Origin: Bacteroidales bacterium | GTDB lineage: Bacteria; Bacteroidota; Bacteroidia; Bacteroidales; UBA12170 | Direction: 5' to 3' | Assembly: GCA_021158405.1 (NCBI GenBank) | Contig: JAGGUP010000175.1 | Location: 1-41,589, forward strand | DNA: 41,589 nt | Part shown: one piece after another, positions 1-41,589 of the stretch | Layout: each line of letters starts with the position of its first letter | Position numbering within the stretch: position 1 is the stretch's first letter | Program-made: the position numbers and the translations under genes | Notes under the pieces: generated by a model | The model's database searches: none | What the model saw: the letters and a program-made list of their open reading frames with translations, nothing else | What the model was told of the DNA's origin: nothing

Positions 1-207
1 AAAGATGTCAGATCACATTGGGTGGATATGAGTGGCGCTCTTGTGGGTAACTGGGATTATAAAAATTTCTTGTTTATGCTGGAACTGAAGGCTGTTGTAT
101 CCATAAATTATGAATGGGAATATGATTTTCCTACAGTTGAATATTGGACTCCGGGAGTAGATACCTATAATTATCACGGACAATTGAGTATTATTTATCG
201 GTTTTAA
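1..207 (+). CDS. C-terminal end of an outer-membrane protein, possibly Wzi-like (partial)
   Basis: The reading frame is open from base 1 (K-D-V-R-S-H-W then V-D-M-S) to the stop at 205-207, so this is the last 68 residues of a longer gene cut by the window edge. The GTG at 22 is only an internal codon. The segment alternates polar and hydrophobic residues and ends in I-I-Y-R-F; a terminal Phe after a beta strand is the classic C-terminal signal of outer-membrane barrels. Its place directly before a polysaccharide locus, and the look of the strands, suggest a capsule-assembly Wzi-type barrel. That name is an inference from context; the barrel end itself is well supported. Confidence 0.6.
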   Translation, partial: KDVRSHWVDMSGALVGNWDYKNFLFMLELKAVVSINYEWEYDFPTVEYWTPGVDTYNYHGQLSIIYRF

Positions 208-258
208 ACGGTTTCAGTTATTGATTAGGTATTAGTTTAGAGCGTTAAAAGTTTAAAA

Positions 259-313
259 GCGCTGGAGGCGCGTCAATCTGATAGCCTAGGGTGAGGTGAA
301 ATGTAGCCTTAGG
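259..313. repeat. Two-hairpin intergenic repeat (left copy)
   Basis: A 13-base palindrome (GCGC-TGGAG-GCGC, 259-271) is followed 13 bases later by a second stem, CCTAGGG (285-291) with CCTTAGG (307-313), one G-T pair, around a 15-base loop. The layout and the loop sequence (GGGTG..GTGAAA.G.A) match the repeat block at 41486-41540, so both belong to one dispersed family. The gap 208-498 contains no gene that I can support. Confidence 0.6.
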
Positions 314-380
314 TTTAAAAGTATCCAAAGATAAAAGAGCCGCTTGCTTGTTTTTTAAGAAAAAGGGATGCAGCACAGCG

Positions 381-412
381 GTGAAAGAGTGAAAGAGTGA
401 AAGAGTGAAAGG
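381..412. repeat. Short tandem repeat, 8-base unit, four copies
   Basis: The unit GTGAAAGA occurs three times perfectly (381-404), followed by GTGAAAGG (405-412). An in-frame TGA at 427-429 separates it from the downstream reading frame, so a change in copy number would not alter that protein. It could only affect transcription or spacing. Confidence 0.85.
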
Positions 413-498
413 GAGATTTAAAGAATTGACAACAAATGACGCGCGTAGCGCAAATTGGCGAAGCTAAACCAGAAACCAACCTCAAGCAAAAAAATTCT

Positions 499-1320
499 AT
501 GGGAATAAGCGCAAGCATCGTATTATATAAAACTCAGGCTTCGGAATTAAAACATGTCGTTGATTGTCTGTTTAATTCGAAGGTAATTTCCGCCCTTATT
601 TTAGTTGATAATTCGCCTGATAATCGACTCAAAGATTGCATTGCGGATGAAAAAGTGAAGTATGTTTTTAACGATCAAAATATTGGTTATGGTAGCGGTC
701 ATAATATCGCTATTAGAGAAATAATTGATCAATACGAATTTCATTTGGTGTTAAATTCAGATATTTCTTTTGAGCCGGAAGTGATAGGGGAAATAATTAG
801 CTATATGAAAACCCATTCGGATGTGGGACAACTGATGCCTAAAATAAGTAATTTCAACGGTGAAATGCAATATATGGCAAAATTGCTTCCTACTCCTTTT
901 GATCTGTTTGTCCGGGGTTTTGTCCCTTCTTTCTGTTGCTCAAAAAGACGGGCAAAGTTTCAATTGGAATTTGCAGACTATAATCAAACAATGAATGTCC
1001 CTTATTTGTCGGGATGCTTTATGTTTCTCAGAACACAAGCTCTAAAAGAAACAGGTTTATTCGACGAAAGATTTTTTGTCCATACGGAAGATATTGATTT
1101 AAGCAGAAGGATTCATAAAAAATACAAAACTCTTTATTATCCCAAAGTTTCTATCCTACATAAACATGCAAAAGAATCGCAAAAGAACATGAAAATGCTT
1201 TTCGTATTGATTCTCAATGGCATTCGATATTTTAATAAATGGGGATGGTTTTTTGATTTAGAACGAAGAAAGACGAATATGATGGTTTTAAAAGAATTAA
1301 ACTTCAGGAGTAATTCGTAA
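499..1320 (+). CDS. GT2 glycosyltransferase, rhamnosyltransferase-like
   Basis: Family 2 glycosyltransferase that would transfer a nucleotide-activated sugar to a lipid-linked glycan on the cytoplasmic face. It has the N-terminal strand ISASIVLYKT, a VLNSDISF segment in the place of the D-x-D metal site, SGCFMFLR, and the F-D-E-R-F-F-V-H-T-E-D-I-D-L block typical of WbbL-type rhamnosyltransferases; a basic, aromatic C-terminus follows. The frame is open from ATG 436, but those 21 extra residues are translated intergenic repeat-like sequence. ATG 499 puts the first beta strand at the N-terminus, as in the family (273 aa). The sugar specificity cannot be read from the sequence. Confidence 0.85.
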   Translation: MGISASIVLYKTQASELKHVVDCLFNSKVISALILVDNSPDNRLKDCIADEKVKYVFNDQNIGYGSGHNIAIREIIDQYEFHLVLNSDISFEPEVIGEIISYMKTHSDVGQLMPKISNFNGEMQYMAKLLPTPFDLFVRGFVPSFCCSKRRAKFQLEFADYNQTMNVPYLSGCFMFLRTQALKETGLFDERFFVHTEDIDLSRRIHKKYKTLYYPKVSILHKHAKESQKNMKMLFVLILNGIRYFNKWGWFFDLERRKTNMMVLKELNFRSNS

Positions 1321-1343
1321 AGGCATAATAATTCGTTCAGAAT

Positions 1344-1360
1344 AAGCCGGATGGCTTTTT
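1344..1360 (+). terminator. Short intrinsic terminator candidate
   Basis: AAGCC and GGCTT form a 5-bp stem with a 4-base loop, ending in a T run (1356-1360), 24 bases after the stop of the first glycosyltransferase. The stem is short, so it may be weak or fortuitous. The rest of the gap to 1489 holds degenerate 'aactccaa' type sequence and no gene. Confidence 0.4.
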
Positions 1361-1489
1361 AGTAATTGAAAAGTGATCTGATTAGTACATTACTCCAACA
1401 CTCTAATATGCCGAGATTCGCTCAAGCATCCACGAAGCACCGCCTCGGAACTCCATAACTCCAATATTCCAAAAGAATCCAATTTTATT

Positions 1490-2299
1490 ATGAATAACAG
1501 CCCGCTCATTTCAATCATTGTCCCTTGCTATAATGATGGCAAATATATCCATGAATGCCTGAACAGTATCCATGAACAAGAATACAAGAATTATGAAATA
1601 ATTGTTATCAATGACGGTAGTACAGATGATCATACAAATGAAATAATAGCAGCCTTAAATAATCCTAAAATAAAAGTTTTACAAACATCAAATCAAGGTC
1701 CATCCAAAGCAAGGAACCAAGCAATTCACCATTCAAAGGGGAAGTATATTTTGCCTTTAGATGCCGATAATAAAGTAGGGAAAGTTTTTATTCGAGAAGC
1801 GATTGAAATATTAGAAGAAAAAGCCAATGTAAAAATTGTAAATTGTGATCTTCAGCTATTTGGTGCTAAGAAAGCTCGTATTAAGTTTGAGCCTTTCTCT
1901 ATGGAGAAATTGCTTTGTGAAAACATAATCGAATGCGCCTCCGTTTTCAGAAGAGAAGACTTTGATAAAACGAATGGTTATAATCCTAACATGAAAGAGA
2001 CCTTTGAAGATTGGGACTTTTGGCTTTCTATTTTGGAGCGTGGAGGTGATATTCAAAAGATAGATATAGCAGAAATTTTTTATCGGGTTAAAAAAGGATC
2101 CAGAAATAGCACTGTCTCCCCTGAAGGGTTTAAACGTTTAAGATATCAGTTGTATGTAAATCATAAAGAACTTTACGCGAAGCATTTTTTTGATCCATTA
2201 AAGTCATTTGAATATCAGTTAATTACCAAATCTAAAGAATATAGATTAGGTGTATTTTTATTAAAACCTATTCGGTTTATACACAAACTTTTTAAATGA
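1490..2299 (+). CDS. GT2 glycosyltransferase (GT-A fold)
   Basis: A 269-residue family 2 glycosyltransferase. The N-terminus PLISIIVPCYNDGKYIHECL carries the nucleotide-binding strand, followed by EIIVINDGSTDD and the D-x-D site as L-P-L-D-A-D-N. The acceptor-side block is F-E-D-W-D-F-W-L, with the acidic residues expected for the catalytic base. The last codons overlap the next gene by 4 bases (ATGA-type overlap at 2296-2299), so the two are translationally coupled and probably act on the same glycan. Donor and linkage are unknown. Confidence 0.88.
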   Translation: MNNSPLISIIVPCYNDGKYIHECLNSIHEQEYKNYEIIVINDGSTDDHTNEIIAALNNPKIKVLQTSNQGPSKARNQAIHHSKGKYILPLDADNKVGKVFIREAIEILEEKANVKIVNCDLQLFGAKKARIKFEPFSMEKLLCENIIECASVFRREDFDKTNGYNPNMKETFEDWDFWLSILERGGDIQKIDIAEIFYRVKKGSRNSTVSPEGFKRLRYQLYVNHKELYAKHFFDPLKSFEYQLITKSKEYRLGVFLLKPIRFIHKLFK

Positions 2300-3561
2300 A
2301 AGTCAATCTCCTTTTTTGGTATAAAAAGAATCATTCAGCTTTGCTGTTGGTTTTAATTGCTATGCTATTTGTTGATGTTATCATTGATTCATCCAATTTG
2401 ATTTTTGGGCTAAAATATGTCTTATTCATTATGCTCTTTCTTCTTTGGATTCCTAAAATTTCTTATGAAAAGATGATTGTTCCAAAATTATTAGTCATAG
2501 TGGTGATTTTTATCTCTTTTTATATGCCCTTTTATGGCTTATCAGTAGGACTTCTAAATAATTACTTGCATAATATGGATATTGGAATGTTGATCTATTT
2601 CAATTCTTTCTTTTTTTTTATACTGGTCTTGATTATTGTAAATGAAGGTTTTGAATTAACAAAGATATTTAACTATTCTTTATTATCAATTGTCTTGATT
2701 ACTTTGGGAGCTTATGTTGTTTTGATTTTTAATCCCAAAGCGTTTGGTAATTTATATCAATATTTAGTTATCGATAAGGATGTTGCGATGTATGCCATGA
2801 GAAAATATGGAGATTATACAATATTGATGATGTTTTATAAAACATCTCCTTTGTTGGTCTTTCCTCTTTCCTATTATTTGTACAAAATTTTGATAAAGCG
2901 AGATTTAAATCGCCTTATTTTGGATCTTTTCATTCTTATTACCATTGTTATTACTCTGTTCTTATCGGGGACAAGAGCTAATATTTTGTCGCTTATATTA
3001 ATCATTGTTTTTTATTCTACCTACTTTATTTATTTAAGATCAAGAAGGCTATTTTTAATTCTTTCAGGCTTTTACATTTTAATAGGATTGTATGGCCTGA
3101 CAATAATTGGAAATGTGCTACTGAACTCCCAAGAGGCTTCCAATATGGTGAAATTAGGCCATTTGAAATCTTATATTGTATATTTTTCAGATAATATTTG
3201 GAGTTTTATTTTTGGTCAAGGACTGGGAAGCCATTTTTATTCTTTCGGAATAAATAGAATGACCGTTATAACTGAACTTAGTTACTTTGAGCTGGTAAGA
3301 GTTTGGGGATTACCAATAACCATTGTATTTGTACTTGTTTTGATAATCCCTTTTTATTATGAAATCAAATCAAGAAAGATTAGTCATCTTTTTATTGCTT
3401 ATTTCGCCTTTTTATTTATAGCCGGAACTAACCCATTACTTTTAAGTTCAACAGGTATGATTGTTTTGGTCTATGTTTTTTCAAGTGTTTTTTTAAAGAA
3501 TGAAAAGACCTGTAGGATTGATAAAAAAGCAGGATCAGTAAAATTGTTTGTTAAGCATTAA
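2296..3561 (+). CDS. Wzy/O-antigen ligase-like polysaccharide polymerase
   Basis: A 421-residue polytopic inner-membrane protein with about ten to twelve hydrophobic segments. The motif L-F-L-S-G-T-R-A-N-I-L-S-L (near residues 220-233) matches the S-G-[ST]-R conserved segment of the O-antigen ligase/polymerase (Wzy_C) superfamily. A large polar loop around residues 280-340 (G-Q-G-L-G-S-H-F-Y) fits the periplasmic catalytic loop. It would polymerise or ligate undecaprenyl-linked repeat units on the periplasmic side. It overlaps the preceding glycosyltransferase by 4 bases. Polymerase and ligase roles cannot be separated by sequence alone; one Wzy per locus is usual, so polymerase is the better guess. 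Confidence 0.75.
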   Translation: MKVNLLFWYKKNHSALLLVLIAMLFVDVIIDSSNLIFGLKYVLFIMLFLLWIPKISYEKMIVPKLLVIVVIFISFYMPFYGLSVGLLNNYLHNMDIGMLIYFNSFFFFILVLIIVNEGFELTKIFNYSLLSIVLITLGAYVVLIFNPKAFGNLYQYLVIDKDVAMYAMRKYGDYTILMMFYKTSPLLVFPLSYYLYKILIKRDLNRLILDLFILITIVITLFLSGTRANILSLILIIVFYSTYFIYLRSRRLFLILSGFYILIGLYGLTIIGNVLLNSQEASNMVKLGHLKSYIVYFSDNIWSFIFGQGLGSHFYSFGINRMTVITELSYFELVRVWGLPITIVFVLVLIIPFYYEIKSRKISHLFIAYFAFLFIAGTNPLLLSSTGMIVLVYVFSSVFLKNEKTCRIDKKAGSVKLFVKH

Positions 3562-3615
3562 GAATGGAAGCTGATTTTATAAGCCATCTTCAATTCATAT
3601 TAAAATTGTAATAAA

Positions 3616-4767
3616 ATGATTGATTTTTGGAAGATGAAAAATTTTAAACAGATTACAGCATACGCTCTTATACTTGTTATAAACCTAATGTTCACAGTTA
3701 AATACTTGTCCCGATTTTTGGATGGCGGAGTATATTTAGGCTTTTTTGTATTAGGAGTTCAGATTGCAGCAATTGTTTATTTTAATAAAAACCTGTTTGG
3801 GAGAAAGATTGTAAATTATTTTTCAATTCTCTTTTCTCTTTTTATAATAGGTCTGGTTGTTATTAGCCATTATTATATAAAATTAGAGTCTATAAATGTT
3901 GATCGGTGGAGCGTAATTAGTTCTTTTTTAATAGAGTTGTTCAAAGGCAATTATCCTTATTATGCTATATCCCATCTCGGCAATTACCCCGGACCAATGC
4001 CCGTTTATTTTGCTATAGCTTTACCATTCTACGAAATGGGCGAATTGAGCGTTTTGAGTTCGATAGGCTATATTTTATTTGTATTCATACTTTATAAAGA
4101 ATATAGAGGCGGTTCAAAAAATGGGATAGTAGTTTTCCTTTTAGCAACATCTCTTTATGTCTATTGGGAAATAGCAACTAGAAGTAATATATTTTCATAT
4201 TCTTTATTTTTTCTGCTAGGTTTAAGACTTTTTTTATCAATAAAAAGAGATAAATATGATATGAGATTTTTTTTATCAGCTATCTTGACCGGTTTGTTAT
4301 TGTCAACAAGAAATGTTTTTGTTTTAGCATACATTGTTTTTTTCTTTTCTGCCATGAAAAGGGGGGAAATAAAGTTTAAAACATTATTCATCTATGGGCT
4401 TGTTTCCACATTCGCTTTTTTATTTACTTTCTTCCCATTTATAATTTTTTTTAAAGAGGATTTTTTTATATTGAACCCCTTTATAATACAGTCTTCCTTT
4501 TTAATTCCTAGCGGTTACATTTTTGTTTTTATATTAACCAGCATCGTTCTTTCATTTTTGGTGCAAAATGATTTGGATAAATATTTTTACAGTGGTATTA
4601 GTTTATTTGCTTCTATAGCAATCTATTTTATATATCATGCTATAAGCCTTGGATTCAATGAGGTTTTGTTTGATAATGGAGCAGACATATCATACTTTCT
4701 CCTAAGTATTCCATTTCTGTTTTACTATATAAAAGAGAATGGGAAAAATTTCAAATTAGTCATTTGA
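3616..4767 (+). CDS. Polytopic membrane protein, possible GT-C glycosyltransferase
   Basis: 383 residues with roughly ten transmembrane segments and a very A/T-rich coding sequence. After the third membrane segment comes an extracytoplasmic loop with V-D-R-W, then G-N-Y-P-Y-Y-A-I and the proline-rich L-G-N-Y-P-G-P-M-P-V-Y-F. That pattern (acidic residue in the first large loop, then G-N-x-P-G-P-x-P) resembles GT-C enzymes that use polyprenyl-phosphate sugars. It lies between the polymerase and another glycosyltransferase in the same direction. I do not recognise a specific family. A second, unusual polymerase is the alternative. Confidence 0.5.
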   Translation: MIDFWKMKNFKQITAYALILVINLMFTVKYLSRFLDGGVYLGFFVLGVQIAAIVYFNKNLFGRKIVNYFSILFSLFIIGLVVISHYYIKLESINVDRWSVISSFLIELFKGNYPYYAISHLGNYPGPMPVYFAIALPFYEMGELSVLSSIGYILFVFILYKEYRGGSKNGIVVFLLATSLYVYWEIATRSNIFSYSLFFLLGLRLFLSIKRDKYDMRFFLSAILTGLLLSTRNVFVLAYIVFFFSAMKRGEIKFKTLFIYGLVSTFAFLFTFFPFIIFFKEDFFILNPFIIQSSFLIPSGYIFVFILTSIVLSFLVQNDLDKYFYSGISLFASIAIYFIYHAISLGFNEVLFDNGADISYFLLSIPFLFYYIKENGKNFKLVI

Positions 4768-4816
4768 TATAGGTTTTTTTTAGCTTAAGTAGAATTATAA
4801 ATCCAATCAAAATATA

Positions 4817-5656
4817 ATGATTATTGATATTTTGCTTTCCACATACAACAGTGAAGCTTATATAGAAGAGCTATTGGAATCGTTATACTCACAGTCTTAC
4901 AAAAACTGGAGATTAATAATCAGAGACGATGGATCTTCGGATAGTACTTTAGTCATCTTAAATAAACAAAAGAAAATAAATCCGGAAAAATTTCAACTCA
5001 TTGAAAATAACAAGATTCAGCTAGGTCCCAAGAAAAGTTATGAAAAGCTTCTGGAGCAAAGTACCGCAGATTATATTATGTTTTGTGATCATGATGACTA
5101 TTGGTTAAGTCATAAGATTGAGGATTCATTAAACAAGATAAAAGAACTTGAAAACAATGATCCAAACAAAGCTGCATTGGTTTTTACAGATCTTATTATT
5201 ACAGATCAGGATTTAAAGCCAATAAACAAATCTTTTTGGAAGTATTCAAAAATTAATCCTGACAATATTCATTCGGTCTATAAATTAGCGATCAATAATC
5301 CGGTGGTGGGTTGCACAGTGATGATCAATAAAAAAGCGAAGTCCTTAATCTTACCAATTCCTGATGAAGCCATCATGCATGATTGGTGGGCCGCTTTAAA
5401 AGTTGCAGAAGCCGGTATTATAGGCTATATTGAACAACCAAGTATCCTGTATCGTCAGCATGATTTAAATAAAATTGGAGCCGATAAAGTTGGATTCCTT
5501 TACTTTCTAAAGCGAGTCTTTGGGTTTTCAAAAACAATAAAGCAAAATCGGGATGCCTATAAAATGCTAAAGGCTTTAGACAAAAAATATTCGGGTTTAA
5601 AAATGATGTACTATAAAATAGGGATCTTGTTTTCAAAAAATAAGATATCCTTATAG
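4817..5656 (+). CDS. GT2 glycosyltransferase, DQDD-W type
   Basis: A 279-residue family 2 glycosyltransferase starting MIIDILLSTYNSEAYIEELL. It has R-D-D-G-S-S-D-S, the metal-binding F-C-D-H-D-D-Y-W and the M-H-D-W-W-A acceptor-side motif. D-x-D-D-x-W followed by M-H-D-x-W is the signature of the rhamnosyl/glucosyl transferase subgroup found in O-antigen loci. The C-terminal 50 residues are basic and amphipathic, which suggests membrane association. It shares its architecture with the gene at 5943 and may be an old duplicate of it. Confidence 0.87.
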   Translation: MIIDILLSTYNSEAYIEELLESLYSQSYKNWRLIIRDDGSSDSTLVILNKQKKINPEKFQLIENNKIQLGPKKSYEKLLEQSTADYIMFCDHDDYWLSHKIEDSLNKIKELENNDPNKAALVFTDLIITDQDLKPINKSFWKYSKINPDNIHSVYKLAINNPVVGCTVMINKKAKSLILPIPDEAIMHDWWAALKVAEAGIIGYIEQPSILYRQHDLNKIGADKVGFLYFLKRVFGFSKTIKQNRDAYKMLKALDKKYSGLKMMYYKIGILFSKNKISL

Positions 5657-5748
5657 AAAATTGCTTGTTTTAAGGAAAATGATCTGTAATACCTTTTGAA
5701 GAAATTTATCATTAAGACGTAAAGTATTAAAATAAATATTCATTTTTT

Positions 5749-5841
5749 CTTTGTGTAACTTGGTGATTTACTTAGTGCGCCTTTGTGTTTAAATTTTTTT
5801 ACCACAAAGGATACACAAAGGAAATCACAAAGAAAATCACA
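5749..5841. repeat. Large imperfect palindrome built of CACAAAG units
   Basis: The arm at 5749-5787 (reading CTTTGTG...CCTTTGTG) is an imperfect reverse complement of 5803-5841 (CACAAAGG...CACAAAG). The innermost 8 bp (5780-5787 and 5803-5810) are perfect. The region 5902-5930 (CTTCGTGC...GTGTCTC) looks like a decayed relative. This accounts for most of the 286-base gap 5657-5942; I see no gene there. Confidence 0.7.
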
Positions 5842-5942
5842 AAAGTGACCTAAAGAGTAAATAACAACAATAAGCAATGTATTAATTGCTGGTTAAGCAA
5901 AACTTCGTGCTTTTGTGTCTCAATGGTAAACAAAGATTCTGT

Positions 5943-6665
5943 ATGATTTCAGTCTGCATTCCTACTTATAATGGTGAAAAATTCATCAAACAACAACTCG
6001 ATTCTATTCTGATTCAATTAGCAGAAGATGATGAAATTGTTATTTCTGATGATTCCTCTACGGATAGAACCGTTGAAATAATAAAAGCATACAAGGATAA
6101 ACGAATAAAGCTCATAGAGAATCAAACATTCAAAAGTCCCATTTATAATCTTGAAAACGCCTTAAAATACGCAAAAGGAGAATCTATTTTTTTGGCAGAT
6201 CAGGATGATATTTGGTATGCCGATAAAGTACAAACAGTCCTGAGAAAGCTTAAAAATCACCAATTAGTTATAAGCGATTGTAATTTAATCGATCAGGATA
6301 ATAAGATTATTGCACCTTCTTTATTTGAAATTCTGAACTCGAGGAAGGGCTTTATCAAGAATTTGATAAAGAACACCTATTCGGGAAATTGCATGGCTTT
6401 TAACAGCAGTTTAATCAAACACATACTCCCTTTTCCAAAAAGAATAGCCATGCACGATCAATGGATAGGCCTAAATGCCGATCTTTTATCGTCGGTTTAT
6501 TTTTGCGATGAGAAATTGGTAGGATATAGAAAGCACGAAAATAACCAAACCCCATTTACAGGCGGTGTGAGCAAAAACTGCATTTCTTTTAAAATGAAAT
6601 ACAGGATAGAGATGGCATTGTTAATAATGCATAACTTTATTTTTAAGAAACGATTACAAAGATAA
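5943..6665 (+). CDS. GT2 glycosyltransferase, DQDD-W type
   Basis: A 240-residue family 2 glycosyltransferase: MISVCIPTYNGEKFIKQQL, S-D-D-S-S-T-D-R-T, then the metal site F-L-A-D-Q-D-D-I-W and the acceptor-side M-H-D-Q-W-I-G. This is the same subgroup as the gene at 4817 and often adds rhamnose or glucose in O-antigen synthesis. The frame stays open upstream to a TTG at 5886, but those codons are translated CTTTGTG-type repeat, and ATG 5943 places the first strand at the N-terminus as expected. The C-terminus is short compared with relatives. Confidence 0.85.
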   Translation: MISVCIPTYNGEKFIKQQLDSILIQLAEDDEIVISDDSSTDRTVEIIKAYKDKRIKLIENQTFKSPIYNLENALKYAKGESIFLADQDDIWYADKVQTVLRKLKNHQLVISDCNLIDQDNKIIAPSLFEILNSRKGFIKNLIKNTYSGNCMAFNSSLIKHILPFPKRIAMHDQWIGLNADLLSSVYFCDEKLVGYRKHENNQTPFTGGVSKNCISFKMKYRIEMALLIMHNFIFKKRLQR

Positions 6666-6699
6666 AAACAGACAGAACCTTCACTATTCATCTTTTTAT

Positions 6700-7350
6700 A
6701 TGAAGCGATTATTTGACATCCTTTTGAGCTTAATTCTGATTATCATTCTCACTCCATTACTATTTCCTATCGTAATTCTTCTTCTGCTTACAGGGGAACA
6801 TTATGTTTTTTTTAAGCAGAAAAGAGTGGGATTTAAAGCTAAGGAATTTGGATTGTTTAAATTTGCTACTATGCTCAAAGACAGCCCTAATCTGGGCTCT
6901 AAAGACACCGTTTTACCCGATGATTACAGAGTTCTCCCTATGGGAAAGTTTTTAAGAAAAAGTAAAATAAACGAGATTCCACAATTGCTAAATGTATTAA
7001 TTGGAGATATGTCCTTTGTCGGCCCTCGTCCGCTTACACCTAAACATTTTAATTATTATTTAGCTGAAAAGCAGGTGGTTATTAGTAAGATGAAACCTGG
7101 AATAACGGGCATCGGTTCTGTTATTTTTAGAGATGAAGAAAGTATCTTAAAACAGAGTGATCTTCCTTGGGAAGAATGTGTGAAGCAAATCATTATGCCC
7201 TATAAAGCAGAATTAGAAGAGTGGTATTTTAAGAATAAATCTTTCAAAACGGATCTGTTTCTTCTTTTTATTACAGGATGGGTCGTTTTTTTTAATCAGA
7301 GTAATATCGCATTCAAAATTTTCAAAAGCCTGCCTCAAAGAAGATTTTAA
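6700..7350 (+). CDS. Small phosphoglycosyl transferase (Bac_transf family), N-E active-site variant
   Basis: A 216-residue monotopic sugar transferase that would move a phospho-sugar from a UDP-sugar to undecaprenyl phosphate, starting glycan assembly. One N-terminal hydrophobic segment (about 5-31) is followed by F-K-Q-K-R-V-G, F-K-F-A-T-M, the amphipathic helix, and I-G-D-M-S-F-V-G-P-R-P (101-111), which is diagnostic. The catalytic pair, Asp-Glu in PglC-type enzymes, reads Asn91-Glu92 here (K-I-N-E-I-P-Q, codon AAC at 6970-6972), and the usual R of K-F-R-[ST]-M is Ala56. From memory, a subgroup with 'KFATM...KINELPQ' exists in Bacteroidota, so this is probably a family variant and not a defect. 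The gene precedes the dehydratase that may make its substrate. Confidence 0.88.
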   Translation: MKRLFDILLSLILIIILTPLLFPIVILLLLTGEHYVFFKQKRVGFKAKEFGLFKFATMLKDSPNLGSKDTVLPDDYRVLPMGKFLRKSKINEIPQLLNVLIGDMSFVGPRPLTPKHFNYYLAEKQVVISKMKPGITGIGSVIFRDEESILKQSDLPWEECVKQIIMPYKAELEEWYFKNKSFKTDLFLLFITGWVVFFNQSNIAFKIFKSLPQRRF

Positions 7351-7397
7351 TTGTAAATAAAGAAGATTGGTAAAAAATTATAAACTATTTTTGATAC

Positions 7398-7427
7398 TTG
7401 GTCGTATAATATAATTTATTATATTTG
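7398..7427 (+). promoter_or_regulatory. Candidate Bacteroidota-type promoter before the dehydratase/export genes
   Basis: TATATTTG (7420-7427) fits the TAnnTTTG -7 element exactly, and CTTGG (7397-7401) could serve as the -33 element with 18 bases between. It lies in the 203-base gap after the sugar transferase and about 125 bases before the dehydratase start, which would leave a long leader. AT-rich DNA makes chance matches common. Confidence 0.35.
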
Positions 7428-7553
7428 GCTTATTATTCTAAGTAATGAAAATGTTAAGTTTAACAATCGTGTATTTTTAATTCTGAAGAAATTACTGATA
7501 GTGCGGTTTTATAAATTATTCAGATAAAGGAATAGCTTGCAATTGATAAAATT

Positions 7554-8762
7554 ATGATTAACGTAGAAAAATTTATAGCCCAATATATTACCAAAAGAAC
7601 GGAGAGCTTTTTTAAAATTGACATTGAAAACAATAATGACAATTTAATTAAAGCTATTGAAAATAAATCTGTTATGGTAATTGGCGGAGCCGGTTCTATC
7701 GGGTCTTCTTTTATCAAAGCGCTTTTAAAATATAAACCTAAACGACTTTTTGTTATTGATTTTAACGAAAACGGGCTTACAGAATTAACACGTGATCTGA
7801 GAAGCACTTTCGATTTATTCGTCCCCGAAGATTATAAAACTTATCCCTTAAATTTTGATGATCCTATTTTTGATCGTATCCTTGAAAAAGAAGGGCCTTT
7901 TGATATTATAGCCAATTTTGCTGCTCACAAGCATGTGAGAAGCGAAAAAGACGCCTATTCCGTTGCTGCCTTATTGGATAATAATGTATTAAAAGCAGAA
8001 AAATTTTTAGCGAAATTAATCCTAAGTCCACCCAAACATTTTTTCGGTGTTTCAAGTGATAAATCGGCAAATCCGGTAAATGTTCTTGGAGCAAGCAAAA
8101 AAATTATGGAGGAAATGATACTGGGTTATTCTAATTATTTCCCGGTGACTTTAGCACGGTTTGCAAATGTGGCTTTTTCAAATGGAAGTCTTCTGGATGG
8201 ATTTGTTGAGCGATTGGCAAAAAAACAACCTTTTTCAGCTCCAATGGATGTAAAGAGATATTTTGTTTCTCCCGAAGAATCTGGTCAAATTTGCTTACTG
8301 GCTTGTATTTTGGGCAATACGGGAGAAATATTTTTTCCCAAGTTAGACCCTAGTCAAATGATGACTTTTTCTGATATTGGCACTCAACTTTTAGTAACCC
8401 TGGGATATACTCCTCGCTATTGTGAGTCGGAAGAAGAAGCAAAAGAGTTTGCCCTCTCCTTAGATGAAAATTCCAAAGAATATCCTGTTTATTATTGGAA
8501 CTCAGATACTTCCGGAGAAAAATCTTACGAAGAGTTTTATATAGAAAAGGAAGATGTGGATTTTACAAAATACCATTCATTGGGAGTTGTAAAAAATGCA
8601 CAGCGCCGTGAATTGAATGAAATCCATCATCAAACGAATTTATTGCAAGGCATATTGAACAAGCCAAACGTGTCCAAAAGTGAGATTATTAGTGTTTTAC
8701 AAAGACTATTGCCTACTTTCCATCACATTGAGACGGGGAAAAACCTCGATCAGAAAATGTAA
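7554..8762 (+). CDS. Soluble CapD/FlaA1-type nucleotide-sugar dehydratase or epimerase
   Basis: 402 residues of the Polysacc_synt_2 group of short-chain dehydrogenases, which act on UDP-GlcNAc-type sugars by 4,6-dehydration (with or without C5 epimerisation). The NAD(P)-binding loop is V-I-G-G-A-G-S-I-G-S (about 42-51), the cofactor-recognition segment ends V-I-D-F-N-E-N, and F-A-A-H-K-H-V and G-V-S-S-D-K-S-A-N-P-V-N-V-L-G-A-S-K-K follow; the Lys of S-D-K and the G-A-S-K-[KR] block are the family's catalytic region. It lacks the N-terminal membrane domain of the long WbpM-type proteins. The C-terminal 100 residues after the fold carry acidic E-E-E-A-K and H-H-Q-T-N-L segments. It probably supplies the sugar used by the transferase just upstream. 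Confidence 0.83.
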   Translation: MINVEKFIAQYITKRTESFFKIDIENNNDNLIKAIENKSVMVIGGAGSIGSSFIKALLKYKPKRLFVIDFNENGLTELTRDLRSTFDLFVPEDYKTYPLNFDDPIFDRILEKEGPFDIIANFAAHKHVRSEKDAYSVAALLDNNVLKAEKFLAKLILSPPKHFFGVSSDKSANPVNVLGASKKIMEEMILGYSNYFPVTLARFANVAFSNGSLLDGFVERLAKKQPFSAPMDVKRYFVSPEESGQICLLACILGNTGEIFFPKLDPSQMMTFSDIGTQLLVTLGYTPRYCESEEEAKEFALSLDENSKEYPVYYWNSDTSGEKSYEEFYIEKEDVDFTKYHSLGVVKNAQRRELNEIHHQTNLLQGILNKPNVSKSEIISVLQRLLPTFHHIETGKNLDQKM

Positions 8763-8968
8763 ATAATCAAGAATTTCTTTTTAGATTTGATCTGTCCTTT
8801 AATCTTAGTAATATTGTTTTTCTAAAGGAAGACAAAGCTATTTTTAAATTGGAGACATATATATTATTTAGGAATTGATAAATTAGAGATAAACACTTCC
8901 CTGAAATAAATACAGAGAATTTTATCTATAAATAATACAAGCCAGAGTATTTCTAATATTTAATAATT

Positions 8969-11413
8969 ATGAGAATTCTTAATAACAAAGCCCAAATATT
9001 CCTTCTAGGATTTACAATTTTATTTACTTCCATCACCGAAGCCCAGATTGGTAAAACACTGGGAAATAGTGTTGCAAATGTGAAGTCGGAGCAGGTGTCT
9101 GATGTGCAATTACAAGTCATAATGCAACGCGCACTAGAATCGGGGATGTCGCCTGAGCAAATTGAGGCACTTGCAATATCTCGTGGGATGTCAAGTTCTG
9201 AAATAGACAAACTAATGCAACGTGCTGAACGGCTTTACGACATAAGAAATCCAAATGTAAAAGACGGTGGACGAAAAGTCAATACATTTCAGGTCGTGGA
9301 TTATCCTTCGCCTTATGACGAAAGAATGTTCCAATATGAAGAAGAAATAGAAGATCCCCATTTTGGTTTTTCTTTGTTTAAGAATAGCGATCTGACTTTT
9401 GAACCTAGTTATAATGTGGCAACGCCTAAGAATTATATAATTGGCCCAGGTGATATCCTCAATATTGATATTTGGGGGGCTTCACAACACAGTTATCAAG
9501 AAGTGGTTTCCAATGAAGGAAACATAATTATTTCAAATGTAGGGCCGATTTATATCAATGGTTTTTCGATAGAACAGGCAAATATCAAGTTGAAAAACAC
9601 GCTAAGCAAAGTCTATGCCGGCATCAATAAAAGAAATACTTTTATTAATGTCAGTTTAGGTTCTGTACGGAATATTAAAGTGAATATTGTGGGTGAAGTA
9701 ACTTTACCCGGCACCTATAATCTATCTTCTTTAGCATCTGTTTTTAATGCGATGTATGCCGCCGGTGGGCCTTCAAAAAATGGATCTTTAAGGGATGTAA
9801 AAATCATCAGAGAAAATAAAGTAGCTTCCGAAATAGATTTTTATGAATATTTATTGAAAGGACAATTATCCAACGATATGCGTCTGCAGGATCAGGATGT
9901 CATATTTGTTTCTCCCTATTCAAATAGAGTGGAGATTAAAGGAGCCATTATTCGGAATAAACAATTCGATATGAAAGCTTCCGAATCTCTCAAAGACTTA
10001 ATCTACTTTGCAGGAGGTTTTACGGGAAAAGCCTATAAGGATCGGATTAAAATTTTTAGAAAAACAAGCAAGGAAAATAGAGTATTGGATATTCCTGCTT
10101 CGTTTATGGATGACATTATGCTTCAAAATGGTGATGAAATACGAATCGATTCCGTATTGACAAGATTTGAAAATCGTGTTCAAATATCGGGAGCCATTAT
10201 GCGTCCGGGTGTATATGCAATTGACACAATCAGCACTTTAAAGAAATTGATAGCCATTGCTGATGGATTGAGAGAAGACGTATTTAAAAATAGGATTTCT
10301 GTTTTTCGTTTGAAAGAGGATCTTTCCAGAGAAAATATTGCCATCGACTTAAATCAACTCCTTCAATCCAACTTAGATTTTCCCTTGCAAAGAGAAGATT
10401 CTGTAAGTATTCCTTCTATTTATGATTTACGTGAAAATTATTCACTTCGTATTGAAGGAGAAATAAAGAATCCGGGAGTTTATGCCTTTACGGAAAACAC
10501 GAAGGTGGAAGATTTAATTATTCAAGCGGGCGGTTTGTTAGAAACGGCTTCAATGGCCTATGTGGAGGTGGCGAGAAGAATAAAAGATAATCAAGCCTTG
10601 CAATCGACAAATCAATTGGCGCAGATCATAAAATTTCCGATCAGCAGTAATTTGGCTCTGAGCGATTCTGCTTCCAGATTTATTCTTCAGCCCTTTGATC
10701 AGGTATTTATTCGTCGGTCTCCTGCTTATATTCCCCAATTGATGGTGAGTATTGATGGAGAAGTGAATTTTCCGGGTAAGTACAGTATTACAACGCGTAC
10801 GGAACGCATTTCAGATTTGATTCTTAGAGCCGGAAATATTACGCCGGAAGCATATTTAAAAGGAGCCAGTTTAATCAGGAAAAAATCGGACGACAAGATT
10901 TTAACCGATAAGGCAATCAATAATATTGTTTCTGAAAAAGGGGATTCAACGAGGATTGTTGTTTCCAAAGCAAAATTTGATATTATAGGTGTGAATCTTG
11001 AAAAGATTATTAAGAATCCGGGAAGTCCAAACGATTTATTTCTTCAGGAAGGAGATTCAATTAGAATACTAAAGCAATCTCAAACCGTTAAAGTAAGTGG
11101 ATCGGTTTATAGTCCAAATGTAATTCCTTATTTTAAAGGATTAAAGCTTAAAGATTATATTACGAATGCGGGAGGTTATACGCGAGATGCAAAACCGGGA
11201 CATATTTATGTGGTTTATGCCAATGGATCGGTTAAGAAAACAAATAAGATCTTGTTTTTAAGAAATCATCCGGCTATCGAACCCGGAGCGGAAATAATTG
11301 TGCCAACAAAAATAGACAAAAGGCACTTGTCTCTCGCTGAAACTATCGGGGTCAGTTCAGCAGCATCTTCTTTTGCATTATTGCTCATCACGATCATCAA
11401 TTCACTCAAATAG
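8969..11413 (+). CDS. Wza-like polysaccharide export protein with six SLBB repeats
   Basis: 814 residues. A signal peptide (1-25, ending T-E-A-Q) is followed by two short helical repeats (M-S-P-E-Q-I-E, M-S-S-S-E-I-D), then the polysaccharide export domain beginning Y-I-I-G-P-G-D-I-L-N-I (near 156). Six SLBB units, each starting like V-x-I-x-G-E-V-x-x-P-G-x-Y, begin near residues 238, 322, 404, 493, 593 and 708. Wza has two or three, so this is the long Bacteroidota form, expected to line a tall periplasmic channel. The last 25 residues contain a hydrophobic helix that may cross the outer membrane. The Wzz-like gene follows after 32 bases, the usual partner. Confidence 0.9.
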   Translation: MRILNNKAQIFLLGFTILFTSITEAQIGKTLGNSVANVKSEQVSDVQLQVIMQRALESGMSPEQIEALAISRGMSSSEIDKLMQRAERLYDIRNPNVKDGGRKVNTFQVVDYPSPYDERMFQYEEEIEDPHFGFSLFKNSDLTFEPSYNVATPKNYIIGPGDILNIDIWGASQHSYQEVVSNEGNIIISNVGPIYINGFSIEQANIKLKNTLSKVYAGINKRNTFINVSLGSVRNIKVNIVGEVTLPGTYNLSSLASVFNAMYAAGGPSKNGSLRDVKIIRENKVASEIDFYEYLLKGQLSNDMRLQDQDVIFVSPYSNRVEIKGAIIRNKQFDMKASESLKDLIYFAGGFTGKAYKDRIKIFRKTSKENRVLDIPASFMDDIMLQNGDEIRIDSVLTRFENRVQISGAIMRPGVYAIDTISTLKKLIAIADGLREDVFKNRISVFRLKEDLSRENIAIDLNQLLQSNLDFPLQREDSVSIPSIYDLRENYSLRIEGEIKNPGVYAFTENTKVEDLIIQAGGLLETASMAYVEVARRIKDNQALQSTNQLAQIIKFPISSNLALSDSASRFILQPFDQVFIRRSPAYIPQLMVSIDGEVNFPGKYSITTRTERISDLILRAGNITPEAYLKGASLIRKKSDDKILTDKAINNIVSEKGDSTRIVVSKAKFDIIGVNLEKIIKNPGSPNDLFLQEGDSIRILKQSQTVKVSGSVYSPNVIPYFKGLKLKDYITNAGGYTRDAKPGHIYVVYANGSVKKTNKILFLRNHPAIEPGAEIIVPTKIDKRHLSLAETIGVSSAASSFALLLITIINSLK

Positions 11414-11445
11414 TTGATATTCTTCATTAATTTAAATAGAAAAGG

Positions 11446-12570
11446 ATGAATAATAAAACGAATTCAGAGAATATCGAAGAAGGCATGGATCTTACGGAAC
11501 TCTTTGTTAAAATCAAGGCAAAGTCTAAAACGGTTTACATTTCCATTCTCGCGGCTTTTGTATTGGCTATTGTCATAGTCGTCCTGACACCAAAACAATA
11601 TAAAACGGAGATTAGCTTGTTGGCAGAATCAAATTCAAAAGGATCTGCTAGTGGATTATTAGGTCAATTGGGTGGATTATCTGGCGCAAACCTAGGAAGT
11701 TTGATGGGCTTGGACTTTAATGGAGGCTCAGGAAGTGATGCTTTAACGCCTGATTTATATCCAAACATCGTGAAGAGCACTACATTTTTAATGGAAATTT
11801 TAAGCAAAACCATTGAAGAACCGGAAAGTAAATCTAAAATTACGGTCGCTCACTATTTAAGCGATTATTCAAAACCCTCTATTTCCGGGATAGCCGCCTA
11901 TTTGATTGATAAGCTCAAGAACGGAAACGATGATGAATTGATCAGCAAAAATATTCCGGGACAACCTTTAAAACTCAGTCGAAAACAAGCAAATCTGGTT
12001 GAAGCTTTATCTGATCTTATAGAAGTGGATGTAATTAAATCCGGTGGAGGATTAACAGGAGGAGAAAGCAAAATCATTAATGTCAGTATAGAAATGCAGG
12101 ATCCTTTATTGTCGGCAGTACTCGCTGAGTTGGTGGTGACAAATCTCAAACATTACATCATCAATTACAATACGGGAAAAGCGAAGCAAGATTTAGAATT
12201 TATTGATGCGCGTTATCTGGAAGCGCGTGAAAGATACTATAAAACACAGAAAGCACTCGCCGATTATGACGATAGCAATATCAATGTTATTCTTGCTTCT
12301 GTAAGAACAAACCGACAACGTTTAGAAACAGAAAACTCACTGGCTTCCAGTTTATACAATAGTCTTGCTCAGAAGTTAGAGCAATCGAAAATAATTGTTC
12401 AGGATAGAACGCCTGTTTTTACGGTCATAGAGCCGGCCAAGATTCCCTTGAAAAAAAGCAAACCAAAAACAAGCTTGATTTTGATAAGTATGCTGTTTGT
12501 TGGCGGTTTTGTTGGAGTGACTATTGTGTTAACGAAAGAGTTTGTTCAGTCATTTCGAAATAGGGAATAA
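11446..12570 (+). CDS. Wzz-type chain-length regulator
   Basis: A 374-residue inner-membrane protein of the Wzz family. TM1 lies near 36-53 (V-Y-I-S-I-L-A-A-F-V-L-A-I), followed by T-P-K-Q-Y-K-T-E-I; the periplasmic region has a Gly/Ser-rich loop (about 63-95) and a coiled-coil stretch (about 230-320). TM2 near 342-362 is preceded by the proline-rich P-A-K-I-P-L-K-K-S-K-P-K typical of the family. No tyrosine-kinase domain is attached. It would set polymer length with the Wzy-like protein at 2296 and link to the exporter encoded just upstream. Confidence 0.9.
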   Translation: MNNKTNSENIEEGMDLTELFVKIKAKSKTVYISILAAFVLAIVIVVLTPKQYKTEISLLAESNSKGSASGLLGQLGGLSGANLGSLMGLDFNGGSGSDALTPDLYPNIVKSTTFLMEILSKTIEEPESKSKITVAHYLSDYSKPSISGIAAYLIDKLKNGNDDELISKNIPGQPLKLSRKQANLVEALSDLIEVDVIKSGGGLTGGESKIINVSIEMQDPLLSAVLAELVVTNLKHYIINYNTGKAKQDLEFIDARYLEARERYYKTQKALADYDDSNINVILASVRTNRQRLETENSLASSLYNSLAQKLEQSKIIVQDRTPVFTVIEPAKIPLKKSKPKTSLILISMLFVGGFVGVTIVLTKEFVQSFRNRE

Positions 12571-12646
12571 TTTAACAAAAAGAAGAATAAAAGGGCATTG
12601 TCTTTAAAAAGATATATTAAAACAATTACAATTCTGATTAGACTAT

Positions 12647-13750
12647 ATGAGTAATCTTCATGAAATAATCCAACAAATATTAAACAATACCAATAGTGCT
12701 GTTGTGCTTGTTTTATTTACTTCTTTTTTTACCTCTCTCTTTTCTATACCCATAATATTACATATTTCGCGTTCAAAAAATATCTTTGATAAACCAAATG
12801 GCCGCACATCTCATTTTGAAAATACACCTACACTTGGAGGGATAGCTATTTTTGTCGGATTTGTTATTTCCATACTCTTGTTTGGAAATATAAGCTCTGA
12901 ATACGGACTTCAGTACTTAATCGCGAGTTTAATGATAGTTTTTTTTATTGGAATTAAAGATGATATTTATTTGATCTCTTTATCAAAAAAATTTATCTGG
13001 CAATTTATCATTATTTTTATTCTTATTTTTTTAGGAGATTTTCGCTTTTTAAGTTTGGGTGGTTTTTTAGGGATTTATGAAATTCCCTATTTTATTAGCG
13101 TTGTTATTAGTGCCTTTGTTTTTATCGTTCTGATCAATTGCATAAATTTAATAGATGGTGTGGATGGTTTAGCATCGGGATTGTCTATTGTTATAGCAGG
13201 AATTTTTGCTGTTTTCTTTTATAGTCACGAAAGCAGAGATAATTTACTTATCTCTATAGGTTTACTAGGTTCTTTGATTCCGTTTTTCATATACAATGTC
13301 TTTGGGAAAAAGAACAAATTATTTATGGGTGACACGGGGGCTTTAATCATTGGCGTTATAAGCGTTGTATTGGTGATTAAATTTAATGCGCTTAGCACTA
13401 AATCAATGGGTTGGTTTGAAATAACTGCAGCTCCGGCAATGAGTATAGCTATTTTCTTTATTCCTTTATATGATACTTTGCAAGTTTTTACATTTCGTAT
13501 TCTAAATAGAAAGTCTCCTTTTAGTGCGGACAAAAATCATCTTCATCATCGATTACTTCGAATGGGTTTAACACATATTCAGACCAGTCTTATTTTAATT
13601 TCATTAAATCTACTCATTATTATATGTAGTTATTTTCTTCAATTTTTAGGCGTATTCGCCTTAAGTATTTTACTTTTGTTTACGGGCTTACTTATTTCAA
13701 TGACCATTTGGCTCTTACTTCGTCGAAAAAAGAACATACAGTTGGCATAA
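12647..13750 (+). CDS. WecA/MraY-family undecaprenyl-phosphate GlcNAc-1-P transferase
   Basis: A 367-residue polytopic enzyme that moves a phospho-N-acetylhexosamine from its UDP form to undecaprenyl phosphate. Motifs in order: D-K-P-N-G-R-T-S-H (about 46-54) with T-P-T-L-G-G, the metal-binding I-K-D-D-I-Y, N-L-I-D-G-V-D-G-L-A, F-M-G-D-T-G and the C-terminal H-L-H-H-R-L-L-R-M-G loop that marks the WecA branch rather than MraY. About eleven transmembrane segments can be seen. It is a second initiating enzyme besides the monotopic one at 6700, mechanistically unrelated to it. Confidence 0.92.
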   Translation: MSNLHEIIQQILNNTNSAVVLVLFTSFFTSLFSIPIILHISRSKNIFDKPNGRTSHFENTPTLGGIAIFVGFVISILLFGNISSEYGLQYLIASLMIVFFIGIKDDIYLISLSKKFIWQFIIIFILIFLGDFRFLSLGGFLGIYEIPYFISVVISAFVFIVLINCINLIDGVDGLASGLSIVIAGIFAVFFYSHESRDNLLISIGLLGSLIPFFIYNVFGKKNKLFMGDTGALIIGVISVVLVIKFNALSTKSMGWFEITAAPAMSIAIFFIPLYDTLQVFTFRILNRKSPFSADKNHLHHRLLRMGLTHIQTSLILISLNLLIIICSYFLQFLGVFALSILLLFTGLLISMTIWLLLRRKKNIQLA

Positions 13751-13811
13751 TGAAGATATTGTATCAAAAGATAAATCATAATCAACGAAGTAATGATACT
13801 CGCAAATCCAT

Positions 13812-14198
13812 ATGATTCCATACGATAAAGTACGTCCTTTTCTTCCCTACTTATTTTGGCTGTGGTTAATCAGCATTCTGATCTTAATGGTTATTCCTAC
13901 CGGGGGAGGAGTGCATTTAAATTTTCCGGGTCGCGACAAGGTGATTCATTTTGGTCTTTTTAGCATTTTAGGTTTCTTTTATATTGCGCCTCGCTATAAA
14001 AATAAAACCCCTTTTCGTATCTCCAAAGAAAATAGGAATACTTTTATCTTGCTTCTCTTTGTGATAAGCGTTGAATTTGTTCAATTGCGTTTGCCTTATC
14101 GTTCTTTTGAGCTTTTAGACATATTGGCGAATGTGCTTGGTATTCTAAGTGGAATTATCATTGGCCGTCGATTTTTATTAAGGATTTTTGAAGACTAG
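13812..14198 (+). CDS. VanZ-like small membrane protein
   Basis: 128 residues with four hydrophobic segments: L-P-Y-L-F-W-L-W-L-I, V-I-H-F-G-L-F-S-I-L-G, F-I-L-L-L-F-V-I-S-V-E and L-A-N-V-L-G-I-L-S-G. The motifs D-K-V-I-H-F, S-V-E-F-V-Q and D-I-L-A-N-V-L-G are the VanZ-family signature. The biochemical role of most VanZ-like proteins is not known; members occur in envelope loci. It lies 61 bases after the WecA-like gene in the same direction and probably ends the polysaccharide operon. Confidence 0.85.
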   Translation: MIPYDKVRPFLPYLFWLWLISILILMVIPTGGGVHLNFPGRDKVIHFGLFSILGFFYIAPRYKNKTPFRISKENRNTFILLLFVISVEFVQLRLPYRSFELLDILANVLGILSGIIIGRRFLLRIFED

Positions 14199-14441
14199 CA
14201 AAGACTAGCAAAGTCCGGAACATCAGCACATCTCCAATAGCCTCTCACAGTCTCTCCCGAAGACTCGGGACTTCAGCTTTTTTCCTTCGCCCTCTCGTCC
14301 CTTAGACTCCCTATCTCCCTATCTCCCTCGCCATTTTCTCCCATCTCCACGTCTCATCTCTCTCCCTTTTGTAACCTTCCCCAATCTTTTGCGTCTACAA
14401 ACTAATTAAAAACGATTTACTAACCTAAAACGCAAAGAAAG
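14199..14441 (+). repeat. Pyrimidine-rich intergenic repeat tract
   Basis: The tract has a strongly C/T-biased + strand, with 'ctccctat' repeated and an opening direct repeat AAGACTAGC. The block 14249-14282 (AGTCTCTCCCGA...) is the reverse complement of 15741-15762 near the end of ftsE plus the nearby AAGCTGAAG, and TTCAGCTTTTTTCCT (14272-14286) recurs at 14832-14846. No gene is supported. Confidence 0.7.
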
Positions 14442-14765
14442 ATGGATTTATTTTCAGTTGAAGTATTAGTTCCTTTAGGATTTTTCTTATTCATTATTGT
14501 ATTGGTTTATCTTGGCCATCAAAAAAAGATACGGATGGCGCTTATTGAAAAGGGCCTTGACCCGGATACATTTAAGCAGGAAAGTCATCAACATACAGCC
14601 ACAAGAATTGGTATATTTATGACGGCAGTGGGTATTGGTGTACTTATTGCAAATGCTATTGCGGCCTTGGGATGGCTTAGCGAAGATGTAGCTTATATAT
14701 CTATGATTTTTATATTTGGAGGAGTTGCGCTCATTTCTAGTGGATTTTTTGGCAAGAAAAATTAG
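14442..14765 (+). CDS. Small DUF6249-like membrane protein
   Basis: 107 residues. TM1 is near 9-25 (L-V-P-L-G-F-F-L-F-I-I-V-L-V), then comes a cytoplasmic segment K-K-I-R-M-A-L-I-E-K-G-L-D-P-D, followed by TM2 (G-I-F-M-T-A-V-G-I-G-V-L-I-A) and TM3 (I-S-M-I-F-I-F-G-G-V-A-L-I). The 'R-x-A-L-I-E-K-G-[LM]-D-P' segment between the first two membrane helices is typical of the DUF6249-type proteins common in Bacteroidota, sometimes seen beside sigma factors; none is nearby. Function unknown. It is bounded on both sides by pyrimidine-rich repeats, which looks like an isolated transcription unit. Confidence 0.75.
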   Translation: MDLFSVEVLVPLGFFLFIIVLVYLGHQKKIRMALIEKGLDPDTFKQESHQHTATRIGIFMTAVGIGVLIANAIAALGWLSEDVAYISMIFIFGGVALISSGFFGKKN

Positions 14766-15010
14766 CATTAAGCGATACTGGAACTCTTGACTGTCTCAAG
14801 TATTCGGGAAGCAATGAACAAACAATGAGATTTCAGCTTTTTTCCTCCCGATAGCCATCGGCATCGCCTTTTTCCTCTCTCTCCTCTCACCATTCTCAAT
14901 TCTCACCTCTCACTCTCTCAGTTTCCCCTTTGCCCTTCTCGCCAGCTCGCCCTTTCCCCTAGTTCGCTTTTTCTCCTGTCTCACCTCTCACTCCAGCTTC
15001 ATCATATCAA
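14766..15010 (+). repeat. Second pyrimidine-rich intergenic repeat tract
   Basis: C/T-rich on the + strand (runs of CTCTC, TCACC, TTTCCCC), carrying the 15-base repeat TTCAGCTTTTTTCCT at 14832-14846 shared with 14272-14286. It fills most of the 277-base gap before ftsE. I find no gene in it. Confidence 0.65.
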
Positions 15011-15042
15011 AAAAAACCTCTAACTTAGCAGCTTAAAACAAC

Positions 15043-15780
15043 ATGTTTATGTCTGAAAATACGGTGGTTTCTATTCGTGATGTTGATGTTTTTCAAGGGG
15101 ATTATTTGGTGTTAAAACAAGTAAATCTTGAAGTAAACAAAGGCAATTTTTTTTATATCATTGGAAAAACGGGCAGTGGGAAAAGTAGTCTTTTAAAAAC
15201 ACTTTATGCCGATTTGCCTTTAGTTAAAGGAGAAGCTCAAGTGGTAGGTTATGATTTACAAAAACTGAAGAGAAAAGAGATTCCTTATCTCCGCAGAAAA
15301 TTAGGTATTGTCTTTCAGGAGTTTCAGCTTTTGCAAGATCGTAATATAGAAGAAAACCTGTTTTTTGTGATGAGAGCTACCGGCTGGAAAGATATGAAAG
15401 CAATGAAAGAAAAGGCACTCGAAGTACTGGGGAAAGTAGGTCTGGAAAACAAAGGCTATAAAATGCCTCATCAGGTATCGGGAGGTGAGCAACAACGTTT
15501 GGGAATTGCACGTGCACTGATAAATGATCCGGTACTTATTTTGGCGGACGAACCTACCGGAAACCTTGATCCACAATCCTCGGAAGGAATTATGAAACTG
15601 CTTTTCGATATCAGTAATAATAATTGTGCTGTTTTAATGGCAACCCACGATTATTCTCTTTTTCAAAAGTTTCCGTCAACGACTTATATTTGTGAACAAG
15701 GAAGGTTAATTGAAGGGGAAAAGCTGAAGCGAAGCGAAAGTCCCGAGTCTTCGGGAGAGACTGAGAGAAAAGGAGACTGA
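15043..15780 (+). CDS. ftsE: FtsE, cell-division ABC ATPase
   Basis: ATP-binding subunit of FtsEX, which activates peptidoglycan hydrolases at the septum through FtsX. Walker A is G-K-T-G-S-G-K-S-S (about 42-50), the Q-loop F-Q-E-F-Q-L-L, the signature V-S-G-G-E-Q-Q-R, Walker B V-L-I-L-A-D-E-P-T-G-N-L-D, and the switch His in A-T-H-D. The FtsE-type 'F-Q-x-F-x-L-L' and 'E-P-T-G-N-L-D' favour this over other MacB-like ATPases, though a lipoprotein-export ATPase is possible. No ftsX is adjacent; Bacteroidota often separate them. The last 17 residues (K-R-S-E-S-P-E-S-S-G-E-T-E-R-K-G-D) are encoded by an intergenic repeat, so the original C-terminus was probably near G-R-L-I-E-G. Confidence 0.83.
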   Translation: MFMSENTVVSIRDVDVFQGDYLVLKQVNLEVNKGNFFYIIGKTGSGKSSLLKTLYADLPLVKGEAQVVGYDLQKLKRKEIPYLRRKLGIVFQEFQLLQDRNIEENLFFVMRATGWKDMKAMKEKALEVLGKVGLENKGYKMPHQVSGGEQQRLGIARALINDPVLILADEPTGNLDPQSSEGIMKLLFDISNNNCAVLMATHDYSLFQKFPSTTYICEQGRLIEGEKLKRSESPESSGETERKGD

Positions 15781-16222
15781 GAGAAAAAGTACCCAATATT
15801 TTAAAAGGTTTAAAATGGGAATACGATCGCATAATGAATTAGAAACTTATAATTTAGCTTTTCAGGCTGCAATGAATATCTTTGAGCTCACCAAAAAAAT
15901 TCCTAATGAAGAAAAGTATTCATTAACAGATCAAATACGTAGGTCTTCAAAATCTGTTTATGCGAATTTAGCAGAAGCATTTAGAAAGCGGAAATACTCA
16001 AAATATTTTATATCCAAACTAAGCGATTGTGAATCTGAAGCTGTGGAAACTCAAGTATGGTTGCAGTTTTCATTGGAATGCAATTGTTTTGATAAAAATA
16101 AATACCAAGCCATGGTTTTAACTTATGATAAAATTTTAGGTAAACTTGTTAATATGTCTTTGCAACCCGAAAAATGGAGCTGTTAATAATCATATCATGT
16201 ATGAAACAGTTCTCTCAGTCTC
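15757..16222. repeat. Inverted 13-base repeats flanking a four-helix-bundle gene
   Basis: GAGACTGAGAGAA occurs at 15757-15769 and again at 15773-15785, and its exact reverse complement TTCTCTCAGTCTC lies at 16210-16222. The pair encloses the gene at 15815-16186 and leaves it as a roughly 450-base unit between ftsE and ppk. The left copies run into the ftsE stop codon (15778-15780). Confidence 0.7.
15815..16186 (+). CDS. Stand-alone 23S-rRNA-IVP-type four-helix-bundle protein
   Basis: 123 residues of the 23S rRNA intervening-sequence protein family (PF05635/TIGR02436). Diagnostic features are N-E-L-E-T-Y-N-L-A near the start, L-T-D-Q-I-R-R-S-S-K-S-V-Y-A-N-L-A-E-A-F in helix 2, and S-E-A-V-E-T-Q-V-W-L in helix 3. 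The fold is a small pentamer-forming bundle related to the accessory protein Avd of diversity-generating retroelements. The founding members are encoded inside rRNA genes; free-standing copies such as this one have no known function. Inverted repeats flank it, and it interrupts an otherwise ordinary chromosomal stretch. Confidence 0.9.
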   Translation: MGIRSHNELETYNLAFQAAMNIFELTKKIPNEEKYSLTDQIRRSSKSVYANLAEAFRKRKYSKYFISKLSDCESEAVETQVWLQFSLECNCFDKNKYQAMVLTYDKILGKLVNMSLQPEKWSC

Positions 16223-16298
16223 TTCGTCCCTCCATCTTTTCGTTCATCCTCTACCATATTTTTGACGACTCAACACGAATAAAACAATAAATCAGGCG

Positions 16299-18377
16299 AT
16301 GAAAAAAAACCAGATCAATCGGGAAGTAAGCTGGCTTAGCTTTAATGAGCGTGTGCTACAGGAAGCGATGGATATTTCCAATCCTGTTTTGGAACGATTA
16401 AAATACCTGGGAATTTTTTCGAACAATCGAGATGAGTTTTATCGAGTGAGAGTAGCTACGCTTAACCGCATGAAAGCCTATAAAAAGATTGATCCTGCAC
16501 AAAAAAGAGAAATTACACGCACCTTGCGGGATATTTACCAGATTGTTTCAGATCAGGAAGCACAATTTACACAAGCGTATCGGGATATATTGGATGAGCT
16601 GGCTAAAAAAAATATTTTTATCATTAATGAAAAAGAGCTTGATGATGAACAACAGCATTTTGTCGAGGATTATTTTCAACAAAATATTCGTTCTTATCTT
16701 TTTCCTTTGTTGCTCGATTCTATTACCAGTTTGACTCATTTTAAAGACAAACATATTTATCTGGCAGTAAAAATGACTTGCAGTAATAAATTGCAAAAAG
16801 ATAATTTTGCATTAATCGAACTTCCTACCGAAGAGGTGTCGCGCTTTATAGAGCTGCCTCAATTTGATGAAAAAAAGTATATCATTTTTCTGGATGATGT
16901 GATTCGGATCAATCTAAAAAGTATTTTTGGGATTTTTGGTTATGATACATTTGAAGGTCATATTATAAAATTTACACGCGATGCTGAATTGGATATTGAT
17001 AGCGATTTATCCAAAAGTTTTCTCGAGACTATGAACGAAAGCATCAAGCAACGCATAAAAGGGGATGCTGTTCGATTCGTGTATGATAAGAATGTAAATC
17101 CAAAATTCTTAAAGAAATTATTGGTTAAATTTGGAATTACGCAGAGTGACACCCTTCGAGCAGGTGGCCGTTACCATAATTTCAAGGATTTTATGGATTT
17201 CCCAATCCAGAACGATTTCGAGACAGAAAAGATTTTTGGTCAAGCCAAATCCGAGGTATGTGATGAGAGACTTCCTTTCAGTCATCCGGATATTCTTCCC
17301 AACGTAAGTATGTTCGAATTGATTAAGGAAAAAGATATTTTATTTCATTATCCCTATCATTCCTTTTCACATATCATTGATTTGGTGCGTGAAGCGGCTA
17401 TCGATCCTAAAGTGAGAGCTATAAAAATGACTTTTTATCGTGTAGCGGTAAACTCAAAGATCATCAATACACTGATTAATGCCGCTAGAAACGGAAAATT
17501 GGTAACGGTTTTTCTGGAGCTTCAGGCTCGTTTTGATGAGCAAGCCAATATTATGTGGACACAAAAACTTCAAGAAGAAGGAGTGCGTGTTATTCAAAAT
17601 ATCCCCGGATTTAAGGTGCATGCTAAATTGCTTTTAATCAGAAGAAAAGAGAAAGGAAAGAATGTTTATTATGCAAATATTAGCACCGGAAATTTTAACG
17701 AATCAACGGCCAAAGTATATGCTGATGACAGTTTATTAACAAGTGACAAAACAATTTGCAATGATGTAAACAGCGTTTTTCATCTTTTCGAATCAAAATA
17801 CCTGATGCCTTCTTTTTCCGAATTAATTGTGGCTCCGTTTAAGTTACGTACTTTTTTTACGCAGATGATGAACCGCGAAATTCGTAATGCAAAGGCGGGA
17901 AAAGAAGCTTGGGTTATTCTTAAATTGAATAATCTGGTAGATGCAAAAGTGATTAATAAACTCTATCTCGCCGGAAAAGCCGGAGTTAAAATAACGCTCA
18001 TTATTCGTGGAATTTGCGTTTTGAAAGCTGGAGAAGTGGGATTGTCGGAAAATATTGAAGCCTTTGGTGTGGTGGACCGTTTTCTGGAGCACTCTCGTGT
18101 ATTTGTTTTTGCCAATGACGGAGATCTGGATGTTTTTCTGGCCTCTGCCGATTTGATGACACGTAATCTGGATCATCGCATAGAAGTGGCTTGCCCAATA
18201 AAATCTTCCGAGCTGAAATCAGAACTGCTTGATATGCTGGAGATTCAGAGAAAAGACAATGTTAAAGCAAGATGGTTGCATCCAGATAAGATAAATCAAT
18301 ACCGATTACCCAAAGTCGGAGAACAAAGCTATCGTTCTCAAGATGAAATTTATGCTTATCTTAAGGGAAAAATTTAG
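16299..18377 (+). CDS. ppk1: Polyphosphate kinase 1
   Basis: 692 residues, the usual PPK1 length (E. coli 688). It polymerises the gamma phosphate of ATP into polyphosphate, reversibly, at the inner membrane. The N-terminus N-R-E-V-S-W-L-S-F-N-E-R-V-L-Q-E-A is family-typical. His441 in F-K-V-H-A-K-L corresponds to the phosphorylated His435 of E. coli, and His598 in L-E-H-S-R-V-F to His592. R-V-R-V-A-T-L and M-T-F-Y-R-V-A are also conserved. No ppx is adjacent. The gene appears to be monocistronic; the 112-base gap upstream contains the repeat flank of the IVP-type gene. Confidence 0.97.
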   Translation: MKKNQINREVSWLSFNERVLQEAMDISNPVLERLKYLGIFSNNRDEFYRVRVATLNRMKAYKKIDPAQKREITRTLRDIYQIVSDQEAQFTQAYRDILDELAKKNIFIINEKELDDEQQHFVEDYFQQNIRSYLFPLLLDSITSLTHFKDKHIYLAVKMTCSNKLQKDNFALIELPTEEVSRFIELPQFDEKKYIIFLDDVIRINLKSIFGIFGYDTFEGHIIKFTRDAELDIDSDLSKSFLETMNESIKQRIKGDAVRFVYDKNVNPKFLKKLLVKFGITQSDTLRAGGRYHNFKDFMDFPIQNDFETEKIFGQAKSEVCDERLPFSHPDILPNVSMFELIKEKDILFHYPYHSFSHIIDLVREAAIDPKVRAIKMTFYRVAVNSKIINTLINAARNGKLVTVFLELQARFDEQANIMWTQKLQEEGVRVIQNIPGFKVHAKLLLIRRKEKGKNVYYANISTGNFNESTAKVYADDSLLTSDKTICNDVNSVFHLFESKYLMPSFSELIVAPFKLRTFFTQMMNREIRNAKAGKEAWVILKLNNLVDAKVINKLYLAGKAGVKITLIIRGICVLKAGEVGLSENIEAFGVVDRFLEHSRVFVFANDGDLDVFLASADLMTRNLDHRIEVACPIKSSELKSELLDMLEIQRKDNVKARWLHPDKINQYRLPKVGEQSYRSQDEIYAYLKGKI

Positions 18378-18476
18378 GAATGTAAGACGAGGCTTTTAAT
18401 CCCAAATCAAGAATCATTGAAGGTGACATAGAGTTCATTAGTATACTGGCAAATTAGTACATTAAATTTAAAAATA

Positions 18477-18490
18477 GTATGCATGCATAC
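18477..18490. promoter_or_regulatory. Perfect 14-bp palindrome, candidate repressor operator
   Basis: GTATGCATGCATAC is exactly self-complementary. It lies 81 bases before the acyl-CoA dehydrogenase start, just upstream of a -7-like element at 18502-18509, so a bound dimer would cover the -33 region. Symmetric TGCATGCA-centred sites are seen for MarR- and TetR-type regulators. No such regulator is encoded in the window. Confidence 0.6.
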
Positions 18491-18501
18491 AATATTTTTC
18501 A

Positions 18502-18509
18502 TAAATTAG
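18502..18509 (+). promoter_or_regulatory. Candidate -7 element for the acyl-CoA dehydrogenase operon
   Basis: TAAATTAG differs by one base from TAnnTTTG. The -33 position would fall inside the palindrome at 18477-18490. The rest of the 194-base gap is degenerate AT-rich sequence. Confidence 0.4.
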
Positions 18510-18571
18510 CGTCCTAAATAAAAAGACATTTTCCAATTGAAAAATAAACAAAAGAACTTAAACTTAAGACC

Positions 18572-19711
18572 ATGGATTTTCAATTTACAGAAGAGCAATT
18601 AATGATTCAGCAAGCTGCTCGCGATTATGCGCAGCGCGAATTGATTAAAGACATACTCGAACGCGACGAAGGAGCTATATACCCAACAGAACATGTTAAA
18701 AATCTGGCAGAACTTGGGTTTATGGGGATGTTAGTTAGCGAAAAATGGGATGGCGGAGGAATGGATACGGTATCTTATGTATTGGCGATAGAAGAAATTT
18801 CAAAAATCGACTCCTCAGCAGCCGTGATCATGTCAGTAAATAACTCTTTGGTATGTTATGGCTTGGAAAAATTCGGTACCGATGCCCAAAGAGAAGAATA
18901 TTTACGTCCTTTGGCTCGTGGTGAGAAAATAGGTGCTTTCCTATTGTCAGAACCGGAAGCAGGCTCGGATGCTACCAAGCAAAGAACTACCGCTATAGAT
19001 AAAGGGGATTATTATCTATTGAACGGGACGAAAAACTGGATTACCAATGGTAATACAGCTTCTACCTATATAGTTATTGCTCATACGCATCCTGAAAAAG
19101 GACATCGTGGTATCAATGTTTTTATCGTGGATCGTCATGCGGAAGGAATTTCTGTTGGACCTCACGAAAATAAAATGGGTATGCGCTCTTCTGATACGCA
19201 TTCCGTGATGTTTACAGATGTAAAAGTGCCAAAAGAGAATCGCATAGGAGAAGATGGTTTTGGTTTTAAATTTGCTATGAAAACGTTAGAAGGCGGTCGC
19301 ATTGGTATTGCTTCTCAAGCACTGGGAATAGCTTCAGGAGCTTTAGAACTTGCCATTAAATACGCCAAAGAACGCAAAGCATTTGGCACAGAAATTATTA
19401 ATCATCAGGCTATCGCTTTTAAATTATCCGATATGGCTGTAAAAGTAGAAAACGCTCGTAATCTTTGTTTGAAAGCCGCTTGGTTAAAAGATCAAGGACA
19501 ACCTTATGGTACAGCAAGTGCAATGGCAAAACAATATGCAGCCGATATTGCAATGGAAGTTACAACTGAGGCAGTTCAAATTCATGGCGGCTATGGCTAT
19601 GTTAAAGAATATCATGTTGAACGCCTGATGCGTGAAGCAAAATTAACACAGATTTATGAAGGTACCTCTGAGGTGCAGAAGATTATTGTTTCCAGAAGTT
19701 TGATGAAATAA
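18572..19711 (+). CDS. Acyl-CoA dehydrogenase (short-chain, butyryl-CoA type)
   Basis: A 379-residue FAD enzyme that oxidises acyl-CoA at C2-C3, or reduces the enoyl-CoA in fermentative bacteria, exchanging electrons with Etf. The N-terminus M-D-F-Q-F-T-E-E-Q-L is typical. F-L-L-S-E-P-E-A-G-S-D-A and N-W-I-T-N-G are the FAD/substrate signature, G-G-R-I-G-I-A-S-Q-A is conserved, and the catalytic base is Glu363 in I-Y-E-G-T-S-E. Position and length fit the short-chain (Bcd/SCAD) group. etfB and etfA lie downstream, separated by an IVP-type gene. Chain-length preference cannot be assigned with certainty. Confidence 0.93.
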   Translation: MDFQFTEEQLMIQQAARDYAQRELIKDILERDEGAIYPTEHVKNLAELGFMGMLVSEKWDGGGMDTVSYVLAIEEISKIDSSAAVIMSVNNSLVCYGLEKFGTDAQREEYLRPLARGEKIGAFLLSEPEAGSDATKQRTTAIDKGDYYLLNGTKNWITNGNTASTYIVIAHTHPEKGHRGINVFIVDRHAEGISVGPHENKMGMRSSDTHSVMFTDVKVPKENRIGEDGFGFKFAMKTLEGGRIGIASQALGIASGALELAIKYAKERKAFGTEIINHQAIAFKLSDMAVKVENARNLCLKAAWLKDQGQPYGTASAMAKQYAADIAMEVTTEAVQIHGGYGYVKEYHVERLMREAKLTQIYEGTSEVQKIIVSRSLMK

Positions 19712-19742
19712 TGCGGTAAATTGATGATGTGCTGATGAGATA

Positions 19743-20111
19743 ATGAAAAAGGACGAGTTTATGAGAGAGATAGGAAATATTGTAGTTGACCTTAGTTTTG
19801 AGTTTGCTCTATCTATAATTTCATTTTCAGAACAACTCGAAGAGAAAAGAAAATTTGTGATTTCAAAGCAAATCCTTCGTTCTGGCACATCAATAGGCGC
19901 AAATATTAGGGAAGCTCAAAATGCAGAAAGTAAAGCAGATTTTATTCATAAGTTAAAAATTGCAGCTAAAGAAGCAGAAGAAGTTGAATATTGGTTGCTT
20001 TTATGTCAATTCTCTGATAATTATCCCAATACAGAATCTTTAAGAGTAAAATTAATCAGTATAAAAAAGCTTTTATCAAAAATAATTGCAACATCAAAAA
20101 AATCAAATTAG
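19743..20111 (+). CDS. Second stand-alone IVP-type four-helix-bundle protein
   Basis: 122 residues of the same family as 15815-16186, but a different branch: K-Q-I-L-R-S-G-T-S-I-G-A-N-I-R-E-A-Q (helix 2), A-E-S-K-A-D-F-I-H-K-L-K-I-A and K-E-A-E-E-V-E-Y-W-L-L-L (helix 3). This is the most common form of the family in Bacteroidota. It begins 31 bases after the acyl-CoA dehydrogenase stop and sits between that gene and etfB, which normally belong together. The sequences on both sides ('gatgatgtgctgatgag' before, 'aattagcacattagc' after) are loosely inverted versions of each other. Function unknown. Confidence 0.92.
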   Translation: MKKDEFMREIGNIVVDLSFEFALSIISFSEQLEEKRKFVISKQILRSGTSIGANIREAQNAESKADFIHKLKIAAKEAEEVEYWLLLCQFSDNYPNTESLRVKLISIKKLLSKIIATSKKSN

Positions 20112-20183
20112 CACATTAGCAAATTATCAAATTAACACATCAATTAAGACATTAAAAAATTGTAACATTAATACATTAATACA
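20112..20183. repeat. AT-rich degenerate repeat between the IVP-type gene and etfB
   Basis: Short units of the type 'attagcacatta' and 'acattaatac' recur several times over 72 bases. The reverse complement (AATTGATGTG, ATGTGCTAAT) resembles the spacer before the IVP-type gene at 19715-19740. It looks like an arm of the same inserted unit. Confidence 0.45.
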
Positions 20184-20933
20184 ATGAAAATACTAGTTTG
20201 TTTAAGTAATGTTCCCGACACCACCACTAAAATAAAACTCAGTGGCGATAAGTCTGCTGTGGATATGACCGGTGTTCAGTGGGTCATCAACCCTTGGGAC
20301 GAATTAGCACTTACACGTGCTTTGGATTTAAAAGAAAAATCCGGTGGAAAAATTGAAAAAATTACCGTAATCACTGTAGGAGAAAGTTATACGGAACCAA
20401 CTATTCGAAAAGCTTTAGCCGTTGGTGCCGATGATGCCGTTCGTATCAATATGATGCCAACCGATGATTACGAGGTGGCTTCAAATATTGCTGCTTATTT
20501 GAAAGATAATCCATACGAGATTGTGCTTTCAGGTATTGAATCGAGTGATTATAATGGTTCTGCTGTAGGTGGAATGTTGGCCGAATTTTTAAAAGTGCCA
20601 TCGGTTTCTTCTGTTTCATTTTTAGATATCGAGGGTGAAGAGCCTATTTTGAAGCGTGAGATTCCCGGCGGAACAGAAACTGTTAAAGTGCCGGTTCCCT
20701 TTGTAGCTATTGTTCAAAAAGGCATCGCATTGGATCCTCGTATTCCTGCTATGCGTGGGATTATGATGGCTCGTAAAAAACCCTTAACCGTTGTAGAACC
20801 TACCGGAGAAAGCGCCAAATCTACTTTCATTGAATTTGGAATGCCTCAACCTAAAGCAAAAGTGAAAATGATTGATCCAGAAAATGCCGGTGAACTCATT
20901 ACTTTATTGCATGAAGAAGCCAAAATTATCTAA
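20184..20933 (+). CDS. etfB: Electron transfer flavoprotein, beta subunit
   Basis: 249 residues. The N-terminal M-K-I-L-V-C-L-S-N-V-P-D-T and the internal D-Y-N-G-S-A-V-G-G-M-L-A and V-P-F-V-A-I-V-Q-K-G are the EtfB signature; AMP or a second FAD binds here. The C-terminal arm (P-Q-P-K-A-K-V-K-M) wraps around EtfA. With EtfA it carries electrons between acyl-CoA dehydrogenase and either a membrane quinone reductase or, if bifurcating, NADH and ferredoxin. etfA follows after 17 bases. The acyl-CoA dehydrogenase upstream is its natural partner. Confidence 0.95.
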   Translation: MKILVCLSNVPDTTTKIKLSGDKSAVDMTGVQWVINPWDELALTRALDLKEKSGGKIEKITVITVGESYTEPTIRKALAVGADDAVRINMMPTDDYEVASNIAAYLKDNPYEIVLSGIESSDYNGSAVGGMLAEFLKVPSVSSVSFLDIEGEEPILKREIPGGTETVKVPVPFVAIVQKGIALDPRIPAMRGIMMARKKPLTVVEPTGESAKSTFIEFGMPQPKAKVKMIDPENAGELITLLHEEAKII

Positions 20934-20950
20934 AGCAAAAAAATAAGATT

Positions 20951-21925
20951 ATGTCAGTTATAGTATATACAGAAAATTGGGATGGAAAATTTAAAAAATC
21001 AAGTTATGAACTTGTATCCTATGCCCATGCAATAGCCACCGAATTAGGTGTTGAAACCATTGCGGTTTCTATCGGACAAGTAGCCGATGATCAATTAAAT
21101 GTGCTTGCCAATTATGGTGCAACAAAAGTGTTGTGTGCAATAAACGAAAAATTTACAGTTTTGGATAATGCTGCATATGCTTCTGTAATTGCACGCGCTG
21201 CCAAAGCAAACAACGCTTCCGTGGTGGTTTTTGCCAATAATTTTACAGGGAAAGCGGTAGCTCCTCGTGTAGCAGTGAAGTTAGAAGCCGGAATGGCTAA
21301 CAGCGTTACTGCTTTACCAATTAGTTTTGATCCTTTTGTGGTTCCCAAAAATATTTCCAATGGAAAAGCAAATGGGAAACAGCAAATCAATTCTGAGATC
21401 AAGGTAATTTCTTTAGCTCAAAACTCTTTTGGATTAAAAGAAAATGAAGGCACTTTGACTATCGAAGCTTATGATGCAGAACTGGACGACAGTAAGTTCA
21501 GCACACAATTGGTTGAGAAAAATACCGTTTCAGGAAAAATCATCCTTACTGATGCCGAATTAGTTGTGAGTGGTGGTCGTGGAATGAAATCTCCTGATAA
21601 TTGGGGACCAATTGAAGAATTAGCTAGCATTTTAGGTGCTGGAATAGCTTGTTCTCGTCCGGTTGCCGATGAAGGATGGCGTCCTCACAGTGAGCATGTT
21701 GGACAAACAGGAAAAGTCATTGCTCCTAACCTCTACATTGCTTGTGGAATATCCGGTGCCATACAACATTTGGCAGGGGTTAATTCTTCTAAGGTTATGG
21801 TAGCTATTAATACCGATCCGGAAGCTCCTTTCTTTGAAGCTGCTGATTACGGTATTTTGGGTGATGTAAAAACAGTACTTCCTCAATTGGTTGAAGCAGC
21901 CAAAAAGTTTAAGGCACATCAATAG
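20951..21925 (+). CDS. etfA: Electron transfer flavoprotein, alpha subunit
   Basis: 324 residues. The FAD-binding C-terminal domain is clear: V-V-S-G-G-R-G-M-K-S, S-R-P-V-A-D-E-G-W, Q-T-G-K-V-I-A-P-N-L-Y, G-I-S-G-A-I-Q-H-L-A-G and A-I-N-T-D-P-E-A-P-F-F. The N-terminal half is the usual variable alpha/beta domain. No extra ferredoxin-like N-terminal domain is present. The gene ends just before a strong palindrome at 21933-21963 that probably terminates the operon. Confidence 0.96.
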   Translation: MSVIVYTENWDGKFKKSSYELVSYAHAIATELGVETIAVSIGQVADDQLNVLANYGATKVLCAINEKFTVLDNAAYASVIARAAKANNASVVVFANNFTGKAVAPRVAVKLEAGMANSVTALPISFDPFVVPKNISNGKANGKQQINSEIKVISLAQNSFGLKENEGTLTIEAYDAELDDSKFSTQLVEKNTVSGKIILTDAELVVSGGRGMKSPDNWGPIEELASILGAGIACSRPVADEGWRPHSEHVGQTGKVIAPNLYIACGISGAIQHLAGVNSSKVMVAINTDPEAPFFEAADYGILGDVKTVLPQLVEAAKKFKAHQ

Positions 21926-21932
21926 TGTTAAT

Positions 21933-21963
21933 GACCTGTCAGGTTTTTGAAACCTGACAGGTC
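21933..21963. terminator. Perfect 14-bp inverted repeat between convergent genes
   Basis: GACCTGTCAGGTTT (21933-21946) and AAACCTGACAGGTC (21950-21963) flank a 3-base loop, with a T-rich stretch (21966-21978) after it on the + strand. It lies between etfA (+) and sixA (-) and can fold from either strand. The same palindrome type is a recurrent intergenic element in Bacteroidota genomes as far as I recall, so it may be a dispersed repeat that also terminates. Confidence 0.75.
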
Positions 21964-21970
21964 ATAATTT

Positions 21971-22456
21971 TTATTTTTTTGGGGATAAAGAAAAAGCAAT
22001 TTTTGCTGAAGCGTTCCCTATTTCCTCCCAATTATTCGTATTAATTTCAACTGCAATTAGCGAGGAGGTCGGCATCCAGTCGATCAACTTATCTCCTATA
22101 CTTGTAACCAATTCGCTAATTCCGGGATTGTGACCAATAAAAAGAACATTCGAAATAGTGTTGTCTAAGGAATAGAAAAAATCCATCATCACGCCGGCAG
22201 GACATAAATAGAGTTCTTTAGCTTTTTGAATTTCTTGGTGAGGAAAATCGAATAGAGTTGCCATTATTTCGGCAGTTTCTACGGTTCGGTTCGCATTGCT
22301 GCACAAAATGGAATCTATTTTCCCTTTTCTGTCTTTTAGCATTTGCCCGATTTTTTGACTTCGTTTTATTCCTTTCGAAATCAGTTTTCGTTTATAATCG
22401 GCCTTGTCGTGACCTTCCTCGGCTTTGCCATGCCGCATGATATAAAGCGTTTTCAT
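21971..22456 (-). CDS. sixA: SixA-like histidine phosphatase
   Basis: 161 residues of the histidine phosphatase (phosphoglycerate-mutase-like) superfamily. The catalytic R-H-G is at residues 8-10 (Y-I-M-R-H-G-K-A), the second half has F-I-G-H-N-P-G-I-S with the second catalytic His, and S-N-A-N-R-T-V-E-T-A supplies the phosphate-binding Arg. Length and motifs fit SixA, which removes phosphate from phosphohistidine on HPt domains. Substrates in Bacteroidota are not established. It is transcribed alone, convergent with etfA. Confidence 0.88.
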   Translation of the reverse strand: MKTLYIMRHGKAEEGHDKADYKRKLISKGIKRSQKIGQMLKDRKGKIDSILCSNANRTVETAEIMATLFDFPHQEIQKAKELYLCPAGVMMDFFYSLDNTISNVLFIGHNPGISELVTSIGDKLIDWMPTSSLIAVEINTNNWEEIGNASAKIAFSLSPKK

Positions 22457-22518
22457 TCTTAAATGCTTTTGATTTTGGCGAAGATAATAAAATCTTATTC
22501 GTAGATGCAGATATAATT

Positions 22519-22678
22519 AGGGCTTGTTACGAAATATGTTCTCTGAATCAGGCGAAGTTATTTTGTTCGGTAACGAGGCAAAAAACGCAGGCATAGCAGA
22601 GCTACGGCTAGGCTTTTTAACAAAATTAGCGGGCAAAAGAACGAGCATAAACGAAGTAGTTATTTCGCAACAAGCCCT
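22519..22678. mobile_element. MITE-like element with 17-bp terminal inverted repeats
   Basis: AGGGCTTGTTACGAAAT (22519-22535) and ATTTCGCAACAAGCCCT (22662-22678) are terminal inverted repeats with one mismatch, enclosing a 160-base non-coding unit. The inside contains smaller symmetric pieces such as TAGC-AGA-GCTA and the pair 'gttattttgtt' / 'aacaaaatta'. No transposase is encoded. The rest of the gap 22457-22935 holds no gene that I can support; the atp promoter should be in 22680-22920 but no convincing match stands out. Confidence 0.7.
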
Positions 22679-22935
22679 TACTCACTTTGCATGAATTTAC
22701 TTAAGAAAGAGGGCAGAGGTGAGCTGCTTTTTCTGGAAGGAAATGGATAGGGAGCATCCACATCCTTCTGAACAGGATTATCAATAAATTAGAACATCTA
22801 AGAAGTACAAAAAATTATTTCGTAAATAAATACCGAAATATAAAATTTAGGCTTCACTTTTGGCAGATTTTTTCGTAAAATTGCACAATTATATAAAAGA
22901 AATATTTTTATACTAGCTAAAGCGTGAATAAAACT

Positions 22936-24105
22936 ATGATAATCAGACCTGTTCAATACTTTTTAGTCGCCCTGATGTTTCTTTTTAGCGGGTCGGTTTT
23001 TGCACAGCATGTAGAAGAAAACGAATCTGCACACGAAGAATCTTTTAATGCAGGTGAAATGATTCTTGAGCATGTTATTGATGCTTACGAATGGCATATT
23101 TTAACCTATGGTGATTTTCATTTAAGCATTCCCTTGCCTATAATTATTTATAGTGATGGCCGTTTGGTTACTTTTATGTCAAGCGCTTTTCATCACGGTC
23201 ATACTCCAGCTCTTTTCGATGAAAACAATAAATTAATTCAAGCAGAGGACATCGATCATAATCAAACGATAGCTTTTGGTTTGGCGGTAATGAAAGAAGG
23301 AGCACATAAAGGAAAATTAGGTTATATAAATACGGAAAAATATATTCAACATCATCAAATAGAGGAAGCTGTGGAAGCAGGAGTGCCCTACGATTTTTCC
23401 ATTACAAAAAATGTTGTGTCTCTTTGGATAAGTTTGATTTTAATTGTATTGATCTTTGTTATTGTGGCAAAATCATATAAAACACGCAAGGGAATGGCTC
23501 CAAAAGGATTGCAATCGATGCTGGAACCTTTCATTGTTTTTATTCGAGACGATATTGCAAAAGCCTCTATTGGAGAAAAGAAATACGAAAAATACCTCCC
23601 TTATTTGTTGACAATTTTCTTCTTCATATTTTTTAATAATCTTTTTGGATTGGTCCCATTTTTTCCGGGAGGAGCCAATCTTACAGGAAATATAGCTATC
23701 ACTATGGTGCTTGCCTTATTTACTTTCGTTATCACGAATGTGAGTGGTAAAAAAGCATATTGGATTCATATTGTAAACACCCCCGGCGTTCCTTGGTGGT
23801 TGAAAATTCCAATACCATTGATGCCGATTGTTGAACTGGTGGGTTTAATAACAAAACCTTTTGTATTGATGGTTCGTTTGTTCGCAAACATTACGGCAGG
23901 GCACATCATTGTTTTAGGCTTTATCAGTCTGATTTTTATTTTTGGAAATATGCATCCGGCCATCGGTTATGGAGTTAGTATTGTTTCCATTGCTTTTACA
24001 ATTTTTCTCACTTTCCTTGAGATTTTGGTAGCTCTTATTCAAGCCTATGTGTTTACATTATTGTCGGCCTTGTATTTTGGAGCTGCCACGGAGGAACATC
24101 ATTAA
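22936..24105 (+). CDS. atpB: F-ATP synthase subunit a
   Basis: Membrane stator subunit forming the two ion half-channels. From ATG 22936 it has 389 residues, longer than E. coli (271), because it carries a signal-like N-terminus (ending S-V-F-A-Q) and a periplasmic His/Glu-rich domain of about 120 residues, the form usual in Bacteroidota. The essential Arg is in F-V-L-M-V-R-L-F-A-N-I-T-A-G-H. N-N-L-F-G-L-V-P-F-F-P-G-G-A-N and the C-terminal L-I-Q-A-Y-V-F-T-L-L are also diagnostic. A GTG four codons upstream (22924) is an alternative start. It is first in the operon atpBEFHAG. Confidence 0.95.
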   Translation: MIIRPVQYFLVALMFLFSGSVFAQHVEENESAHEESFNAGEMILEHVIDAYEWHILTYGDFHLSIPLPIIIYSDGRLVTFMSSAFHHGHTPALFDENNKLIQAEDIDHNQTIAFGLAVMKEGAHKGKLGYINTEKYIQHHQIEEAVEAGVPYDFSITKNVVSLWISLILIVLIFVIVAKSYKTRKGMAPKGLQSMLEPFIVFIRDDIAKASIGEKKYEKYLPYLLTIFFFIFFNNLFGLVPFFPGGANLTGNIAITMVLALFTFVITNVSGKKAYWIHIVNTPGVPWWLKIPIPLMPIVELVGLITKPFVLMVRLFANITAGHIIVLGFISLIFIFGNMHPAIGYGVSIVSIAFTIFLTFLEILVALIQAYVFTLLSALYFGAATEEHH

Positions 24106-24109
24106 ATGA

Positions 24110-24400
<291 letters not shown>

Positions 24401-24416
24401 ACGATTTGACTCAATG

Positions 24417-24454
24417 ATCAAACATCTTAACGGTTGGTTAAGGTGTTTGATTTT
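24417..24454 (+). terminator. Stem-loop between atpE and atpF
   Basis: ATCAAACATCTTAAC (24417-24431) pairs with GTTAAGGTGTTTGAT (24437-24451), 15 bp with one G-T pair and a 5-base loop, running into TTTT. Inside the operon it could act as a leaky terminator or protect the 3' end of an atpE transcript. Either would raise c-subunit output relative to the downstream subunits. Confidence 0.7.
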
Positions 24455-24484
24455 AATTGATTAATTAAAAAAATAATTTAGAAT

Positions 24485-24985
24485 ATGGAATTAGTTAGCC
24501 CTGGATTAGGATTGATATTTTGGATGACCCTTTCCTTTGGTATTGTTTTATTCTTACTAAGCAAATTTGTTTGGCCTATGATTTTAGGTAGTTTGAAAGA
24601 ACGTGAAGAAGGAATTGCTAATTCTTTGGAGGCGGCTCAAAAAGCACGCGAGGAAATTCAAAATCTTCATTCGAATAATGAAGAATTGTTAAAGGAAGCA
24701 CGTGATGAGCGTGAAGAAATGATTCGTGAAGCCAGAAAGTTAAAAGACGATTTAATTGACACAGCAAAAGATAAAGCAGATGAGGAAGCCAAGCATATTA
24801 TCGAAAATGCTAAAGCCGTTATCGAACAAGAAAAGACAGCTGCTTTAAGTGCCTTGAAAAATCAGGTAGCCGATTTATCAATAGAAATTGCTGAAAAATT
24901 ACTCAAAGCAGAACTTTCGAAAGATAAAAAGCAAAAAGAATTGATGGATAAGCTTATTGGCGAAGCCAATAATCAATTAAATTAA
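24485..24985 (+). CDS. atpF: F-ATP synthase subunit b
   Basis: A 166-residue stator stalk protein. One N-terminal membrane helix (G-L-I-F-W-M-T-L-S-F-G-I-V-L-F-L-L) is followed by a long charged coiled coil (about 35-130; repeated A-R-E-E-I, E-A-R-D-E-R-E-E-M-I-R-E-A-R-K) and a C-terminal segment I-A-E-K-L-L-K-A-E-L that contacts delta. Its length is normal. It is separated from atpE by 84 bases containing the stem-loop, and from atpH by 10 bases. Confidence 0.95.
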   Translation: MELVSPGLGLIFWMTLSFGIVLFLLSKFVWPMILGSLKEREEGIANSLEAAQKAREEIQNLHSNNEELLKEARDEREEMIREARKLKDDLIDTAKDKADEEAKHIIENAKAVIEQEKTAALSALKNQVADLSIEIAEKLLKAELSKDKKQKELMDKLIGEANNQLN

Positions 24986-24995
24986 ATCGAATAAA

Positions 24996-25553
24996 ATGAA
25001 GCAAATTCGTCTGGCCAACCGCTATGCAAAAGCACTTTTTGAGTTAGCTCTGGAACAACAAAATATAGAAACTGTTGCAAAAGATATGCAATTAGTAAAT
25101 GATGTTATAGTTGAAAATAGAGAACTGACTTTGCTTTTGAAAAGTCCGGTTGTTAAAGTGAATAAAAAGATTGCCGTTTTCAAATCTTTATTCGAAAAGA
25201 ACATTGATAAACTTAGCCTTCAATTTTTATGGCTTTTAGCAAAAAACGGTAGAGAAGATACTATCCCTCAAGTGGCAGAAGCTCTCTTAAATATTTATAA
25301 CGACTACCGTGGAATAACAGATGCTTGGCTAACAACAGCAGGCGATTTAGAAAAAGATGCTAAAACAGCTATTCTCAATATGCTTAAGAAATTAAGTGGC
25401 AAAGAAGTACAATTACACGAATATGTAAACGCTGATTTGCTTGGTGGATTTGTTGTGAAACTTGGCGATTATCAATACGATGCATCGACAAAGACTTTGA
25501 TTAAGAGATTAAAAGAAAATATTAAAAATAACCTGGTTGTTGCCGGGAAATAA
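24996..25553 (+). CDS. atpH: F-ATP synthase subunit delta
   Basis: 185 residues. The N-terminus I-R-L-A-N-R-Y-A-K-A-L-F-E-L-A is the family signature, followed by the six-helix domain that binds the tip of F1 (L-L-L-K-S-P-V-V). The C-terminal region has L-L-G-G-F-V-V-K-L-G-D-Y-Q-Y-D-A-S, the conserved end of OSCP/delta. It links the b-subunit stalk to F1. The gene is tightly packed between atpF and atpA. Confidence 0.95.
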   Translation: MKQIRLANRYAKALFELALEQQNIETVAKDMQLVNDVIVENRELTLLLKSPVVKVNKKIAVFKSLFEKNIDKLSLQFLWLLAKNGREDTIPQVAEALLNIYNDYRGITDAWLTTAGDLEKDAKTAILNMLKKLSGKEVQLHEYVNADLLGGFVVKLGDYQYDASTKTLIKRLKENIKNNLVVAGK

Positions 25554-25571
25554 TAGAGAAACGAAAAAGAT

Positions 25572-27149
25572 ATGGCTCAAATTAATCCCGCTGAAGTATC
25601 AGCAATTTTAAGACAAGAGTTAGCAGGCTTTAAAACAGAAGCTGAATTAGAAGAAGTAGGAACGGTTCTCCAAGTTGGTGACGGTATTGCTCGTATTTAC
25701 GGACTCACAAATGCTCAAGCCGGTGAATTGGTGAAGTTTGAAAAAACTGGAATCCTTGGCTTGGTAATGAACCTTGAAGAAGATAATGTTGGTGTTATGC
25801 TTCTGGGTGGTTCTACTGGTATCCTTGAAGGTGATGTAGTTAAACGTACTAAAAGAATTGGCTCTATTGAAGTTGGTGAAGGTATGTTAGGTCGTGTTAT
25901 CAATCCTATGGGATTGCCCATTGATGGTCAAGGTCCTATCGAAGGTGATACTTACGAGATGCCGCTTGAGCGTAAAGCTCCTGGTGTAATCTATCGTCAA
26001 CCTGTAAACGAGCCTTTGCAAACAGGTATTAAAGCTATCGATGCTATGATTCCTATTGGTCGTGGACAGCGTGAGTTGATTATAGGTGACCGTCAAACAG
26101 GTAAATCTACTATTGCGATAGATACAATCATCAATCAAAAAGAATTTTACGATAAAGGCGAGCCTGTATTTTGTATTTATGTTGCTTCTGGTCAGAAAGG
26201 ATCTACTGTTGCTAATATTGTACAAACCTTAAAAGAAAAAGGGGCCTTACCTTATACGGTGGTTGTTATGGCAACAGCTTCCGATCCTGCTGCTTTGCAA
26301 TATTATGCACCTTTTGCAGGAGCTGCCATAGGTGAGTTTTTTCGTGATACCGGAAGACCGGCTTTGGTGATTTACGATGACCTTTCCAAACAAGCTGTTG
26401 CTTACCGCGAAGTTTCTTTGTTGTTGCGTCGTCCTCCTGGACGCGAAGCTTATCCTGGGGATGTCTTTTATTTGCATTCACGTTTATTAGAGCGCGCTGC
26501 TAAAATCATCGATTCTGATGAGATTGCCTCCAATATGAATGATTTACCTGACAGTATTAAACCCATGGTAAAAGGAGGAGGTTCTTTGACGGCGCTGCCA
26601 ATTATTGAAACTCAAGCTGGCGATGTGTCGGCCTATATTCCAACAAATGTAATTTCAATTACAGATGGACAGATATTCCTGGATAGTGATTTATTTAATT
26701 CAGGAATTCGTCCTGCTATTAATGTAGGTATTTCCGTTTCTCGTGTAGGTGGAAATGCACAGATAAAACCAATGAAAAAGGTAGCAGGAACATTGAAACT
26801 CGATCAGGCTCAGTTCCGTGAATTAGAAGCTTTCTCAAAGTTTGGTTCTGATTTAGATGCTTCAACCATGTCTGTTCTTAATAAAGGAGCAAGAAATGTG
26901 GAGATTCTTAAGCAAAATTTATATTCTCCTATGTCTGTTGAAAAACAAGTAGCAATTATCTTCTGTGGTACACAAGGATTGCTTAGTAAAGTGCCTACAA
27001 AAAAAATCTTTGATTTTCAAAATGAATATCTGCATTATCTTGAAACAAATTATCAAGATACGCTCGATACCATTGCGCAAGGAAAATATACCGACGAGAT
27101 TTCTCAGGCTCTGAGCGAAGCCGCTAAGCATGTAGCAGCTCGCTATTAA
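25572..27149 (+). CDS. atpA: F-ATP synthase subunit alpha
   Basis: 525 residues. The non-catalytic nucleotide-binding subunit of F1, with P-loop G-D-R-Q-T-G-K-S at 172-179 (Lys178 corresponds to E. coli Lys175). [11 protein letters not shown] marks the N-terminal barrel, and [25 protein letters not shown] is the conserved central block with the arginine finger region downstream (S-V-S-R-V-G-G). Codon use here is smoother and more GT-rich than in the glycan genes, as expected for a highly expressed gene. Confidence 0.98.
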
Positions 27150-27178
27150 AACGATTAGAAAATTAAATTTGTCAGCAC

Positions 27179-28063
27179 ATGCCTAGTTTAAAAGATGTAA
27201 GAACACGTATTGATTCGGTAAACTCAACCAAACAGATTACGAGTGCCATGAAAATGGTGGCGGCTTCTAAGTTGAGAAAAAGCCAGAATGCGATAAACAA
27301 TATGCGTCCTTATGCAGCAAAATTAAATGAGATTCTGCAAAACCTCAATGGTAGTCTTGATCAGGAAAGTATTGGGGATTATGGCCAGGAGCGTGAATTG
27401 AAACGAGTTTTGTTGGTTCCAATCACTTCCAACAGAGGATTGTGTGGAGCTTTTAACAGCAATGTCATTAAAGCTACACAACGCTTGATAAGCAAGGAAT
27501 TTAGCGATCAAAATGCGCTTGGAAATGTGCACATGATGACCGTTGGGAAAATGGCTACCGAACATTTTTCAAAAAAAAGGGATGCCTATATTGGTCAACA
27601 TGATGAATTGTTTAATGAGCTCAATTTTGAACATGTTTTTCCAATAGCCGAAGAATTGATGCGGCGGTTTGCAAGCAAAGAATATGATCGTATTATTTTG
27701 ATTTTTAATCACTTTAAAAATGCAGCAACTCAAGTAATAACCAGCGAACAATTATTGCCTATCAGCTCCGACAAGGAAATAGAAGAAAGTAAGGCACAAA
27801 TTGATTATCTTTTTGAACCGGGAAGATTAGAGATTGTTGAAGAATTGATTCCCACTATTTTGAAGATCCAATTTTATAAAGCAATACTCGATTCTTTTGC
27901 TGCCGAGCACGGAGCTCGTATGCTTGCTATGTCACAAGCTACCGATAATGCTACAGAATTGATAAAAGATTTAAAACTACAATACAACAAAGCCAGACAG
28001 GCGGCTATTACAGGTGAAATACTTGAGATAGTTGGAGGAGCAGAAGCTTTGAAAAACGGATAA
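27179..28063 (+). CDS. atpG: F-ATP synthase subunit gamma
   Basis: A 294-residue rotor shaft. The N-terminal helix P-S-L-K-D-V-R-T-R-I-D-S-V-N-S-T-K-Q-I-T-S-A-M-K-M-V-A-A-S-K-L-R and the C-terminal helix E-H-G-A-R-M-L-A-M-S-Q-A-T-D-N-A form the coiled coil that turns inside alpha3beta3; T-S-N-R-G-L-C-G-A-F-N is the central signature. It is the last gene of the operon. The genes for beta and epsilon (atpD, atpC) are not in the window and must lie elsewhere, as is common in Bacteroidota. Confidence 0.97.
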   Translation: MPSLKDVRTRIDSVNSTKQITSAMKMVAASKLRKSQNAINNMRPYAAKLNEILQNLNGSLDQESIGDYGQERELKRVLLVPITSNRGLCGAFNSNVIKATQRLISKEFSDQNALGNVHMMTVGKMATEHFSKKRDAYIGQHDELFNELNFEHVFPIAEELMRRFASKEYDRIILIFNHFKNAATQVITSEQLLPISSDKEIEESKAQIDYLFEPGRLEIVEELIPTILKIQFYKAILDSFAAEHGARMLAMSQATDNATELIKDLKLQYNKARQAAITGEILEIVGGAEALKNG

Positions 28064-28133
28064 GAGCCTAAACATGAAATAGATTTAATTTTCTATGGCA
28101 TAAATCAATATTAATTTGAAAAAAATAAGAGAC

Positions 28134-28646
28134 ATGAATACAAATGTAGAGGCAAGCTTAAATCATCAAATCAATGCGGAGGAACATTCCTCTCGCTTGT
28201 ATTTTTCTATGGCTGCATGGTGTGATAAACATGGTTTTGAAGGAAGTGCAAAATATTTATTCACTCATGCCGAAGAAGAGCGTATGCATATGATTAAATT
28301 GGTGCATTATGTGAGCGAAAGAGGAGGAACTGTCTTGACAGACAGCTTACCGAAACCTCAAAATGAATGGGATAGTATTTTGGCGGTTTTTACAGAAGTA
28401 TTGGCTCATGAAAAAAAGGTTACAGGCATGATTAATTCCATATTCGAAGTATGTATGCAAGAAAAAGATTATTTGACTTCAAATTTCTTGCAGTGGTATA
28501 TTCAGGAACAAGTGGAAGAAGAGTCTAGTGCACGTGGAGTTCTAGATAAATTAACTTTAGCGGGAAATACGCAAGGAGGCCTCTTTCATTTTGATAAAGA
28601 ATTAATGGCTATGGCTGCTGCTTCAGCTATAAAACCTGCGCTTTAG
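28134..28646 (+). CDS. ftnA: Ferritin (bacterial non-haem)
   Basis: A 170-residue iron-storage protein that oxidises Fe(II) and stores it in a 24-subunit shell. With the start at ATG 28134, the ferroxidase residues Glu16, Glu49 and His52 (H-A-E-E-E-R-M-H) fall one position from E. coli FtnA Glu17, Glu50 and His53, which favours this start over the in-frame TTG at 28116. Q-E-Q-V-E-E-E-S provides the remaining site residues. It lies near hrb and rubrerythrin, also iron/oxygen-related, though these are separate transcripts. Confidence 0.94.
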   Translation: MNTNVEASLNHQINAEEHSSRLYFSMAAWCDKHGFEGSAKYLFTHAEEERMHMIKLVHYVSERGGTVLTDSLPKPQNEWDSILAVFTEVLAHEKKVTGMINSIFEVCMQEKDYLTSNFLQWYIQEQVEEESSARGVLDKLTLAGNTQGGLFHFDKELMAMAAASAIKPAL

Positions 28647-28697
28647 TTGGAGTTCATTTTATGAGAAAACAAAAAAGTAATTCCTTGATATTTTTTC

Positions 28698-28726
28698 TTT
28701 GCATTTTCAAAAAAAATGTATCTTTG
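28698..28726 (+). promoter_or_regulatory. Promoter of tRNA-Gln (Bacteroidota type)
   Basis: TTTG at 28698-28701 and TATCTTTG at 28719-28726 match both consensus elements (TTTG and TAnnTTTG) with 17 bases between them. Transcription would start around 28733, about ten bases before the tRNA. Confidence 0.75.
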
Positions 28727-28742
28727 CATCGCATTTAGCAAT

Positions 28743-28815
28743 TGACCCATGGTGTAATTGGCAACACGTCTGTTTTTGGTGCAGAAGAGTCCAGGTTCGA
28801 GCCCTGGTGGGTCAA
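28743..28815 (+). tRNA. tRNA-Gln (anticodon TTG)
   Basis: The cloverleaf folds fully: acceptor TGACCCA/TGGGTCA, anticodon stem TCTGT/GCAGA, loop TTTTGGT with anticodon TTG, and T arm CCAGG-TTCGAGC-CCTGG, with discriminator A at 28815. CCA is not encoded. A consensus promoter precedes it and a terminator follows. Confidence 0.96.
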
Positions 28816-28842
28816 CAAAAACAAGGAAGATTACAAGGAATT

Positions 28843-28878
28843 AAGCTGTTTAAATTTTAGGATTTAAGCGGCTTTTTT
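28843..28878 (+). terminator. Intrinsic terminator after tRNA-Gln
   Basis: AAGCTGTTTAAAT (28843-28855) pairs with ATTTAAGCGGCTT (28862-28874), 13 bp with two G-T pairs and a 6-base loop, followed by a T run to 28878. Confidence 0.8.
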
Positions 28879-28899
28879 ATTTGGTAAGGGTTTAGTCAA

Positions 28900-28941
28900 G
28901 GCTTCACTTTAGTCAGGGTTTCACTCAAAGTGAAGCCCTGA
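28900..28941. terminator. Inverted repeat with two alternative stems, 3' of corA
   Basis: GGCTTCACTTT (28900-28910) is the exact inverse of AAAGTGAAGCC (28927-28937). The inner TCAGGGTTTCACT (28913-28925) pairs equally well with AGTGAAGCCCTGA (28929-28941), with one mismatch. The left half is a tandem near-repeat, giving two mutually exclusive hairpins. It probably terminates corA on the - strand. Confidence 0.6.
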
Positions 28942-28954
28942 TTAATCACTAAGA

Positions 28955-29866
28955 TTACATCCAATGTTTTTTCTTGAAATAAATAACCATAACTACAGCA
29001 ATTGTAATCATAGTTCCTATTATAATAAGAAAGGTTAAGCCAAAATCTTTCCCAGGTAATCTTACATTCATTCCATAAATCCCTGTAATAAATGTAAGAG
29101 GAAGAATAATGGAGGAAATTAAAGTGAGCACTCGCATAATTTCATTTGTGCGGTTAGCCATCAAAGAATCAAAAGTACTGCTTAGGCCTTCAATTAATTC
29201 CTGATAATCTTCAATCATATCCCACATCTTTTGATAATTATCCAAAATATTGCCCCAATAATCTTCCATATTATCGGCGAAACCTTCCACTTCTCCTTTT
29301 TCAAATTTTAGAAAAATGCGTAATTGAGGCTTGATAACCGTATTCAATAGGATGATGTTTTTGCGCGCGATCGAAATGCGCTCAATAACACTTTCTGCTT
29401 TCTTTTCAAAAAGTTCGCGACTGGATCGATCCACATCGTCTCCTATACGTCTAACCACAGGAAATGATTCTTTCATAACGGCTTCTACAATTAGATAGAG
29501 TAAAGCATCTGTTGATCCCACCTCAAATCTATCCCCTCTGGTTTCTTGATCCTGAGCTTCTTGAAACATCTTGCCAACAACCCAATTCGAGCCGCCAATG
29601 GTGGTAATTTGTTCTTCCCACCAAAAAATCTTTGCTTCCTTAATGCGTAAAAAACGTCCGAGCTTATCAAAAATAGGGAAATGTAAAATTAGAAAGTTAT
29701 AGTCGTCGTAAATATCCACTTTGGGCCGTTGGTTAATCTTACTTTTACAGTCTTCAATATCCAGCAGGTGAACATGGAATTTGGTCAATAAAAAATCGAA
29801 ATCTTCTTCAGTGGGATGGTTAATGTGATTCCATCGGAGGGTGCCTAACTTAACTGTTTCTATCAT
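28955..29866 (-). CDS. corA: CorA-family magnesium/divalent-metal channel
   Basis: 303 residues. A large cytoplasmic N-terminal domain is followed by two C-terminal membrane helices; the selectivity motif Y-G-M-N lies between them (F-I-T-G-I-Y-G-M-N-V-R-L-P-G). The long stalk helix (about 190-245) ends in the basic tail F-K-K-K-H-W-M. It would form a pentameric Mg2+ (or Co2+/Ni2+) uptake channel. The start is preceded by AAGGAGGT at a 4-base spacing, an unusually complete Shine-Dalgarno site for this phylum. It is transcribed alone. Confidence 0.93.
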   Translation of the reverse strand: MIETVKLGTLRWNHINHPTEEDFDFLLTKFHVHLLDIEDCKSKINQRPKVDIYDDYNFLILHFPIFDKLGRFLRIKEAKIFWWEEQITTIGGSNWVVGKMFQEAQDQETRGDRFEVGSTDALLYLIVEAVMKESFPVVRRIGDDVDRSSRELFEKKAESVIERISIARKNIILLNTVIKPQLRIFLKFEKGEVEGFADNMEDYWGNILDNYQKMWDMIEDYQELIEGLSSTFDSLMANRTNEIMRVLTLISSIILPLTFITGIYGMNVRLPGKDFGLTFLIIIGTMITIAVVMVIYFKKKHWM

Positions 29867-29870
29867 TTCG

Positions 29871-29878
29871 ACCTCCTT
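29871..29878 (-). promoter_or_regulatory. Full-length Shine-Dalgarno site before corA
   Basis: The - strand reads AAGGAGGT, then CGAA, then ATG. This is complete complementarity to the 16S anti-SD core. Almost no other gene in the window has a recognisable site, so it stands out and fixes the start codon. Confidence 0.85.
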
Positions 29879-29913
29879 TTTAGGGTAAATTCTTAATTCT
29901 TTTTCAAGCCTGA

Positions 29914-29921
29914 CAAAGGTA
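29914..29921 (-). promoter_or_regulatory. -7 element for corA
   Basis: The - strand reads TACCTTTG, an exact TAnnTTTG. Transcription would start near 29907, leaving a leader of about 40 bases. No clear -33 TTG lies at the right distance. The rest of the divergent gap to 30106 shows nothing else that I can support. Confidence 0.5.
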
Positions 29922-30106
29922 ATAAATTCTCTTAGATTCTCTTATCAGCATGCTAGTCTTTTTAAAATTTGAATCTAGCAATCGGTTTATATTTTATTTT
30001 TTAACGGTAGCTAATAATTTATTCTTAAATTGTAGGCTCAAAAGAAGAAAATGGATTTGCATAGAAAAAGTGCATAAGGATATTGAACCAATTAAAATAG
30101 AATCGC

Positions 30107-30826
30107 ATGCAAATAGAAGCTTTTTTTAAATTATCCTATGGTTTATACGTTATAGGAACAAAAAGCAAGAATAAGATAAATGGTTACATAGCTAATACGG
30201 TATTTCAAGTTACAGCCGATCCTGCTCAATTGGCTATCAGCTGTAGCAAGGATAATTATTCAACTCAATTAATAGAAGAAAGTGGCATTTTTTCTGTCTC
30301 CATATTGCATCAAGGAGCCAGTCAGGAACTAATTTCTACTATGGGCTATAAAACCGGTAGTGATTTTGATAAATTCAAAAAATTCAATTTTGTTGAAGGG
30401 ATAACGGGAGCTCCCATATTGACTGATGGTTGTTTAGCTTGGTTTGAATGCAAAGTGGTGCAAAAAGTAGATCTGGGAACTCATATTTTGTTTATTGGTG
30501 AAGTGCTGGACAGTAAGGTTTTGGAAGTAAATAAAACCCCAATGACCTATGCTTATTATCGTGAAGTAAAAAATGGAGTTGCACCTAAAAATGCTCCTAC
30601 TTATGTGGATAAATCCAAACTGGTAGAATCTAAGAATGAAATAGCACCTGTTAGCGATGCTCTTTCGCAAAAGTGGGAATGTACAGTTTGTGGTCATATA
30701 TATGATCCGGTGGAAGGAGACCCTGACGGCGGTATTGTGCCTGGAACGGCTTTTGAAGATATCCCCGACGATTGGGTTTGCCCAACCTGTGGTGTGTCTA
30801 AAGGAGATTTTGAACCCATGAATTAA
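30107..30826 (+). CDS. hrb: High-molecular-weight rubredoxin (flavin reductase domain fused to rubredoxin)
   Basis: 239 residues in two domains. The first 155 residues are a flavoredoxin/flavin-reductase split barrel that binds FMN ([26 protein letters not shown]). After a linker, residues 188-237 are a rubredoxin with iron ligands Cys192, Cys195, Cys225 and Cys228 (C-T-V-C-G, C-P-T-C-G). In anaerobes this protein passes electrons from NAD(P)H to flavodiiron oxygen or NO reductases. The flavodiiron partner is not adjacent. Rubrerythrin follows after 62 bases and could also accept its electrons. Confidence 0.93.
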
Positions 30827-30888
30827 TGCTGGAGGTTAAGAGGTTGAGGTTAAAGGTGTAAGTAATAAACAATTTAAAATATAAAAAT

Positions 30889-31464
30889 ATGAAAATATTA
30901 AAAGGAACAAAAACAGAACAAAACCTGCTGAAATCATTTGCAGGAGAATCGCAGGCGCGTATGCGTTATGATTATTATGCTAAACAAGCTTTGAAAGAAG
31001 GCCTCAATCAAATGGCAGCTATTTTTGATGAAACAGCTTTGAATGAGAAAGAGCATGCCAAACGTTTTTTTAAATTCTTAGAGGGTGGTATGGTTGAAAT
31101 TACAGCAACTTATCCTGCCGGTGTAATTGGAACAACTTTGGAAAATTTAAAAGCTTCTGCCGAAGGCGAAAATGAAGAATGGACAGAGTTGTATCCTGAG
31201 TTTGCTAAAATTGCTGAAGAAGAAGGTTTTAACGAAATTGCTACTGCTTATAAAATGATCGCACGCGTGGAGAAAGCACATGAAGAGCGCTTTAGAAAAT
31301 TGTATACTAACTTAGAAGAAGGAAAGGTTTTTGAACGCGAAGGAAAAATCATTTGGAAATGTCGTAATTGCGGCTATTTGCATCAAGGAGAGAAAGCACC
31401 TAAAACATGTCCTGCTTGTTTGCATCCCCAATCTTACTTTGAAATTAAGGAAACAAATTATTAG
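30889..31464 (+). CDS. rbr: Rubrerythrin
   Basis: A 191-residue peroxide reductase of anaerobes. The di-iron site residues are visible as Glu20, Glu53-x-x-His56, Glu94/Glu97 and Glu128-x-x-His131 (E-K-A-H-E). The C-terminal rubredoxin domain has Cys158, Cys161, Cys174 and Cys177 (C-R-N-C-G, C-P-A-C). Length and order are standard. Its neighbour hrb is a plausible electron donor. Together they indicate an organism that meets oxygen only occasionally. A stem-loop follows. Confidence 0.97.
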
Positions 31465-31484
31465 TAGTCATTTAATTTAAATGA

Positions 31485-31514
31485 AAGTGCTCGGTTTTTT
31501 TAAATCGGGCACTT
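31485..31514 (+). terminator. Stem-loop terminator after rubrerythrin
   Basis: AAGTGCTCGGTTT (31485-31497) pairs with AAATCGGGCACTT (31502-31514), 13 bp including two G-T pairs, with a TTTT loop. The trailing sequence is only moderately T-rich. Confidence 0.65.
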
Positions 31515-31560
31515 CTTGTTTAGGCTAGAAAAAAGGAATAATAAACCGACTTAAAAAGTG

Positions 31561-31568
31561 TAAATTTG
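31561..31568 (+). promoter_or_regulatory. -7 element upstream of lepA
   Basis: TAAATTTG matches TAnnTTTG exactly and has the same spelling as the tRNA-Phe promoter. It lies 75 bases before the lepA start. No TTG sits at the expected -33 position. Confidence 0.45.
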
Positions 31569-31642
31569 CAGGGCTTTAAATGGGGTGTGCGTTATAGTAA
31601 GACAACGCTTTCTTTTTTTGGCGATGAAGAAAAATACTTTGG

Positions 31643-33430
31643 ATGGAAAATATCAGAAATTTTTGTATTATAGCTCATATCGATCACGGTAAGAGCACCT
31701 TGGCTGATCGTTTATTGGAGTTTACAGGCACCGTCACGGGTCGTGATATGCAAGCTCAAGCACTCGACAATATGGATTTGGAACGTGAACGTGGCATTAC
31801 GATTAAGAGTCATGCGATTCAAATGGATTATGAAGAGGAGGATAGGCACTATGTACTTAATTTGATTGATACTCCGGGGCATGTTGATTTTTCCTATGAA
31901 GTTTCGCGTTCCATTGCTGCTTGCGAAGGCGCTTTATTGATTGTGGATGCTACTCAGGGAATTCAGGCTCAGACTATATCCAATTTATATTTGGCTATTG
32001 AACATGATCTGGAAATTATTCCGGTATTAAATAAAATGGACTTGGACAATGCGATGCCCGAAGAAGTTTCTGATCAAATCATGGATTTAATTGGATGTTC
32101 ATTTGATGATATTATTCAAGCAAGCGGAAAAACGGGCTATGGTGTTGATAAAATTTTGGAGGCTGTTGTAAAACGCGTTCCCGCTCCAAAAGGCGATCCT
32201 AAGGCACCATTTCAAGCCTTGATATTCGATTCTGTTTTTAATTCATTTCGTGGGATTATCGCCTATTTTAGAGTGATGAATGGCGAAGTAAAAAAAGGCG
32301 ATCATGTAAAATTTTTCGCTTCCGAGAAAACTTATCATGCTGATGAAATAGGAGTTTTACGAATGAAACAAGAGCCGCGTAATGTGATGAAAACGGGCGA
32401 TGTTGGCTATATTATTTCCGGAATTAAGACGGCTAAAGAAGTACAGGTGGGTGATACAATTACCCATGTAGATAATCCTTGTATAAAGGCTATTGAAGGA
32501 TTTGAGAAAGTGAAGCCCATGGTTTTTGCCGGAATTTATCCTGTAGATGCAGATGATTATGAAGAGTTAAGGAGCAGTCTTGAAAAACTGCAATTAAATG
32601 ATGCTTCTTTAACCTTTGAACCTGAATCGAGTGTAGCGCTTGGTTTTGGTTTTCGCTGTGGATTCTTAGGCTTACTGCACATGGAAATTATTCAAGAGCG
32701 TTTGGATAGGGAATTTGATATGAATGTAATTACTACCGTTCCCAATGTGTCTTATCGTGTGGTGTCCCATAAAAAGCAAGTAACAGAAGTGCATAATCCA
32801 TCGGGATTGCCCGAACAAAAATATATCGATCATATTGAAGAGCCGTTTATTCGTGCACAAATCATTTCGAAATCCGATTATGTGGGAAATGTAATGAAAT
32901 TGTGTATTGATAAAAGAGGTGAACTACTTAATCAGGTTTACTTGACTTCCAACAGAGTGGAACTAACTTTTAATATGCCTTTGGGAGAGATTGTCTTTGA
33001 TTTTTACGATAAACTAAAAAGTATCTCGAAAGGCTATGCCAGTTTCGATTATCACTTAACAGATTATAAGCCTGCTGATTTGAGCAAGCTCGATATTTTA
33101 CTTAACGGTGAACCCGTGGATGCTCTTTCTACACTTATTCATAAAGACAATGCTTATGGATTTGGTCGTAAGATGTGCTCTAAACTCAAAGAATTAATCC
33201 CTCGTCAGCAATTTGATATCGCAATTCAAGCGGCTATTGGAGCTAAAATTATTGCTAGAGAAACCGTAAAAGCGGTTCGGAAAGATGTAACAGCAAAATG
33301 TTATGGAGGCGATATTACTCGGAAACGTAAATTGCTCGAAAAGCAGAAAAAAGGGAAGAAACGAATGCGTCAGGTTGGGAATGTTGAAGTTCCTCAAAAG
33401 GCATTTCTGGCTGTATTAAAATTGGATTAG
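31643..33430 (+). CDS. lepA: Elongation factor 4
   Basis: 595 residues. A translational GTPase that acts on stalled or mistranslocated ribosomes and contributes to 30S biogenesis. The P-loop is A-H-I-D-H-G-K-S-T (11-19); [14 protein letters not shown] and N-K-M-D complete the G domain. The LepA-specific C-terminal domain is present ([18 protein letters not shown]). Length is as in E. coli (599). The carbonic anhydrase gene follows after 14 bases, so they are probably co-transcribed. Confidence 0.98.
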
Positions 33431-33444
33431 CAAAAAGTATTCCT

Positions 33445-34098
33445 ATGTCCATTCATAAATTAAGTGTAGAAGATCAGAAAACGTATGACAGCATTTTTAT
33501 GCAGAATCGCGAATGGGCTGACGATAAGAAAAAACATGACCGTTCGTTTTTTAAAGAACATTTTAAAGAGCAAAATCCTCATTTTCTATATATTGGATGC
33601 TCAGACAGTCGGGTTCCTATTGGGGATTTAACCGGAATGGACATCGGTGATATTTTTGTACATCGCAATATTGCCAACCTTGTTTCTTTGGAGGATGATA
33701 ATATTATGGCCGTTTTACAATACGGTGTGGATGTTTTGCAAATTAAAAACATCGTCGTTTCCGGGCATCATGGATGTGGTGGTGTTATTGCTGCTAATTC
33801 GGGGAAGAATTATGGAAAGATGGATGGCTGGCTTGATAAGATTAGAGCAGTGCGATTGAAACATGCCAAAGAATTAGATGGCATATCCAATAAGGAGGAA
33901 GAAAACGACTTGCTGGCAGAATACAATGTGATAGCGCAATGTGAGCAACTGATGCAAATTGATTTTATCCGTAAGAGCTATGAAGAAAACGGGTATCCCA
34001 AGGTTCACGCTTGGGTGTATGATATGCGTACAGGCCTTTTGCACGATATGGAATTTGATGTAGATTCTTATCTGGAACAAGCAAAAACTGCGAAATAG
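33445..34098 (+). CDS. Beta-class carbonic anhydrase
   Basis: A 217-residue cytoplasmic zinc enzyme interconverting CO2 and bicarbonate. The zinc ligands are Cys52 (in G-C-S-D-S-R-V-P), His108 and Cys111 (G-H-H-G-C-G-G); Asp54 and Arg56 form the catalytic dyad of the open (type I) site. H-R-N-I-A-N is the conserved active-site loop. It lies close behind lepA. It is convergent with the CorC-like gene, with only 7 bases between the stop codons, so read-through from either side is possible. Confidence 0.96.
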   Translation: MSIHKLSVEDQKTYDSIFMQNREWADDKKKHDRSFFKEHFKEQNPHFLYIGCSDSRVPIGDLTGMDIGDIFVHRNIANLVSLEDDNIMAVLQYGVDVLQIKNIVVSGHHGCGGVIAANSGKNYGKMDGWLDKIRAVRLKHAKELDGISNKEEENDLLAEYNVIAQCEQLMQIDFIRKSYEENGYPKVHAWVYDMRTGLLHDMEFDVDSYLEQAKTAK

Positions 34099-34105
34099 TC
34101 CTAAC

Positions 34106-35371
34106 TTATTTTGCTTGTTTATGCATTTTTATCAATTCAATCTTGGTTTCGGAAGCCTTTAAAATTTCCACTTGAAAATTGCTGAAATTTAGATTGTCTT
34201 TCTCATTGGGAATGTTTCCATATTCATGAATAATGTAACCGGCAAGAGTTTCATATTCATCAGATTCAGGTATATCAAGATGGTATTTTTCGTTGATAAA
34301 ATCAATCTCTATTCGGCCGGAAAAAACATAGACGTTTTCTTCCGGATTTTTATCAATTAGGATGCCTTTATCGAATTCATCTTCAATCTCCCCAAATATT
34401 TCCTCCATAATATCTTCCAGCGTGACAATTCCACTGGTTCCTCCAAATTCGTCCACGACTAGCGCAATGCTTTTATTTAGTTTGATAAAAAGAGTGAGCA
34501 CGTGATTGGCTAACATACTTTCCGGAAGAATGGGGGTTTGCCGAAGGATGCTTCTTATGTCTTTAGGCTTAGAGAAAATATCAAAAGCATGTACATATCC
34601 AATGATATTATCGATACTGTCTTGATAAATCAATATTTTTGAATGTCCCGATTTCGTAAGTACTTTTTGCAATTCTTCAATAGATTCGTTTATTTCGAGA
34701 GCAAAGATTTCGGTACGTGGCACCATGCATTCTCGAATTTTCACACTTCGTAATTCAATGGCGTTTTTAAACAGAACCTTTTCTTGTTCACCAAGCCCAC
34801 TTTCTTCTTTTTTGCTGGTAATTTCTTGTATAAAGTCATTGAGTTCAATGGGAGATAAATTATATTCTTCGTCTTTCAATTCCTGTTTAAAGAGGTGAAA
34901 AATGCCTTTGGCAATCCAATTTACAAAAGCAATAATTGGCGAAAAAAGATAATAAATTATAAAAAGAGGAACGCGCAAAACCATTAAAATACGGTTTGGG
35001 TTTTTCTTAAATATTATTTTGGGTAGAAATTCAGCAACAATTAAGATGAGAATAGTTGAGAGTAGAGTTTGAATGAGAAGAATGAGTAGTTCATTCGTAC
35101 TTAAAGCGCCTAAAAAATGCTGAACGGGCCTGTGTAAGACGTTGGCAATAGCAAAACCATAAAATACCAAAGAGATATTATTTCCAAGCAAAAGGGTGGC
35201 AATTAATTTGGAAGGAGAATTATAAATAGAAAAAAGCCATTTTGCATTGGATTGTTTTTTGTCTAATTCCATCTTAAGTCGGGAAGCACTGATAAAAGCA
35301 ATTTCCAGACCGGAAAAAAGAGCCGAAAACACCATGCTGATGATAATAATCTGAAATTGGTAATCTGCCAT
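34106..35371 (-). CDS. CNNM/CorC-type membrane protein with CBS pair (GldE-like)
   Basis: 421 residues. The N-terminal DUF21 membrane domain (three or four helices in 1-160; F-S-A-L-F-S-G-L-E-I-A-F-I-S-A-S-R) is followed by two CBS domains (about 200-330; R-E-C-M-V-P-R-T-E-I and V-V-D-E-F-G-G-T-S-G-I-V-T-L-E-D-I-M-E-E-I-F-G-E-I-E-D-E) and the C-terminal CorC_HlyC domain. Family members are linked to Mg2+ efflux; the Bacteroidota branch includes GldE of gliding bacteria. It is last in the coaX-lptC cluster and starts 1 base after lptC ends, so they are translationally coupled. 'Hemolysin' names for this family are misleading. Confidence 0.88.
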   Translation of the reverse strand: MADYQFQIIIISMVFSALFSGLEIAFISASRLKMELDKKQSNAKWLFSIYNSPSKLIATLLLGNNISLVFYGFAIANVLHRPVQHFLGALSTNELLILLIQTLLSTILILIVAEFLPKIIFKKNPNRILMVLRVPLFIIYYLFSPIIAFVNWIAKGIFHLFKQELKDEEYNLSPIELNDFIQEITSKKEESGLGEQEKVLFKNAIELRSVKIRECMVPRTEIFALEINESIEELQKVLTKSGHSKILIYQDSIDNIIGYVHAFDIFSKPKDIRSILRQTPILPESMLANHVLTLFIKLNKSIALVVDEFGGTSGIVTLEDIMEEIFGEIEDEFDKGILIDKNPEENVYVFSGRIEIDFINEKYHLDIPESDEYETLAGYIIHEYGNIPNEKDNLNFSNFQVEILKASETKIELIKMHKQAK

Positions 35372-35372
35372 A

Positions 35373-35957
35373 TTAATTTAGATCTTCATCTTTTATTTTG
35401 ATAGTCCCACGAATATTGAAAATTTCAACATGTTCAAAGTTTTGATCAGCAAGCAAACTATCTCCATGAATGGTTTTATCTTTTTCTAGGATAGTTACAA
35501 ATACGCTGTTATAGATTTTTTTTGTACGTTCATTCCAAAATAAATGTTCCGTAAGAAGCTTTTTCCCGGAATTGTGATTGATAACAACAACGTTTTTTTC
35601 TATTTCCATAAGCCTCGTTTTTACAAATCGTTTCCCATATTCGGCACTCAATTCAGAAACTAAATTTTTATTTGCATCATAGGTCTCAACCAGCAATCCT
35701 TTCGGAAATTCAATATACGGATCATCACCACCAATTTGATACATAAGTGGACTGGTAAGTACCATTTGTAATTGCGCCGAATCGGAATAGATTATTCGCA
35801 CACCTTTTGCTATTTCCGCAGGAATAGTATCTGCCATAGTGAGCTTCCGAATGGTTTCCATTCGGTTTTCACAAGCAAAAAGCATTGCTGTAAAAAAGAT
35901 TACAACAATGCTTTTTAGTCCAAAAACAAGAAGTCTTCTTGGCGTACTATTTTTCAC
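35373..35957 (-). CDS. lptC: LptC-like LPS transport protein
   Basis: 194 residues. An N-terminal hydrophobic segment ends in M-L-F-A-C (Cys29), a possible lipobox, so the protein may be lipid-anchored rather than anchored by a membrane helix as in E. coli. The remainder is the beta-jellyroll of the LptC/OstA type (P-L-M-Y-Q..., D-P-Y-I-E-F-P-K-G-L-L-V-E-T-Y, L-S-A-E-Y-G-K-R, N-S-V-F-V-T-I-L-E-K-D-K-T-I-H-G-D-S-L). It bridges the inner-membrane LPS extractor and the periplasmic LptA chain. Its place behind a TPR protein and before a CorC-like gene is a conserved Bacteroidales arrangement. Confidence 0.85.
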   Translation of the reverse strand: MKNSTPRRLLVFGLKSIVVIFFTAMLFACENRMETIRKLTMADTIPAEIAKGVRIIYSDSAQLQMVLTSPLMYQIGGDDPYIEFPKGLLVETYDANKNLVSELSAEYGKRFVKTRLMEIEKNVVVINHNSGKKLLTEHLFWNERTKKIYNSVFVTILEKDKTIHGDSLLADQNFEHVEIFNIRGTIKIKDEDLN

Positions 35958-35965
35958 TTTTAGTT

Positions 35966-37378
35966 TTATTTCGCAGAGCGAACAGTCGTCGTTTCATTAA
36001 TCCAACATTCAACTTTAAAAAATTCTCCTTCTTGTAAATCGTGGAAGAAAATGACATCCATCTGAGGGAAGTGTTTAGAATAGATGGCAATACGTTTGTT
36101 TACTAAATCAGCGAGTTCGGCATCTGCTTTTTTGGCCTGATAATATTTGTCTACGGCAGCCCAATAAGCTACTTTTTTTGTTAGTTCATTGTCGCCACAT
36201 TTTTCAGCTGAAGCTGCGTAAAGATCTCCAATCAGAATAAAGGACATCCCATCTGCCGGATTTAAAGCTATAGCTTTACGAGCATAGGAACGAGCTTTAA
36301 CAAAATCGTCGAGTTTATAATAAATTTTCCCTAAATCGGAATAGACATCTGCTTTTTCCAAAGGATCTTTAATCATATCAACGGCATCCAAGTAATATTT
36401 TACAGCATCACTATAAGCCTCATTTTCAATATTCATTTTACCCATCAACATAGCAGCTTCCGGAGTTGGATCTGCTTTATAGAGAGCTTCAGTACTCTTG
36501 AAGAACAAATCTGATTTAGTACATTTTTTCTTCTTTAAAATCTTGGTGATTTTATTTAGAAGTACAATATCAGTTGGATTTGCATCATATTTTTTACCAT
36601 AAATATTAATCAATATATCGCAGGTTGCATAAGGCTCGAAAGTGTTGTCAATATTACCTTTCACACTTTCCCATTGGGAGAGATATTTTGGATTTGTTTT
36701 GTATTTTTTGAGGTTATAGTCAACAAAATCGCTTATTTGATCGTAAGTATCAACAATTAAACCTTCATCTGCTTTACCCGATTTCACCATTTTTATGGTT
36801 GCTCTGAAAAAGTAAACCAAAGAAGCTGTAGAAGCATTATTTTTTTCTAAAAGGATAGACTCTTTTAGGATATTATAAGCTTTCTCGCAGCGATCAGGAG
36901 CAATATTAAATAAAGCAACGCCCATTTTTCCCATTAAACCACCCACCTGACTTTTGCCTGTTTTATAATGATTGGGAAAGTATTTAATTCTTGCCTCGTG
37001 AATCATCATAAGCGTATCGATATAAGCTGATTTTGCTGCATCACTTTCTGCTTTTTCATAATAATAGCCCATAATTTTTAGGCCGTTAACATAGGTATTT
37101 TCAGATGCACGAGGTCCATTCATAAAGACCCATCTCCAATGCGGTACAAAATCATTTACGATTGCACTCTTATAATTCGATTTTTTCCATTGCTTAAAAG
37201 ATTCCTGATACAGAGATAGTTCAGTAATGCATTTAATACTGTCAATTCCGTATTTTCCACCCTGAGGCTCAAAGGAAGTTGCTTTTTCTTGAAAATTATC
37301 ATTTCTTTCCGTTTGAGCTCCAAATACTCCTACGCTCATGATCAATCCCAGAATAGTTGATAAAACTTTAATTTTCAT
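35966..37378 (-). CDS. Periplasmic TPR-repeat protein
   Basis: 470 residues with a signal peptide (M-K-I-K-V-L-S-T-I-L-G-L-I-M-S-V-G-V-F-G-A). The body is helical; clear tetratricopeptide repeats lie at about 315-400 (A-Y-S-D-A-V-K-Y-Y-L-D-A-V, A-D-V-Y-S-D-L-G-K-I-Y-Y-K-L-D-D-F, A-R-K-A-I-A-L-N-P-A-D). Specific function unknown. Genes of this kind sit between the outer-membrane protein and lptC in many Bacteroidales, so a role in envelope assembly is a reasonable inference. Gaps of 8 and 21 bases to its neighbours suggest one operon. Confidence 0.82.
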   Translation of the reverse strand: MKIKVLSTILGLIMSVGVFGAQTERNDNFQEKATSFEPQGGKYGIDSIKCITELSLYQESFKQWKKSNYKSAIVNDFVPHWRWVFMNGPRASENTYVNGLKIMGYYYEKAESDAAKSAYIDTLMMIHEARIKYFPNHYKTGKSQVGGLMGKMGVALFNIAPDRCEKAYNILKESILLEKNNASTASLVYFFRATIKMVKSGKADEGLIVDTYDQISDFVDYNLKKYKTNPKYLSQWESVKGNIDNTFEPYATCDILINIYGKKYDANPTDIVLLNKITKILKKKKCTKSDLFFKSTEALYKADPTPEAAMLMGKMNIENEAYSDAVKYYLDAVDMIKDPLEKADVYSDLGKIYYKLDDFVKARSYARKAIALNPADGMSFILIGDLYAASAEKCGDNELTKKVAYWAAVDKYYQAKKADAELADLVNKRIAIYSKHFPQMDVIFFHDLQEGEFFKVECWINETTTVRSAK

Positions 37379-37399
37379 TTTTTTTCAATTTAGATATAT

Positions 37400-38689
37400 T
37401 TAAAAATATTTTCCTTTTCTAAACCAGTTTTCTTTTATACTTATTCCAAGAGCTATTTTAACAAATCGTTCCTGAATTAAACTGCTTTCAATTGTACCAT
37501 TTTGTCCAATTTCTATGCCAAGATTTAAAATAGAGGCACTTTTACGCAAAGGTAAGCCAAATCCAACACTAATTGCATATTCTTGCAGATCGATATTGTT
37601 AAATTTAAGTCCCATTTTGTTGTATCGCACTCCTAGGCGGTAGTGGACAAGCTTTAAATAGGAAGATAAATTATTGCTTGTTGGAATAAATTCCATTCCA
37701 AAAGAGGCTTTCATTTTGTCGCTTAGATTGTTTGATTGACCAAGATAACTAAAACTATCCCAATTATCAAACATAAAATCGGCAGCTACCAGAAATTTGT
37801 TTTTCTTTTCCCACGAAATGCCAAATCCAAAAGTATAGGGTAAAACAGTTTCCCCCTCAAGTCCGGTAATACTATATATAGTATCTAGGGCTGATTCATA
37901 TCCGGGTTCGTCACCTATAAATGTGGTAGCTAAATAATCGGTATTAATATTTAAAGTCGTTTGAGGAGTATAAGTTGCAGCTAATCCAAGCGTACTCTTA
38001 TTTCCTGTTGGTATAAAATATTGGGCTCCTAAAGAAAAGTGAAAACCATTTAATAGATCACGTTCCTGTAAACGAGCATTTTCTAGGTATGCAGAATCGG
38101 GGAAAATAACGGTTTGGATGTGTTCAACGCGTCCGAAATAATAAGAAGAATTGATTCCAACCGAAAGATTTTTAGTGATTTGAAAACCATTTCCCCAATT
38201 CACTTTATCAATACCGCCTGTTCCGGCATATATGGCACGACTTGAAACATTAATATCGAGCAATTCATCGTTTTGCACCTCATAGCCTAGATTACTATAT
38301 GGAATGAGTGCAACACTACTTTTCCACCAGCGTGTAATTGGAAAAGCAAAAGACAAGTGATTAACAGATGTATTACTTAGTTGACTAGTTTGCTCATTTG
38401 TCCGATAAGTGCCCATCGTACTTTGGACACCAAATCCTGCAACAAAAGAGAGACTGTCAATTCCTGTATAAGATGCAGGATTGCTAAAATTGATGTACAT
38501 ATTGCTTCGGACAGCCAAATTAGCTCCTCCCATACTAAAAGTACGAATATTTACTTGTTCGTTAGCGTCGCCAACTCCGAAAAAACTATAAGGAGATGAA
38601 GTTTGAGTTTGTGCAAAAACCATAAATGGCAAAAGCATCGTTGCTAGTAAAACGGTTTTTCTAAGTCGGTTTATTGTCATTGTATTCAA
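37400..38689 (-). CDS. Outer-membrane beta-barrel protein, FadL/PorV-like
   Basis: 429 residues. A signal peptide (about 1-27, ending M-V-F-A-Q) is followed by S-P-Y-S-F-F-G-V-G-D and F-S-M-G-G-A-N-L-A-V-R-S-N-M-Y-I-N-F-S-N-P-A-S-Y, the plug-like N-terminal signature shared by FadL/OmpP1-type barrels in Bacteroidota ('S-x-G-G-A ... N-P-A'). About 14 alternating strands follow and the protein ends G-K-Y-F with a terminal Phe. Substrate unknown. Its start overlaps the end of coaX by 29 bases; an ATG three codons downstream would shorten the overlap. Confidence 0.8.
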   Translation of the reverse strand: MNTMTINRLRKTVLLATMLLPFMVFAQTQTSSPYSFFGVGDANEQVNIRTFSMGGANLAVRSNMYINFSNPASYTGIDSLSFVAGFGVQSTMGTYRTNEQTSQLSNTSVNHLSFAFPITRWWKSSVALIPYSNLGYEVQNDELLDINVSSRAIYAGTGGIDKVNWGNGFQITKNLSVGINSSYYFGRVEHIQTVIFPDSAYLENARLQERDLLNGFHFSLGAQYFIPTGNKSTLGLAATYTPQTTLNINTDYLATTFIGDEPGYESALDTIYSITGLEGETVLPYTFGFGISWEKKNKFLVAADFMFDNWDSFSYLGQSNNLSDKMKASFGMEFIPTSNNLSSYLKLVHYRLGVRYNKMGLKFNNIDLQEYAISVGFGLPLRKSASILNLGIEIGQNGTIESSLIQERFVKIALGISIKENWFRKGKYF

Positions 38690-39398
38690 GTATAAAATTT
38701 AAGCCTTGTAGCACTAAATTTTCAGCTGCAAAGATGTTATTTTTTAAGTTCTTATCAAAATGATTTAAGTCTCCACCGGTAAATAGTACCAAAATATCGG
38801 GATAAAGATTTTTGTATTGTTCAATGATGCCATCCACTTCGGCTAAAATGCCATTCAAAACACCCGAAAGAATAGCTTCCTCTGTAGTTTTTCCCACGAG
38901 TTTGGCAGCTTCGTCGTAAGGTATTATTAAGGGGAGTTTCCCGGTAAAATGATGCAGAGAATTAAAACGCATATTAATTCCTGGACTTATGCTGCCACCT
39001 AAATAAGCTTCAGGAGTTACCATTTCGTAAGTGATTGAGCTGCCGGCATCTATTACAAGAATGTTTTTTTGTGGATATAATTGAGAAGCACCAACTGCTG
39101 CTGCAAGACGATCTTTTCCCAGCGTTTCCGGTGTTTTGTAAAGATTTTGAATAGGCAAGAGTGTGCGATGTGTAAGTTCAATAGCGTTAAATTCCTGAAA
39201 TAAAAACGTTTTCAACTCTTCAGATAAATCAATAACTGATGAAAAGATTGCTTTGTTCAGTTTTGGAAATTTATTTTTTAGTACGCTTAAGTCTTGCAAA
39301 AGGAGTTCCTTACCTGAAAATTTATAAATCAAATTTCCTTGATCAAAAACAGCCACTTTATAAAGTGTATTTCCAAAATCCAGAATCAGGTTTTGCAT
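38661..39398 (-). CDS. coaX: Type III pantothenate kinase
   Basis: 245 residues. First step of coenzyme A synthesis, ATP-dependent phosphorylation of pantothenate; it needs a monovalent cation and is not feedback-inhibited by CoA. Motifs: L-I-L-D-F-G-N-T (phosphate 1), G-K-D-R-L-A-A-A-V-G-A, V-I-D-A-G-S-S-I-T-Y-E (phosphate 2; the usual D-x-G-T is D-A-G-S here), and G-G-S-I-S-P-G-I-N-M-R. Length fits. It begins a five-gene run leading to lptC and the CorC-like gene; 87 bases separate it from the glucosaminidase gene. Confidence 0.93.
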   Translation of the reverse strand: MQNLILDFGNTLYKVAVFDQGNLIYKFSGKELLLQDLSVLKNKFPKLNKAIFSSVIDLSEELKTFLFQEFNAIELTHRTLLPIQNLYKTPETLGKDRLAAAVGASQLYPQKNILVIDAGSSITYEMVTPEAYLGGSISPGINMRFNSLHHFTGKLPLIIPYDEAAKLVGKTTEEAILSGVLNGILAEVDGIIEQYKNLYPDILVLFTGGDLNHFDKNLKNNIFAAENLVLQGLNFILEYNDNKPT

Positions 39399-39485
39399 TT
39401 TTGGTATTAAAAAATTAAGAAGAGCAAAAATAATTGTTTTTGTAGGGAATGAAGCAGGTTCATAAGTTTTTATTCATAAATTATC

Positions 39486-40469
39486 TTAATTCCAGATATG
39501 AGTGCTGTCTTGTTTTTGTATGGCAATCACCAAGGGGTTGGACATATTCATAGGCTTAGTGAGTATCGCTTGGTTGGATCGAATGATACTTTTTATTTCG
39601 CGGATGTAGGCAACTCCTCTTGCGGAATATTTTTCAAGACCGTTGGCCATCAAAAGTGCAGAAGGTTTTTTTTGGCGAGCTCGGGCAGCCGCTCTTTCGT
39701 TTCTCAACAAATCAAAGGCAGGATGGGAGTTGAGAAATAGCATATAAGATCTAATACTTAAGCCCACAGATATAAACTTTTTCACTTCGTGGGTTTCTCC
39801 TTTTCTTCTTGCCCGAGGAACAATTCCACAACCTGGAGTAAAACACCACTGACCAAAAAGATTATTGGCCACTCGTGCAAAATAGCTGCTTCCCCACGAT
39901 GATTCGAGGGCAGCTTGAGCCAGAGCCAATTCTTGGGGAATGATATCCACGCGGGTCAGTAATTCTATATACGTTTCCGAATTTGTTAAATCCGTACTGT
40001 TACAGCGATAATCTAGAATATATTTCTCCAGAGTTACCTTGTTTTCTTCATTTATGGATTTCCCCGTATTGAATACTTTCTGCTGTTCGATAATAAAACT
40101 CCTTTGTTTTAGAATCAAGCTGTTTTCATAAACAAGATAAGGCTTTAAAAAATTGAAAAAAGCATTTTTTTTGTCCTTTACATTTTTGTGGGCGCTAAAA
40201 TTGGGGAGAGAAGAAGGAAATTCTAAGTTAGAATCGGTCTTTTTTTTAGTAAAAGACTCTTTAATTGATGCCTTTTCTTGTGACAAAACGGAATCGGCAA
40301 CCATTTCTTTGGAAATAGTATTCGTTTTTAAACTGTCATTAAGTATAATATTCTGTTTTTGTTTTGGTTGATTCAATGAAAAAGTATTGATCAAAAAGCT
40401 GATAAACAGCATCAAGGATATTGCTATAATAATGAATATGATTGCTTTTCCGAGTCTTGATTTTATCAT
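39486..40469 (-). CDS. Membrane-anchored N-acetylglucosaminidase (Bax/GH73-like)
   Basis: 327 residues. One N-terminal membrane anchor (about 9-30) and a polar, Lys-rich linker (to about 95) are followed by a glucosaminidase domain. The catalytic Glu is Glu189 in A-Q-A-A-L-E-S-S-W-G-S-S-Y-F-A, followed by N-N-L-F-G-Q-W-C and the Tyr of G-L-E-K-Y-S-A-R-G-V-A-Y, the standard GH73/Bax pattern. It would cut the glycan chain of peptidoglycan in the periplasm. The domain order resembles E. coli Bax. Confidence 0.88.
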   Translation of the reverse strand: MIKSRLGKAIIFIIIAISLMLFISFLINTFSLNQPKQKQNIILNDSLKTNTISKEMVADSVLSQEKASIKESFTKKKTDSNLEFPSSLPNFSAHKNVKDKKNAFFNFLKPYLVYENSLILKQRSFIIEQQKVFNTGKSINEENKVTLEKYILDYRCNSTDLTNSETYIELLTRVDIIPQELALAQAALESSWGSSYFARVANNLFGQWCFTPGCGIVPRARRKGETHEVKKFISVGLSIRSYMLFLNSHPAFDLLRNERAAARARQKKPSALLMANGLEKYSARGVAYIREIKSIIRSNQAILTKPMNMSNPLVIAIQKQDSTHIWN

Positions 40470-40525
40470 AGATTATATTCAAGCAGTTAGAGTCGGTAAA
40501 AATGCACAAAATTTTTGGAAATATA

Positions 40526-40555
40526 TTGTGAGATAAAAAAAACGGTTTAAATTTG
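40526..40555 (+). promoter_or_regulatory. Promoter of tRNA-Phe (Bacteroidota type)
   Basis: TTG at 40526-40528 and TAAATTTG at 40548-40555 are separated by 19 bases, within the spacing range for these promoters. The start of transcription would be near 40562, ten bases before the tRNA, the same geometry as at tRNA-Gln. Confidence 0.7.
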
Positions 40556-40571
40556 CACTCTCAAACAATGA

Positions 40572-40646
<75 letters not shown>

Positions 40647-40649
40647 GTT

Positions 40650-40681
40650 AAAAACCCGATTTAATAAAATCGGGTTTTTTT
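40650..40681 (+). terminator. Intrinsic terminator after tRNA-Phe
   Basis: AAAACCCGATTT and AAATCGGGTTTT form a near-perfect stem around a 4-base loop (40663-40666), continuing into six T residues. A textbook terminator. Confidence 0.9.
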
Positions 40682-40712
40682 ATTCCATTAATTTTCATCC
40701 CTAAACTTTCTT

Positions 40713-40738
40713 TTTGTGCATGGATTTGATTAACTTTG
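40713..40738 (+). promoter_or_regulatory. Promoter of the NTF2-like lipoprotein gene
   Basis: TAACTTTG (40731-40738) is an exact -7 element. TTTG at 40713-40716 is nearer (14 bases) than the usual 17-21, so the -33 assignment is doubtful. Confidence 0.5.
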
Positions 40739-40758
40739 GACTGATTCAAATTTAAAAT

Positions 40759-40764
40759 CGGAGG
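40759..40764 (+). promoter_or_regulatory. Shine-Dalgarno site before the lipoprotein gene
   Basis: CGGAGG sits five bases before ATG 40770. It is the second clear exception to the lack of such sites in this window, and it confirms the start. Confidence 0.75.
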
Positions 40765-40769
40765 TTTAT

Positions 40770-41291
40770 ATGAAAAAATTAGCGAACTTATTTCTGGTTA
40801 TATCTATTCTTTTCTTGTTCGGCTCTTGTGTGAACGAAAAGAAAGAAAACAAAGAGGCGACAGTTGATTTTGCAAAAGAGAAATTAGAAATTTCTATCTT
40901 GCTTGATAATTTGACAAGAGCTTTCGAAAACGGTAATCTCGAAAAGATAGAAGAAATCTGGTGGCCTACTGAAGATGCATTGATTATTGGTACAGAAAGT
41001 GGAGATAAGTTGGAAGGCTGGGATGCGATTAGCACAGCAATAAAAAAACAATCCAAAAATTTTGAAAAGACTCTTATTTCAATTACCGATCAAACCATTT
41101 GGTTAAACGATGATGCAACGGTGGCATGGTTTTTTGAAGAATTGAATTATAACTTTGTTTTTGAAGAAAAGGCCATGGCTTTTGAAGGTATTCGATCTAC
41201 CGGAGTACTGCAAAAAAAAGGTGGAGTTTGGCGTTTAGTGCAAGAGCATATGTCTATTCCAGCTAAGTTGGAGATGGTTGAAACATATTGA
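40770..41291 (+). CDS. Lipoprotein with SnoaL/DUF4440 (NTF2-like) domain
   Basis: 173 residues. The signal peptide ends in a lipobox L-F-G-S-C (lipidated Cys20); an Asp/Glu/Lys-rich linker follows. Residues about 35-165 fit the NTF2-like DUF4440 fold: F-E-N-G-N-L-E-K-I-E-E-I-W-W-P, G-W-D-A-I-S-T-A-I, T-V-A-W-F-F-E-E-L and the final G-V-W-R-L-V-Q-E-H-M-S. The family often binds small ligands; a substrate cannot be named. It has its own promoter and terminator. Confidence 0.82.
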   Translation: MKKLANLFLVISILFLFGSCVNEKKENKEATVDFAKEKLEISILLDNLTRAFENGNLEKIEEIWWPTEDALIIGTESGDKLEGWDAISTAIKKQSKNFEKTLISITDQTIWLNDDATVAWFFEELNYNFVFEEKAMAFEGIRSTGVLQKKGGVWRLVQEHMSIPAKLEMVETY

Positions 41292-41298
41292 TTTTACA

Positions 41299-41339
41299 CA
41301 CAGGTTTCCGTTCCGAAAAAAATGGAACTCCAACCTGTG
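41299..41339 (+). terminator. Stem-loop after the lipoprotein gene
   Basis: CACAGGTT (41299-41306) pairs with AACCTGTG (41332-41339), with an inner TTCC/GGAA stem (41311-41314 with 41324-41327). No T run follows, so it may protect the 3' end rather than terminate. Confidence 0.5.
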
Positions 41340-41424
41340 CTATTACCTTTCATCCCTTTGGGATTCATATGTTTATTTCTAAGATATCTTTTTTTGGCTA
41401 ATGCATTTTTTGTTAAAAGATTAG

Positions 41425-41589
41425 GGGCAATGCCCGAAATGTACAAGCACAATATGTTGAGCGACGATACCACGTTGAGATTTAAGGGGTAAAGCCCCGA
41501 TATGTAAAAACACAGGGTGTAGTGAAACGAAACCCTGTGTGTTAGAATACACCACGATTTTCAAGCCCTGAAAGGGCGAAATGTGAAAA
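41425..41589. repeat. Block of GC-palindrome and hairpin repeats (right copy, cut by window end)
   Basis: Three short palindromes, GGGC-AAT-GCCC (41425-41435), GGGG-TAAAG-CCCC (41486-41498) and GCCCT-GAA-AGGGC (41565-41577), are each followed by GAAATGT or GATATGT. After the second comes a hairpin, ACACAGGGT (41510-41518) with ACCCTGTGT (41532-41540). Spacing and loop match the block at 259-313. No gene is seen in 41292-41589. Confidence 0.75.

Follow-up and report, generated by a model that had tools for sequence, protein, structure and literature searches.

The window, that is, the whole stretch of 41,589 nucleotides of Bacteroidales DNA analysed here, carries between ftsE and ppk1 a small free-standing gene for a four-helix-bundle protein of the family known from rRNA intervening sequences (IVS). 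We call this protein IVP. The gene is enclosed by short repeated words, and the coordinates of these and related features are shown in Table 1. The protein was matched by PF05635 with an E value of 1.4e-25 and 90 bits (cut-off 33.8) in the Pfam scan and by TIGR02436 with 84.1 bits (cut-off 24) in the NCBIfam scan, and it thus belongs to the family. PF05635 was the sole Pfam family above its cut-off, and the only other one at E <= 0.01 was bAvd (PF22296), which at 24.2 bits stayed below its threshold of 40. The score for Avd (NF033474) was 24.4 bits against a cut-off of 80. An earlier note on this DNA, made from the letters alone, had related the family to Avd of diversity-generating retroelements; a distant sequence similarity is present, but the protein does not reach the score of either Avd or bAvd.

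Table 1. Positions of the IVP genes, their arms, the arrays without an IVP gene and the host genes in the window
Feature	Position	Strand	Remark
Array without IVP gene, 8-nt units (by eye), upstream of DUF6249 gene	14243..14396	-	
Array without IVP gene, 7-nt TCTCACC-type units (by eye), just upstream of ftsE	14837..15005	-	
ftsE, host gene	15043..15780	+	best NCBIfam match FtsE, 221 bits, below cut-off 264.85
Outer 37-nt stretch overlapping left arm	15732..15768	+	inverted recurrence at 14243-14279, 92%
Left (5') arm, four degenerate 8-nt units, purine-rich, reaching into ftsE reading frame	15757..15788	+	
IVP gene (PF05635 / TIGR02436 four-helix-bundle protein, 123 aa)	15815..16186	+	ORF and profile matches
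Right (3') arm, inverted degenerate 8-nt units, pyrimidine-rich on + strand	16210..16249	-	
ppk1, host gene downstream	16299..18377	+	name taken from first reading of the sequence
Left arm of second IVP gene, GATGATGTGCTGATGAG words	19710..19746	+	
Second IVP gene, different subfamily	19761..20111	+	PF05635, 87.2 bits
Right arm of second IVP gene, CACATTAGCAAATTATCAAATTAACACATC words	20112..20153	-	

The 13-mer GAGACTGAGAGAA occurs exactly at 15757-15769 and 15773-15785 on the plus strand and at 16210-16222 on the minus strand, which confirms the description in the earlier note of a gene bracketed by 13-bp inverted repeats with two direct copies on the left. With up to two mismatches, six matches were found in the window against 0.67 expected, and none of 100 shuffles reached six. 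The exact inverted repeat is 14 nt long (15756-15769 / 16210-16223, with a spacer of 440 nt); that is, the first 14 nt of the right arm are the exact complement of 15756-15769. The 13-mers are themselves pieces of degenerate 8-nt arrays, the left one of which reads GAGACTGA, GAGAAAAG, GAGACTGA and GAGAAAAA in succession. When only the flanks of this locus are considered, the test of flank inversion gives a modest result, since 4 of 200 shuffles score at least as high. The stop codon TGA of ftsE (15778-15780) lies inside the second left copy of the 13-mer, and the last codons of ftsE are therefore encoded by the arm. The earlier note had suggested that the left arm has overwritten the end of ftsE; in the relatives the tail of FtsE differs.

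The 13-mer might have been so common in the genome that flanking copies would be expected by chance. This is not the case: the core 12-mer GAGACTGAGAGA has three matches in the draft genome of 2,935,165 bases, all at this locus, and its reversed control has none. A fixed 13-bp transposon end was considered and rejected, because the orthologue at the same site in a genome of the same genus (G005) has other, still inverted words and because the genome has no further copy of the 12-mer.

The second IVP gene of the window also has inverted flanks (0 of 200 shuffles), and its word is quite unlike that of the first locus. The word of the array at 14243..14396 resembles the IVP-arm word, and a longer 8-nt array lies in the same interval of G005. 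A further purine-rich 8-nt array (GTGAAAGA) is seen at 355-418 of the window, with no IVP gene found nearby. In the whole genome PF05635 detects seven IVP loci, one of which, on contig C84, is in two pieces. By eye, the loci are flanked by short words of their own, often inverted, and in the shuffle test inverted arms were found at five of the six testable loci, C84 being left out, each with its own word; the locus on contig C40 has no arms. None of the other IVP genes of the genome carries the 13-mer; those with inverted arms have words of their own.

The survey of the order was made by a PF05635 search of 60 genomes (the own genome and 59 relatives), 45 of which gave a match at E <= 1e-6. 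The sample consists of 102 places among the matches listed, mainly the higher-scoring ones, and 94 of them have 150 nt on both sides. The significance of flank inversion was calculated from dinucleotide shuffles. The flanks were inverted at 64 of the 94 IVP loci at p <= 0.05 and at 53 of them at p <= 0.005, whereas 122 other ORFs from these loci gave 11 and 4, respectively. Same-sense similarity of the flanks was weaker (25/94 IVP loci against 13/122 neighbour ORFs); at one locus (contig C3 of G039), same-sense arrays lie on both sides of the IVP gene. When the flanks are compared with themselves, similarity is highest at lag 7 and at multiples of it. Word arrays, scored as 42-nt windows with a self-match of 70% or more and mostly of period 7, were present in 71 of 188 flanks of IVP genes and in 14 of 180 control flanks.

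For the wider search, the target was aligned with two relatives, this alignment (A1) was compared with genome contigs, and the best 80 of 527 relatives were taken. According to the record titles these belong to Bacteroidota, Cyanobacteriota, Chloroflexota, Verrucomicrobiota, Planctomycetota and others. The target-subfamily loci from these several phyla had inverted flanks in 59 of 74 cases at p <= 0.05 and in 46 at p <= 0.005, and the neighbour-ORF control, a random draw from those available, gave 12 and 5 of 150. No significant inversion was detected at 30 of the 94 loci of the order and at 15 of the 74 of the target subfamily. In the joint tests one locus (L143) was left out, being on the same contig as a locus of the order set (G050:C157), and two (L159 and L160) are near-identical. 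By eye, the nearest relatives of the target (L140-L145 and L152) mostly have words like those of the target (GAGACTGA, GGGACTAA), and many cyanobacterial loci have GGGGAGCA-like words. Eight loci on named cyanobacterial plasmids, from 22 plasmid records with an IVP match, were also analysed; at six of them the arms are inverted (0 of 200 shuffles in every case), one (L314) has same-sense arrays and one (L316) has none. Four of the eight plasmid genes (L315, L317, L319 and L320) are followed, after 45-172 nt, by a tyrosine recombinase/integrase gene that is read in the same direction.

In both sets together (165 loci) the arrays have a common polarity. The 61 arrays before the gene have a purine fraction above 0.6 in 43 cases and below 0.4 in 5, and for the 65 arrays after the gene the corresponding numbers are 3 and 39. 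The period of the arrays was 8 in 56 and 7 in 54 of 126.

Small GIY-YIG genes were taken as a control family (30 loci fetched, one on an IVP contig dropped, 29 analysed and 21 usable). They had inverted flanks at 9 of the 21 usable loci at p <= 0.05 and at 4 at p <= 0.005, so that inverted flanks per se are not unique to IVP genes, and we rejected this family as a clean control for that reason. Five of the nine inverted loci have duplicated tRNA pieces, the rest have hairpins or other repeats, and no word arrays were seen by eye in any of the nine. Five GIY-YIG loci (L291, L297, L301, L302 and L305) adjoin a tRNA gene and have a partial second tRNA copy on the opposite side, and in some of these a CCCGAT..ATCGGG hairpin replaces the anticodon region of the tRNA (both by eye).

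The relation between arm words and protein identity was analysed on 13,049 pairs of loci from different named genera with no neighbouring protein in common; loci without a named genus were counted as separate, and cyanobacterial pairs were treated apart. Purine richness was controlled by shuffled arms and not by reverse orientation. The number of shared 8-mers rises with protein identity (Mantel r 0.276; 0 of 1000 permutations, with a permutation maximum of 0.059), and base composition explains part of this rise, the shuffled arms giving an r of 0.173 on average and 0.194 at most. Without cyanobacterial pairs, 5.97 8-mers were shared at 65-70% identity against 3.64 for shuffled arms (maximum 4.09; n = 225 pairs), and 11.65 at 70-80% identity against 3.95 (maximum 4.59; n = 51 pairs). 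Four-fold sites are saturated in these classes, with values of 0.278 and 0.275, respectively, against 0.295 in pairs below 30% identity. At 45-65% identity in the pooled sets, word sharing was no higher than that of composition-matched shuffled arms. Cyanobacterial pairs shared fewer words than shuffled arms at 60-70% identity and showed a clear excess above 70%, but there the silent sites are no longer saturated. In the order alone, pairs of at least 60% identity (n = 31) shared 8.74 8-mers against 4.26 (maximum 5.42), with a four-fold identity of 0.308. The comparison thus shows that arm words are co-inherited with the IVP protein at 65% identity and above. Because words are shared where four-fold sites are saturated, the arm words outlast neutral DNA, which suggests that they are under constraint; repeated homogenisation could also keep them alike.

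In seven genomes of the same genus among those fetched, ftsE and ppk1 adjoin. The interval is 103-211 nt long in four of the seven (G003, G006, G007 and G010), too short for an IVP gene, and these four are therefore free of it; that of G006 contains a purine-rich stretch that could be a relic. In G005 the interval holds an IVP that is 76% identical to the window protein and is flanked by different words, again inverted (1 of 200 shuffles). In G004 it holds a different IVP, which is split by a GIY-YIG ORF into halves matching positions 1-46 and 49-105 of the PF05635 profile, and the arms are inverted (0 of 200 shuffles). Thus the empty site that one would look for in relatives of a mobile unit was found in four genomes, and a different, interrupted IVP in one more.

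A second site, upstream of ftsE, was compared in five genomes. In G004 an IVP gene on the other strand lies there with a CTCACCT heptad arm beside ftsE; the contig ends there, so that the next gene is outside it. In the window an array of this kind (14837-15005) is present with no IVP gene, and G003, G005 and G006 have neither array nor IVP gene. As judged from these sequences, the site is a series of filled, arms-only and empty states.

Several side observations concern the sites and the interruptions of IVP genes. Two loci from two families of the order (G029:C130 = L136 and G040:C86 = L138) have an IVP of the same subfamily between the same neighbours (leuC and leuD, by eye) with related words. 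In four distant Bacteroidota (G014:C133 = L099, L149, L164 and L196) the IVP gene lies between the same two neighbouring genes, and this shared site is an old insertion or a hotspot. A small GIY-YIG ORF breaks up two IVP genes, that on C84 of the own genome (L002, L011, L014) at profile positions 35-37 and that of L023 in G004 at 46-49. Around the ORF, both genes show inverted ends of the type TTTACCC..GTCAAATAA / TTATTTGACAGGGTAAA (by eye), which suggests a nested mobile element.

Movement of the gene together with its arms can be followed in Nostoc. The IVP proteins of two loci in two species (L200 and L203) are 97% identical, and the loci share one block of 484 nt at 96% identity, which consists of 65 nt to the left of the ORF, the ORF and 30 nt to its right. 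They have no neighbour protein in common and unrelated flanks, and the genes that flank L200 sit on other contigs in the genome of L203. A third genome (G073) keeps both neighbour genes of L200 with about 356 nt less between them, the intergenic DNA being too diverged for the junction to be read. Among the blocks of at least 80% identity between unrelated sites, 12 of 21 extend at least 20 nt past the ORF on both sides; when weaker and stronger pairs are pooled (728), the median block has its end within the ORF. The proposal that gene and flanks move as a unit agrees with these results, as L200 and L203 share only gene and arms, and also with the empty and differently filled sites described above.

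Some Nostoc copies further resemble insertion sequences at their ends. We fetched 17 array loci from Nostoc 'Peltigera membranacea cyanobiont' 210A and one other genome. None of the 17 contains an IVP gene, and eight of them have both terminal repeats GGGAGCAA(C/T)GCGA, all eight being flanked by direct duplications of 8-11 bp. Nostoc sp. WHI has four contig ends with an IVP gene and the same terminal repeats, representing at least three insertion sites, and two of these ends share CTTGAGCGAT, as expected if the assembly cut one insertion. The IVP copy L203 is bounded by ATCGCAAC on both sides, and its left terminal repeat is decayed. That is, the eight array elements have the terminal inverted repeats and target duplication of a MITE, and L203 has them except for the decayed left end. 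The same terminal repeats bound Nostoc elements of 1.7-2.0 kb, four of the five fetched containing an open frame 489-534 codons long, and the two frames that were scanned match the ISKra4 transposase family at 112.1 and 116.5 bits, below its cut-off of 205. Since IVP copies share terminal repeats with ISKra4-type elements, mobilisation of the IVP modules in trans is likely in Nostoc. A general scan of 172 loci for terminal repeats with target duplications gave none that is credible outside Nostoc: its six matches were rejected by eye as repeat words or low-complexity DNA (shuffled pairing gave 0), and for this reason we claim IS-like ends for Nostoc alone. The idea of the earlier note that the unit is mobilised in trans is thus supported for some Nostoc copies and does not extend to the window locus, where no terminal inverted repeats with target duplication were found.

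The predicted RNA fold of the window element has an energy of -121.1 kcal/mol, compared with -104.0 (sd 5.1) for shuffles (z -3.34; 0 of 100 shuffles). In the minimum-energy structure 15733-15785 is paired with 16210-16244 by 30 left-right pairs and the ORF lies in the loop; by eye, the arms are also paired in the centroid. In this prediction the locus has the complementary termini enclosing an ORF in a stem-loop that characterise an IVS. At least 15 left-right pairs were predicted at 147 of 165 loci with their true right flanks and at 100 of 165 with exchanged right flanks. Exchanged flanks still pair because the polarity is common to all arms, and in these predictions the pairing of the arms is partly generic.

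Comparison of the loci shows that they have inverted word arms with a polarity and a period, that sites differ between genomes in what they hold, and that one block of gene and arms occurs at unrelated sites. We think it probable that the window locus is a free-standing, IVS-like selfish module outside rRNA, which consists of an IVP gene and inverted arrays of a 7- or 8-nt word. Such a module would be about 450-500 nt long, with the gene enclosed by the two inverted arrays; by the comparison, its gene and arms are inherited and moved together. In the transcript, the arms are predicted to form a stem whose loop contains the IVP coding sequence. This would allow the module to lie within an operon, as between ftsE and ppk1, and RNase III may excise it, as we infer from the analogy with the rRNA IVS. 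The IVP, whose Xanthomonas relative is reported to be a pentamer (available part of PMC4990558), most likely binds its own word array, as RNA stem or as DNA, since conservation of the word goes with that of the protein subfamily. Transposition could be supplied in trans, in Nostoc probably by an ISKra4-type transposase, and the arms may stay after loss of the gene, as probably at 14837-15005.

The arrays could instead be ordinary intergenic short repeats of the host, in or beside which IVP genes merely insert as a safe site. Arrays without IVP genes in the window, G005 and Nostoc agree with this explanation, as do the arrays in 12 of 96 control downstream flanks and the many unrelated-site pairs in which the homologous block ends inside the ORF. 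However, insertion into one array predicts same-sense flanks, and 64 of 94 are inverted; moreover, the words track the protein subfamily across genera, the arms are included in 12 of the 21 well-conserved blocks at unrelated sites, and G003, G005 and G006 lack both array and IVP gene upstream of ftsE. We therefore regard this explanation as unlikely. We give a similarly low probability to the idea that the module is mere cargo of insertion sequences, that is, an IS-derived miniature element whose arms and IVP gene have no function of their own. The ISKra4-type terminal repeats and target duplications of some Nostoc copies favour it, and versions without IVP transpose there too, but no such ends were found in other lineages in the 172-locus scan, while the same kind of gene, of arm polarity and of period recurs across phyla, the words are conserved with the protein beyond saturation of silent sites, and the rRNA IVS of Coxiella has, as far as it is described in the available part of its report, a similar architecture.

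It is also conceivable that the arms act in RNA only, as processing or stability elements of a small mRNA within the operon, without any mobility. This would explain the predicted stem and agrees with the cutting of rRNA IVS by RNase III that is described in the available part of PMC4990558, but the site polymorphism within the genus and the gene-plus-arm block at unrelated sites speak against it, and we consider it very improbable.

The selfish module may have a wider meaning. As a tentative generalisation, to which we give somewhat less than even chances, IVPs would be the word-specific partners of cross-phylum selfish elements with inverted 7/8-nt arrays, each subfamily having its own word; arrays without a gene would be relics or dependants, and the rRNA IVS that code for IVP would be the subset that landed in rRNA helices. 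The STRRs of cyanobacteria are further 7-nt tandem arrays. If the generalisation is true, cyanobacterial heptamer arrays, and perhaps the GGGAATC arrays of Xanthomonas, are footprints of IVP elements. IVP modules may also explain the origin of many bacterial 7/8-nt arrays. PF05635 gains a first functional hypothesis, namely, binding of the cognate array, and the free-standing copies with inverted word arrays in many phyla make function and origin of the IVS directly testable.

Among known systems, the REP/RAYT and REPIN elements likewise join the members of a protein family to short repeats that match them and lie in intergenic DNA as inverted pairs, and they have versions without a gene. RAYTs are Y1 HUH transposases. 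The IVP with its inverted word arrays would work in a like manner, but differs in the protein, since the Pfam scan of the IVP gave only the IVP family and the sub-cut-off bAvd match and no Y1 HUH transposase. BrickBuilt, a miniature element with a minisatellite in Porphyromonas gingivalis, which is also a member of Bacteroidota, likewise has a tandem repeat inside inverted ends, but its repeat is 23 nt long and the abstract names no IVP-type gene (PMC4596501). The transposon IVS in the 23S rRNA of Nostoc PCC 7120 and Deinococcus are, in the part of PMC2672173 available, inserts with inverted repeats, some of them multicopy, but they hold transposase genes (COG3547, COG3335) instead of an IVP gene; the words 'heptamer' and 'tandem' do not occur in the text of PMC2672173.

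Published heptamer arrays resemble the arms in being 7-nt tandem, mostly intergenic and, in Xanthomonas, often in inverted pairs (PMC4692102 and PMC4679880, as far as available). The first of these papers describes GGGGA(C/T)T in Nostoc and GGGAATC in Xanthomonas with 70-75 inverted pairs, and the second TAACTGA in Beggiatoaceae, cyanobacteria and five Bacteroidetes. Neither connects them with IVP by the words 'four helix', 'S23' or 'intervening', which have no occurrence in the two texts, and 'xcc0516' has none in PMC4692102. For one IVP of Xanthomonas campestris, XCC0516, the structure has been solved (2GSC), as it has for a second relative (2RLD). A query with the Xanthomonas array gave no match in plasmids under low-complexity filtering.

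In the available open-licence PMC texts, the one published link between an IVP gene and word arrays that we found is the heptamers of the Coxiella IVS. The available part of PMC4990558 describes the 23S IVS of Coxiella burnetii as 428 nt long with a terminal stem of 28 bp and tandem heptamers GACAGAT directly before the IVP ORF, their copy number varying among strains. It holds expression of the S23p protein in vivo to be improbable, describes what rRNA IVS do and where they come from as unclear, and cites hypotheses of 1990 and 1993 in which IVS are transposition remnants or mobile elements with an ORF that serves mobility. The window locus was not classed as a 23S IVS, because it lies outside rRNA, between ftsE and ppk1 and with no Rfam match in 13500-20500, although it appears to work like one. 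Thus, as far as that source describes the Coxiella IVS, the two are alike in having an IVP ORF within complementary, stem-forming arms and, in Coxiella, heptamer repeats before the gene, whereas the module of the window sits between protein genes and the arms of such modules are often whole arrays of a subfamily-specific word.
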